A stretch of DNA of 64,000 bases, from assembly GCA_027475525.1 (NCBI GenBank), contig JAMWFC010000037.1, forward strand, positions 811,419 through 875,418, read 5' to 3'. Every line of letters begins with the position of its first letter. Position 1 is the stretch's first letter. Shown piece after piece: positions 1 through 64,000 of the stretch. The notes under the pieces are model-generated. The model searched no databases and had not been told where the DNA came from. It was given only the letters and a program-made list of their open reading frames with translations. The stretch comes from Macrolepiota albuminosa (Eukaryota; Basidiomycota; Agaricomycetes; Agaricales; Agaricaceae). The translations under genes were made by a program, and so were the position numbers.

Positions 1-74
1 GAAGGCGAGAAGACGTTGAGGCCTTGCAGCATCAGGACGAAGAACATCATGCTGCTCTCCGTGAAAATGAATGA
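1..74 (+). CDS. 3' end of an unidentified gene (partial)
   Basis: The third forward frame is open from the window edge to a TGA at 72-74. It encodes about 23 residues rich in Glu, His and Gln, which would suit the tail of a coiled or acidic protein. Nothing identifies the family. It could be a chance open stretch, since only 74 bases are visible. Confidence 0.25.
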   Translation, partial: RREDVEALQHQDEEHHAALRENE

Positions 75-953
75 GAAAACGCTACGGGCAATTGTGGAGT
101 GAAAAGACTTGGATCTTAAGTATTGTGTAGTCTTTCCAGATTTGCACTGAGAGACAGGTGGTGGGAGCGCATTGAGCTCTATTCCAGCATCCTGCGCAGT
201 ATTTGGTGTGTTCGGCGGCGTAAGGTCCGCCGCAGGGTTAGAAGAAAGATTACGCAAGTCGGAATAGAGGCTCCTAAGAAGATATTTTCTGCAACTCATA
301 AACAGAAGAACCCTATTACCCATCCATGAGAGAAGCACGCATGGTGAAGCTCTGGGAAACTCACCGCGGTGCAACCAAGAATGCAAATTCAGAAAATAAC
401 ATATTCATTGCGGCTTCAGAGCGTAGTGGGGAGGAATAGAGTAGTACACTGTCAACAATTCCATGCGACCGATTTGTGGCGAAATATTTCTCGAAACCGT
501 GCCAGTCAAAGCACTGCTTGATGATTGTCAGCAATGTAGCCACAAGGTTATACATAGGCTCTCACAAGTTAGCTCATACAGGCAGCGTAGTGTTCGGAAT
601 TATTGCAAATACGAATAGTGTATTTTATACATAGGCTCTCACAAGTTAGCTCATACAGGCAGCGTAGTGTTCGGAATTATTGCAAATACGAATAGTGTAT
701 TGGAATAGTCGAGATGAGAACCCAGGACAGTTTCACGTGGTCATTATCTTATCTGATAATGTAAACAACCCAATCTCATCCACTGCGTGTATAGCGTAGA
801 GGCAAACCTGTATCAACCAGTAGGATATGTCAAGCGTAAGAAGGAACTCGAGGGAACTCGTAGCCGAAGCTGTCACTCCTTTCTTTGGGTTTTAAAGGTG
901 GTTGTATACTCCTGAGCGTTAACAACAATAAATATGTGTGAAGCTGGCTTAAA
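75..953. other. Intergenic stretch with no supported gene
   Basis: Only short open frames without recognisable motifs are present. It holds one 77-bp tandem duplication (548-701). It lies downstream of AKR1 and downstream of the partial gene at the window edge, so it is probably a convergent 3' region. Confidence 0.4.
548..701. repeat. 77-bp exact tandem duplication 1
   Basis: Copies begin at 548 and 625; intergenic. Confidence 0.9.
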
Positions 954-993
954 TTACAAAGATAATTTGAGTCCGTCGGACGATGACAGTATC

Positions 994-3900
994 CTATACC
1001 GAGCTAACGGGCTCATACCCTGCCCGACTCCCACTCGCCCTACCCAGTCCAAAGCCCATGAACAGGCTCTTCCTGTGGCCCTTCCTCCCCCCTTGTGAGC
1101 CCAACCCTTCATCCTCATCTTCTTGCTCTCTCCTCCTCTTCGCCTCACGGAAACCCTCAATCGGCACATCATACAGCTTATCATACTCAACTCCCAACTC
1201 CCTCCCAGCCGTCCAAAAGTCCTTACAATTACCCACAACTCCCAAATCAAACGGATTGCTCGCCTTTCCAGCACGCGCCAGCCCGTCCACCGCCAGTCCT
1301 TACAATTACCCACAACTCCCAAATCAAACGGATTGCTCGCCTTTCCAGCACGCGCCAGCCCGTCCACCGCCTTCCCCTTTGTAACCGATCGAACCCAAGG
1401 AGGTTCATCAAGAACCCGCTTCCGCAGCCAGCACATAGACCTGAATGGCGATGCACCGAATGCCCGTGAGACGTGTCAGATCCAGTAACGAGCGCGGCGT
1501 CCTCTGTGTCCACACCAGGCACGACGGCGTCGCTTGGACTACGATGCTGATGGCGATGCCCCATTTGCCCTGCGAGACTTTGCCCTCCGCGCCCGCCCAT
1601 GTATCCGTACCGGCCAAGGTTGGAAACTTCAAGAGTAGTCATTTGCCGTATGATCTGCCAAAACTGAGAGGCGAGGAGGACGACGGTCCAGGAAAGCTGT
1701 AGAGTTACCCAGGCGGCGACTGAAAAAAGAAAGGTGTCGTATGCCGTTAGGGTACAGAGCTCGGTGGGAAGCACACAAGCTGTGGATGCTGTCGGGGAAT
1801 CGATCTCGAGATTGATGCTTGAGAAGACTATATGAATGATGTGATTAGGAGGAACACCAAATGATGGTGAACAGTACGTACATGCGTAGGTGAGATAGTC
1901 GAACAGTACGATACCAACAACAATGGTGGTGACGAAAATGACGAACTGACGATGGTTGTTCATTCCAACTAAAACCCAATGAGTGGACTGAGATTCAACA
2001 TAAACACAGAAGTGACCCTACCGCAATTCCATACCCAGGGACAATGGCTGTTTGAACAAATCCAGAAAAAATCACAATGAAGATATAAATGACGTACTGG
2101 TCACTTCGAGCTATACACTTGTCACAGACACGGCAATGCTTCGAACGAAGAGGCTTACGAGCCTAAACGTCAAGCAACATAAGTAGATAATCGTTATTGT
2201 AGTGACACAAGACTTGCCATGCATTGAATGCAGAACGTTTGACCATTGAGACGCCCTTCTGAAGCAAGCTCCTCAATGATCTATTATAGTGTTCAACAGT
2301 ATAGCACAGTTCAAAAACGAGTTCACTGACCGATCTCAGCTCACCGTCACTCGCAGGTTTTGGACATGTTCCAGGATCCAGAGTGACAGATCGGAAGAAA
2401 TTGTAGACGCACAGGCCTAAAGTTATCGCGAATGAGAAATGGGTGAATGCGTGTGATTGTGTTTCTAATAATGAAGTTCGATCAACCATGTTCCATTCCT
2501 CGAAGGGAGACTTACGTCGGACAAGTCGCGTAAACCAGCAGAACAAGACCCATATTATCGAACCAAAGATAATACCGGCGAAATATGGTGTGGTATTTAC
2601 GCTTTCGGTATATGTGGAGTTATTGAGTAGAACGCGTGTTACGATCTATCGCATGGACGGATAAGTACGGTTCGCACGTAAAACTGGTGACATACATGGT
2701 GCATTCCGAAAAACTCGGCAAAGGCAAGCAGCAATCCAGTATACCATGGCAGAAACGTTAAAGTCATGAACATGAGATAGAAAAATAGTGTGGGGAGAAT
2801 AAAAATTGCAATTTTCGTATTGCGCTAGAAAAGATAGAAGTCATGAACATGAGATAGAAAAATAGTGTGGGGAGAATAAAAATTGCAATTTTCGTATTGC
2901 GCTAGAAAAGATAGGTCAACATAAAAATACAGAAATTCAAAGTTGTGTACTTACATCGCTTAACGGTTTACCTCGTTTCATCCCATACTCATTCATACCA
3001 CCCTCTTCCAAAGCTCGTTTCCAGGCACCGAGACTTTTGAGTTCAGCTGCCATATCACGAGGTGTCCGATCCTCTCCGTCCTTCGCCATAAGATCCGAAC
3101 CCTTTTCAACAAGTTTGCGAATGATCATCCGGTTCCCTCGTACAACTGCCCAGTGCAATGGTGTCAAACCTGCATCGTCTTTCGCGTTAGGATCTGCACC
3201 ATGTTTCAGCAACAATTCCACCGAAAGACCGTCACCCTGATACGCTGCCCACATAAGAGAGGTATGCCCTTGAGAGTCACGCGAGTCAACGTTGATGGGT
3301 TGGTGCAATAGGTATAAAAGCGGCATTATTGATGATGAATGAGTGACTAGATGGAGTGAGTTGTAACCCTGCGAGTCTGCGATAGTAGGGTCTGCAGCGG
3401 CATTATTGATGATGAATGAGTGACTAGATGGAGTGAGTTGTAACCCTGCGAGTCTGCGATAGTAGGGTCTGCATTATGTGCAATGAGAAGTTGGATGACG
3501 TAGAGATAGCCGTTGCGCGCCGCCCATTGCATTGGTGTCGCCACAAGGTCACCTCCCAATGCAGAAGTTGGATGACGTAGAGATAGCCGTTGCGCGCCGC
3601 CCATTGCATTGGTGTCGCCACAAGGTCACCTCCCAATGCATCGACTTCGGCACCCTGCTCCAAGAGGTATTTACACGCAGGTAAGTGTGCATTGATTGCT
3701 GCCCAATGAAGTGCAGTTATATTCTGGTCATCACGGTCAGTCGCTTTGGCCCGTCCAGACTCAATGAGCTCGCGAAGAAGGTCCACATCGCCACGTTGAG
3801 CAGCAGAAAAGATGCTTGCCTGAAATTGAGCTAGAAAGTGAACACGTTATACCGCGCAATATAAACTAAACGCGCACATCTGACGGGTTTGGTGATTCCT

Positions 3901-4003
3901 GGGTTTGCTGGAACGTCATATTAGACGCCACGGCCGACTCCGTGTTGACCAACGAGGTCGATGGTTCAGCTTTTGCACTGCCGACTGCTGAAGAGTCCTC
4001 CAT
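994..4003 (-). CDS. AKR1: AKR1-type ankyrin-repeat palmitoyltransferase (multi-exon)
   Basis: Protein S-acyltransferase of Golgi/endosomal membranes with ankyrin repeats, transmembrane helices and a DHHC zinc domain. The N-terminal exon starts at 4003. About six ankyrin repeats are read between 3810 and 2940, with segments such as [19 protein letters not shown] and [18 protein letters not shown]. Transmembrane segments follow (2760-2340), including [19 protein letters not shown], then DPGTCPKP. The zinc domain is assembled over three exons as [23 protein letters not shown] and [17 protein letters not shown]. Supported introns include 2330-2281, 2217-2163 (a GC-AG intron) and 2097-2048. The C-terminus ends at 994 after a Gly/Arg-rich tail. 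Three 77-bp duplications (1218, 3320, 3486) fall in exons. One base appears missing near 1385, where TTT reads TT between GFDR and TKGKAVDG. With these allowed for, the gene looks complete. The identification rests on domain order and the DHHC motif. Confidence 0.9.
1218..1371. repeat. 77-bp exact tandem duplication 2
   Basis: Copies begin at 1218 and 1295; inside the last AKR1 exon, shifts the frame. Confidence 0.95.
2761..2914. repeat. 77-bp exact tandem duplication 3
   Basis: Copies begin at 2761 and 2838; AKR1 transmembrane region or intron. Confidence 0.95.
3320..3473. repeat. 77-bp exact tandem duplication 4
   Basis: Copies begin at 3320 and 3397; AKR1 ankyrin exon. Confidence 0.95.
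3486..3639. repeat. 77-bp exact tandem duplication 5
   Basis: Copies begin at 3486 and 3563; AKR1 ankyrin exon, only 13 bp from the previous pair. Confidence 0.95.
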
Positions 4004-4313
4004 GGTGTGGGAGGAAATTGAAGGAATAAGCTGAGCGCCTGTCAGCAACCAGGGGGGCTATGCACATTCTGCTGACAAATCGACCGCCCGTGTGTGTGAC
4101 GTCGCAACCCTCATCGTCTGCGTACAGAGTCGTGCACTTACCCGTAGACTTGGGGTTACTATGTATATGCATTTGCTGTGTTGCTTTCATTCACCGTCTT
4201 GACCCTGGCTCGAATAAGATCAACAGGTTGACTGTTGAAACGTTGACATTGTACAGTCACCTGTCATTTTTACTTGGTAGTGTAATCTACGGCAGACATG
4301 ATGGATAAAATCT

Positions 4314-5421
4314 CTAGTTCAACCATGTTGTCCATATGCTTGTACCTCCTCCAATCACTGTTGCAATTTCCTTAGCTACGACCCTATCCGCTTGCTCGCT
4401 AGGATGAAGCTCATCCCACCTGAGGCACCGTCGTCATCAGCCAGACGATATTCCGGATTCACATATTATGATACATACCAGAGATAGCTATCTCTCGCTG
4501 CTGGATCTGACACAGTTGAACAAGATATCACGGCACCGTTAGTGTCAAATACACAGGGATTTACACAGCCTGTCACATTCAGTGGAGCTGTACCATTGAG
4601 ATATAGAGCCGGATGGACGCGCATATCGGAAAATAATGCATGAGAATCAAAGAGAGCTAGATCACTGTTTTAATCCTATCTTCGTCTCAGGATACTGGAT
4701 GATAACTAACCGATATGAGAGCTAGGAAGAGTAGGAGCCAAACTTTGCAGTGCAAGCTTTGTGAGAGCGTTCCCTGATAGGACGAGCTCCGTCATAAAGA
4801 CCGACCAAGCTGTAGTGTTCCTCTCCGACTGCCAAAAGCGATTCGGATAAGAATTCGCTGAGTAGAGAATGGTATCTTGCAAGGGAATCATCTATAGATG
4901 AAACTTAGCCACGCCTTTCTCCTGATAAAACACAAGTCACTCGCGTTTTGAAACACGAAGTTTCTTGCTCCACTGTTATAGAGTACTTTGACCCAATTGA
5001 TCATGCAATCCGCAACGTCGACGATGGAGGCACTATTACTTCCAGTGACAAGCGAGTTGACTCCGAGATCGTTGGTTCCGATCCACAACGTGTAGATTGT
5101 CTCTTCCGGGTCGAGGCTGAGCGAACCATTGTCACCAGTCTCCACAAAGTAAGCTGGAAGCTGGCTTTCGAATACGGAGGGGAAAGGTCGAAAGGTGATG
5201 TTGTTGGAACAAGTCGCTCCCGATTTCGCAAAGGGAAACAACGTCACATTCGCGTAGCCAGCAGCATATACAGGCCACGCAACACCGCCGTCTCCGACGC
5301 TGACAATATCGGTATAGCTATCGCCAAAAGTGACGAGATTTTTGATTTGTTTTGGCTGGACGCCCTGAGCCGCGGCCGTCGAGGTTACGAACAAAGCCGA
5401 CAGTGTCGATGAGACTTTCAT
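4314..5421 (-). CDS. Secreted GDSL/SGNH esterase (CE16-like)
   Basis: Predicted secreted serine esterase/lipase. The first exon (5421-about 4920) encodes a signal peptide beginning MKVSSTLSALFVTSTAAA and then block I FGDSYTD with the catalytic Ser. Block III is GTNDLG. A middle exon (about 4885-4706) carries ILYSANSYPNRFWQ. The terminal exon has block V, WDELHPSEQADRVV, holding the catalytic Asp and His. The stop codon is at 4316-4314. Length, several N-glycosylation sequons and Cys pairs fit fungal acetyl-esterase/lysophospholipase-like SGNH enzymes of family CE16. Substrate is unknown, but plant cell-wall acetyl groups are plausible for that family. Introns are about 50 bp. The start was chosen because it gives a clean signal peptide. 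Confidence 0.85.
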
Positions 5422-5623
5422 ACTTTCCTGAGCGCAAATCTTTTACCGGTTCGATTCTATATATGCACCATGATCGTTTTGTCCATGAAAAAATGGGGTT
5501 CTGGATTTCCGATACGTTGTTGTGCCACCTTCTAATCATACGTATGTCGCGTCGCGTGAGCCATCCAATGTCGAAAATCCGCTGCCGGCCCGGTAATCTC
5601 TGACATATTTCGGCAGATCTTGG

Positions 5624-5777
5624 GAATGTTACCTATGTGCAACGTGGTCGTCCACCGCATGGTCCTACCGTTTACAACGAGGAAGTCGTAAACGTGAGTT
5701 GAATGTTACCTATGTGCAACGTGGTCGTCCACCGCATGGTCCTACCGTTTACAACGAGGAAGTCGTAAACGTGAGTT
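5624..5777. repeat. 77-bp exact tandem duplication 6
   Basis: Copies begin at 5624 and 5701; intergenic. Confidence 0.95.
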
Positions 5778-6228
5778 ATATCAAGATATAATCCAACAAG
5801 CACCGCAGAACTTTGATGAGTCAAGTCAAAGACTGCGCAGAATATGCGACATTCAGACCGAGGTAACCATTAATGAGAGAAACTTCATCAGATACCAGGG
5901 GTCCATTTGAAATCAATATAGGTGAGCCTTCACTAGAACAGTAGATCATGGATCATTCTATTTTCGCCGTATTAGGTGAAGCTAAGGTTCAGATAATGAA
6001 GAATCAATGAATCTGAATGTGTCGTAGGCTGTACCGCAAGTCAGTGGTGACTCCAACGAACCAAGCAGACAATTCAGTGAAGTTGATGGAGATCGGACGG
6101 CTGAGAAAGAAGAAACAATTTGAACACATTCATTGACCAGAAAAGCTGGAAAACGGATAGATATGATGACAAGTTTCTTCCCCATTTTCAAGTTTCAGCA
6201 CCAGCACTGCTTGTGAGGTTGCCATATG

Positions 6229-6278
6229 AATTGAACTTTGTACTTTCATAATATTGAAAGTATGTACAAAGTTCAATT
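6229..6278. repeat. 50-bp near-perfect palindrome (hairpin/cruciform)
   Basis: Outer arms AATTGAACTTTGTAC (6229-6243) and GTACAAAGTTCAATT (6264-6278) are exact reverse complements. Inner TTTCA and TGAAA continue the stem around TAATAT, with a small bulge. It lies about 110 bp upstream of the PMU1-like start. It could be a dimeric protein-binding site, a transposon footprint or simply a cruciform. Confidence 0.75.
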
Positions 6279-6389
6279 TACCGCAGGGTCACGTGAATGA
6301 TATAAGCCTCTCCACTCGTTCACAACCCGACGCGAACCAGACGCGATTCGCAGTCCAAATACACTTCATAACGACTTTTTAACCCATTT

Positions 6390-8081
6390 ATGCCTGACGG
6401 TAGCACTCCCGTGGAAAATTATGGTGCCTCCACATGTACAAGATCATACACCGTTGGTTTTTCACAATCTATCTTCAAATGGACTGCTACTATCTCACTC
6501 AATACAGTCAGTGGCTGGCTTCTTCTCACAGGATAGCCCGACGGCTTCAGTTCAAATGGACTGCTACTATCTCACTCAATACAGTCAGTGGCTGGCTTCT
6601 TCTCACAGGATAGCCCGACGGCTTCAGAATTCAGGCTGTGATCTCATTCCCATGTGTTCCATCATTTGAATCTAAAAGCCTGAATGATCAGATACCACCA
6701 CGTTTTGGACTGCTAGACGATTCGACAGATCGATGGAACAGATTCTTTGCCGAAATTGATAAGCTCAACAAATCTGCTAATAACAATGCCTCCTTTAAAG
6801 TCCTTATCGATGGAACAGATTCTTTGCCGAAATTGATAAGCTCAACAAATCTGCTAATAACAATGCCTCCTTTAAAGTCCTTCTTTGGACGACACGGGCA
6901 GGGTTTTCGTAAGACGGGTCACTTTCGTTTTTGTTTCTTGATTGTTCATTCTGGATCAATCAAGACAACGTAGCAGAGGCCAAGTACGGAACTAAAGCAT
7001 GGGATGAGTAGGTCCATATCGTTCATTCTGGATCAATCAAGACAACGTAGCAGAGGCCAAGTACGGAACTAAAGCATGGGATGAGTAGGTCCATATCGCA
7101 AGTGTCAATGATCCCAACTGATTGCACGCAGTTACTGGTCGAGCTAAACGGAGACGGAGAACTTGTATGGGGTCGTATGTTGATTTTTACCTGTCCATGA
7201 GGGCCAACCAAATTAAGAGGGCCGGCAGCCGATCCCGAACTTACTGCTATTGGCGAAAATCAAGCCCTAGATGCATTAACGCCTGGACGTCGAAGTCGCC
7301 CATGGCCTTCCACTCCCTGAAAAGTTCTACTGCAGCCCCATGACACGCGCGTTGAAAACTTGTGAACTCACTTTCAGTAACTTCTTCCACTCCCTGAAAA
7401 GTTCTACTGCAGCCCCATGACACGCGCGTTGAAAACTTGTGAACTCACTTTCAGTAACTTATGGACTGACAAATCTAAGAGTCTGACTGTTCTCGAGGTA
7501 TCTTTTTCGCTCGACAGTTTGCCTTCAAGGTCACTTTTTGACAGAACTGTCGCGAAGAGAATGGAATCCATACATGCGACAAGCGACGCACGGCATCATA
7601 TATTGTCAAAATATTCCCTGATTCCAACTTGAACCTGGCTTTTCTGAGGAAGATCTGTTATGGGATCCCGACACCCGCGAAACTAAAGCGCACATTGCTG
7701 AACGTGCAAAGCTTGTCCTTGACCACATATTTGATCATGATAAAGAGACACGTAAGATGCAATGATATTAATCCATCGACTTATGAATCACTAACTCATT
7801 TCCCGCAGTCATCATGATAAAGAGACACGTAAGATGCAATGATATTAATCCATCGACTTATGAATCACTAACTCATTTCCCGCAGTCATTCTATCACAGC
7901 ACATGGGGGAATAATTAACGGATTCTTGGCATCGATCGGACGGCCTGCCTACGCCCTGCCTACTGGAGGTGAGTCTGCCGCGTCACTTTTTCGAAATTTG
8001 ACTCAAAGGCAGTGCATTTTAGGGATTTTACCGGTTGTCATAAAATCGGTCCACAACGGGACAGGACAAGCAACTAATTGA
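6390..8081 (+). CDS. PMU1-like histidine phosphatase (phosphoglycerate-mutase family), frameshifted as read
   Basis: Member of the fungal phosphomutase-like branch of the histidine phosphatase superfamily. The RHG motif is split by an intron: RHGQG at about 6890 and NVAEAKYGTKAWDE at about 7035. Then come GDGELVWG, DPELTAIGENQALDAL, the core FYCSPMTRALKTCELTF, HTCDKRR and ITAHGGIINGFLASIGRPAYALPTGG split over codons at 7880-7975. It ends with ILPVVIKSVHNGT and TGA at 8079-8081. His, Arg and the C-terminal His of the catalytic pocket are present. Three one-base frame changes are needed (about 7277, 7630, 7885), two at apparent TTT-to-TT contractions. Five 77-bp duplications lie inside (6474, 6729, 6944, 7307, 7734). 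It is either a decaying gene or, more likely, an intact gene with sequence errors. Exact substrate is unknown. Confidence 0.75.
6474..6627. repeat. 77-bp exact tandem duplication 7
   Basis: Copies begin at 6474 and 6551; first intron/exon of the PMU1-like gene. Confidence 0.95.
6729..6882. repeat. 77-bp exact tandem duplication 8
   Basis: Copies begin at 6729 and 6806; exon of the PMU1-like gene. Confidence 0.95.
6944..7097. repeat. 77-bp exact tandem duplication 9
   Basis: Copies begin at 6944 and 7021; PMU1-like gene. Confidence 0.95.
7307..7460. repeat. 77-bp exact tandem duplication 10
   Basis: Copies begin at 7307 and 7384; PMU1-like exon with FYCSPMTRA. Confidence 0.95.
7734..7887. 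repeat. 77-bp exact tandem duplication 11
   Basis: Copies begin at 7734 and 7811; spans an intron of the PMU1-like gene. Confidence 0.95.
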
Positions 8082-8841
8082 TCCATCAATCGCGGGGAAC
8101 AACACATTATCTCAAAGTCTATTAGATGTATAGATCTGTGATTGTCTACAGCATGGATATGGACATTAACTAGCGATTTCCCTGATTGGAGTGCATCCCC
8201 ATCGATAGGTATGTGTTCAAGATCGTTCGATGGCAACACCGACCTTACGAATTTGACTCAAGCCAAGCTTTAGGTTCTCGTCGTTAGCATTGACTGGGCC
8301 TTCTTGCAGAAACGAAGAGTATATGAAGACCGCACAAGAGAATTGACCATTTATCCACCTGCTAACTTCACGATGAGCGCAGTATCCTTGTCATGAGTAC
8401 TGTGAGGGAGCACAACCTCACGTGATCGCACCAATTATTTTCAGCCCTCGATGTCGTTCTGAAACACCTATTGAACGCGAGAACGTTCTGTCTCAAGTCG
8501 GATAGTTACGACTAAGTTCAATCAGTCTTTTCCGTGCTCTCAGTCTACGACTATCAAGCGCATTCGACTACAACAGCACTGTCACTTCCGCTGGGCAGTA
8601 CAATGTCGAATAAGAGCCATATGGATTGATAGAAATATCCAACCGTATTTTGTGAACACAGGCCCACGAGACTAGGTATAATGGCGACGCCAACCAACAA
8701 TGCTGCAGTTGTCGGAGTCTAACCATGACCTCCCTTTCTCAGAACAGAGAAGCCACGACATCTCTCACTTTACCCAAGGAAACCTCATCTGGAGTCTAAC
8801 CATGACCTCCCTTTCTCAGAACAGAGAAGCCACGACATCTC
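8082..8841. other. Stretch without a supported gene
   Basis: Short frames only. A 77-bp duplication begins at 8714. The stretch lies between the 3' ends of the PMU1-like gene and a probable minus-strand gene, so it is likely convergent 3' flanking DNA. Confidence 0.3.
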
Positions 8842-8867
8842 TCACTTTACCCAAGGAAACCTCATCT
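8714..8867. repeat. 77-bp exact tandem duplication 12
   Basis: Copies begin at 8714 and 8791; 3' end of an unknown gene. Confidence 0.95.
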
Positions 8868-10170
8868 TGGTTGCTTCCATGCTAGCACCTTCTCGTGCCT
8901 CCAGTATCAGGCCAACTAACTCCCAGAGAACTTCAGGTAGTTCATCTATCCCCTGAACGGGCTTTGTAGTGTCCTCGTCTCTTTCGTGAAACCTTGGACG
9001 CTGATCTGATACGGGCTGTTCCCCGCTCGATCAGGAAATATGAAAAGTCGATGGATAGGTTGGCTCGTCGTGGGCCGTTTGACGACCCAAGTATTTCTGA
9101 AGTGTCCAGTCGGTGGCAGTGCAAGAGCCTCCTTTGCAAGCTCTAGAATGCCTGCAGCATCTTGATCGGCTACGACTAACACATGGCCGAGAGCGTCAAC
9201 GGCGATAACGCGAGTGCCCGATCCATGCTCTTTCGGTTGAGAGAAAAAGGCGAGTGTAAACCCGTCATTTTCAGCTGGTGGATAACGCGAGTGCCCGATC
9301 CATGCTCTTTCGGTTGAGAGAAAAAGGCGAGTGTAAACCCGTCATTTTCAGCTGGTGAATTGAGAAGTACAGCGAACAACAGTGTATCGAAGGTTGGAAT
9401 AAAGCTTGGAATGAGCGCTTGGGACAGAGATTGTGTTCGATTGTACCATGAAGCGAAGGGAGAGCTCCAAGATGAAGAGGTCATTCTTTCCGAATCTCAG
9501 GCAAATTGCGAATGCTGCTCAAGGGTGACAAACACAAGCAACGTTCGTATCTAGCATATGCAGCTGTGGACCGAGATAATCAGCTCCATGAGTCGTGACC
9601 AGTCATATGAACTGCTTAGATGAGCACATCCTTGTACACAGCCTGTTCATTGTAGTGCGCGAAGCCTTCGATGTCCACAGCCACGGCTACGATCAGAAGT
9701 CGAAGCAGGGCCTTGTGTTGTGCCCAGCTGGTTTTTCTCCTTCAATTGAACTCATGATCACTGAAATCCTTCATACATTTGCTACAAATATCTGCAAGTT
9801 TTATACTTAGCAAGCCTTGCTTGTTCTCTGGAGTAACCAGAGTAATATCTGCCCGAACTCGCTCGATCCTCGGTTCCTCTCCAGCCTCGAGGGTCTATTT
9901 TTGTACATGTTTGCAAGTACAAATTTGGTGAAAACCATGGAGAAAGGGTTCTTAACAACTTCATCGTCACGGATGGAGAGAGCAATGACTTGGTCCAGGC
10001 CATTTCAATTAACGAAGTTCAAGGGTTCTTAACAACTTCATCGTCACGGATGGAGAGAGCAATGACTTGGTCCAGGCCATTTCAATTAACGAAGTTCGCT
10101 GATAAGAAGTATCAAGGGCTGTGATGATCCGCCAAAAAGTATCGGCCAATTCGGACTCTGAATTTCAGAC
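8842..10170 (-). CDS. Unrecognised multi-exon protein (tentative)
   Basis: Several minus-strand exons can be joined in order, but I do not recognise the family. Protein-like segments, upstream to downstream, are ADTFWRIITALDTSY (about 10150-10090), VKNPFSMVFTKFVLANMYKN (about 9985-9900), RLLIVAVAVDIEGFAHYNEQ (about 9690-9630), FDTLLFAVLLNSPAENDGF (about 9400), GHVLVVADQDAAGILELAKE (about 9190-9130) and ELPEVLWELVGLILEAREGA (about 8940-8880). The last runs to a stop near 8842. The segments are non-repetitive, with normal amino-acid composition, unlike chance frames. Duplications at 8714, 9204 and 9944 disturb frames. Exon borders and the start are not resolved. Confidence 0.35.
9204..9357. repeat. 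77-bp exact tandem duplication 13
   Basis: Copies begin at 9204 and 9281; exon of an unknown gene. Confidence 0.95.
9944..10097. repeat. 77-bp exact tandem duplication 14
   Basis: Copies begin at 9944 and 10021; unknown gene. Confidence 0.95.
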
Positions 10171-10362
10171 TTTCAGGATCGAGTTTTTGCGTCCGCTCTC
10201 CCCATTGGAATCCAACCGCGGGAGGATCGATATAGTTAACGATTCTGCACCTAGGCCAATCTCAAGCTCTGGGAATCAGAACATTGACTTATCCCTCTAA
10301 AGTTTCCGTCGTCGGCCGCGTGGATACCCACACGGCTTCATCAAAATTTTTTTTCGCAAAGG

Positions 10363-11355
10363 ATGTTTCTTCTGCCATACCTCGAGGTTCCGACCCCCGG
10401 ACGCCGTTACTCGACGTTTGGTTTGCGGACGCTATTTTCTAATTCCCGCGAAGAAATGACGGGTGTCAGGGAAAGCATTCGGTTAGCACGAAATATTTAC
10501 CGTCGCACACAACCTGAAACACAGACGAGTCAACCTTCGAAAATTTAACAGTCTTCGTCACGCAGATTAATGACACGCATGGCGCCGTGTCATCAACCCT
10601 AGCGCAGGCCGTCTCACACCAGCAGGCCATGCAAGATGAGATAGCTCAGATAAGTTTACCTATTGTCTCGAGATCCTGCATCGGAACAGACTTAGTCCAT
10701 TGCTTTCATTATTCCTACTTTATGCATCCATTGTCCCCGTTTCCTCTGTATGTAATGCTGTCGCTGAAAATCATCCATCAAATTTTTCTCAAGTTGGCCC
10801 TTGATTAGATGAGTTAGTTAGTCGCCGAGCGGCGGTCTACTGCAAAACAGCTCTTTGAACTTTCAGCGGCATTTGTCAGACCTGCATTTGAGGCAAGGTA
10901 CGGGGCACATTAAACAAACTCTTTGAATCTGATTTGGATGCAGAACTGCTCCCGCGAGGCCTGGGTGGAGGTGTTTTCTAGGTATGCATGCACACCTTTT
11001 TGAATCTGATTTGGATGCAGAACTGCTCCCGCGAGGCCTGGGTGGAGGTGTTTTCTAGGTATGCATGCACACCTTCGCCTCCATGGGCTTCAATATCATG
11101 CAAACATGTGATCGGGACGATGTGTAGTTCTTTGATCTAAGTGCCAGTCGCCTTTGTGTGTCCCTAAGATCCATTCAGGTACTAATATTTGTCGCCCTCA
11201 AAGCCACGCCAATAGACCCAACAGCACCAGCTCACGGCTGGCTTTCAGATGTAATCCGATTCGGACTTGTCGAGATAATGTCCCAGCGTCCCAGTGTCCC
11301 AAGTGACGACGAAGAACTGACATCGAGGCCTTTGATATCCATACACCCCAAATAA
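10363..11355 (+). CDS. Unrecognised protein, coiled-coil-like middle (tentative)
   Basis: Candidate exons on the plus strand include 10564-10655 (THGAVSSTLAQAVSHQQAMQ), about 10822-10897 (AERRSTAKQLFELSAAFVRP) and a last exon of about 11190-11355 (APAHGWLSDVIRFGLVEIMS) that ends in a stop at 11355. The Ala/Gln/Glu pattern suggests helical or coiled-coil structure. A 77-bp duplication begins at 10922. No family is recognised, and the 5' exon at 10363 is a guess. Confidence 0.3.
10922..11075. repeat. 77-bp exact tandem duplication 15
   Basis: Copies begin at 10922 and 10999; unknown plus-strand gene. Confidence 0.93.
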
Positions 11356-11744
11356 TAGTGTAGTCATCCTCATGCCTCGGTCTCCGCAGGCTTAAGTCGG
11401 GCAACGCCTAAAGTCTATGCATCAATACCTCTTGATGAACCGGTTCTCTATACACTTTCATACGGCCGGGTTTGCCGCGAACTTTCTGGGGTCTACACGT
11501 TATGAACGATACCACACAACATCTACGATGACGTGCGTTGCCGAAGCCCCAGCTGCCACTAATGAAAGGTCCCTGCGTTCTTCGCGTCGAATTGGATTTA
11601 GGACGGTTGTGGCGGTTTGTGCACCAGTCGAGCGGATTCAAATAAGGCTGATATTTGGATTCCCGTTATCAGGTATATAATGGTCCACGAAATGCAGGTT
11701 CGACAACAGCCCCAAAAACTTTTAATTGAGCCAGGCCTTTCTTG
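11356..11744. other. Short intergenic stretch, probable promoter of the Zn2Cys6 gene
   Basis: No convincing coding signal. It ends directly before the ATG of the Zn2Cys6 gene. Confidence 0.3.
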
Positions 11745-12105
11745 ATGTCGTCCTCTAGTACTCAGGTCATTGTTGACTTGTATCGTATGCCAAATTTTTG
11801 TTCTTAATCTTCGCCACAGAATCATACCAGCTGCTACAATGGACACCAGAACTCTAACGATCGTACTCCTCGAAGGACGCCGATGGCATGCCAATTTTGT
11901 AGAGGTAGCTCTACGGTCGTTGGACTTCTTGTTATGTGTACTCATCATGCCGCGCAGGTCGGAAACTGAAATGCGATGGTCTTCGTCCCCTGTGCTCTAA
12001 CTGTAATAAACGGGGTTACCCTTGCGTCTACGTTCCAGTGTACGTTATTCTCATTCTCATCAATACAACTCATCATTTTGATCTCAATCTAGGAATAGCA
12101 CATAG
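11745..12105 (+). CDS. Minimal Zn2Cys6 DNA-binding protein (66 residues)
   Basis: Four exons fit: 11745-11765, 11820-11904, 11958-12039 and 12093-12105. They total 201 nt in frame with a TAG stop. The product holds a full fungal binuclear zinc cluster, CQFCRGRKLKCDGL followed by CSNCNKRGYPC. The spacing C-x2-C-x6-C-x6-C-x2-C-x6-C is canonical, with the usual basic residues after the second Cys. The N-terminal 31 residues are Ser/Thr/Asn-rich. No activation, dimerisation or fungal-specific transcription-factor domain follows. The next few hundred bases on this strand offer no obvious continuation. It may be a truncated relic, a competitor-type mini-protein, or a longer gene whose later exons I missed. 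The short last exon is the weakest part of the model. Confidence 0.7.
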
Positions 12106-13008
12106 ATCTTTACTCCTTTTTCTATAGATGCATTTCCCATACACTAATACGCCTGGAGCGTGACTTACGAAATAGATTTATAATTCTTTACCCATTTGTA
12201 GAGTGGTTTCTTGTATATGTATCAACTTCTTGGGCATTTTACCCTTCCGGTCTTTTACAATTCTACGTTTTTTTAGTCGAAGTATTCTAATTCTATATAA
12301 CTTATGTCCTGGTTCAACGTCAACCTTGCATTCTTATGTTTCCTAGTTGTGTGAGGACAAAGGAAAAGCATCGTCGCAGTGGAATAGCAATTTGGACCTA
12401 CTTCCTTCGACAGTGATTCATCAAAGTGCACGTGAACGAACATGAGTGTTTGAACGTTGAACGTTGAACGCTGATCTCGCAGAAGATGCCCCAAATGCAA
12501 AACTCGGCTGCCTCATACAGCCGCGACTAAAAGGCAAGTACTCTTCCTCCAAAGGTGTTCTGGGAATCTCAGGGAAGACATACAACCACGTTTTCGCCAC
12601 ATTACCATCACAAAGGGTATTGAAAGCTGAAGGCATCTGCGAACAGAGTTCGCAAGAGGTTAATGGCCGAAAGACCGGCATCACTCTCAACAAAGCTTGA
12701 ATAAGTCGAAAGGACTGTTCGAAAATGAGAATGGCAGTTTAAACAGTCTCAAAAAATGATGCCGTACCCTCAAGTTGCCTATGTTGTTCCTGAACTGCCG
12801 TTAATCTCCGCCTTGTGGCGAGGCAAATTTAGCATTGTAGGGTCCTTACATGTATGCAATTTACCAAAGCCTTACAGATGTATTGGGGGGCCATAGGCTT
12901 TGTAGTTTCGGCTCGGCGGACGGAGCATACCTCTTATTAAAGCGCTAAGTTAGTAGCAGACTGGGTGGCGATTAAGACATTTAAAGTTGTATGTTCCTTC
13001 CAACAGCC
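12106..13008. other. Stretch without a recognised gene
   Basis: A minus-strand frame at 12421-12693 (90 residues, SAFNTLCDGNVAKTW and PRTPLEEEYLPFSRGC) is the only one with a protein-like look. No family is recognised. The first part is AT-rich and looks like flanking DNA. Confidence 0.25.
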
Positions 13009-13352
13009 TCAAGCCTCGAGCCTCAAGAGAGCTCGGGCGACCGGCTCTGAATGTTGAATTCGAGCGTTCTCAGGTAAATGGATAAAACGTGGACCTGCTT
13101 CCAGCGTGTAGAAGTCGCTAATGACATCATGCCCATCAGTTAGCACCTCCGCCTTAACACCGTAACGATGAGCTGAGCTCTTCAGGATGTTCGCATGGTC
13201 CATGCGACTGTTCATCCCAGGTTCTGTTCTTCTCGGAATGAAAATACCGCCAGCTTGATCCTTCACGTAGGCTATATATCAAAGAGGCTTCAGACGTTAC
13301 GGTCTACTTTACATAGTCCGAACTCACCTCGTGTGAGCAAATTTTCTGGCAT
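13009..13352 (-). CDS. Small conserved-looking unknown protein, two exons
   Basis: ATG at 13352 gives MPENLLTR, then an intron with GTGAGT donor and TATAG acceptor ending near 13272. The second exon runs to 13009. The product is about 95 residues and includes GGIFIPRRTEPGMN, HRYGVKAEVLTDGHDVISDF and GPRFIHLPENARIQ. Clean splicing and an absence of low complexity argue for a real gene. I do not recognise a domain. It is divergent from ALKBH6, with only 101 bp between the two ATGs, so the pair probably shares a promoter. Confidence 0.55.
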
Positions 13353-13453
13353 TGTGACGTGATCATTGCCGACATATGTACATAGGTTTACAATCACTCA
13401 TTCAGTAGGTCTCCACCATCAGCATACGCGCGGCTTCATTAAACATTATTGCT
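13353..13453. promoter_or_regulatory. 101-bp shared divergent promoter
   Basis: Start codons at 13352 (minus) and 13454 (plus) leave only this stretch for two promoters and both 5' leaders. No TATA box is evident on either strand. Confidence 0.5.
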
Positions 13454-14836
13454 ATGGGAGAGACTATCGATCTATCTCAATATCGCGTTCCAGGATCCTG
13501 TGAAACCTTTTACATTCCGGACTTCATCACTGTAATCACCTCTTCATTTCGCCGAATCCAGCTTAAACTTCAATACGATTCTCTGACTCACTCCTACAAT
13601 AGGTCGATGAAGAACAGTACCTCCTGCGAAAGGCGAGCGTGTATTAATCGCTCATTCATATGGTATTTACCTCAGCTGGTGCTTCGCTTCTTGTCTGTAG
13701 ATAACGGAAACACCGCAATCCAGATGGAAACAACTGGCGAACCGTCGGTATGTTGGCGAACCAGTTTATAATCAGCATTACTTGAAGCATCTTCGTTTTC
13801 ATTGGCTAATCATCAAATAGACTTCAAATATGGGGTATGAGTTTATAATCAGCATTACTTGAAGCATCTTCGTTTTCATTGGCTAATCATCAAATAGACT
13901 TCAAATATGGGGTATGTGTAACTGGATGCAAATTTTATCTATCGAATAACTGATGTGTATCGGCCGCCGATATAGGGGGCGAAGTCACCTCAAAGAACGT
14001 CCTCTTCTCTCAGTCCATGCCTTCCTTCCTTGGATCATAGTAAGTATTCATTCTTTCAGTCCAAGCCAAAGGTAGTAACCTGGCACCGCGGACCAGCCCT
14101 GATATCATAACACGTCTCAAGAACACTGGTGCATTTGCATCTTCGCCTCATGGTGCGCCAAATCATGTCATATTAAATGAAGTATGCAAACTTCTTGCGG
14201 GCTGGATCTTCATGTATGCAGCTGATCAACATTAGTATCTCCCAGGCCAAGGAATAATGGTAAAGTAATACTTCTTGTGCGGCCAGTACGCAATCAGCAT
14301 ATTACATTTCAATACTGATTAGCCGACTTGTAGCCGCATCAAGATGGCCCCTCTTATTATCCAGTGGTGGCGACAATCTCAATAGGATCTCACTCCGTCT
14401 TCCACTACTACAAATTTAAGTCGAAAGATAGTCAACTATCGCCAGGACCTCATGCAGAGGATGATGGACGGATTATCGATCCTACACCTATATTGACTGT
14501 GTTACTCGAACCACGTAGTCTTGTGATATCAAGGGGTCTGATGTACACATCTCACCTCCACGGGTAAGCCGGATAGTCCGCCAACCGCAAGGATGCTACT
14601 GAAGAAGCAGCAGGATAGAAGGTGTCTCCCAAGACCGAATTCTTCGGCGAGATAAAAATAAGGCACCGACGGTAACGGACTTGACCACAGACATTGCGAA
14701 TTGGGAAATGGTGTCGGGGCAAGACTTCCAGAAAGTGGTTGAAGAAGGCGGCATCCTGCCCCGGGACGTTCGGTACAGCCTGACATGCCGCGATGTTGAG
14801 CGTGTTTCGAACGCTCAGCGCTTTATGCGTCAATAG
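13454..14836 (+). CDS. ALKBH6: ALKBH6-like Fe(II)/2-oxoglutarate dioxygenase
   Basis: AlkB-homologue of the ALKBH6 branch, a non-haem iron dioxygenase linked to nucleic-acid demethylation. Exon 1 (13454-13531) gives YRVPGSCETFYIPDFIT. Next come VDEEQYLLRK and TPQSRWKQLANRR, then VLFSQSMPSFLG and GAFASSPHGAPNHVILNE. The iron-binding HxD motif is in PHQDGPSYYPVVATISIGSH, split by an intron ending near 14333. The distal His and 2OG-binding arginines fall in TSHLHG and RDVRYSLTCRDVERVS near the C-terminus. The stop TAG is at 14834-14836. At least six short introns are needed. The intron after LLRK has either a GC donor or adds two residues. Duplications at 13764 and 14834 lie in an intron and at the stop. 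All catalytic residues are visible, so the enzyme should be active. Confidence 0.88.
13764..13917. repeat. 77-bp exact tandem duplication 16
   Basis: Copies begin at 13764 and 13841; intron of ALKBH6. Confidence 0.95.
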
Positions 14837-14987
14837 AAGTTCAATAGAGTTCTACACTCGTGAGGATGGCAGGACAGGCAACATGGTCAATTACTTCTAT
14901 TTGAAAACATTAGAAGTTCAATAGAGTTCTACACTCGTGAGGATGGCAGGACAGGCAACATGGTCAATTACTTCTATTTGAAAACAT
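14834..14987. repeat. 77-bp exact tandem duplication 17
   Basis: Copies begin at 14834 and 14911; starts at the ALKBH6 stop codon. Confidence 0.95.
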
Positions 14988-15959
14988 TTGAGGACACCAG
15001 TTTAATGCCCGCCTTTACGTGCCCATTTAGACCTATTTTTACCGCAGAAACTGTGGTTGTGTGAGCAAAAGTCCCGAAATTCCAAATTCTCACCGGCCGT
15101 CCAGGTATGCCTTGTTCGGCCTGAGTTTGATAACGTTCTATTCCAGTGTCACGACAATTTTAAAGTTCTAAGCTTTGTGGATCCTTCTGATCCCCGCCCA
15201 CCTGCATTACTTGATCCTAATGGTACTTCTCGTTATGATTGGTTATCAAATAACGAGCTCTCGCGACTCACTATGGGTTGCACAAACCAATTCTGATCTC
15301 GTAACTGTCACAACATAGAGAGCAGCTCGTTAAGCTTCGGTAAGCTGTCGGTCGGTCATCCTTCCCCACCCTTGACATCCTTCCCCTGGCCGTTTGACTT
15401 GTTATCTGCCGAGTTTGAAAATGAAAATGCTTCCCCGCGACGACTCAACGGCGGAAGGACCCTCCTCTTTGTTCTGGTTTTTTGAATACATTGGACCAAG
15501 TGAGGTTCAACTTGCTCCTCTGTCGCATGCATCTCAATGTTGATCTAAACGGGCTTATCCACAGTTTAGGGGAAATTTCGCTGGTGGTTAAACCCGAAAC
15601 TCATCATTTTGCCACCTTTCACAATTACTGGCTCGAGAGTGAACAACATATGAGAGACTGAAACAGGGCGTTGATAAAGAAAAGCTCGTAGTTCGAAATC
15701 TTACCTCAAAGCTGCGTGAAAACATTTCGAGAGATGTAATTGTGACTTGTTCGGCACGTTCTGTTGAATGAGTCATTGTGCAGATTAGAAGATGAGGTCC
15801 AAGAGGATTTCCAGGTATTGACTGCAGGTCACTTGTTATTCAAACTTGAGATATACAGCTGAAACAGTCGATATGTATGGTGGTCACGATCAAGAGTGTA
15901 AGGCACTCAAACCCGTTTTTTGAAATGCAGAATTTCCGTTTAAAGATACATACACATGC
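14837..15959. other. Intergenic stretch with one small open frame
   Basis: A plus-strand frame at 15057-15296 (79 residues, with FSPAVQVCLVRPEFDNVLFQ and PRPPALLDPNG) could be an exon of an unknown gene. No motif supports it. The rest shows no coding signal. The second copy of the duplication from 14834 ends near 14987. Confidence 0.25.
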
Positions 15960-16315
15960 ACTGGGTGCAGGGAATGATGTTCTTTGGCAAAACAATGTAA
16001 AAACATGGGAAAAATAATCTAATTAATTTCAGAATTTTATTTGAATATTTCTGTCAAAACTATCAAAAAATATTTTAATTGTCAAAAGAATAAGAGAATA
16101 AATTGCCACAAGGCTTGTTTTGGTTCTTAGGTTCAAGAATGACCAATATAGTCCTCTCCAATGCATCTGAGAGCATCAGACCAAGTACCATTGAAAGTTT
16201 GGTTACAATACTTTTTCTATGATTTTGACAGAAATATTAAAATAAAATTTTGAAATCAATTGGATTATTTTTACTGTATTTTTATCTTGTGTTCATGAAT
16301 CCCCTGCATCTGATT
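15960..16315. mobile_element. MITE-like element with long imperfect terminal inverted repeats
   Basis: The left arm (about 15960-16080) and right arm (about 16205-16315) are imperfect reverse complements over roughly 90-110 bp. The clearest block is AGAATTTTATTTGAATATTT at about 16031-16050, matched on the opposite strand by the segment near 16228-16247. The blocks around CTGTCAAAA and TTTTGACAG also match. The element is AT-rich, without coding capacity, and about 350 bp long. The internal loop is about 120 bp. I could not define target-site duplications. It is consistent with a non-autonomous DNA transposon. Confidence 0.6.
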
Positions 16316-16637
16316 CCATTTTTTTTCTTTCAATCGATGATATGGATACTGAGCTCTTGACCATGCGCTGCGCCTATTTTCCCATTGCCCTCCCTAGTCA
16401 GGAATATCGTCTGAGTGGGAGTTTGCTAAGAACCACAAGAATGTATGCATTATGGTTAATAGTGTGTTACTTACGCAGCACATGGTTCCTGATAATGTCC
16501 ATGTGCACAATGGCCAATGCTTCTCACGAACTTAAATACCTCACTGATCGCCATGACATGTGTCGATCCTGATCACCCCCACAGCGTCGTCAGGGGGTTG
16601 CACGTTGGCCAGTTCAGAATTTGGATTTTTCAACGCC

Positions 16638-18847
16638 ATGAAGGGCTTGTCTATTAGTCTTTTTGTAGCGCAACTAGTTTTTCGTGCGACGGGGCAGACA
16701 TGGTGAGTAACTCAGAATTATCCTAAGCCAAAACCATGCTGATTTACATCTGAAGGTGCGGGAAGAACTACATGTCTACATCACCAGTTGTTCCTCCAGG
16801 TGGTTCTCAGCCATTGGACAAACTAAAGTTATCTGATCGTTTGCAGGCGGTCGATTCCCTATTCCAAATGAATCGAATACCCCTTTACTTGCTCTGAGGT
16901 GTTCTCCAGCAATCCGCCCGTACCTCCCTAAAGATGCAGCTTCGGAGGACCGGTCCTTCGTTTCGATTCTGATTGATGCACCAGTAACCTTTCATCAAAT
17001 TTCGAATGCAGTACCAATTCAGCTTCAGTCTGGGTCAAATATCCTGGATGTGACCGTTTCAATTGAAGGAACTACGCTCGCGCAGGGCACTGTGGCTTTG
17101 AACTCGACGAAAACCTCACTCCCCTTTTCCCTTGACCTTCTGCAACCTCAAACTTCGCCCTATAACATCTTATGCTCTGCAAAATTTGCCGGACAGACTT
17201 TCCAGGCCACAGGATCCTTGTCGTATCTCCCTAACCCACCATCGGATATTGGATCCGTCACAAAAATGGACCTCAGGACAGGGGCGTTGCTTGCCCGTCC
17301 TGCAAACGGCAAAGGTGGTCCATATGCACCTGTCCTTCCGATTGGTTTCTATACACAATTTGACAGCTATCTTGCTCAGAACCTATCAATCTCAGCCGAA
17401 CTTGCAGCGCAAGGGTAAGAATATCTCCTTTCATGATGCCATTCCATAGTGATATCGTATAGATTTACAATTGTTCGTGATTGACAAGTCTGATTGTTAC
17501 AAGCCCCTTTTCGACTGAGTCTTGAATTTGATCAGGTTCATCCAGTTCCGACATTCAGTAATCTGACGGCACTGGATCTAGTCCTTGATGAAATGCAGGA
17601 AGCTGGGTTGTACCTCATGTACGATATGCGCAAGTCTGTGATCTCACACTGTCCGTAGTTTCTTGATCTCACTCCTTCAAATTAGTACGTATCAAAACAG
17701 CACGTCGGTTACTGAACAAGTCAACCATATCAAATCTCGTCCAAATTTGCTCTTGTGGTACACTGCTGACGAGCCTGATGGGACAAGCGATCCCCTCAAT
17801 GCAACTTCTATCTCCTCGAACCTGATCACCTCACTGGATGGAGGCGATGGAAAAGGCGGCGCCGGATACCATCCTGTTTCGCTTGTTTTAAACTGTGAAA
17901 ATTATTTTTTCACGTCAGTTCATCCTTCCAATGTTCCTCGAATCCGGGTTCTAATACATTGTGCTTTTACTAGCGAGTACGCTAGTGGTTCTGATATTGT
18001 GCTGCAGGACACTTACATGATTGGCAACAACGTTAAACATTCCACGGTTTGGAACACTGTGTGTAACAAGAATTACGGAGATTGCGGGTGGGTGTTGACC
18101 TGGCTGTTGAACATTTCCGATTCAAAGCTTTTTTTGAATAGATGTGACAATTGTAAGGGCTCTTTCGAGGATATATCTACAAGGATGGATGAGTTTCGAG
18201 AGCGATTGTTCATCAACGGGTGGGAGAGGACTAAAGCGGTTTGGACTGTTCCTCAAGCATTTGGAGACGAGATGTCAGTTATCTCCCTCTTCACGTCATT
18301 CGTATTCTGAAGTTCTTTCGTCGACGAAGGTACTGGAAGGTAACACGATAATAATCAAGAACATCGATCCCGAGTTTCATCTTTTCTTTCTGTAGCGTTT
18401 CCCTACTGGCAAGGAATTCGTCGTTGAAAGTATACTTGGCATAAACCATGGCGGACTAGGTTCGTTATCTTTCAGAGTAATTGCCTCGTGCTCATGCACC
18501 TAGGTGTGGTATCTTGGGATGACCCAACGACTGCCGATATCAAAGCATCTGCATCCCTCCTTGCAAGGTCGCTCTCCAAGATGACGCCGTATATCACCAA
18601 TCCCAATGCTTCATTTCGTCAAATAACTCTGAGAAGAATTGATGTTGGCCTCTGGTCCGTAGACCGTGAGACGCTTATTCTGGCGAGCAACATGAATGAT
18701 AAGAATGCAACTATCCTGTTCCAAGACTTGGGTCTGGAACCAAGCAAGATTGTACAGTTGTTGGATAGCGGATCAGCTGCTAGTCGAGACAAATCTGGTC
18801 TTTCCTTTGAATCTGTTGGCTCTGGTGCGTTTATAGTAACAAAGTAA
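16638..18847 (+). CDS. Secreted glycoside-hydrolase-like (TIM-barrel type) protein
   Basis: The ATG at 16638 begins a signal peptide, MKGLSISLFVAQLVFRATG, interrupted by an intron (about 16700-16755). An N-terminal beta-rich region follows (16850-17250: VTFHQISNAVPIQLQSGSN). The barrel part contains LPIGFYTQFDSYL, LYLMYDMRK, LLLWYTADEPDGTSDP and AVWTVPQAFGDE. The end reads GGLGVVSWDDPTTADI and then a beta domain to TAA at 18845-18847. The TADEPDG acid cluster on a predicted strand end resembles a glycosidase acid/base site. I infer a cell-wall-active enzyme, but family and substrate are not established. Cys-rich CNKNYGDCG and CDNCKG suit a secreted protein. It is tail-to-tail with the first PX-GH18 gene. 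Confidence 0.72.
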
Positions 18848-19202
18848 GTCTCGCCGAGGTGCTTGTTCACAAGGACTCTTGTGCATGTAAAGAATGAATG
18901 ATAAAACACTCATGTTTCTTGTTCCTCTCCCCTGCCTTTTCGCTGCTGCTGGATGGCTCAAAGTAGTGAACCGGACTCCGAGCCAACCACAATTAGTCCG
19001 AACAGTCCGAACAGTGCACCAGCATTGCATCCACCTTCAATTTTGGCCTGCATTACACGGATAATAAATTCTGTTACAAGCACATAATAGACGCATAATC
19101 GGATCCTTGTCATAGAGGATGTACTGAACGGTCACAGTAGTGAACATCAGGTTAAAAACATTGCAAATTAATTATATGATAGAAGCTGTGACAATAAAGC
19201 AT

Positions 19203-21623
19203 TCACTTCCCCAAGTTATTGCGAATGATATTGTGCAAGGTCATTCCGTCGTCCTATAGAGGTACTTTAGTATCACCACAACTAAACTACGGATTACGAA
19301 CCTGATCAAGGGACCAGGTGAAACACCCAGCCATTCCACTGTTCTTCACAAATGTAGCTTTACTCGCAAGCGACCAGGTATCTAGTGGAATAGTGGAAGA
19401 CCTAAACCTAAAGCCGTAAGATAAGGAACAAAGCTTACCGTCATATGCCACGACTGTGGTTTGAGAAGTGTTAAACAAAAACTGTCAATTCCTGTCAATG
19501 ATTCTAAAAGACTATGAAAGACAGTCGACGACGGACCGGTGTGTCGCTGCAGTCATCCCATGCTGAGCAGGAGATGGTCAGTCAAAAAAATCATGAAATT
19601 GATAGATGTACCCATAGTAAAGCCTCCTCCTTGTCCATAATTACCATCAGACAGTTTCACCAGCGCACCTGATGATACGATAGCATTGAAAGGGATCTGT
19701 TGACCCCACCATCCCGTTAGGTCGGCATCTGCAGCAGCCGTTCTAACCTCCTTGAGACGCGCGTGAGAACCGTTAAGGAAGTGCATGCCATTGTTTCTCT
19801 TCCCGTCGGATGCTTCGTTATTCTGCTGGAGAAGCAGCATGTCTGGAGAAGGGAGGAAGCTTCCCGTTAACGATGTTTTACTGCTCTTCGAGACGTAGCC
19901 ATAGACGGGAAGTCCCAACAAGAGCTGGCAAAAATAATATGATCAGTGGCCTATTTCAGGCATTACTTCGACACAGGCACCTTCGAAGCAGGGCAACCGG
20001 CAGCTGTCCATTGACTGAATGCGGCGTGAGCACTTGCCTGAGGTTGCGTTGATGTTCCGCATAGATTTCCTTCATAGTTCGTTAGTCCCTAAAATAGCGT
20101 GATGCGAGAATAATATACCAAGTGGCGCATTTGGTCCTGGGGTATTTGAAGCACCCCAAACATCATAGTTCCTGATCATAGTCAGTACTAGCCAGACATA
20201 TTCATAATGTTATATGACATAATGTTAATATATGTCAACTGCGCCGCATATGCAGAAACATTCGTAAGGGGACTTCCGTTTGCACCAAGCCATGGTAGAT
20301 GGGAGACAGCTGCAGAAATAATCTTTGATGATCCTGGGGTATTTTCATTTACACATCGGGGCCTATTACAACTACAGTGGCGAGGGCACTCACCTACAAC
20401 CGCTCGCAAAGTAGTGATGAAAGTCAAAAAGTTTGCAGCATCTGCAGATGAATAAGGCTGCCCAGCGCCTGGAGAGTTAGGGTATTCCTTTGAGCGACAA
20501 TATCGTCAACAGTCTCCGAGATGATGGGGAAACCCTCACCCAATCCAGATCAATTCCTAGAGTTTTTTGAACAAGTCTAGTTAGCAATAATGTGCCATTA
20601 TTGTCCCTAAAAGTCACTCACCATCTAGTCCATTAGAGTTAATGACGCTCTGGATAGCATTGATAAATATTGCGCGATTTTCAGACGTGGAAACTGCAGC
20701 GCTGTAGTATTCACAGCCTCCCCATCCACCTGTGATCGAGCTAGTAAACTAAACTGTTGTCCAGAGATCTCAAACCATTTCACTCACCTACTGAAAGTAC
20801 GACTTTAGTACCATAACCACTACTATGTGCGGCTGTCGCAAGACGTTGGAGGATGGTCTGGCTCCAACTGTCCAATGCTATTCCGTATGACGAACTGGGA
20901 GTGGCAAAGGCTGTAAACAATCGCTCGATCAATTTCAGCACTCAAGGAAAATTGGGGTTCAGCATACCGAAATATAGGATGTCGAACTTGGAAAAATCAA
21001 GGCTCTCAGGAGGGTAGTTTCCTGCAGACCAATAAGGATAGTACGACGCTACAATGGATGTTGCAGCTGATTTTCTGTCCTCTGATTCCTAAAAGTTCAC
21101 GTCCTTGAATACCGCATTATTTGGCAGAGTCGAAAGACATACATCCTCGACATGAAATTTAGGTATCGTGGGACGCTCGGAAGCAACAAGAAAATGCAAA
21201 AGCATGGACCTATCTTTGTAGTCCGGTGATTTTAAAAGGTCCTCAAGGTATTGCGAGAGACCCCGTTTGCGTTCACTGATGAGTCTGTCGTCCACCCATG
21301 CTGACGGGATTAAAGTTGTGGAAAGAGAACGCTTCGGTGGAAGAGTATATGGATCCTTCAAGAGCTCTATAGCAGAAATCTCTGCCATCAGGATTGGAGT
21401 ATCTTGGTTCATAAATCAAGTGACCTCACCGTGGAGAACGACAAACTACATTGAGGATGTTAAGTTCAGGTGTTCATCAACCGTCCAGCAGCGCACTTAC
21501 GTCTGAGTAACGCCTGTACACAACGCTTTGCGCTGCGTTAAGGGTGACATTGACTACATAGAGAATATGAGGACGTGGAGACGACGCAGTCGTGTGGTCC
21601 TTGATTGTTACAAGGGGTGTCAT
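19203..21623 (-). CDS. PX-domain/GH18 chitinase fusion, paralogue 1
   Basis: The ATG at 21623 opens a PX domain at once, without a signal peptide: PRPHILYVVNVTL, RRYSDF, LLKDPYTLPPKR and SERKRGLSQYLEDLLKSP. These hold the Arg, Lys and Arg used by PX domains for phosphoinositides. After FLVASER an intron leads to the GH18 domain: ASYYPYWSAGNYPP, FSKFDILYFG, the catalytic DGIDLDWEYPNSPGAG (split by introns at about 20555 and 20488), SHLPWLGANGSPL, the beta-6 motif NYDVWGASNTPGP and the beta-8 segment GMAGCFTWSLDQ. The end is LHNIIRNNLGK with stop at 19205-19203. The catalytic DxxDxDxE is intact. Known GH18 chitinases enter the secretory route, whereas PX proteins act on the cytosolic face of endosomes or vacuoles. 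The fusion is therefore unexpected. It shares architecture and intron pattern with the gene at 23142. Confidence 0.85.
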
Positions 21624-23141
21624 AACACTAGCTGTTAGCTGTGACTTAGGTGGTGCAAAAGGTTGTATTTATATCACTATAAACCTTCCTGTTTATAGCG
21701 TACTCAAGAAAGACACTGCAGTATTCCCTCAAGGAAAATCTGGCAAATCAAGATTTTGAACCACATGAAAATGCCACTTCAGATGTGCTTCTGAAGAAAC
21801 CTCCATTCAAATCAGTGAAGTCTGAGGTCACGAGCCAAGTTTTAAGAGCAGGTGTCATGTTGTGAAGTCCGACTCTTGACGCATACTATTGAGTATTCAG
21901 TGAATAGTTCCGTCATGATTGGTTAGGAAAAACCAGAAGAAGACCAAAGAAAAGACAAAAGGATGTGCAGCAGATCATCGTCAGCAAGTCATTGACATGA
22001 AAGACAAACAAGGAGTAACGCTAGGACAGGTGACCTGAGCCATGTAGCACTTGCAAAGATTGGTATGGGGTTGAGATGGACATAATGACAGGCCCAGATG
22101 TGTCACAAGTCATGATGCATGGATGTCCGAGCCGGAATTGTATAGCTACGATAAGTACTGAAGTTATTTTGAACACACCTTGTCAGTGACATGTGACCAT
22201 GGTGACCGCTAGGCAATACTTTCGTCCTTGTGACTGACCGCGACAATATATCCTTCCTATGTGCAAGACTATTGAGCCCTTGAATATATCTGGTTCGTCT
22301 TGATTAACCAGGAGGAATACGTTATTTTGAGCATCAGGGTGACGGCTGTCCTCGTATGCAGTATTAAAAACTCGCATCCATATGTATACAATAGTTGGTT
22401 GGTCGTACTCCCGGCTATTTTATCTTCTATCAAAAAAGGGTTTGGTATGTTTTTTTTCCAAAATTCAGCTTGAATGAGATCGCTAACCTCGACGCAGCCA
22501 CTTGATAGTGTTTTGCAGAGGACTATAGTAATTTTTTTTAGACTTGAGATTACTGTATTTCGAACACTTCGGCAGATTACAAGTCATAAGGGCGGCAAAA
22601 TTGCCGAAAAATCTTATGAAGTGCCGAAACTACATTTGCTTCCGTGTGCAGAAGCATTTTTATATTCTATATTTACATTGGAGATGAAAGTAAGTAGTCA
22701 TGAGCGCTGAGAAGCCAGAACCAAGGAAAGGATTGCTCAAATACGCGCAAAAAAAATTCCAACTAAATTCGTACTTTACACCACTCTGGAGGGATGAGGA
22801 ATCTCGAGCATCATTGGTGTTTGGGTGTTGGGTCTTCTTTCGAGAAGTGATCAATCAAATGAATTGATAACTAAGATAACTAAATGCTTTAGAGGAGATC
22901 TGAGGGAATTTCCGTGAGAGAAATTGTGTAATCGACAACTGAGGACTGGGCAACAGAGATTTGGTTGTGCTTTTGAATTTTTTGTATTCATGTCGTTCTC
23001 AAACATGTTCAGCGTCTTCTTTGCACCTTCTTACCTATTTGACGAACTTTTTCCATACTGCTTGAATATTGTTATCATGTCAACATACGGCAATTGTAAG
23101 AGCATGATTCAAATGCTGTCACCGTTTACTTTGCTCTGTAG
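21624..23141. other. Intergenic region between the PX-GH18 paralogues
   Basis: This holds the promoter of paralogue 1 and the 3' flank of paralogue 2. Only short frames without motifs are seen (such as 22474-22710). It is AT-rich, with several poly-T runs near 22440 and 22530. Confidence 0.4.
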
Positions 23142-25324
23142 CTAGTCTTTACCCAAATTCGTACGAACGACGTTCTGCAAAGCTAGCCCATCGTCCTGAT
23201 GGAACACCATAAGAGATATGGGCTGATGAGCATATGCTCAGAAATTACCTGATCTAAGGACCATGTAAAGCAACCACCCATACCAGCGTTTTTGGCAAAC
23301 TTAGTCTTTGAGGCAATACTCCAAGTATCGTCATACGTGACCACAGTTGTTCGGGCGATGTTGTACACGAACTTGTCAAAGAAGAAATTAGAAGTAAGTA
23401 TATTGAACGTAGCAGGAACGTCACCGGTGTGTCGCTACAATCATCCCAGGCTAAGGACAAGAAACTCTCTGGGTTAGAACTACGTTTCACCAGAACGACG
23501 ATTTACCTTGTGTATAACCGTTTGCTGCCATGTAAGTGCCGTCACGTCGTTTCCGAAGCACACCAGAACGAACCAGCTGATTGAAGGAAATCTGTTGACC
23601 CCACATCGCACTAAGGTCACCAGGAGCAGCTGAAATTCTCTTGGGAGGGCCACGTGCAGACTCAACCGGATTTGCATTGAGGTCACGCGTGCTGCTGCCT
23701 GATAGCTTTGTAGCGGTGCTCTTTGAGACGTAGCCATATAAAGCAAGTCCAAGAAGTAGTTTTGATGCCGGAAAGCCAGCCTTCGTCCATTGCTTAAAGG
23801 CAGACATCGCAGTAGCTTGTGGGCTCTTTGAAGTTTTGCAGAGGTCTCCTGCTTTTCAGTTAGCCATTGCTAGTTGCAGTATATAGATTGTACCGAGGGG
23901 TGCGTTGGGTCCGGGGTTAGAAGATGCACCATTAACATCATAGTTCCTACGTTAAAATAGGTCAGTTGTGAAGTAATGTCCTCAAAGAAGACAGTCTACA
24001 TGATGTTCACGTATGTCAAGAGTGCCGCAAACTTGGTAACATCAGTCAACGGCTTGCTATCAGATCCAAGCCATGGGAGGTGAGGTACCGCCGCAGAGAT
24101 GATTTTTGCCGGTCCTGAATGAATTTTAAATCAGCAAGTGCCACATTCCATGCATTGTGACAACCTAGAGATACTCGAAGGAGCTCCAAAAATGACAAAA
24201 AATTGGCGGAATCGGTCGGACGGTGGGTATTGCCTGCACCTAAGGAGTTGGGATATTCCTGCGGGGAATATTTATTTACATTAGGTAAGTTGTTCATGCG
24301 ACATAACTCGACCGTACCCAGTCGATATCGATTCCTAAAGGAGAATCAACTTTGAACCAGAAACCATGTTTACAGCATTACAAATACTAACCATCAAGTC
24401 CGAATGAGTTCACAGTACTTACTAAATTATTGTTCAACTTCGCCCGATTAGCCGTACTATTCACTGCATCGCTGAACCAGTGGCTGCCTTCCCATCCGCC
24501 TGCAATCGATGAGTCAAGGCGAGTCAATGAAGAATGGAAAAATGTCAAATTTACCAATTGACAATACGATTTTTGTGCCCTTGCCACTACGGCGTGCACT
24601 GGAAACTAAATTCCTAAGAATGTCCTGACTACCGTTATCCCAATCCAAAGTCGCCGAGGCATTTGGTACAGCAAAAGCTGGGCAAGTTTCAGAGTTGAGG
24701 AAGTTTAGAGATTTACGTAGATACGTCACACATACCGAAGAATAAAATATCGAATTTAGCGAAATTGATTCTATCTGGAGGGTTGTTACTCGCCGACCAT
24801 GTCGGGTAGTACGCGGCCGCGACAGTCGCTGCTTGAGGTTGTGGGCCAAGTGATTGGGTGTAAGCAAGCATGTTGCGATCCATCATGGCAGGCGCGTCTC
24901 TAGCGATGACCGAGAGCTCTCCCACATCAAATGAAGATGAAAGAAGGAATTGGATGAATGCATGGCTATCTTGATACTGAGGGTTCATCCTGAGCTGGTT
25001 CAGATATTCTGCAAGCCCGGCCTTGCGCTCTGCCATGAGCCCGTCGTCGATCCAGGCAGACGGGAACATGGCGTTGAAAAACATGCGCTTGGGCGGCATA
25101 ACAAAATCATCACCTAGAATTTCATGAAGAATGAGAAACTTTATTGCCATCAGTCAATGAGTCTGGTGTCGAGCGAGGCGATTGAAATTTACCTGTGAAT
25201 ATCTCCGCGAAACTTCATACTCTTGACCATTTCCCAAGACCGTCTTGACGAGGTATAGGACGTGAGGATGAGGGGAAGAGGCAGTAGTGTGTTGGAGAAT
25301 AGAGATACTCTGTATGATGGCCAT
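23142..25324 (-). CDS. PX-domain/GH18 chitinase fusion, paralogue 2
   Basis: The start at 25324 matches the paralogue by alignment (TTASSPHPHVLYLVKTVL against TTASSPRPHILYVV). The PX core is RRYSQF (intron between Q and F), LHEILGDDFVMPPKR and AERKAGLAEYLNQLRMNP. The same uninterrupted exon (about 25124-24740) continues into the GH18 start AAAYYPTWSASNNPP and FAKFDILFFG, so the fusion is visible directly in one reading frame. Then come LSIG, GGWEGSHWFSDAVNST, the catalytic DGIDIDWEYPNS (introns near 24330 and 24260), VPHLPWLGSDS-like and NYDVNGASSNPGPNAPLG segments, LLLGLALYGYVSKS, MWGQQISFNQLV and GMGGCFTWSLDQ. The end is VVRTNLGKD with stop at 23144-23142. Catalytic and lipid-binding residues are conserved. 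No signal peptide is seen. Confidence 0.88.
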
Positions 25325-25948
25325 GGAAGCAAGATGTCGTTCTTTTCGCTGTAAATTTGCACTATATATACTGATTAGCCCGAATAAAGTTTGGTGGCTC
25401 ATGCCGCTTCCGTTCTGAAAGTGAACGATGCCGATTCACTTAGGAATACATTCCTCCGCTGTCGCTTGTCATTCACCCGGTAACGGTCTTTATTTCATTT
25501 TTACCTGGTTGCAAAGTTCCTCAAGGGCACTGTTAGTAAGTAAGGCGTGTAGACGTTTGCAATCTGGCAGTCTACCGTATCTTTTTATTCCACTCAGAAA
25601 AAATCTGAAGCGCACCAAATGTTGAGGGCATTCCAAGGTAAAACAATTTCAACAAAAACGTGTTCAAGGACCGGGTTACAAGCAAACTCTGTGATAGCGG
25701 TATTAAAGAGGAAGTCTAGACAACAGAAGTTAGAATGACATCTTGGAAAGTCAAGAGTCAGCGAATGCTCCGCACGGGTGGAACATGCTCACATTAGTCT
25801 TGGTTTTTAGAAAAGGCTGAGCTTCAGCCAATGTTTTATACAATCATTTCCAACAGAAGCAGAGTTTCAAGAATGTGTCCCATGTACATGTGTATGATGT
25901 CTAACACTTAAAAAACTAAAGATCTAGATGCGTCAGCATAAAGAAAAG
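25325..25948. other. Promoter side of PX-GH18 paralogue 2 and 3' flank of NEO1
   Basis: No supported gene. The plus-strand frame at 25428-25625 lacks motifs. Confidence 0.35.
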
Positions 25949-28900
25949 CTAAAGCAGCTTGCTTGATGCTGCGGGTGCGATCCGGCTGTGTATAAGTTTA
26001 ATAAAGTATAGTGGGAGTGCGCTGATCGTGACAAGCACAGCAAGCTTCCAAGCAAATACCAATGACACCACGAAGGATGTATCTGTCGAACCCCGACCTA
26101 TCATCAGAAGATGCGAAAAGAGCATGGCCATTCCACAAACACGCACCAAAATACTCTGGCAAGAAGGCGATGCTGACGACATACAGAATAAAGGTGACGA
26201 TCTCCGAAACTACCATATATAGATGCCTGAACAAAGGGTGAGACGCTGAAAGGACAAGATAAACAGATCGAGGCACCATGTTGTGATTTCTAACGCGACC
26301 ATTATAAGCTCATTCAAAATCAGAGCTGTAAAGGAGATCGACACAATGTGCAAGAACTCGTTTTCAAACAGCACTAGGGACATGATCATGATTGCTGCGC
26401 CTATGCATATGCATCAAACCAATTCAGTGAAACACAGGTCTCCATTCCAGCAGCCACATACCCTGATAAAGACTGATCATCAACCACTGAAAGAACGTTT
26501 TGTAAGATAATGCGCGGCCCTAAAAACAATCAGATTGAGTAAGCGGAGCTCGTCAAACTTGCAGACATGTCCACGAAAGGATCGTCCCTTACCTTGGTTA
26601 ATTCCTTATACAGCTCCGGATACAACAAGGCAAGGTCTTCATTGACATCCCGATCAAGAACCAGAGAAAAGACCGGAGCCATTGTGTATACAGTGGCGTA
26701 CCCAACCATCAAAAATCCCTGATATAACGCAATCGGGGCAAAATAAAAGATGGCCGAGAACACAGCCTGCATAATGGAGATGATGAGACCACGATGAATG
26801 ACGAACTGTGCCAGCTTGGCAGAACGCCTGTAAGAGTTACGCCCATGCCAGAGCAGTAGTTTAGTGAGGAAACTGAATTGGGTCACAGAGAAGTCTGCAG
26901 CGAGAGACGCTTGCTTTCCTTCTTTCCCGACGATACCGACACCTGACATCAAGTAAGACATGTTACACTACATCAAGAGTGGAAAAATACGCACCGACAT
27001 CTGCAGCCTGTATCATGCTGACGTCGTTACCGCCATCTCCAATGCAGCAAACCCGCTTCTTCGTGTGTTTACGAATAAGTCGCGCAACATCTGCTTTTTG
27101 AGTCGGCGAGCAGCGACATGCAACAACAGCCGATAATTTGGTCGTTATCTCGATGAATTCGTTCTTGAATAGGTTGAGGCAGAGCTATGATCAAAATTCA
27201 GCAAGCCTGCAGGCACAAACCAACTTGAAAAAATATACTGACCTGTAGAGACTCTCCATCGATGACCAAGCAACAATCGAGTTTCGACTGCAGGAATTCC
27301 AACTGATCCCGGGCTTGTTCTGACGTCTTCACTACAAAGTTTGCTTTTTCAGCAAAAGGCACTTGGAAGCAAAACAAGAAGACGACAAACATTTAGCAAT
27401 CTCATGGATATACTGATTCCTCGCCACCAGCTTCGTCGAAATCGCGATACACCTCGCCGTCTCGATCTTATCCCCAGTCAACATCCAGATCTTGATCCCA
27501 GCGTTCCTCAACAACTCAAGTGTAGACTTGACATCATCCTGCAGCTTATCTTCCACGCCCGTCAAGCCAAGTAATTCCAGATCATGTTCCAGATATTCCG
27601 CAACGACCGCGGCCATCGCCTCGTTCCTGCCCTCAAGCTTCACACTCGCCTCGTGGTGCTGCGTCTTAAAGTCCTTGTAAAGCTGAGGCCCAAGGCGCTT
27701 CCGCGCCATAACAAGGGTGCGTAAACCCTCACGTGCCATGTTCCCCGTCTCCTCTTCCAGCCAATCGTTGCGCTGCACTATCTTCGCCATCACGACGTCA
27801 GCGCCCTTCTGCAAGAACGTAATCTCCCCCGTTTGTCGATCCCGTACAACGATACCCATACGTTTTGACTCCGACGTGAATGGAAAAATATCAAGCACGT
27901 CGAACGAGATTATTGCCCCTGCGGGCGTGCGTAGATCAATCCTAGTGCGATCACGGAAGACAAGTGTAAGCCCGATAGATTGGGTCCAGGTGACGATAGC
28001 GACTTCGTCCGGGGACGAAGCTTGATAGGTTACTGTACCATCGTCATTACTTACCGGGGTAACCTAAAAGGAGTTGCAATACCAGTAACACCCACGAAAA
28101 CCGGCTGCTTACGTTGTGGCAGAGTGCTAGGCTTAGTACGACATCACGAACACGGGATGACATATCTCTCCGCCCTCGTGTCGCGAGTTGCGCTCCGGTA
28201 GACAAGGATGCTTTCCTCATGTGCGCTATGTATCACAATGTCAAAGGTCATTCCAGAATTCAGATAACGTCTAATCTAGATCACGTACCATGTTCTCCTG
28301 CTCCAAATGCAACTTCCAACTGATGCGCGACCTCATCCATCGAGTCATAACCATATGACATTGTCCCCATATGCAGTTTCTTCATTTCCATTTCTAATCT
28401 GGAATCAGCTTCATCTCTCTCTACCAGATGATGAAGAAACCTTACCGTTTTGGGTCAAAGTCCCTGTCTTGTCACTCAGCAAGTACTCAATCCGACCAAG
28501 CTCCTCCGGAAGGGTGCTTGTGCGCACAATCGTGTTGGGTATCTCGCTGTCGTTCATTATTTGCTGTGCGTAAACTGTCTTACCCATATCGAGGTTGACC
28601 CGCAGACTGAATCCGAGTAAACGTCAAACCCCAAAACCAATAGTCAAACTACACACCTTATGGGAATGATGGACGAAAAGAGTATAAGAAACCGGAATAC
28701 ATAGATGTACCACAGTCCCCTAAAACCATTGAGAGCTACGAGCACGATTGACAGGGCGAATGTGACAGCGCAAAGGATCTGTAACAAGTGGTCAATCAGC
28801 GAAACCCAAAAGAAGGAATCCAAGGTAACTTTACCTTTGCAAGTCTGTTAATTTCCAAATCTAACAATCCAACTTTAGTTTCAGGATGGCTCGTATTCAT

Positions 28901-30228
28901 CACCGCACGCGTTTCCGCGCCCGTGTATACGACCATGCCAACCGCCGAACCCGCAGCCAACACAGTATTTGCCCACAAGACATTCTCAACTGTCAACGGC
29001 GACACGGAGAGCACAGATTCCGCTGAACCATCAACTTGCGGCGGATGGTTCAACGTAAAAGTCCCAACGAATGCATGAATATCTTTGATCGGGGAGTCCG
29101 CTAAACTTGTCTCGCATTGACATATGAACCTGACACACAACGCGGTATTACATACCATAGATCTCAGCATCGAGTCGGACAAGCGCCGGTTCTTCGAGCT
29201 TTTGGCACTCTGGAACCGCAACACGCAGTTTCCAGTCCGTCTCTCCGTCCAACTGATCAGTGCGAATAAAACACGTTCCTGACGAGTCTGAGGTATGCAG
29301 CAGCACCAGGTCGGCAGGCACACGCTGGTTCTTCTCGAGGTGGATAAGGTCGCCGACGCGAAGAGCTGATGAAGGGATTGAGCGAGTGTGGAGGTACGCG
29401 TCTTCTCGTGCAAGGGCTGAAGAGGAATCGTCTGGGGGACAATCTAAGATGAGGTATTTCTGGGAGTTTGCTTCGCGGTCTCGGAGATGACGCTTGTAGT
29501 CGTCGTATGCCTCTTTACCCATGGTCACAGTCAGGACGAAGGCAAGTGGGGCGATGTATGTTACGATGTACCCTTTTCAGATACGTCAGTGTGCAACACA
29601 ACGTTATAGCTTGTGTGCAGCTCACCAATTTTGAGGGCGGGGATGAATTGAGATAGCGCGACAAGGAGAAAATATAAGTTAAAGAAGAACTTGAACTGCT
29701 CGTAGATAACAATCGGAAGGAACGTAAATGCGTTGTACTTTTGGTTTCGTACGATGTTGGCTGGGAAACGCGACTGGAACTTATCTGTGTCTCGTCAGAC
29801 TCTTTCCAAAGCTTACAGTATAGTAATGGAGATGTACCGGGGGGTCTGAATGGTATTGTACGTGAATGGTCTTTCATGGGAACACGCGACTGCTTCTTCA
29901 GTCTCGGTGTAGGTAGCTACTGCGCGGTCAACATTGGACGAAATCTCGTGAACACTGCACACACATGTGGTGTCCCGGAAGCGTCATCCTCAACCTCGAA
30001 CTGGTCTTCGAATTCCTCCCCCCTCAGCAACCCCGCCTGCTCTTCCGGGTCATCAGCATACCTCTCCTTCCGTTTCCCGGCTCGAAGGTTCTGCCGGGAG
30101 GAAGTGGTGGCAATCGTAGTATTGGTGCGCAGTATAGGCATATTTTCAGAAGATTCAGAGTCGTTGATAGGAATGTAGTTTGCACGAGCTTTGTTTCTTC
30201 GGATTGAATGGAGTGGGATATCCGACAT
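25949..30228 (-). CDS. NEO1: NEO1-type P4-ATPase (phospholipid flippase)
   Basis: P4-ATPase moving aminophospholipids at Golgi/endosomal membranes. NEO1 and ATP9 act without a CDC50 partner. The ATG at 30228 gives [19 protein letters not shown]. Motifs in order are [15 protein letters not shown] (actuator, about 29250), [20 protein letters not shown] (phosphorylation Asp, about 28500-28460), a nucleotide-binding region with [20 protein letters not shown] (about 27850), [20 protein letters not shown] (about 27500) and [20 protein letters not shown] (hinge, about 27035-26945). Transmembrane helices follow, including [16 protein letters not shown] and [18 protein letters not shown], then the last exon ending [11 protein letters not shown] at 25949. 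[20 protein letters not shown] is typical of the NEO1 branch. Length and the many short introns are normal. No break is seen. Confidence 0.9.
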
Positions 30229-30484
30229 GAGCCAAGCGACTTGAGGAGTCTGACAGGCGTGAAGAAGAGACACAGACAAAAGCTGAGACTGGGAGCCAAC
30301 CCCGTCTCCTATGCCCTCTACTCCAAAAGTGTGGCGCAGCCAAAGGCAAATGGGCAGGTCGAGGGCAGACTCGTGGTCCCAAAGAGAGTGTCACGTTGAG
30401 AGCTTGTTATGGTCTATTTGCACAACGCGCCACAGCCAAGCCCTCGTCAACCTTCACACAGGGTCGTTTCTACTGACGACCAAC
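30229..30484. promoter_or_regulatory. Divergent promoter of NEO1 and MPP6
   Basis: Only 256 bp separate the NEO1 ATG (30228, minus) from the MPP6 ATG (30485, plus), so both promoters and leaders lie here. No clear TATA box is seen. Confidence 0.55.
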
Positions 30485-31382
30485 ATGGACACTAAAGGAA
30501 CGACGACGAAGACGATCAGTAGAGGAACTCTTGGGCTTCGGTTCATGCAAAATGCTCTGCGTGCCAAACAACTCAAGGAATCTGAATTTGAAAAGGCAGA
30601 AGTCAAGGACGACGGGCAATGGGAAGTTGATCAAAGCGTTAGAGACGCATGGGGAAGAGCGTCTTCCTCTTCAAACTCGTCAGTTCTATCAACGTTTCTC
30701 CTTTTGAACATATCGACTTCTCAATACTGATTTTGCAGGCAAACAATATCTTACGAAAGCTCATATCTGCCATTTATCTACACCTCCGAGGTATCAGGCT
30801 CATCATCAGAAGCGGATATACAGAAACCAAAAGGGAGACGAGTGTTCAACAAACACGGGGTGGAGGAAACAGCGCCAGAGGTAAACCGTTTCTCATGAGT
30901 CAAGAACTTCTACAGCATGTCTAAAATATTTTACGAAGAAAGAACCAGAATCAACGCCAGTTTCAACCGGCGCTTCTGATCAGAAGCGATTCAAAGTGCA
31001 CCAGCGCCCCAAGGCTATATCAGCTGGCTCAGTTGGCCTTTTCGGGTTTCCCGATCAGGCGCCCTCGAAGCGCAAAAGCGCAGCAACAGCCCAACAGCTG
31101 ATTCACGATAACACCGGCGTTGGTGAGGACCTTCGTCCGCGCCCGTCTAAACATAAGCCGAAGCTAGAGTCAACACAACCCCTGGCGACCAAACCCGTGT
31201 TCCTCAAACCGGCTGGAGTCGACGATCCTCGTGAGATGCATGTCACGAGTGCAGACACTGACATCATCCATGGCGCTCGCAATAAGAAGAAACCCAAACG
31301 CGATCGTCCGTCTCTAGACCATCCGGACAGCGAGGATGTTAAACGCAAAAAGAAAAAGAAGATCCAGAAGAGTACGACATGA
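30485..31382 (+). CDS. MPP6: MPP6-like nuclear exosome cofactor
   Basis: M-phase phosphoprotein 6 family, an RNA-exosome cofactor that links the core to the Mtr4 helicase. Exon 1 starts at 30485 and carries the family motif SRGTLGLRFMQNALRAKQ, then DDGQWEVDQSVRDAWGRA. After an intron ending near 30738 comes YESSYLPFIYTSE, a conserved second patch. Later exons give FNKHGVEE, KRFKVHQRPKAISAGSVGLF and a basic Lys-rich tail (KRKKKKKIQK) that suits nuclear localisation. Stop is at 31380-31382. The middle is low-complexity, as usual for the family. The call rests mainly on the first motif. Confidence 0.75.
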
Positions 31383-32910
31383 ATCATCCTCGCGTTTTTG
31401 GTAAGTTCTCAACAACCGCATGAGGTACTTTTTGTTTCATGGATACATACGCACAATATAAGGATTAGCTTCTCTGACTTTTGCTATAACTGCATTAATG
31501 ATCCTTTGCCTTCGTACTCGTAAGGTGATGGTTTGATGGATAGATCAAGTGCCCCTAGCCCCACATCAATCTCGAGCTATATCTTTCGGACGTCTTAGCC
31601 ATGAGAACAAGGTTTCATCCAAGTCCACGGGTGAGCTTTACGATAAAAAGAGGGGCTGTATTTGGAAGGTCACCTGGACTTGTACTTAGTTTGTGCTCCT
31701 GAGCGTTTATGCTATCTAAATTCAGCACAACCAAAATTGATCCATGGTTGCAAATCATGTCTGGCCATCCCCATATAATAAACCAACACGAAGGAATTAC
31801 CAAATTCTTTCACAGCTGGAGCAGTACTGTACTTTGGCTGCGATACAATCGAATCTTGACACAAGTCCCCTGATACCGGGAATAGGTATTCCCAAGGACC
31901 CCATCATGACCGAGGATAGCGCGTGCAAAGTTCCCGTCGTCCCGGAAACGGAGCGAAAGGTCACGTCATCGGCCGATGACGATCGAGCCATGGGTTGACC
32001 CCTGTGGCTTGCCACCATCACGGAACCGAATCTCCCTGGCTAAACCCATGGTCATCTGGACATTAATGAGGGGCTTCGAGAAGATGGGGTTCTCCATACG
32101 AATGCATTCAGTCAGGGAAGTGCTTCGGTGAAGCAGTTGATGGCAGGTCGGGTCGGGAGGATCCGTGGGGGGGTGTATTTTTCTGTCCAGAGTGGGCAGT
32201 GAGCAAGTATTGCGACGCGACTCATCATTGTGATTACGGCCACATGTAAAAGTCTTCGGAGTTGTTCGGACGAGAAGAAGGCGAGGGCTTCTTCACAAAG
32301 TTGAGAAGGATATCACCGTGTGCCGATGAAGATGCGCGCAGCGCAGCACAGATATTTTAGCAATCTGGAAACCCACATGGCAATGCACAGTCTATACATG
32401 ATGTACTTGAATGATTGCCTTGAACTAAGAAGCCCGGAGTGCTGTTGTACCGGTGTGGATTGTCAAACGAGTCGTGGATGCTCAGATAAATATGTTTCAT
32501 GGCTCAGGAGCCACATTAAGAAGATCAGCTCATTGGTTAGAAGCAGACTGTCACCATCTGTCAGGGTCAGCCGGAAAGTAACGAAGATAGCTTGTTTCAG
32601 CGACGAATCTATCATGGTGGAAGCATTTTTGTGTCAAGGGTGAAACAGAAACAGTCTGCAGGCGATCTTCGTCATAGTGCATGGAAGAGTCTGCGTTGGT
32701 GGACGCGTCGCGGGAGAAGCGAGACGTCGCCTAACCAAGACTGCAGCTGGCCTAATCTGGAAGTCTGGTTCAAATCCCACGCGAATTGAGAATTCTGCTG
32801 CCATTTCCAGCCAAGCCAGCGACGAACAGTCAGTCAGTCAGCATTCACAGCAGATCGCAGCTCGCACAGAGAATTCGACGCGAGATTATACAAGTGAATG
32901 TCCGATTCTG
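31383..32910. other. Intergenic region without a supported gene
   Basis: A plus-strand frame at 31744-31998 (84 residues, PLIPGIGIPKDPIMTEDS) is not recognisable. From about 32680 the frame of the downstream membrane protein is already open, so its start could lie further upstream. Confidence 0.35.
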
Positions 32911-34801
32911 ATGGCAACCTCCTACATTCATAACTCCTCCCCCGACTCCGAGCCTAGTGCTTTTTCGCGCCCCCACCGACGAGACGACTCGGGTGCAACG
33001 ACCCTCCAGGGTTCTTCAGATTTATCCCATCCTACCGAGCCCTTGCTCCAGCACTATTCCTCGGAACCCGCTCCATATCTCGACCTGTCGTCGCGGCAGC
33101 TCCCGAATACTGGCGGCCCGCGCCCTGGGTGGCCAGCGCGTCGCTCGATCGACGGCGACTCGGCAAATATAAGAGACACCAAGGTCCTTCACGAACCTAT
33201 CGGGAAGAGACGGCTGAGACGGCTGGCATGGTATAAATGTTTGCTCGAGACTCTGATGAGTGAGTTGGAAATTTATCGTGACCGATCGCATATTGATTTG
33301 TTCAGCTGCTTTTGCGGTTTACAATACTGTTCGTTACTTTCTGGCATTCACTATCTATGATTCCGTTCAAGGACAAGTCGCGTCTCTTGCCCTAGGAATA
33401 TGCACCGCGGCTGTATTTACTCTCACGGTATGTTCTATCGTCGTATGGCTGTTCCAGCCTTACCTGCTGGTGCATCGTGTCCCACCGCTTCTCCTCTTGC
33501 GAACTCGCACAGTCTTCCACTCTCTTGCATCGTTCGCTCTTTTTACCCCCGCAGTCGTCAACACCGTACTGCTTTTCCTGTGGAAGAACCATCCAATTAT
33601 GGAATTGAATGTTCGACGACGTTGCCATGTCGATATTGACGTGATATGGTCCGTGTCTAGTAAACAGTGCAAGCCACCTGCGTGGGATGTCTGGATAGCT
33701 CTTTCAATCCTTCGTCTAGTAATAACTACCATCGTGATTGTAAGCACCATAATACATCACAAACCTCGTTTCTATAATTAACCATTACCATTTTCATAGA
33801 TTCTATATCACTGGATCGCCGAGAAATACACTCGCGTGCGCCTTTCCTCTTTGTCACGATCCCGGTGGAATCGCAACGCCCCAGAACCCTCTTCCGAATT
33901 ATACTTCTCCCCTCAATTACCTCCAGGAACGTCTCCGCCATCCTTTGTAACTCCGGCCCAGCCACCATCACAACCACACCATCATTCTTCTGAATCAACG
34001 TTACGTTCTCAATCGCATTCCAAGCACTCATCGAGTCACCTCTCATTCCATTCCTTTGCTGAAAACTCGATCAATTCCGACGAGGAGACCATAGGTAACT
34101 ACCACCACCAACAACCAAACACTAACAACCTGGAAACTGCTCAAGTCGCACCGGGCGACTACCACGAGCATTTCCGCCAGATCGTGTCCAAGGTCACACG
34201 TGAAACGGAAGAGACGCTCGCACGAGCGGCGGCAGCTGCTGCGGGTGTGGCTGAAACGACAGACACACATCCAGATACCGATACCGCTACCGATACCGTT
34301 ACCGCACCGCCCTATATGACTGATTTCTACCGGCCCCGGATCCCACTCACGATCGGGTATGACGAGTTCGGGCGTCCGTACCCCCCAGACGAGCATATAC
34401 CCATAATGAACAGCTACATCCGGCGCATGCCCACGATCGAGTCGATGGGGTCGCGCGAAATCGCGTCTAGCACTTGTTCGCGTAGTGGGACGGTGACTGC
34501 TAGTCTGCGGAGTAGCTTGTTGCTTAGTAGTAGGCCGCTCACGCCTGCTCCTACACTTGATGGGACCATGGGAAGTCGTCGGTCTAGTCGTGCGAATAGC
34601 GCGGTGGTTGGTGTTGATGTGCTGCTTGGCGTGGGTAGGAATACTGCTACTAATGAGGTCGGCGAGCTTGGGGAGAAAGGCGGTAGAGCGACGGGCACTG
34701 CAAGCTCAGGCTCGAGCTATCCGACGACAACGACGACGTCGGCGTCGTATCACACGGCGACGAGTCATGGCTCCGCCGTGTCTTTTAGTCTCCTTCAATG
34801 A
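32911..34801 (+). CDS. Unknown multi-pass membrane protein with long disordered tail
   Basis: The ATG at 32911 (MATSYIHNSSPDSEPSAF) was chosen because the upstream part is poorer in protein-like sequence. A Ser/Pro-rich N-terminus of about 100 residues ends in a basic patch (KRRLRRLAWYK). Three or four hydrophobic segments follow between 33290 and 33760 (AVFTLTVCSIVVWLFQPYLL, FALFTPAVVNTVLLFLW, WIALSILRLVITTIVI). A short intron near 33740-33800 joins ILYHWIAEKYTRVR. The remaining 320 residues are disordered, with His/Gln/Ser-rich, Ala-rich (ARAAAAAAGVAE) and Thr/Asp repeats (DTDTATDTVTA), ending at 34801. No domain is recognised. It could be a conserved basidiomycete membrane protein of unknown role. 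Confidence 0.6.
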
Positions 34802-35518
34802 ATGAAAAAAGTGAAACGCTTGCATGTCATACATAGCGTGTTTTTGGGACTTTTGGATGTACTTATATACCTATCTAGTAAATTATGTACGTATGTAAAA
34901 CGTAACGTCTTTACCTCGGAGAAACATCCTTCCTTCTCGGCTTACTCACTCACTCACTTCCACCCCACCCAAGCAGCTATTGAATCTGTGGCGCTACCCT
35001 TGGCATGGAAAAACTTTATTGGACGTCCGTAAGTAGTGCTTACTTTCACTCTTACATACTCTTCGTGTGTTCATCGAGGACCCGGGGCTTGACAGCCGAT
35101 TCGCGTAATTAATGCATCCCGCCACGACGCCACTTGAGTTTGCGTGCGTGCGTGCGTCAGTCAGTCAAAGCATACCGTGGGATCGTTACAACTATCCACA
35201 CTTACATATAATCAAGTCCACAGTATCGCACGCCCAAAAAAGGGACCCTCCCCTAGGCATATCCATGACGTCAATTACCATTCTTTTTTCCTCGAGTTTG
35301 TTACATATGTACATACATACAGACTTATGAAAACGGGACGCCTCGGGATTCAAGGAGGTAATTAATATTAATATTAATCTTGATCTTAATCTTAAGCCTG
35401 AGGGGTCGGTCCCCACTAGCACTTCGGTTTCTGCGCCGATCAAACTTTAAATGCTGAAGGCAACCTTTTTTCTCATCGATGGCCATATGCCATATGCCAT
35501 TGTTGTTAGTGCTTTCAT

Positions 35519-35542
35519 CCGATACCGATACCGATACCGATA
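35519..35542. repeat. CCGATA hexamer repeat
   Basis: Four near-identical CCGATA units in tandem. A similar ACCGAT-type run occurs inside the membrane-protein gene near 34277. Confidence 0.6.
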
Positions 35543-36118
35543 TTGAAGGATTCTATTGGAATATCTCGAGCCCATGCGTGGACCCTAGGTAATTGGCTTT
35601 TGTGAAGCGATAAAGGGATTGAATTGAAATAGACAAAGGAGTCGAAATTGATTGTGGATTCGTGCACAAGTCCCATTGTTTTCAGATGACCTTGTCTTGT
35701 GAAATTACAGATGAAGCGAAGTCTCTCGATCACGAGTTACTTACGAGAATGGGTGAAGGAGGCCAAGGGTGAGAAGGTATGTATACTTATGTAGACCCCC
35801 CAGTTCATGACCTGCCAGTGAGCTGAGCTGCAGTCGTGTAAACCACATTTCGGTTCGAAAGTAATGGTGGCTCGAGAACAAAGAACAAGTGAATGATTAA
35901 TGATTAATGACATACACTGGCATAACCCCAGGACAAAGGGCGGAGTTCAGCCACCGATGCGGAGTTCTGTGGGTCCCACTCCCTTTCCGCTATGACTACA
36001 ATTGATCGGAGGACAAAGATAGAGTAACTAGGGCCTACCAAGGGTCAAGTCCGCGTCCGCGAATCTCTCCGCGTCGGACGAAGCTGCTCAGCTTGAAGGA
36101 GCCGATAAGATTGACGGC

Positions 36119-36139
36119 GTTGTTGTTGTTGTTGTTGTT
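36119..36139. repeat. GTT microsatellite
   Basis: About six consecutive GTT units, continuing into a T-rich stretch. Confidence 0.7.
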
Positions 36140-38318
36140 TTTGGTCCTGATTCGTTGATCTCTGACAGAACCAGCTCGCGGCATAGAGCAGCTCGTGGGG
36201 GGTTGACAGGGGTCTCCCGTCAAACAATGGATGAACCTTGAAGCTGTTGGAAGGATGACAAACGGCTCACAAGTCTTCCCCCCCTGACTATATCCTTCAT
36301 ATGGTCATGAACCTTGAATACATGATTGACAAAACGAACCCAACTTTTTGGCGGTCGCCTTTCCTCACTTGTGCACAGCTCTCTCGGCTGGGTTTGTAGC
36401 CGAGGCTAAGATTAGCTACACTAAGCCCACCATGGGAGGTTTAATGAAGGGTGCCCGGGTACCACATGACTTCTCTACTCCAACCAAAAACGCTTGGCTC
36501 TCACGCGATATTAAGATGATTATCAATGGATTGAATGGCGGTTATTTATCTTCAGCTGTTCGTTATGGATCTTAGACGGAGAGAGTATGTGGTCCGAGTC
36601 CGGATCTAAAACGTTGACTGGTTTAAACCTGATTGAATCGGCGTGTGCGGGCTAGCCTCTTGAAACCCTGAAAAGGCGATGTTCGTGGTCGTGGTCATCT
36701 TTGATGGATTAATTCAGTATTTGGGGCTTTTGGAGTCTTTCGAAATTGAAACATATCAAATTGGAAAAGTTCAGAGTAACTCAGGCCCCTGAAAGTTCTA
36801 GTTATAGCCTGGATAAGATGATGTGAGTTACGGCCAGTAGAGATGGGAATGCCTACTATCTGAACCGTTGGAAACCACTGCCAAATGTGGCTGATTATAG
36901 TTTTGTCATCTTCTCCACCGCGCCATTCGGGAATGATGGAAAAAAACATTACATTTGAACATTTGTGGAAACCATGCACAGGAAATTCAGCACAGGGATC
37001 AGAAAGCACATGACAGATGCCTGCCTGACATCTGTTGGAAAGATGGGCATAATGAAGGCTTCTGATGTTAAGAGGGCGACGCCACCAGATAGAAATTTTG
37101 TTTTCAAACGTCGAGCCTAGTCCAACAGCTGACAACCTAGGAATAAACCAGCGGCCATATGTCATCACCGCCACGCATCATAATCCACAAAAATTTGACA
37201 TCTTTCAAAGGTCGTTGTGGAGATTGAATGAATGCTTTCTCGAGGTTCAGGTCATCGTTCAGGAACAGGTCAATGCCATCTGCCGCATCGTTGAGGAAGC
37301 AGCAAGGAGTTTGTCCCTGATCAATAGAAGATCAACGAACCCTTCCGAAGGCATTCGATTCCGAGCCCATTTGGTTTATCGAAAGGAAAAGAAGGGCTCG
37401 AAATAGTTCGATTTATGAATGCATCGGGAAAAACCTGCCTAGCTCAGCCTCATGGCCCTGAAGAGATCAGAGGTTCAGAAATAACAGATAAATCATTCCG
37501 CGGTTCCCACTGCTGGATCAAGGATAGGAATGAGTTCATCAGCAGTTCATGACCAAGTTATCAACAGTCGAACGTTGACGCTCCGCAACATCTGCGATTT
37601 AATCTAACAAAACAAGTACGGAACGAAACGCCAACGGTGAACAAGACATTGAACATCAAAGTTCTGACCGACATCTGGTCGATAACACAGTTTCATCCAG
37701 CACAGTATGATTTTGCATGCACACACTTGTCCTAGTTGGGAATCTCGGGGGATAGCTAGCTAACAAAATTTCCTCTTCATCAACCGGAACATCTTTACTG
37801 CACTCCGTGATTGTTTGATCTTTGGGGATGGTTCTATAATACTTGAAAATTCTGCGAGGCTATGCTAAAGTGGCAACATTGCGCGAAATATCACCGACTG
37901 CGACACTAGTTGCAGACATCAATTAGTCTCCTGATGACGCATGACGCATGACGCCTCGGGAACCACTGGCATGCCGACATTCTACACCGATCGATCGGTC
38001 GTGACTGAGGAGAAAGAGGACAAGACAGGTAGACAGGTTCGTGATACAGAGACATACGAGGGAGGTTGAGAGCGAAGTTCATGTCTTGATGGGCCGCCTA
38101 ATATATGGTATTGGAGACCACCATGTAAATATGTCAATACCTGTGCCTTATAAGCCACCCGCGGCGGTTGCCTCGGCCAAAGTTCTCGTTGGAAGCCGAC
38201 AAGCGCGGCTCAAATGGAGAAATCGAATAAAAAGGGCTTCCAATCTGAGCGGCTGAGCGGTTCTGTCAACGGGTAGCTTCTTTTGACATGTAAGTATGTA
38301 AGGAGGTTCCTTGACACA

Positions 38319-38472
38319 GGCTGACACGAACGCCTTAATGGGATCAGATAGAGCATCTGACAACGTGGACAACAAACGTTGACCCTGATTCCACGGGCTG
38401 ACACGAACGCCTTAATGGGATCAGATAGAGCATCTGACAACGTGGACAACAAACGTTGACCCTGATTCCACG
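38319..38472. repeat. 77-bp exact tandem duplication 18
   Basis: Copies begin at 38319 and 38396; intergenic, the only one seen between 15 and 57 kb. Confidence 0.93.
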
Positions 38473-38633
38473 ACCGGATTTGGATGGACTTTTTATACGG
38501 AGAATGAACACTCCGCTCGTTTTGAGCTGAACCGGTTTCGATCCAATCAATTTGCCTTCCCCGCTCCGCTAAGGTGTATATATATATTACCCTCCTTCAT
38601 ATCTGCGAAGCCATTTCTACCCCCAACTCCAGC

Positions 38634-39465
38634 ATGACTGGCAATTTTCATCTTCGCCCAGTGTCCGATACTTCCAGTCCCTCTCCATCTCCCACTACAT
38701 CGACTCCGGCAACTAGTCAGAGTCCCACAGCCAAAGGCCATCCTTCTTCATCCATGACAAACGCCCGCCTACGTCGCCCCCTTTCTCCAAGCTCAATACG
38801 AGGTATGACTTATTTCTCTTTAAGCCGATGGTGCATTGACTTTAGTCGCTACAGATGTCGATCTCAACACTACACCTGACATGCCACATCGGAAATATGC
38901 CGCTCCTTTGACTGGCCACGACCTCATGGCAATGTTTCCACCAGCTCCACCCCAAATGACCGAAATGAGAGGGGGGCCTACCAGTGGATTCTTCCAGAGA
39001 CAGGAACGTGCTTTCTTTGCCCAAGCTGGTCGTGAAATAGTTCGCGTTCGAGTCGAGGTCGACATTCAGAATGGGGCGGATGCTGATTCATCAAAACTCA
39101 GGGGAAGGGATACCTCCCTGCTGTGGCCACCATCAACCCATCCTCCCCACCATTCTCCAGTACAATCGTCTGCATCTGCTCTCTACTCACATCCGCCAGC
39201 ATCGAGGCCTCCTCCTAGAGGCACTGCTCCTGTCACGTCTACGCCGTTATATCCGATCCCGACCCATTCACCTTCCTCTCAGCATCCACCCAATCTCCAT
39301 CCTCCTGCTTTACGTACGTCGCCCCATGAAAGCCCTCAAGGTGGTCCAAAAAGTGAATTTGTGCCTGACGAGTACGGTGATGATGATGCATGGCGCCGTC
39401 CAATCCCGTATGCGGAACGCAGGAGGGCAGGAAAGCATACTCGTCGTGTGATTGTGCGGACATGA
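38634..39465 (+). CDS. Unknown conserved-looking proline/serine-rich protein
   Basis: The ATG at 38634 starts a Ser/Pro/Thr-rich stretch (FHLRPVSDTSSPSPSPTT). An intron with GTATGA donor and TTTAG acceptor ends near 38844. The second exon has an ordered block: RKYAAPLTGHDLMAMFPPAP and FFQRQERAFFAQAGREIVRV. A long Pro/Ser/His-rich linker follows, then PIPYAERRRAGKHTRRVIVR before the TGA at 39463-39465. Two ordered blocks at the ends of a disordered linker suggest a scaffold or regulatory protein. I do not recognise the family and assign no function. Confidence 0.6.
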
Positions 39466-41977
39466 TACCTTACAGTACGTCCTGCTAATTTAGATTCTGA
39501 GTCAAACCTGATATAAGCCTTAAGTTAGAGCTTGCTGGGGCGTTTACTTCCTTATTGTGATTTTTTTTTTTGGCATTTCGACTCGGCATCCCCAACCTCA
39601 TTGATCATGATTCCCATTCACTGTCTTGACCACACATGTACAATACTTGACCCAATCGATATTGTTGCATTGCTAGCACTACCCGTATCGTTGCCCATTG
39701 TCAACCTGATATAGTCGTCAACGTGACAATATCGGCCCTATTAACCAGGGGCCTTTATTGCCGAGTCCATCAGTTCTCCATACGCATGAGTAACGTTGCT
39801 TCTCATCGCCTCATATCGGCTCTCATTGACACAGGATTGTGTGATCAAGTCCGCCAGGCAACAAGACTCCAGAGCTTGTCCGAATTGGTTACTTCGTCAG
39901 ATCGCAAATCAGTGATCATGATCGATATTCGGCAAATATATTTGAATTTTCTCTTAAGAAGGGCCGGAACCAACCGCGGGATCTAACATTTAGGCCGGAT
40001 TTTGCTTCCGTTCGTGCCTGGCAGGACCTCAATTGAAGAGGCGCCCTTGTACGAATTATTATTTCGTTTAGCGCCGCTGTATGGCCCGAGTATCCGTAGC
40101 TCGCCACCGAGCTTCAACGATCCCCAACATATAAGTATAACAATGGAAAACTCGTCTAAAGGTCTTGACGCGGAAGCAGATTTGTGTCGGATAGTCCTAA
40201 AGTGCTTCAGTAGTTTCCGCACGGCTACGGTGATGAAGTTTGGAGCTTATGACATTAAGATGAAGAATTAGGTAGAGTTACGTTCTATTGTTCATTCATC
40301 CTGCCAGCATGAAACCACGATGCCATTTCATCATACGTATACGATATCTAAAGGCATCTTCACTCCTTTATCATGTATGGCGGTTACCTAAGGGATCGCA
40401 TAAACCTGTAAGTAGCCGTTTTACGCCGTAAGTGTACGAACACCTTTCATTCTTAATTCTAAATTATGGTACGAGATTAATTGAAGTCCTTCTCAAGAGT
40501 TGACTCTACCAGAAGATGTTATGATTAGTGAAGTTCAAGCCCCATGAAGTCAGAATGTCCGGGTATCACATATCACCCGCCGCGCGCTCACGCGTTTCAT
40601 ATTCCTGTGGGAACGCAGGTGATATGTATCGGAAGTCCTCTCCTGTATCAAGCGCCAGCGAGAGCCGTGCTAAACGGTCACAGATACGACAAAGGAGGGG
40701 TTGCCTATTAATAATATCGAGCTTCTTTGATAGAACCACGCTGAGAGGACGGGGAATTAGTATGCCTTTTTGAGAATTGACCAGCTCAGGTGGATAGTGG
40801 ATGCATGGTTTCACAAGAATCCGCGGCGAGAAGGAAAGTCACCTGCTCGCCCACGGGTAAGTATGCTCCAGGGTATGCTTCAGAATCGGGGCCAGGACCA
40901 GGCATATTGATGGATGAACTTCAAGGTGGAAGTTAATGTCATAGAAACTACATGTGCACTGATAGACGTAAGGAGTTACTGATTGAAAAATGCCGCAGCA
41001 CAGGCGGCGCCGTTCAAAGTGCGTTTGTAAAAACCGCTCAACGTCAACGCCACGAACGGGAATTGTATAATCATCATATAACTGCGTAACTCTCGGCGGA
41101 TATCGCGACTATGTCCGGAATTTTCTCGAGGCCGGTAAGCACTTGTCAGGGTGGCGATAGGAGGCACAAGATGAGTATACGAAGGAACCGTGAGTTCAGG
41201 AAGCTTACAGGATCCATCAACAGAGAAGATGGAGTTTGACACGTCATGTCAATTTATCCCCGAAAGTGAGTGCTTTACTTAAGGCAAGCCGTGAGACGGG
41301 TTGTAAAGTCAGCTATTCGAAGTAGATGGCTACATGGTATATGGTCAAGGATGAACAGGTGATCCGATTCCATCAAGGTAAAACTCCCGGCGCAATGTTG
41401 GTGTGCTTGTCAGTAGATGAGGACTGCAGTAGTTTCTAGAAGACCTAAGTAGTCAAGTATATTCCCAACAGATAATGAATGCGTATCTTTACTGATATGT
41501 CCTTAGCTAGTACTTCTAGCGTAGGGGTGGATGGCATAGTAATATAATAATAAAGACAGCTAAAATATGTAGTATGACAGGAGGAATTGACCGGGTTAGT
41601 TTACATGACAGTGTACAATCAGATCAACATCGTGTTAGCAACTGTACTTTGCTCTGATTTCGCAAGTGGACCACGAATGTATATGAACTCGTCGTGTACT
41701 TTGCAACACGAGTGACAGGCTGATTAGGTAATCATTGAACTATGACAATTCAAAACTCTCCCAGCTGTTGTCATTAAGTTTACAGTGATCTGCTGACCTG
41801 CCTTGTAATTGCTACCCTAATTACCCGCGTGAATTCAAGTCAGTATATCTGCATATATCGTGACAAGACCTCTTTCTCATTGTTGCTCGATGCGCGTGGA
41901 TTCCAACTTCATATCCTGATAAATGGCGACTAATGACCCTTTCGTATTATCCAACAGATCCGATTACGAGAACTATT
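39466..41977. other. Gene-poor region
   Basis: Several frames of 60-90 codons occur on both strands (39723-39986, 40002-40271, 40976-41242 minus). The minus frame at 41242-40976 (CKLPELTVPSYTHLVPPIAT) has the most protein-like composition, but no exon chain could be built. I see no known gene. Confidence 0.3.
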
Positions 41978-43168
41978 ATGGCCGATAAAAGGATGGAAGA
42001 TAATCTTGTCCAATTTGTTGGTGTAACGGGAACGTCGTGGGTGATCTCGATACATCCAGGACGATCCCCGGTTAACTCCCAGTCTTATGATCAGGACAAG
42101 AGATGCACGAAAGTTTCTCGAGAAGTATAAGCGTGTCGATGTGGCTGTTGATGCGTATTTTAACAATCCTTACGAGTTCAATGCTCCAACAAGGCATCAG
42201 TCGACTGCGCCATCAAGTTCGAAGCTTAGTTCGCTGTTCAAACAGTATAAAGGTCTGATTTCCTTCCTTTGCGGAACGTTGTGACAACAATTGAGACCTC
42301 AGTTCTCCATCACGCCAAATAGATCCAGATGGAGACGAGATCACAGTGGATGGTACAATCAAGCTGTGTGGTGATCTGGAGGTTGATCCTGAAGATGTCG
42401 TTCTGCTCGCTGTGGCTTTTGAATTGAAATCACCTGGAATCGGAAGATGGACTAAGCAGGGTTGGACAGAGGGTTGGAAAGCTCTTGGGTACGTTACTTC
42501 AATTTTCCTTCTCTGATTTGGTGTGGTGGCGATTTATATTATTTCTCTCAGGGTTGATTCAATACCTGCTATGAAAGCTATCTTGCCAAAACTTTCGAAT
42601 AAGCTGTCCAACGATCCGGATTATTTTCGCAAAGTGTACAATTATACCTTTGAATTCGGCAGGTCGGAAGGCCAACGCAGTCTAGGTTTGTCACCTCTTC
42701 TAATGCTACAAATTGACCTAGCATATTTATGATACACAGGCATTGATAGCGCACAAGCATTTTGGGGTTTACTTGTTCCCCATGGATTGAAAGGATCAGC
42801 ATTATCTCACATAAAGGCAGTGTCGAGCGACGGTGACGTTTCTATGGAGTACGAAGAAGGGTGGAGACCTGAGTACATTGAATGGTGGTTCGATTTTCTG
42901 AACCAGAAAGGTGGTAAAAGCGTCAGCAAGGATACATGGATCATGGTTCGTTAAATTTATCCCTCGCTCTGGTTTGTAATATCTAACATTGGGTTAGTTC
43001 TTGGACTTCTTGCGTTCGGTTGATTCCAAGTTTTTGAATTATAACCCAGAAGGTCCGGTTGGTCTCAATTTTAGAATACATGCGGTTTCTGATGCAAACT
43101 CTTTAGAGGCATGGCCATCAACTATAGACGATTTCGTTGAATATGCAAAGAAGCGCTCAGGGCATTGA
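41978..43168 (+). CDS. DCN1: DCN1-like cullin neddylation factor
   Basis: Scaffold-type E3 for NEDD8 ligation to cullins. The start at 41978 gives MADKRMEDNLVQFVGVTG, the first part of a UBA-like domain. It continues after an intron as DARKFLEKYKRVDVAVDAYF (about 42095-42150). The PONY domain follows in several exons: DGDEITVDGTIKLCGDLEVD, PEDVVLLAVAFELKSPGIGR, GWTEGWKALG, IPAMKAILPKLSNKLSNDPD, YNYTFEFGRSEGQRSLG, AFWGLLVPHGLKGSAL and FLDFLRSVDSKFLNYNPEG. Stop is at 43166-43168. The exact acceptor or donor between the two UBA pieces (about 42035-42100) is uncertain. An upstream in-frame ATG at 41934 is possible. The domain order and length fit DCN1 proteins. Confidence 0.9.
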
Positions 43169-44547
43169 GTTGCGGAGTCTTGGGCCGAAATATTTATATC
43201 TCATTCACTGCCTCCGCCTGAACTAATGGTCGCCTCGTAGAGTGCTGTGTCTTTTTTGCCATAGTAGGGATTACACCACAATCAGACAAGAACCGTCCTT
43301 TTGCCTGACTCGTTTGACAACATTCTTGATAAATATCGTGATCGTCAAATTTTGCGGACTGGTCGGACCGCATAGTTGGAAACGAAGCATTCGGTGGGAA
43401 GCAAGAGATGCCTGAGAGGATTCTTCTTAAAGGAAGATCTGGCCACGGGGAGATACGCCGGCACTTAGATCAAATATGCCCCTGGACCTTTGACGAGAGA
43501 TCTGAATGTTGAAATGCAGACGTACCCCACCCAAATTAGAAAACGAGTTGGTGACGAACCAAAGACAGTTGACAGCTGCACATCGCACGGATGAACTGGT
43601 TTCACATCTGTTTATGACTTCTTCACATGTACACGGTGAACTTTGTGAAAGTTTTGAAAGCTGCCAAAGATAAGTCCCCAGAACTCTCAGCCTTTGTATC
43701 TTCTCAACAAGGAGGCGCCAAGACCACGGTAGTTCCAAATGGGTCCATCAGCTGCGCGCGCCCTTGGAAGTTGGAGCTTCGAAAAGATGCTTCATTGGTT
43801 AGGTGGGTCACGAAGGTAACGGGTTTTCGCCGATTAGTTTCCAATCGCGAGACGACACAGGCACATTGTGCCCAGATCAAATTGGTCTGCATGCGCCATC
43901 TCATGGGCGGTTCGCTAAAATGGACACTTTTTTGGCTGAGAATCCTCCTGAACTAAAAGATTAGTCGCAAAATCGGTTACTATCCACAAAAAGCGTCCCA
44001 CTCGCGAGCTTAGTATCACGTTTCCTAGGTTCCCCGACTCTCTTACGTAAGTAACGAGAAGAGGGTTATGTCTTGACGAATAGTTTTTGTCCTGCCAAAG
44101 TCGCTACAATCACGTGTATTGTTTGGCTTTGCTTTCCCGCATGCAAATGAAAAGTTTTTGTCCTGCCAAAGTCTATGAGGGGACTCTTTGGACAAAATAA
44201 TCAACATCAACATCGTCTTCAACTTTCAACATGTGACTTCCTTTCAATTTCAACTTCGACTTGGAAGATGCGCAGATCATTTTTGACTGCTTGATTCTGC
44301 TACTCTGCTTCTCAGCCAATCGTAATAGCATGTACTCAAACCAGCACATGATGGGTTTCTCAGTCAGCTGATATCTTTTGGGGCAAAATAATAAGACATC
44401 ATTTTTTCTTCTTTTTTCCACCACAATTTTATCGTTCAGCCAGACATTGTGCTACTATGGATCTCCTACCCAGGGAGGCATGCCAGCATCCTGGCTGTCA
44501 ATGCACACATTTTCAGCAACAATTAGTATGTTTTTTCTGGCTCTACT
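43169..44547. other. Intergenic region before the transposon block
   Basis: A plus-strand frame at 43627-43956 (109 codons) has no recognised motif. A 20-bp sequence is repeated at 44083 and 44154. It ends at the left LTR. No gene is supported. Confidence 0.35.
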
Positions 44548-44783
44548 TGTGTAGCGTAGCCGCTATGTGGCATTGGCCACATAGAGCTTTTACTTAGTTT
44601 AGTCGTTGAACATTATATTATATTTATTATAATATAATAATAGTTATATAATTATAAATACCTAGCTACCTGCTGCTTATTAAGCAGCTTATTTTTGTTA
44701 TACACTACATAGTAAATAGACCAGTCTGGTCTGATTCTGTTCTGTGTGACTTAAGCTCTCTCAAAACCCGTAACTCCGTTATA
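44548..44783 (+). repeat. 5' LTR of the left retrotransposon
   Basis: Roughly 75-80% identical by eye to the reverse complement of 52272-52508 over its full length. It begins TGTGTAGCGTAG. Its end CCGTTATA corresponds to CGTTACA in the other LTR. Internal landmarks are CTATGTGGC...GCCACATAG, an AT-rich stretch, AAGCAGCTTATTTT and GGTCTGATTCTG. Confidence 0.8.
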
Positions 44784-47595
44784 TTTTTTTGAATCTGCCA
44801 GCTAGGATCTATTGCCTAGCATTCGACGTCAGTCGCTGAGTTTGTTGACAGAACTCTATCAGCTTCTCGAGCTTCTTGCACAGCCACACCGTGTAAATTT
44901 CAAACAGGGGATCGATGAGTAATCTCATACCTGCAGCTCCCACTGACGGTGGGCAGAATGCCCACGATGTACGGGGAGATCCAGCAGACATTCAGAATGC
45001 GTCAGCGCCCAATAGGGGTCAGTCAAGACCCAAAGCTCGAGACCGAGGTTGGAGCACCAACCTGTCCGGGAATGAAAGTGAGGCCTGGAGAGCTGAGAGC
45101 TCACAACATGATGGCCAGCCATGGCCACAGGACAGGATGCCAGGGGGATTAACTCCCCCAGTTATGCAGCTGCCAGGAGGACTGCGACGGTCTAGCCGGT
45201 TAGCCTCCAAAGAGCCCCCTGATGAAGGTTGGCAGTCAACAGGCGCCCAGGGCACCTCAGTAGACACTGAGTCGTTGGCACGAACTGGGGGACCTATTCC
45301 TCTGAGCCGGAGTAGCAGGACCAGATGAACCACAGTGGGCTCAATGCCCACCAGGATAGCGGAAGCCTGCATAGAGGAGGTACCGGAGGAGGCTGCAAAC
45401 CCTGAGGTAGCCCGTGCAGAAAATTGTTTTCTGTGCACACCAGCTATGGAGAAAGCCCCAGAAGGTGCAGAGCTCCTGGAGGAGGTGGTTGAGTTGTCCA
45501 GCAACGATGACACTGGAGTAGAGGAGCAGTGGTTGAAAACTGCATATACCATGCACTTGCGGGTGTTCTGGGATTTACACCCAGAGGTGATGAAATACAC
45601 CACCCAAGCACGAATTGAGCGCTATGCTTCAGTGCATATAGTAGCACTTAGGCAACAAGGGCACAAAGTGCCCAATGTATTCAGTACTAAATATACTGAT
45701 TTGATGGTAAGAGTGCTCACAATGGAACTGCAGATGTATTTGCAGCAGAAGGCCGCAAGGCAATCTGGGTGTCAACCCCCTAGAGCCACATGTCCAAGGA
45801 ATGCTCGGCACGTTGTAATCAAGACGTTGGAGTTGAGCTAGTAGAAGCACTAGCATGGGCGCAGGAAGTGCCCGAGGTAAAGCCATTGAGTACCTTTTAT
45901 ACTTCAGCAGGACAAGGGTGGCATGAGGAGCCCCCACATTTGCATAACCGAGACCCTAGGACAGAAATGTCAGGCCTGGATGGACACACTAGTACTGCGT
46001 TCAAGGTGGAGAGCAAGGCATCTGTGATGCCATGCATGCCAATGGCGGAAACATTGAGCAACAGAGTCACGTATCAGCGTATGCGCAATGGCAACCTCAG
46101 AGCTAAGGGACAGTCCTTTATCAACAATCAGGGCATCATATTTGAGGGCACGAAGCCCATTGACGAGATGCGTTGTCAATTCATCACGCAGGGCCAGGAG
46201 AATCAAGCTTCTCCAGAACCTGGGTGGCACAACGATCATGATCAAGGAGACTTTCTCGATTGAGATGGTGCCACCAGACATGATGCCCCTGTTAGTGGCC
46301 AGGATGATTGCCCTAGGCCGACTCTCCGAGATGAGGGCAATTATGCCCACAGTCAAGGGGGCTCGGGATGCCCGCTGCAGAGTGGATGAGGGAAGTCACT
46401 TCTCCAAGCCGCGGACTTAGCAACTAGATCTCTGGGCCAGTGGGAGGCCATTCAGATGCATCGTGAGGCCATGCACAATTGCCTGCATTGAGTAGTTGAT
46501 GATGCTCTAGGAGTAACCTTGCAGTTACCCAATGGGGTGAAGCTGCATAAAGCGGACAGTAGGCACATTTGCACCTACACAGGCACGTCCAAGTTCAGTG
46601 ACTTGGAGGACTGGGCAATGGATGTATGCACCCACCTTGCAATGTGCTTATATGGCAGTGACTGTATGGAATGAGAACAAATCTTTGTTCTACCCGAATT
46701 CTTGGCCGGAGAGGCCATGGGGTGGTTTCGATGTGCAGTATTGCATGTCAACCAGGTCCAGTATGAGTGGACGTTCAAAGGAGTCCTCACAGGACTGTAT
46801 GATCAATTTGTGCACCCCTCAATGCTACAGAATGCAAGGCAAGACTTCCAGTCCACCAGATACACCAAGAAGTTGGGAGTACAAGGGTTCTATGATACCC
46901 TTAACGACCATGCCCAGAATATAGCAGTATATCCAGATGGGTATATGATGCTCAAAACATTCTTGGATGGTATTCCAGCAGACATGCGCTGCTATCTGAT
47001 ACGTGAGGACAGACTGTCCCCAGAGGTCAACGATGTGGAAGAGTTTGTGGCATATGCCATTAGGTATGAGCAGTCTCTTAAGACTGCTAACCACTATGAG
47101 CATCATAGTGGCTATAAAGGGGGAAGCAGGCGATTGCCGCTTGCTGGGGCATCCTCACGGGGTCAGCATGTGGGGACCTTCTTGGCCAAGAAGGCCAACA
47201 TGGATCGTGACCACAACACACGGTTTGTGGTACGCAAAACGCCTGCGGCAAATCGAGGGCGACCCTGCCCACAACTGGAGCGGACGCCAGACAGAGAACG
47301 TTCTAAACCAAGGCCAGAGTTCAAGCCAGCCAACCCACCTGGTCAGACAGGGACCTGTTTTGCATGCGGCTAGCCAGGCCACTATGCTACCAACTGCCCC
47401 ACAAAAACGGGAGCCCCAAGAAAGGGGTATACACCCCATGCCCACCTTCGAGCCGCACATACTGCAGCTGCGAGTGGGAGTGATGGAGATGTTTCAGCTG
47501 AATCTGAGGCTGAGCACCCCATGAACGACCAAGAGCCCCCAGAGGAGGCTTTGGGCGCTGAGCCTGAGAGTGTGGTCATGAAGGGGGAGGAGTAC

Positions 47596-48067
47596 CGCCG
47601 GTCCGGGGGGCAAGGGCCTAAGTTATTTTTTATTGATTCTAATAAAGATACATCTTTGACATGTAAAGTAATAGAAAAAACAGGTCTAACTCTCCATTTA
47701 GTTTTTAATTTAGCATTATGCTGTATTTTAATAGAAAAACAACCTTCACCGTCCACAAACCCTGTTAAAAACCAAGGATTTATTTTAGTTTCAGATTTTG
47801 TAGAAAATAATTTTTTATTTAATTGGTTAGAAGGGATTTTGATTTGATAATTTCTTTTGAAACCTATTAGAGTACACCTTAATTTTGGATAAATTGCTCC
47901 AAAATAACTACCATCTACTCGTTGCTCTTTTACAGAAATTCTTTTTGGCTGTGGGCTTTGAATTTCTGACTTAGGTCCGCCTTCCTTACATAAATGTAAG
48001 TGGAGTAGAACCTACTACATACTACAGACATAAGGCCTTTGGCCTTCTCTTTCTACTCAGGCCTTTG
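47596..48067. other. Mitochondrial-DNA-like insertion (probable NUMT)
   Basis: This 472-bp block is AT-rich, unlike the GC-rich gag on both sides. It sits exactly between GAGTAC and GTCACAGTC, which are adjacent in the right copy (near 62034). Its ends carry GC-cluster-like sequence (CGCCGGTCCGGGGGGCAAGG and AAGGCCTTTGGCCTT) typical of fungal mitochondrial genomes. It encodes part of a LAGLIDADG endonuclease on the minus strand. No target-site duplication is visible, which suits capture during double-strand-break repair. Confidence 0.8.
47612..48003 (-). pseudogene. LAGLIDADG homing-endonuclease fragment (mitochondrial type)
   Basis: The minus strand is open for about 130 codons. It contains KEQRVDGSYFGAIYPKLRCT, the LAGLIDADG helix within PWFLTGFVDGEGCFSIKI, and RVRPVFSITLHVKDVSLLES ending near IKNNLG. 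This is the usual order for the N-terminal half of intron-encoded endonucleases in fungal mitochondria. The second half is absent, so this is a fragment without expected function in the nucleus. Confidence 0.82.
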
Positions 48068-48697
48068 GTCACAGTCAACGTATACGACGACGTCTATGAC
48101 AACAAGTACTACAGTTGTGACAGCAACTCAGAATGCCTAGCGGCAATGACAGATTGGCCATCCTCAAACAATCATAACAAGAATAACATGGTTCGGATAA
48201 AGAAGGTGACTCTTTGTCGAGCAGAGGGCACTTTGCAGCGCCCTACATTGAAGCGGGCAGATAAGGAGTGCCTGGTCTCGTATGTGGAGGTGAATGGCCA
48301 CAAAGCTTGGACGTTATGAGACTCTGGGAGTACTACTTCCAGTATAATGCCCCAGTCCGCTCACATGTACAGAATCTCCATACAGGAGTTAGATATGCCA
48401 TTGGCATTGCAGTTGGGCATGGTAGGGAGCCGTGCTATGGTGCAGTATGGGACGAATGTAACTGTCCAGACACTGGGCTCACATAGCCAGGAATACATGG
48501 ATGTAGCAAACTTTGATCACTATGATATGATACTGGGAACACCATTCATGCAGCGTAACAAAGTCATGCTAGACTTTGAGCACTGTCAGGTGCTAGTAAA
48601 TGGGAAAGTAATTCTAGCTGAACAGGCTACCGCAGATGACACTGATAATCGCCTGCGATGTCACTGCACTATGGAGAAGCGCAAGGACTCTCCATGA

Positions 48698-49770
48698 CTC
48701 GGTTGGCGCAAAGTGCCGGCAGTAGAGGATGTGGATGAAGAAGTACAGGCTATGCCTGGGCTGAGCTCAGACCACAATGTGGTAATGATGAGCGAGGAGG
48801 AATATCAAGCCTCCAAGATGGGAGACGAGCGAATACTTGCTCGTGCTGTTTGAGGTGCGAAGCCTCCTGACAGACGGCAGCAAAAGGTGAAGAAGCCTGA
48901 GGAATCAGTGGATATATGTCTGCCTACGTCCTTTCAAGTCAAGTTGGATGACTTGAGGAACAGCAATTGAGAGGCAAAAGCCTCATACTGTGAGGACACA
49001 CGGTCCTTATAAGAGCGACCAGCTCCCCTTCCTGACTATGACTGGGCATATGACCCACAAATGCTGCAGGAATGAAATGAACTGGTGGCAGCCATATGTG
49101 CGCAAAATGCACACCAGCAACAGACGACCGTCACAACAGCATATTGCCAGCCAGCTTTGGACAAAGTGTCCATAGCATATTCACTCGTATGTGAAGGGAT
49201 AAGCCTTGTGGCTTGTAAGGCAGCGGTAGTGGATCCACCACTGAGACTGCATATACCCAATGACAGTGTTAATTGGGTGCTTGCAATGCACAAGCAATAT
49301 GCACCGCAGCCTTGGCCACCATCGGAAATGGTGGAGGTACTTCTCCCAGTACGTCTGAAGGGGAAACAGAAGACGACAAGCCTTTGTGAGGAAGAGATAC
49401 CTCGGTTGTGTCAGCAATGGCAAGAGGAATTTGCTGATATGGCCAATGAAACCAAGGAGAAGCTCCCGCCCTGGCGGGAAGTGAACCAGGAGATTAATCT
49501 CATAGACGAGAGCAAGCAATACAAGTATCACTTGCTGCGCTGCCCACACGCACTCCAGGAGCAATTACACAATAAAACTAATTGCTACTTGAATGCTCAG
49601 TAGTGGTCACCATGCACCACTGCTCAAGCTGCACCATTACTGTGCATCCCGAAGAAGGACGGGACCCTTCAAACAGCTTTTGATGTGCGTCAGCACAATG
49701 ACAATACAATAAAGGATGTAATGCCTTTATCAGATCAGGAGATGATCTGAGAAGACGTGGCTTGGGCAAA
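48698..49770 (+). pseudogene. Start of pol in the left retrotransposon (decayed)
   Basis: After the gag-protease TGA (48695-48697) the same frame continues as VPAVEDVDEEVQAMPGLSSD and EEEYQASKMGDERILARAV-stop. It then follows the right copy through QPALDKVSIAYSLVCEG, EIPRLCQQWQEEFADMANET, the RT entry LLCIPKKDGTLQTAFDVRQH and a stop before EDVAWAK. Beyond 49770 the sequence is unrelated. Confidence 0.75.
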
Positions 49771-49834
49771 AGCGACATAGTACGTATAAAAACTAACAAA
49801 GTCCAACAAAGTTCGAAGCACTACAGGCCGGTGA

Positions 49835-52271
49835 CTACGGATCATACTCGGGAAGGGCAGGATTGCCCAAAGGAAGCAAGTCCCCGTCCTGAATCACATT
49901 ACTCGCTTGCCACTCAAGCGCATCGGTGATATCATCATGGAGCTCGAGCAGGAGGCGCTCGCGGCGCGCTAAGGTGGAGACATGAGGATGCAGGTTGGCA
50001 AGTTCACAACTAGCGACTTCGGTCGCATCCTCGATATGGCGAAGTTGCTGGCAAAGGTTGGCAGAAGGACGGAGGGGAGTAACAGGATAGGAAAACTCGT
50101 TCCCGAGCCAAGGGAAGGCGTCGCCAGAAACTCGCATGGCAGGAGGGGGCATCCAAAAGGGATCAAACTTACTGAGAAATCAGAAAAGGGGAGAAAAGAA
50201 TCTGATAAGGGAGGGGTGTACCCGAACAGTTACAGGTGCACGAGGTGTCCATTCATGATGCTTGTTGCTGGAGGACATAGGTCTGGCGGAGGATAGGTGG
50301 ATCCCGTAGGAAGACAGGTACCTCCAGCAGCGACGATGCTCACCCTGCGGCACCAAAGTTCCTTCAGACTCTGGCGCTGTAGAAGTCTCGCGGCTACTAG
50401 GAAAAGAGGAGAAGCTGTGGGGAGGAGTAAGGGACGGAGTAATAGGAAGGGCAACAGGAGTGTCGCTAGCCACAACCGGCTCGGGAGCAGGAGTAGCGCC
50501 AGCAACAGATATAATGACATCTTCGGCAGAAGGGATATCCACTACAACGGGAACAGGAGTGGGGGACCTACCAGTCAAGGAGTTAGCACGAAAGAAAAAG
50601 AAGTTAAGAAAACACGTACTGGTTACCACTGGGGCCACTCTGACAAGGGTTAGCGGCGATAGGGGGAGTAAGGCGAAGCAGGAGAGTGCGTACTGCCAAC
50701 AGCGCATTGGCATCAACAACGGGCTCAGCTTCATCATCATCCTCTCCCTTGGCATCCCTCTCAGTGTCCTCCCCCTCATTCGAAGATGACTCAGTCGAAG
50801 ACAAAACCACAGGCGTAGCAGGCGCTAGCTCGCGGCGCTTACCAAAACTCTTGCCAGGAGACGCAACAACAGGTTTACGTTTTGAAGGAACGGGACGACA
50901 AGGAGAGCGAGCAAAGGGTGCCGCCATGGTGGTACCATCCTGGGTAGTTGGCAGCACCAGGCTGGCTGCGCTAATCACTGTGGGCCGGTGAGTAGCCGCC
51001 AGATCACGCTGCTGCAGCACAAAGTCCCGGGCGTTACAAACCAATACTGCGTGCTCATAGTTCCTTTGCATGATGGCGTCCCTACCATGTTCACGAGTAC
51101 AAATCCTGTTGAAGGCGCAGCCTTGTTTCAACGCATCGCACCAATAGCAAGGCAGAGAGGCAGTAGGGAACCAGCAGCCCTCAGGATCGTTCTCAGACCA
51201 ACATTTGTCACACTAAGAAAGAAGTTAGTGACATCATCAACCTATTAAAGGGCAAACCAGTACTTACCGCGCCAATCTTTGCCCTAAATGCGCAACGTTC
51301 CAAGGGCGCAACTGTAACCTTCTTCTTGGCGCCCAGTACTTGGACACCAGCTAGGATGCCGGTATCAATAACGGTAGTATCACGGCGAAGACACAACAGG
51401 TCACAAAGCTCCGCATCGGTGAACATGGTCTGGTTAGGCACCTATCGACATTAAAAGTTAGGCGCTAAAGTCTAGTGACGACGGACAAAGCACTTACGAC
51501 ATACAAAGGGGCAACGTGAGCAGGGAGATTGATCTGGAAGGGGAGAAGTCAGAAAAATGGAATAAGAAAGATAGGGGAGGGACACACGGTACGTTTGGGA
51601 GAACTAGCACGAGCAGGGGGCGCTCGTTCAATAACAATGGCAAAATTATGCGGAGGACCATGGGAAGTTGGACATGTTGGGCCGGTTTATGGTTCGCTAC
51701 AAGAAACGGCAATACGTTTGATGGCCAAATGGGGAGGGGCAGTACGAACGGAAGAAGCAGCGCTTGGGGCAGGGCGAGTGGAAGAAGCAGCGCCACAAAA
51801 AGGGCTGCCAAGAACGGAAGGAGGCAGAACAGAAGTCAAAGAAGGAGGGGCGGTAGGAACAGAAGGGACAGTGGAGGCCAATGGGGCAGTAGGAAGACTA
51901 GCGATGGTGGGAGACGTAGCAACCGACTACTCAAGGTTAAACATTGGGAAGTTGGGGGAAGAAAAGGAAGGACTTACTTCGCTGACCTCGGTACTAGCCA
52001 ACAGCACATCAATCTCGTCGGATAAGGAGGGCGCCTAGTATGGGTGCTGAACCTTAGCGCCACAAGCTCACAATCAAACTTAGAAACTTACAAAAAGGTC
52101 CGCGAAGGGGTGCAGCCAATCAGCACCTTTGTACTCACGGTACCGAGCCATGCACCACTCACGAACCTCAACGCCCTGCGCCCAGGAACTGTCAGAGCCG
52201 TAAACCACGAGCCAGCACTGATAGAGTTGCATAATGCCAGGGACAGTTTGTGGCGCATCGGCGGGACCGAC
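49835..52271 (-). pseudogene. Cys-rich repeat-family gene, 5' end cut by an LTR
   Basis: Several minus-strand exons can be read. At 52271-about 52095: GIMQLYQCWLVVYGSDSSWA and REWCMARYREYKGADWLHPF. A Pro/Ala/Ser-rich stretch follows (51880-51690). At 51441-51270: TMFTDAELCDLLCLRRDTTV and LERCAFRAKIGA. An intron ends in CTTAG, then CDKCWSENDPEGCWF and CYWCDALKQGCAF (about 51217-51120). Next comes an acidic Ser/Glu tract (SSTESSSNEGEDTERD), and the final exon ends LPLGNPALPEYDP at 49835. The CxxC...C...CxxC...C block looks zinc-binding. Similar dispersed genes occur near transposons in mushrooms, as far as I recall, but the function is unknown. Its first exon abuts the LTR directly, so the gene is 5'-truncated. 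Confidence 0.5.
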
Positions 52272-52508
52272 TGTAACGAAGTTACAGAGATTGTGAGAGC
52301 TTAGGTTCACACTGCACAGAATCAGACCAGTCCGGTCTATTGACTATGTAGTATCAACACAAAATAAGCTGCTTTGTAAGCAGCTGGTAAACTAATTTAT
52401 ATAATAATGTAAATTAATATTATATTATAATAAATATAATATAATAGTATCTACTGTAAGATAAGTAAAGCTATGTGGCCAACGCCACATAGTGGACTAC
52501 GCTACACA
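52272..52508 (-). repeat. 3' LTR of the right retrotransposon
   Basis: The 237-bp LTR reads TGTGTAGCG...CGTTACA on the minus strand, with TGT/ACA ends. A purine-rich GGGGGG tract at 52509-52514 lies immediately upstream in element orientation, as expected for a polypurine tract. The stop of the last element ORF is only 43 bp further upstream. It matches the left LTR in inverted orientation. Confidence 0.78.
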
Positions 52509-52551
52509 CCCCCCAATCAGACCGAGCTACGGTCTTGAGATAATACAACGG

Positions 52552-54075
52552 TCATGCTGTCGGTAAGTCAGGGACGGGGGCAATGGGAGAGCCCCCAGGC
52601 TCCCGGAATGGATCGGCAGTCGCGTCGTCCATGTCGTAGTCGAGGAGTTCATCCTCGGGTGCGGGCGCGTAGGAAGTACCCGAAGGCCCTGCTACTGGCA
52701 GGGAATCGTCATAGTCCCGGAGGGGGGACAGTGTGAGATTGGGGTCAATGGTCGACCCCAGGACAGGTGGTTGGGGATCAGGCAGATCCCCGGTGTCGGA
52801 CGGGTACTGGCGCATCCAGATTTCGCGGGCATGAATGTCTTGCCCGATGGAGAGGTACATCCCCTTGGCGAGCGCGTCGTCGTATGCACAATGACTGTCC
52901 TGCTGCTGGAGCATCAGGCGTTGGCGGTCGCCAATGGTGGCCTCGCGCCACCCATCCCACTGCGGGATGGACTGGGGTGTACCATAGTGGTCGAGGCGTT
53001 GTAGCCTCTCGTCGTCGATAGCAGCCGCCTCGTTGTAGAGCCGGCTGTCGCTGAAGAATAGATGGGCCAAGTAGGTGACCCCATAAGTGTACGCGTGGTC
53101 AGCCCAGCTGACCGGAATTTGATTGTGAAGAAGGACGCGTAACGCGTCCGAAGTGGTGAATACGGAAGCTGACGCTTCCGGGATGTCCACAGCCCGAACT
53201 TCGAAGGTAGGGTCGTCGGCGTGGAGAGGCTCAAAGGCTTGCCCTGTGGCCACCTCGTACTCAGCCACGGCCTCTTTGTAGAGGCCTGGCCTGGCGAAGA
53301 CGTAGGCCAGGTACTTGTATACCGTGGCCTTGGAGGGGCAGCTGGCGCTGAGGGCGCGTACAAGCGCAAACCCAAAGAGGCTGCGCCAATGAATGCGCAT
53401 GGCTCGGTCCATGGCCAGACCGGTCCACACGTTGGACGTTCCAGGGCGTCCATAGAGGAGGGCATATGAGCCCAGGTAGTCCAAAGCAAATGGTTGCTTT
53501 GGATCAGGGGGGGTAAGGCCAACAAAGGCGATTTTCCCTCCCTCTTTGCGGCGATAGAGCCGCGACGGCACAATCATTTGCGGGACGTTCTCCCACTCCT
53601 CTGGACTCGCGAAGGGTACTGCAATAGTCCTATACTCGACCTCGTCGAGTAAATGAGACATAGCTCTGTCTCGGGCCGTAGGGTGGCAGTTGAGTGCCAC
53701 CCGCTTGAATTCGTTGAGCAAGAGGTAGCCCAACTGACGCTGACAAAGCGGCGTAAACTGGTTGTTAACCAGTGCGTGAAGTCTGCGGACTTCTCGAGGA
53801 CTGCGGGGAAACCCGCGAGGTGCAACTTGGTACACCTTACTGTTGTGGGGCGTCGCGGCGGCGTTGCCCTGTTTATCGTCCTTGAAGGACCTGGCTGCGC
53901 GGGCTTCTTGCCCGACGAAGATGGTATTGGTCATTGGCGACCAATAGAATTGGGGAGCCAACCCCGCGCCAAAAAATGAGTTCTGGCACTCAATAGTGTG
54001 ATCATGGTAGATCACCACACCGAGCGCTGATAACGCCAACTGTGGTTGGGTGCGCTGGACGTATATGCAGTACAA
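52552..54075 (-). CDS. Retrotransposon-borne unknown ORF, 507 residues (3'-most)
   Basis: A single uninterrupted frame lies between the chromodomain and the 3' LTR, in the position of env in retroviruses. Segments include LALSALGVVIYHDHTIECQN, RFPRSPREVRRL-like basic stretches, FALDYLGSYALLYGRPGTSN, TVYKYLAYVFARPGLYKEAV and an acidic, Pro-rich tail (DEELLDYDMDDATADP-like). There is no signal peptide and no convincing transmembrane helix, so it is not an ordinary envelope protein. I do not recognise a domain. It could be an acquired host gene or an element-specific accessory protein. Confidence 0.65.
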   Translation of the reverse strand: MYCIYVQRTQPQLALSALGVVIYHDHTIECQNSFFGAGLAPQFYWSPMTNTIFVGQEARAARSFKDDKQGNAAATPHNSKVYQVAPRGFPRSPREVRRLHALVNNQFTPLCQRQLGYLLLNEFKRVALNCHPTARDRAMSHLLDEVEYRTIAVPFASPEEWENVPQMIVPSRLYRRKEGGKIAFVGLTPPDPKQPFALDYLGSYALLYGRPGTSNVWTGLAMDRAMRIHWRSLFGFALVRALSASCPSKATVYKYLAYVFARPGLYKEAVAEYEVATGQAFEPLHADDPTFEVRAVDIPEASASVFTTSDALRVLLHNQIPVSWADHAYTYGVTYLAHLFFSDSRLYNEAAAIDDERLQRLDHYGTPQSIPQWDGWREATIGDRQRLMLQQQDSHCAYDDALAKGMYLSIGQDIHAREIWMRQYPSDTGDLPDPQPPVLGSTIDPNLTLSPLRDYDDSLPVAGPSGTSYAPAPEDELLDYDMDDATADPFREPGGSPIAPVPDLPTA

Positions 54076-55185
54076 CGCCGTCTCCAGCGCTTGGCGTACG
54101 TAGTTGTGAGGAGTCCTGACAGGGTCCCGGTGTGCTCGAGTGGAGGTAGTAAAACGATGCGCTAGATTGTAGCGCTTCGGGGGCTACCTGGCAGACGGTT
54201 AGTGTCGTGGTTTAGGCAAAGATATTGGAGAAAAGACGAGTAGCGCAGCGTATTGTGCCCGTAAGTGGCACCGTAAACAATGAAGACGAGATAGACGGAG
54301 CTAGCGCCCGACTTAGTGACGAAGTCGGAGGAGGCTAGCGCGAGTTGAACGCTAAGTGTAACTGTGTGTTCGAGGGGTTACGATTCGTTGTTATATACAT
54401 GAAAAGTAGCTATTTTATATACAGTGCGCTACCGTGTTTGCCAAGATACAAGTCCATCTGCGGCGCTACCTCCTAGCGCCTCTCCTCGTGGTTTACTCTA
54501 ACGGCAACCTGTCAACGGCGACCTTGTGCACATGGCTGACGGCGACCAACGGCGTTATGACCCACGGCGACCTGCGGTGACTCTATATTGACTTAGAGTT
54601 GTACGAGTCTGTTCACTTTTCTATAACTCCGATTGGCCAGGCCGTTCCGGGGTATGGTCGGAAAATCCTCGACAGACACCGTGAGCGCTAATGTCAGCGC
54701 TACTCATTGTATTAGTTCCTGTCCGGTCCAGATGTCGGATTTAAGTATATCCAGTGCCGCCGTCATTGATCCCTTTAGACTTCTGATTGAAGTGCCTCGT
54801 CCAATGGCGGCGCCTGCTGCTGGCTCCTTCTGGAAGTGATCGGGGTTTAGTTATAGTCCTCTCCCGCCGTTGTGTTAGCGCTATACGTTATGAGCCTCCT
54901 TCGTCCTTGGGCTAGGTGAAAGGAGTGCGCTGTAGGCCTGGTAGCTAGGGGTTAGGATAAGTTTCCACATCCTGTAGTAATTTGCCAGAGCTAGAGCTGC
55001 TCTATATTCCCAACTGGTCGCTAGAGTCCTGAATACGTCAAGTGTCGGTTGACCTATAATGTCCCTTGATGCGCTCAGTCCGAGTAGAAGCCTATCAGCG
55101 CATCAGGAATGCGCCCGGTTTCGTCCTCCAGGAGGGCGGCCCCTCGTTTGGCACTGTTCTGCGCCCGATGCTCCATCTTGGCTCG
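54076..55185. other. Spacer between the two accessory ORFs of the retrotransposon
   Basis: This 1.1-kb spacer has only short frames. The part at 54350-54440 is AT-richer and lies a few hundred bases upstream of the 507-residue ORF, so it could hold an internal promoter. No LTR-like sequence was seen. Confidence 0.35.
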
Positions 55186-56865
55186 TCAATTGCTGTTGCG
55201 CCGTTCGCGTGCCATACGTTGTGCCGCCGTCTCGTGCGGCACTGGGGATTCCATACAAGCCTCTTCAGGCTCCTCATACCAATCGTCGTCGGAGGGAGGA
55301 GAAGGCAGCCTCTCCAGCTCCGACTTCTCAGATCGTGGGTCCATTGCCCACACACACCGCGGGAGTCGGGCTGGCAGGCCCTCTATCAGTATAGCGGGTA
55401 AAAAGGGGATGTTAGCCCCTGGGGCCCCTTTTGGGGCATCCTCGGGGAAGTGCACGTTGACGTAGGCGCGCCCTTCCGGTTGCTTACCCCGACGATCCTT
55501 TCGGGGTTGTGAGGCCTTGGCCTCAATGGGGCGTGTGCTCACGCCCCTGGAACTCTGCTCCCCAGAGTACGTGGTGGATACCATGGATACTGGTCGCGAA
55601 GACGCGACCTCAGACGCGCCGCTGGCGAGGCGCTGGATAAGCCGGGGGGCGGCTGGAGCAGGAACATCTTCATAGGGGAGGATGTCCCGTCCTAGACCGG
55701 CCTCCCGGCCAGGGGCAGCAACGCTCGACTTAATCGAGCGGGAGGGCGCGTCCTCCACTCCTTGCCGACGCGCCCTTTTGCTGGAGTCGGTGTCCCGACT
55801 CGGGGGTGTAGTCTGCCGCTTACGAGCGGCCGAAATGGCAAGGAGATCAGTTTTGCGCTGAGCGTGCATATGATCCATGTCGTCCATCATCCGGCAGATG
55901 AGGACGACTGCCTCCGCATCGCGGAGGAATGATGACTCTGCAGGTACATCGTACCCGTTATCTCCCAGACGTTGGAGAAGGGTAGCCAGGACTAAGTCCT
56001 GGCTGTGAGTGGGCTCGACAGCCCGTGCTTTTCCTTTGTCGCGTCGAGGACGCGACTCTTCTTCCGAGCTGGGCTCAGATTGGTGCGGCATTTCCAGCCG
56101 CTGTAGCAAGGAGAGCTTGGCCAAGCTCTCTGTCGGCGCATCAGCCAATGAACTGATGCTCCGTTCTGTATTGAGAGTTTCTGTACTCTCGATGGCCGCG
56201 GTGGCCTGCCTGAGGGATGCTTTGCGTCCCTCTAGATTGTCAATTGGTGCTGTGGTCGACAGGGAAATCGACCGGCCTCCCTTGGCTTGCGACTCATGCG
56301 AGTCGCTGTACTGGGGCATTGCGCCCCAAGCCCCCATCCAAGCCGGGGGGTACGGCATCATTACGGGCACACCACCCATCCCAGGGTAGTGCGCCGGGGC
56401 GGTAAACTGGAGAAAAGGATGTGTCCCCAGTTGCCCTGTTGCCGGTACAGGGGCAAGCTGCCTCCATGCCGACGCTGCTTGGGGGCTGACTAGCCCTCCG
56501 TAGGCCTGTTGCTGGAATTGGCCCTCGGTGTGATGTGGCGCATAAGCGCCCGGTGCTGGTTGTTGGGGCTGATAGCCGCCCACAGGTGCGTTCTGGGGCA
56601 TGAAGTTGCCCTGCATGGTTTGAAGTGGCGGATAGCCACTGATCACCGGCTGCTGCGGCAGGTAGCCCGCCGCTGGTGGTTGCTGCTGCTGTGGGAAGCC
56701 CACAGCTGGTTGCGATTGTCCCCACTGGGGTGCATTTTGGGTCAGCGGGGGAGCCATCTGCCCCCCCCCTTCAGCCGACGGTAAGACTGACGGCGTACTC
56801 TCAAACTGCTGCTGCTGTAGCTGCTGCTGCTGCTGGTCACTCAAGTCCACAGGCATGCTGTCCAT
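55186..56865 (-). CDS. Retrotransposon-borne unknown ORF, 559 residues
   Basis: A long open frame starts 103 bp after the pol stop. The N-terminal 190 residues are Gln/Pro/Gly-rich and disordered (QQQQQLQQQQF, GYPPLQTMQGNFMPQ). A middle region has LATLLQRLGDNGYDVPAESS and AVVLICRMMDDMDHMHAQRK, likely helical. A basic stretch follows (ARKRQTTPPSRDTDSSKRAR), then an acidic C-terminus (SPPSDDDWYEEPEEACMES). The layout resembles a Gag-like or regulatory protein rather than an enzyme. No known domain is recognised. Confidence 0.62.
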   Translation of the reverse strand: MDSMPVDLSDQQQQQLQQQQFESTPSVLPSAEGGGQMAPPLTQNAPQWGQSQPAVGFPQQQQPPAAGYLPQQPVISGYPPLQTMQGNFMPQNAPVGGYQPQQPAPGAYAPHHTEGQFQQQAYGGLVSPQAASAWRQLAPVPATGQLGTHPFLQFTAPAHYPGMGGVPVMMPYPPAWMGAWGAMPQYSDSHESQAKGGRSISLSTTAPIDNLEGRKASLRQATAAIESTETLNTERSISSLADAPTESLAKLSLLQRLEMPHQSEPSSEEESRPRRDKGKARAVEPTHSQDLVLATLLQRLGDNGYDVPAESSFLRDAEAVVLICRMMDDMDHMHAQRKTDLLAISAARKRQTTPPSRDTDSSKRARRQGVEDAPSRSIKSSVAAPGREAGLGRDILPYEDVPAPAAPRLIQRLASGASEVASSRPVSMVSTTYSGEQSSRGVSTRPIEAKASQPRKDRRGKQPEGRAYVNVHFPEDAPKGAPGANIPFLPAILIEGLPARLPRCVWAMDPRSEKSELERLPSPPSDDDWYEEPEEACMESPVPHETAAQRMARERRNSN

Positions 56866-56967
56866 GGTTGGGGAAAAAAGCGAAAAAGAAATTTCGCCTT
56901 TTAAGACGTGTTTCAGCCACAGCTGCTGACCAACTCAGCCAAGCCGCAATCGGCACTGCTGATCAAA

Positions 56968-58732
56968 TTAAGCGCCGGCACGTTTACTTAATTGATGTGG
57001 GCGCTTAATGCCCTTCAACTCCAAATAACGGTCAAGTGCCGCTAGCTTGGAGCAATGGGAGTGTGGCTCCCATGTTGTGTCCCCCAGGGACCATCGTACT
57101 TCAAACTCGAGCGTGTTACGCTCAGTCCACCGGTGCCCAATTATGCACTCGACGAACCATTTGTCATCGTCTCGAGCCCCAAAATCATAGGGGCCCGGGG
57201 TTGCCCTGTTAGGGAACAGCGCATCGTCAGATGCGCTGTATCATCGTCTCGAGCCCCAAAATCATAGGGGCCCGGGGTTGCCCTGTTAGGGAACAGCGCA
57301 TCGTCAGATGCGCTGTAAGGTCACAACAGCGACACATGAAACTTAGGAACGATGCATCGTTCCTGTAATGCCAGAGGCAGCTCCAACACGTAGTTGGAGG
57401 TACTTGGCTCTGCGTCTAGGACGCGGTATGGGCCTACCCATTTCGGGCAGAGTTTACTCACCCGTCCCTTTGGGAGCTTCAGATTACGCGTTGATAGGTA
57501 GACCAACGCTCCTACTGCTATTGGCGGGTCCGCTCGCCTACGGTGATTGGCGTTTTTTGCCTGGAAGACTCGTGCCTCTATGATGGCGTCATGCGCTGCC
57601 GCGATGTTCTCCAGGGCCTGCCTGGCGAACTCGACAACTCCACGGTGAGCCACCATATCAGCACGAACTTCATGCAGCATGGAGGGCAAGTACCCTCCGT
57701 TGAGTTCAAAGGGCGCATACCCTGTGGTATCCGAGATACTCGCGTTAATCGCGAACTCGGTGAGTGGACACCAGTCCACCCAGTCCCGTTGGTCAGGGCG
57801 AACAACTGCCCTCAAAATCTGACCTATACTGCGGTTAGCCCGCTCTGTCTGCCCATCCGTTTGAGGATGGAAGGACGTCGACATGAGGAGTCGCACTCCT
57901 AGCAGTTTGTGGAGTTCTCTCCACCATTGAGACGTGAACTTCGAGTCACGATCGCTCACAATGGTGCTAGGCAGCCCATGCAGCCTAACGATCTTCTCCA
58001 CCATTGAGACGTGAACTTCGAGTCACGATCGCTCACAATGGTGCTAGGCAGCCCATGCAGCCTAACGATCTCCTCAGGTAGATCCACGACAGCTCCTTAG
58101 CCGTCAGCGTAGTTCGCACCGGTATGAGGTGCACCATGCTCGTCATGCGGCATATGACTACCCAGAGGTAATCGAACCCTCTGGACTCGGGAAAGGGACC
58201 TACGAAGTCCATTCCGATTGAGTCCCAGGGTTTCACCGGCACAGGTAGCTGGTGTAGCTTCCCGGGAGGGGATCCAGGGGGCAACTTTGCCCTCTGACAC
58301 GCTGCGCATGACGCGCAAAACTTAGTCACTTCTTGGGCCATACGTGGCCACCAGGGGGCAACTTTGCCCTCTGACACGCTGCGCATGACGCGCAAAACTT
58401 AGTCACTTCTTGGGCCATACGTGGCCACAATACCATCTCCGGATGTAGCCCAGCGTCCAGGCGGCACCAAAGTGCCCCACCAGGGCATGGGCCTGGTCCA
58501 AGACCCGCGTAACAATGGTACGCGTACGGGGGAGGCATACCACTGCCACCCCTTGACGGTTCTCCGTCGTGATGAGTCCACCAGGCTCATGCCTGAACCG
58601 AGGATGGTCGTCAGGATTGGCGATTATCTCGGCAAAGAGAGGATCATCGCCATAGTCCTGCACCACCTCCTGCCGGAAGTCGTCATTGACCAGGCTAGGA
58701 GGCTGGGATGAAGGCAATTCGCCTTCGAGCAT
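56968..58732 (-). CDS. Integrase with C-terminal chromodomain (pol, right copy)
   Basis: The zinc-binding HHCC part is [20 protein letters not shown] with [11 protein letters not shown] (about 58480-58310). The core DDE has [31 protein letters not shown] and [20 protein letters not shown]. The GPY-like segment is [20 protein letters not shown], then VPKFHVSLL. After the 77-bp duplication at 57164 the frame continues into a chromodomain: [36 protein letters not shown] and [13 protein letters not shown], with stop at 56970-56968. The chromodomain marks the element as a chromovirus and probably targets insertion to marked chromatin. Three duplications interrupt the frame as read. Confidence 0.85.
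57164..57317. repeat. 77-bp exact tandem duplication 19
   Basis: Copies begin at 57164 and 57241; between integrase and chromodomain. Confidence 0.95.
57918..58071. repeat. 77-bp exact tandem duplication 20
   Basis: Copies begin at 57918 and 57995; integrase core. Confidence 0.95.
58275..58428. repeat. 77-bp exact tandem duplication 21
   Basis: Copies begin at about 58275 and 58352; integrase zinc region. Confidence 0.95.
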
Positions 58733-58826
58733 CTCCGCAAGTGTAACGGCCGGAAGTCGTCATTGACCAGGCTAGGAGGCTGGGATGAAGGCAATTCGCC
58801 TTCGAGCATCTCCGCAAGTGTAACGG
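58673..58826. repeat. 77-bp exact tandem duplication 22
   Basis: Copies begin at 58673 and 58750; between RNase H and integrase. Confidence 0.95.
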
Positions 58827-61402
58827 TACATCGTGGTGCTCGTGCTCCCTAGTGGACGCTGGGTCCACGGCTTCATGCTCCTTGAGCAACTGGGCGGCTA
58901 CGTCCCGTTCTTCACGCTGCTCTCTGAGGCGAGTGCTTCGCCTCCGTTCATCATCACGCATAGCGCGTACTTCCAGGACATGCTCCCTGAGCTCCTGGTA
59001 TCGGTGGAGAGGTAAATCCTCTCCATCAGGGTCTATGCGGCAGTCTGCCTGCACATACTCATGAGGCTCGTGAGCCTCCCCAACTACATCACTCTCAAAG
59101 TAGCGCGACAAGCAGTCTGCCACTTTGTTGAGTTCACCTTTAACATAGGTGATGTCGAACTGGTATCTCGACATGTAGTCTATCCACCGTCGCTGGCGCG
59201 GCGACAAGTTCACCTGAGTTTTAAAGAACTCAAGGGCCTTGTGGTCCGTTATGATGTGGATGGGGTATCCCATCAGCTTATCCTCCCACTTGAGGAGGGC
59301 CTCGAGTATGGCAAGAGTCTCCAGCTCGTGCACTGCATAGTTTTGCTGGGCCGTCGTGAACTTCTTTGACATGAACCCTGCTGGGCGGCACGTCTGCCAG
59401 CTGCTTCCCTGGCCATACATGGCTCTGACGCCTGTCTTGGACGCGTCGCAAATGAGCCATATTGGCTCGTCCCGTCTAGGGTCGATTGGTCGAATCACTG
59501 GAGTCTTCGTACAGATCCGTTTGACCATCTCGAAGCACCGCTGGTGCAACGGCCTCCAATTGAACGGTGATCCGTTCTGCGTCATGGCCATAAGTGGCCC
59601 AGTATAGGCTGTGACATCGGGCAAGAAGCTCGATATGTAGTTGACAAGGCCAACGAATCGTTGGATGTCATTGTAGTTTCGGGGCATGCGCCACTCCCGA
59701 ATACGATCGAGCTTGTCCTGATCAGGGTGGATACCCCGCTCGTCTATGACATGCCCTAGGCAGTCTATACTCTGAGCGTAGAGCTCACATTTTTTCCACT
59801 TCAAGTACAACTTGTACTTGCGCAGTCGTTCGAATACGACTCTGAGGTGCTGCTCATGCTCCTCCATAGTATCCGAGTAGATGAATATGTCATCTAAGTA
59901 GACGTGCATGAACCATCCTATTACGTCTCGGAAGATAGAGGTCATTAGCCTCTGGAAAGTTGCTGGAGCATTGCAGTCTCCAATCTGCATTATATTGCTC
60001 GTGAATGTACCCATGATCGACGCAAATACGGTCTTGGTACGTCCTTGGTGCGAATGCGCACCTGCTTGTAGGCGTCAGTAAGGTCAATCTTCGAGCGATA
60101 CTTCGCCCGAGCCACGTCTTCCCGGATCACCTCTTGATCTGGTAAAGGAGTTACATCCTTTATGGTATTGTCATTGTGCTGGCCCGAGCCACGTCTTCCC
60201 GGATCACCTCTTGATCTGGTAAAGGAGTTACATCCTTTATGGTATTGTCATTGTGCTGACGTGCATCAAGAGCTGTTCGAAGGGTTCCATCCTTCTTTGG
60301 GATGCACAATAACGGTGCAGCTTGAGCGGTGGTGCATGGGGACCACCATTGAGCATTCAAATAGCGATTAGTCTTATCGCGTAGTTGCTCGGTGCAGCTT
60401 GAGCGGTGGTGCATGGGGACCACCATTGAGCATTCAAATAGCGATTAGTCTTATCGCGTAGTTGCTCTGGAGGGCGCGCGGACAGCGCGGCAAGTGGTAC
60501 TTATACTGCTTGTTCTCGTCTATGAGATTATCTCATGGTTCACCTCCCGCCACGGCGGGAGCTCCTCCTTGGTCCCATTGACCATGTCGGCAAATTCTTC
60601 TTGCCATTGCTGACACAACCGAGGAATATCTTCCTCACGAAGGCTTGTCGCCTTCTGCTTCCCCTTCATACGCACCGGGGGAAGTACTTCCACCGTCTCT
60701 GAGGGTGGCCGAGGCGGCGGTGCATACTGCTCGCACATTGCGAGCACCCGATTGACACTGTCATCAGGTATATGTAGTCTCAGCGGAGCACCCGCTGCCG
60801 CTGTCTTATAAGCCACGAGGCTTCTTCCTTCACGTACAAGCGAGTACGCTATGGATACCTCGTCCGGGGCTGGCTGGCGATACGCTGGTTTGACGGTCAT
60901 CCGTCTCTGGTGCGCATTTTGCGCACACGTGGCTGCCACCAGCTCGTTCCACTCTTGCGGCATTCGGGGGTCGTATGCCCAGTCGTACTCCAGCAGGGGA
61001 GCTGGTCGCTCCCATAGGGACCGTGTGTCCCCCTCTACTGAGGCTTCCACCTCTTGGATGCTGTCTTTCAAGTCTTCCAACTTGACTCGTGAGGATGTAG
61101 GTGGACATACATCCACTGAGTCCTCCCGTTGTCTCGCCTTTCGATGGCGTTTGTCCGGAGGCCTTGCGCCTCGAATCTCAGGAGCGATTATTCGCTCGTT
61201 GCTCCTCTTGTCGCCTTTCGATGGCGTTTGTCCGGAGGCCTTGCGCCTCGAATCTCAGGAGCGATTATTCGCTCGTTGCTCCTCTGGAGGCTTGATACTC
61301 CTCCTCGCTCATCATTACCACGTTGTGGTCTGCGCTCAGTCCAGGCATAGCCTGCACTTCCTCCTCCACATCCTCCACGGCCGGCACTCTGCGCCGGCCA
61401 AG
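58695..61402 (-). CDS. Reverse transcriptase-RNase H part of pol (right copy), interrupted
   Basis: RT motifs are IPKKDGTLRTALDARQHND (about 60290), KIDLTDAYKQVRIRTKDV (about 60090), GDCNAPATFQRLMTSIF and the catalytic YLDDIFIYSD (about 59905-59875). CDASKTGVRAMYGQG opens RNase H, followed by FTTAQQNYAVHELETLAILE, ITDHKALEFF and YVKGELNKVADCLSRY. Upstream is EDIPRLCQQWQEEFADMVNG (60620). The frame is broken by duplications at 58673, 60105, 60314 and 61134. A missing base at about 60030 (AAA read as AA before the TVFAS-equivalent) breaks it again. Catalytic Asp residues are intact. Confidence 0.82.
60105..60258. repeat. 77-bp exact tandem duplication 23
   Basis: Copies begin at 60105 and 60182; reverse transcriptase. 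Confidence 0.95.
60314..60467. repeat. 77-bp exact tandem duplication 24
   Basis: Copies begin at 60314 and 60391; start of reverse transcriptase. Confidence 0.95.
61134..61287. repeat. 77-bp exact tandem duplication 25
   Basis: Copies begin at 61134 and 61211; gag-pol spacer. Confidence 0.95.
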
Positions 61403-63172
61403 TCATGGAGAGTCCTTGCGTTTCTCCATAGTGCGATGACGTCGCAGACGATTATCAGTGTCGTCTGCTGTAGCTCGTTTGGCTGGGATCACTTTCCCAT
61501 TCACTAGTACCTGACATTGGTCAAAGTCTAGTATGACTTTGTTACGCCGCATGAATGGCGTTCCCAGTATCATATCGTAGCAATCAAAGTTCGCTACATC
61601 CATGTATTCCCGGCTACGTGAGCCCGGCATTTGGACATTCACATTTGTCCCATACTGCACCATGGCTCGGCTCCCTATGGTGCCCAGCTGTAACGCCAAT
61701 GGCGTATCCAACTCCTGCACGGATATTCCGTACACATGGGTGAACTGGGGTGTTATGCCCGATGTGGTACTCCCAGAGTCCCATAGGGTCCATGCCTTGT
61801 GGCCGTCTACGTCCACATACGAGACCAGGCACTCCTTGTCTGCTCGTTTCAATGTTGGGTGCTGCAAAGTGCCCTCTGCACGACGAAGGGTCACCTTCTT
61901 CATCCAAACTACGTTATTCCGTTTGGGATCATTTGTGGACGGCCAATCCGTCATTGCCGCTAGGCACTCAGAGTCGCTGTCGCGACTGTAATACTCATTG
62001 TCGTAGACGTCGTCATATACGTCGACTGTGACGTACTCCTCCCCCTCCACGACCACACTCTCAGGCTCGGCGCCCGATGCCTCTTCTGGGGGCTCTTGGT
62101 TGTTTGTGGGGTGCTCCGCCTCAGACTCAGCAGATACGTCTCCATCACTCCCACTCGTGGCTGCAGTATGTGCAGCTCGAAGGTGGGCGCGGGGTGTATA
62201 CCCCTTCCTCGGGGGTTCTGGCTTCGCAGGGCAGTTGGTAGCGTAGTGGCCTGGTTGGCCACATGCAAAACAAGTCCCCGACTGCCCCGGTGGGTTGGCC
62301 GGCTTGAAGTCCGGCCTTGGTTTAGGACGTTCGCCGTCCGGCGCCCGCTCTGGGCATGGGCGGCTCCGCCCTCGGTTCGCAGCAGGGGTTCTGCGTACAA
62401 CAAACCGCGTGTTGCGGTCACGGTCCAAATCGGTCTTTTTGGCCAGGAAGGTCCCCACATGCTGACCCCGTGAGGGTGTCCCACCAGGCGGTAGTCGCCT
62501 GGGTCCCCCTTTGTGTCCACTCCGATGTTCGTAGTGGTTAGCAGTCTTCAGAGACTGCTCATACCGGATGGCATATGCCACAAATTCTTCCACATCGTTG
62601 ACTTCTGGGGACAATCCGTCCTCACGTATCAAATAGCGGCGCATATCCGCTGGAATGCCATCCAAGAACGTTTCGAGCATTGTATACCCGTCCGGGTATA
62701 CTGCCATGTTCTGGGCATGGTCATTAAGGGTATCATAGAACCCTTGTACTCCCAACTTCTCGGTGTACTTGGCGGACTGGAAGTCCCGCCTTGCATCCTG
62801 GAGCGTTGAGGGGTGTACGAATCGATTGTACAGTCCTGTAAGGACTCCTTTAAACGTCCAGTCATATTGGACACGATTGACGTGCAGTACTGCCCGTCGA
62901 AACCAACCCATGGCCTCTCCGGCCAAGAACTCAGGCAGAACAAAGATTCGTTCTCGTTCCATACGGTCACCTCCGTATAAGCACATGGCAAGATGGGTGC
63001 ATACATCCATCGCCCAATCTTCCAGGTCGCTGAACTTGGACGCGCCTGTATAGGCGCGAATGTGCCTACTGTCTGCCTTACGCAGCTTTACTCCGTCTGG
63101 TAACCGTAAGGTTACGCCCAGGGCATCATCAACTACTCGATGCAGGCAATCGTGCATGGCTTCACAATGCAT
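61403..63172 (-). CDS. Gag and aspartic protease (right copy)
   Basis: A 589-codon open frame. The capsid-like region holds FSDLEDWAMDVCTHLAMCLY, FLAGEAMGWFRRAVLHVNRV and GVQGFYDTLNDHAQNMAVYP. The CCHC knuckle is CFACGQPGHYATNC (about 62270-62230). The aspartic protease has the active-site DSG in AWTLWDSGSTTSGITPQF (about 61795-61745) and the later MILGTPFMRRNKVILDF. It ends KRKDSP with a TGA at 61405-61403, after which the same frame stays open. The left copy has TGA at the same codon. Gag continues upstream of 63172 in broken frames to the window end. Confidence 0.85.
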   Translation of the reverse strand: MHCEAMHDCLHRVVDDALGVTLRLPDGVKLRKADSRHIRAYTGASKFSDLEDWAMDVCTHLAMCLYGGDRMERERIFVLPEFLAGEAMGWFRRAVLHVNRVQYDWTFKGVLTGLYNRFVHPSTLQDARRDFQSAKYTEKLGVQGFYDTLNDHAQNMAVYPDGYTMLETFLDGIPADMRRYLIREDGLSPEVNDVEEFVAYAIRYEQSLKTANHYEHRSGHKGGPRRLPPGGTPSRGQHVGTFLAKKTDLDRDRNTRFVVRRTPAANRGRSRPCPERAPDGERPKPRPDFKPANPPGQSGTCFACGQPGHYATNCPAKPEPPRKGYTPRAHLRAAHTAATSGSDGDVSAESEAEHPTNNQEPPEEASGAEPESVVVEGEEYVTVDVYDDVYDNEYYSRDSDSECLAAMTDWPSTNDPKRNNVVWMKKVTLRRAEGTLQHPTLKRADKECLVSYVDVDGHKAWTLWDSGSTTSGITPQFTHVYGISVQELDTPLALQLGTIGSRAMVQYGTNVNVQMPGSRSREYMDVANFDCYDMILGTPFMRRNKVILDFDQCQVLVNGKVIPAKRATADDTDNRLRRHRTMEKRKDSP

Positions 63173-64000
63173 TCAAATGGCTTCCCGCTGACCCGGGGAT
63201 CTAGTCGCCAAATCAGCGGCATGGGGAAGTGACTTCTCCCGTCCACCTTGCGGCGGACGTCCCGAGCCTCCTCGACTGTGGGCATAATTGCCCTCATCTC
63301 GAGGAATCGACCTAGGGCCGTCATCCCGGCCGTTACCAGGGACATCACGTCTCGTGGCGCCATCTCGATCGAGGAAGTCTCCTCGATCATGATCGTTGCG
63401 CCGCCCTGGACCTGGAGAAGCTTGATTCTCCTGACCCTGCATGATGAATTGACGACGCATCTCGTCAATGGGCTTAGTGCCCTTGAATACGATGCCCTGA
63501 TCGTCAATGAGGGACTGTCCCTTCGTCCTGAGGTCGCCATTGCGCATACGTTGATACGCGACTCTGTCGCTCAACGTTTCGGCCATGGGCACGCGCGGCA
63601 TCACGGATGCCTCGCTTTCCACTTTGAGCACAGTGCTATTGTGCCCATCCGGACCTGACATATCTGTCCTCGCGGCATCACGGATGCCTCGCTTTCCACT
63701 TTGAGCACAGTGCTATTGTGCCCATCCGGACCTGACATATCTGTCTACGGTCATGGTTACGCATGTGCGGGGGCTCCTCACGCCACCCTTGTCCTGCTGG
63801 AGTATAAAAAGTACTCACCGGTCTTACTTCGGGCACTTCTTGCGCCCGTGCTAGTGCCTCCACTAGCTCAATTCCAATGTCTTGATTGCGTCGTGCCGAG
63901 CATTCCTCTGACATGTGGCTCCAGGGGGTCAAGACCCCCGATTGCCATGTGGCCTTACGCTGCACATACATTTGCAGCTCCATAGTGAGCACTCTCACCA
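63173..64000 (-). CDS. N-terminal part of gag (right copy), partial and frame-broken
   Basis: Overlapping frames match the left copy: RVLTMELQMYVQRKATWQSG near 63990, CSARRNQDIGIELVEALARA, and MRNGDLRTKGQSLIDDQGIV with DEMRRQFIMQGQENQASPGP (about 63560-63400). A 77-bp duplication at 63594 shifts the frame. The start codon lies beyond the window. Confidence 0.7.
63594..63747. repeat. 77-bp exact tandem duplication 26
   Basis: Copies begin at 63594 and 63671; gag. Confidence 0.95.

What the first reader, a model, noticed from the sequence alone, without database searches (positions are those of the whole stretch)
23142..25324. A PX phosphoinositide-binding domain fused to a GH18 chitinase in one reading frame
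One uninterrupted exon (about 25124-24740) encodes the end of a PX domain (PPKR, AERKAGLAEYL) and the first strand of GH18 (AAYYPTWSA, FDILFFG). The upstream exon has RRYSQ joined to F by a clean intron. The catalytic DGIDIDWE, the beta-6 NYD and the terminal Trp are all present. PX domains bind phosphoinositides on the cytosolic face of endosomes, while chitinases normally act outside the cell or in the vacuole lumen. No signal peptide is seen. I know of no described chitinase with this architecture. It may be a membrane-recruited enzyme for autophagic or endosomal chitin or glycoprotein turnover, or may be non-conventionally secreted.
Basis: partly seen in the sequence, partly recalled or inferred. 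Interest (0 to 1): 0.88.

Follow-up and report, generated by a model that had tools for sequence, protein, structure and literature searches.

The report
PX-domain chitinase of mushroom fungi
The window holds two neighbouring intact mushroom genes, each encoding a chitinase fused to a lipid-binding PX domain and lacking an evident export signal; the combination is real, is found in many mushroom-forming fungi, has been mentioned in print before, and what it does in the cell is still unknown.

Summary
Minus strand 25324-23142 gives one 12-exon gene (529 aa, 11 GT-AG introns) that scores above Pfam's cut-offs for PX (42.7 bits, cut-off 21.6) and GH18 (199.2, cut-off 29.6). One uninterrupted exon spans the PX/GH18 junction.

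The architecture is neither unique nor undescribed. All 120 listed relatives (of 1139 hits) carry PX and GH18. PMC8097845 names a PX chitinase in Ganoderma boninense and cites one in Phanerochaete chrysosporium as expressed but chitinolytically inactive.

New here: PI3P-pocket and catalytic residues are conserved across 133 PX-positive proteins. The family has two old types, apparently linked as a pair in 12 of 13 species examined. One type has a near-invariant linker motif. Relatives outside the family lack PX, and some begin with a signal-like stretch.

Best reading: a leaderless chitinase recruited by PX to PI3P membranes, probably reaching chitin by an unconventional route. Lipid binding, activity and route are inferred, not shown.

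The parts
23142..25324 (-). PX-GH18 gene (type I), 12 exons, 529 aa: 25324-25193, 25138-24736, 24677-24555, 24499-24392, 24334-24318, 24258-24165, 24114-24000, 23946-23894, 23848-23507, 23450-23425, 23371-23249, 23195-23142
   Evidence: spliced model with GT-AG introns and no stop; Pfam
24938..25231 (-). PX domain, residues 32-111 (split by intron 25192-25139); RRYS, PPKR and ERK motifs
   Evidence: Pfam PF00787, 42.7 bits; motif counts; PDB sequence match to CISK-PX and SNX3
24736..25138 (-). single exon running from the second half of PX through the linker into the first part of GH18
24818..24937 (-). linker between PX and GH18 (residues 112-151), poorly conserved
   Evidence: median identity 0.11 over residues 113-148 in 37 relatives; the matching stretch 121-142 of the P0001 model has pLDDT under 50
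23193..24817 (-). GH18 domain, residues 152-513, with DGIDIDWE and NYD
19203..21623 (-). second PX-GH18 gene (type II), 16 exons, 531 aa, 52% identical to the first
   Evidence: spliced model; Pfam PX 44.4 bits and GH18 183.2 bits

Best explanation
A leaderless GH18 chitinase whose N-terminal PX domain stands where some of its PX-less relatives have a signal-like stretch. The PX pocket most likely binds phosphatidylinositol 3-phosphate (PI3P) and places the enzyme on the cytosolic face of endosomal, vacuolar or autophagic membranes. As the catalytic residues are kept in almost all members examined, the enzyme probably then reaches chitin in walls, septa or autolysing compartments by an unconventional, membrane-dependent route. 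Shown here: the gene model, the fusion, the family, the residue conservation, and PX-less relatives outside the family. Inferred from motifs: PI3P binding and catalysis. Speculative: route and substrate. Component estimates: one real protein 0.97; PI3P binding with membrane recruitment 0.75; delivery to chitin rather than a cytosolic substrate 0.5.
For: Intact gene with one exon across the junction, and the same order in the neighbouring gene. PX in 120 of 120 listed relatives by a local profile and in 118 of 120 by the precomputed Pfam column. In 133 PX-positive proteins (131 database, 2 window): second Arg of RRYS 128, Lys of PPKR 128 plus 3 Arg, Arg of ERK 132, catalytic Glu 132. PX codons differ between the two window genes mostly at third positions (0.45, 0.22, 0.72), as expected under constraint. 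The PX sequence matches CISK-PX (E 1.9e-7) and, weakly, SNX3 and Sgk3. The GH18 tree splits 50 PX-less rows, 16 of them signal-like by heuristic, from the 70-row block that holds all 51 PX rows. Precedent: Cts1 of Ustilago maydis lacks a signal peptide, binds PI(4,5)P2 and is exported (PMC12167484).
Against: A PX chitinase of P. chrysosporium is reported as chitinolytically inactive (cited sentence only). Cts1 was not seen on moving early endosomes (passage of PMC7358432), and its reported lipid is PI(4,5)P2, not PI3P. No lipid-binding, activity, localisation or transcript data here. The loop with the PPKR motif is of low confidence in the model (block 61-70 pLDDT 52). Asp 1 of the catalytic motif is Ala in 8 of 133. 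PX on the cytosolic side and chitin outside are topologically at odds unless an export step exists.
Confidence: 0.5

Rival explanations
1. A truly cytosolic enzyme: PX holds GH18 on the cytosolic face of endosomes or vacuoles, where it cleaves GlcNAc oligomers or free glycans in the cytosol, with no export.
For: PX domains bind phosphoinositides on the cytosolic leaflet (established knowledge); no signal peptide or transmembrane segment is indicated.
Against: No cytosolic chitin-like substrate is known to me. Part of the PX-less relatives have a signal-like N-terminus, which suggests that this GH18 lineage works on external chitin.
Confidence: 0.25
2. A non-hydrolytic, lectin-like or sensing protein: the GH18 part binds chitin oligomers but hardly cleaves them.
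For: The P. chrysosporium PX chitinase is reported as expressed but chitinolytically inactive (PMC8097845; original paper not held). Asp 1 is Ala in 8 of 133.
Against: The catalytic Glu is kept in 132 of 133 and Asp 3 in 131 of 133, including the Phanerochaete sordida protein P0058, whose motif is DGIDIDWE. Inactivity in one assay may reflect substrate or folding.
Confidence: 0.18
3. An artefact: two neighbouring genes wrongly joined, with PX and GH18 made separately.
For: No transcript was available to settle it directly.
Against: One uninterrupted exon spans the junction; the neighbouring gene has the same order; all 120 listed relatives carry PX and GH18 in one model (lowest local PX score 64.8 bits).
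Confidence: 0.02

Closest known systems
PX-carrying chitinases of Phanerochaete chrysosporium (Karlsson, Stenlid and Lindahl 2016, seen only as cited) and Ganoderma boninense (PMC8097845)
   Same: A chitinase with a PX domain in a mushroom-forming fungus. Relatives from related genera, Phanerochaete sordida P0058 and Ganoderma adspersum P0052, are PX-GH18 (P0058).
   Different: The window gene belongs to type I. P0058 and P0052 fall in type II. The two published proteins themselves were not compared.
PX-less GH18 relatives of basidiomycetes, such as the smut proteins P0238-P0254
   Same: Same GH18 domain family; the window core matches Testicularia P0159 at 50% identity over 85% of the 289-residue query.
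   Different: No Pfam PX; N-termini of many begin with a signal-like stretch.
Cts1 of Ustilago maydis with its helper Jps1
   Same: A GH18 chitinase reported without a signal peptide and with phosphoinositide binding (PMC12167484).
   Different: Reported lipid is PI(4,5)P2 and the tether is a separate protein. Cts1 was not identified in my searches, so neither its kinship nor its N-terminus was compared.
RmChi1 of Rhizomucor miehei (5xwf, 5yuq)
   Different: The aligned chain range, 77-445, covers GH18 only.
PX domains of CISK/Sgk3 and SNX3
   Same: Sequence match with the RRYS and RK-GL motifs aligned in the two alignments shown.
   Different: There the PX belongs to a kinase or a sorting nexin, not to a glycoside hydrolase.

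Membership tests
PX domain (PF00787) | Profile score over Pfam's cut-off | tested here: met
   42.7 bits against 21.6
PX domain (PF00787) | PI3P-pocket residues (Arg and Tyr of RRYS, Lys of PPKR, Arg of the second helix); motif recalled | tested here: met
   present in the window protein and in most of 133 PX-positive proteins
PX domain (PF00787) | Phosphoinositide binding | not testable with these tools
   needs a liposome or similar assay
GH18 (PF00704) | Profile score over Pfam's cut-off | tested here: met
   199.2 bits against 29.6
GH18 (PF00704) | DxxDxDxE catalytic motif | tested here: met
   DGIDIDWE in the window protein
GH18 (PF00704) | Chitinase activity | not testable with these tools
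   one related PX chitinase is reported inactive
PX-GH18 proteins of mushroom-forming fungi | PX and GH18 in that order over the full length | tested here: met
   P0001 71% identical over 100% of the query; PX in 120 of 120 listed relatives by local profile
PX-GH18 proteins of mushroom-forming fungi | GH18 domain groups with the other PX members | tested here: met
   both window genes lie in the 70-row block with all 51 PX rows, SH-aLRT 100 (quick tree, unrooted)
Cts1-type unconventionally secreted chitinases | Orthology to U. maydis Cts1 | not tested
   Cts1 was not identified among the proteins fetched
Cts1-type unconventionally secreted chitinases | Export without a signal peptide | not testable with these tools
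   needs localisation and secretion assays

The most novel reading that the evidence does not exclude
Mushroom-forming fungi evolved a built-in lipid-targeted route for a chitinase. An ancestor exchanged its signal peptide for a PX domain, the enzyme now rides PI3P membranes to septa, vacuoles or autolysing cells, and two ancient types, one with a near-invariant linker motif, divide the work. Some brown-rot polypores have since dropped PX, in one case with a signal-like stretch in its place.
Probability: 0.35. Interest if true: 0.75.

Novelty: new member of a known kind. Interest (0 to 1): 0.42.

Why it matters
A chitinase with a cytosol-facing lipid-binding domain and no evident export signal is a topological puzzle that, in the papers found by my ten searches, is mentioned only in passing. 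The family occurs in many mushroom-forming fungi, and its lipid pocket and its active site are both conserved, so the puzzle can be tested in laboratory mushrooms. If the enzyme is exported, it would be a counterpart to the Cts1/Jps1 route of Ustilago with the lipid anchor built into the chitinase itself.

Tried and rejected
Kinship with U. maydis Cts1: considered because Cts1 is leaderless and binds a phosphoinositide. The third protein search, from the Testicularia protein P0159, listed smut relatives without Pfam PX. Of the 41 rows P0238-P0278, 24 have a signal-like N-terminus by heuristic (2.0 or more), and not all of these rows bear a name. Cts1 was not identified, so the idea stays untested.

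Haplotype comparison for selection: contig C36 carries the same locus, but the three aligned pieces are 99.77, 99.78 and 100% identical with 2 mismatches and 6 gap openings in all, so it says nothing about constraint and may be an assembly duplicate.

Whole-model structure search: the 50 rows shown by Foldseek and the 50 by VIA-align are GH18 matches. They do not test the PX part, and no PX-only model was made.

A model of the type II protein P0014 was meant to show whether the linker motif is ordered. Blocks 111-120, 121-130 and 131-140 have mean pLDDT 61, 62 and 53 with a short helix at 129-135: no clear answer.

Signal-peptide heuristic: at 1.8 or more it flags 10 PX-positive proteins. For P0018 and P0063 the stretch is the first PX strand in the alignment; the other 8 were not checked one by one. 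In the 70-row block of the tree the flagged P0136 also looks doubtful. It is a crude stand-in for SignalP.

Cysteine and N-glycosylation-site counts: medians of 5 and 4.5 Cys (types I, II) against 4 in 52 signal-like proteins, and means of 3.6, 5.4 and 3.8 sites: not informative.

Dropped before counts: three rows under 230 aa (P0187, P0199, P0220) from the GH18 tree, which used 120 of 318 sequences. The 129-row tree kept PX scores over 60 bits and lengths of 450 or more. The 13 species pairs were picked by hand as equal organism and equal longest-contig length, so linkage is inferred. A further pair, Panaeolus papilionaceus P0116 and P0124, also splits into types II and I but P0124 came and is not counted. 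All relatives come from the listed top 120 of each search, not from all hits (1139, 3093 and 587).

Literature: 10 of 10 searches used. 'PX domain' with 'GH18' gave 0 papers. 'PX domain', 'chitinase' and 'basidiomycete' gave 2, of which I opened PMC8097845 only.

Full report
What is there. The minus strand from 25324 to 23142 carries a 12-exon gene with 11 short GT-AG introns and a 529-codon open frame. Pfam gives PX at residues 32-111 (42.7 bits, cut-off 21.6) and GH18 at 152-513 (199.2 bits, cut-off 29.6). Exon 25138-24736 runs without interruption from the second half of PX through the linker into the first part of the GH18 barrel. The start codon lines up with the starts of most relatives in alignment A1.

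A second gene. The sequence downstream holds another PX-GH18 gene on the same strand, 21623-19203, with 16 exons and 531 codons; Pfam gives PX 44.4 bits and GH18 183.2 bits. The two proteins are 52% identical. Their PX codons differ by 0.45, 0.22 and 0.72 at codon positions 1, 2 and 3, close to the GH18 part (0.31, 0.25, 0.61), while the 22 aligned linker codons show no such pattern (0.59, 0.45, 0.55). In the window's own genome a six-frame search gave 21 GH18 matches and one for PX gave 15; the two kinds lie together only at this locus and at its near-identical copy on contig C36. Such searches see exons singly and score only the best candidates, so other pairs may be missed.

Relatives. One search found 1139 proteins at E 0.001 or less among 7997 candidates scored and listed 120. 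The precomputed Pfam column shows both domains in 118 of 120 (not in P0010 and P0082). A local PX profile finds PX in all 120, lowest 64.8 bits; that profile was built from alignment A1, which holds 37 of these proteins and the window protein, so for those 37 it is not independent. The named organisms include Tephrocybe, Lyophyllum, Pleurotus, Armillaria, Trametes, Ganoderma, Gloeophyllum and Auricularia; I place them in Agaricomycetes from memory, and looked up only Tephrocybe (Lyophyllaceae, Agaricales). The best-scoring hit is a Tephrocybe protein at 71% identity. Given names are mostly of the kind 'glycoside hydrolase family 18 protein', 'hypothetical protein' or 'Chitinase A1'.

Constraint on both halves. 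In an alignment of 133 PX-positive proteins (131 database proteins from the three searches and the 2 window proteins), the second Arg of RRYS is present in 128, Lys of PPKR in 128 with Arg in 3 more, Arg of ERK in 132, the catalytic Glu in 132 and Asp 3 in 131; Asp 1 is present in 122, with Ala in 8. Median identity to the window protein over 37 relatives is 0.47 in PX, 0.11 in the linker and 0.65 in both GH18 stretches measured. PX thus changes faster than GH18 and far more slowly than the linker. The PX sequence matches the designed CISK-PX 4oxw (E 1.9e-7) and more weakly SNX3 (0.005) and Sgk3 (0.0086); that these bind PI3P is recalled.

Two old types. In a FastTree of 129 PX-positive proteins a branch with support 98 separates 39 rows with the window gene (type I) from 90 rows with its neighbour (type II). 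From I picked 13 species with two members and equal longest-contig length, hence apparently on one contig. In 12 of 13 one member is type I and one type II; Piloderma has two of type II. In Tricholomella the two locus tags are consecutive. The pair in the window therefore looks like an old arrangement. Type II proteins carry a conserved island in the otherwise variable linker, F-x-x-E-D-A-L-P-S-T-L-S-R-K: in the 53 rows of alignment A3, E, D, P and S are in all 53, T in 50, L in 51, R in 52 and K in 44. Over the whole types, E and D are at 0.99 in type II, and type I is mixed at these columns. The window's own type II copy keeps ED, and what follows falls in intron 21142-21089 in my model. I know of no function for the island.

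PX and signal peptides. A second search with a 289-residue piece of GH18, which shuts out longer proteins, listed 120 of 3093 hits, and 10 of the 117 newly fetched carry PX. A third, from the smut protein P0159, listed 120 of 587, and 1 of the 79 newly fetched carries PX. In a 120-row GH18 tree (of 318 sequences), 50 PX-less rows, 16 of them signal-like by heuristic and 34 not, are split at SH-aLRT 100 from a 70-row block with all 51 PX rows, 17 rows with neither and 2 flagged signal-like. Of the PX-less rows in that block, P0129, P0132, P0139, P0146 and P0156 look like truncated models. A group that I recognise as brown-rot polypores (P0125, P0127, P0128, P0130, P0140, P0141, P0142, P0144) has 7 to 57 residues before GH18 and no PX; P0125 of Rhodonia begins with a signal-like stretch, the others score below the threshold. 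P0133 of Fomitopsis schrenkii, in the same group, still has PX, so the losses are not uniform. The simplest reading is one gain of PX in a lineage with secreted relatives and later losses; but the tree is unrooted and quick, and needs 10 changes of the PX label, some of them due to truncated models.

What is in print. PMC8097845 (passages and section 7 seen; [quoted passage not shown] That paper is not held, so I rely on the citing sentence. A survey of GH18 in 373 fungal genomes has no hit for 'PX domain' or 'phox' in its main text (PMC8042737, passages). PMC12167484 (abstract and start, sections 4 and 10, passages) says that Cts1 of U. maydis lacks a signal peptide, interacts with PI(4,5)P2 and is exported, and that Hebeloma cylindrosporum has a GH18 chitinase without a predicted signal peptide. 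The phrase 'PX domain' does not occur in its main text; PX is named there for the control protein Yup1 and in general terms. The H. cylindrosporum protein found here, P0018, scores for PX (37.4 bits) and GH18 (190.4 bits); whether it is the protein meant there is an inference. PMC7358432 (passages) reports that neither Cts1 nor Jps1 was seen on moving early endosomes, which speaks against a simple endosomal parallel.

Mechanism and verdict. The best-supported reading is a leaderless chitinase brought to PI3P membranes by its PX domain. How a cytosol-facing anchor lets the enzyme meet chitin is the open question. Unconventional delivery is favoured by signal-bearing relatives and the Cts1 precedent, a cytosolic role by topology, and a non-hydrolytic role by the reported inactivity. 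None has been tested for this gene.

Noticed in passing
window 19203-21623, minus strand: Second intact PX-GH18 gene beside the reported one, of the other (type II) kind.
   Followed up: yes
P0014 residues 117-133 and the other 52 rows of alignment A3: Near-invariant linker motif F-x-x-E-D-A-L-P-S-T-L-S-R-K in type II PX-GH18 proteins, absent from type I. Its function is unknown to me, and the model of P0014 gives it middling confidence.
   Followed up: partly
window 21089-21142, minus strand: In the window's type II gene the place of that motif falls in a 54-nt intron; reading on from ED gives VCLSTLP before a stop, as if the motif had become intronic. No transcript to check.
   Followed up: no
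P0125, P0127, P0128, P0130, P0140, P0141, P0142, P0144: Members of the PX block of the GH18 tree that lack PX, in polypores that I recognise as brown-rot fungi; only P0125 (Rhodonia) begins with a signal-like stretch, while P0133 in the same group keeps PX.
   Followed up: partly
window about 26530-28063, minus strand: Upstream neighbour is a P-type ATPase with the phospholipid-translocating C-terminal domain (PF16212, 107.3 bits) and cation-ATPase/hydrolase matches; it looks like a Neo1-type flippase (recalled). Whether the adjacency is conserved was not tested.
   Followed up: partly
window about 57321-63172, minus strand, and 46675-47373, plus strand: Retrotransposon-like pieces: reverse transcriptase and RNase H at 58695-60074 by Pfam; gag-like and integrase-like frames judged by eye.
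   Followed up: partly
window 47382-48011, minus strand: Frame with a LAGLIDADG endonuclease match (PF00961, 56.0 bits), possibly a piece of mitochondrial origin.
   Followed up: no
L017 (G000:C36:672000-681900): Near-identical copy of this locus on another contig: three pieces at 99.77, 99.78 and 100% identity; a second haplotype or an assembly duplicate.
   Followed up: partly
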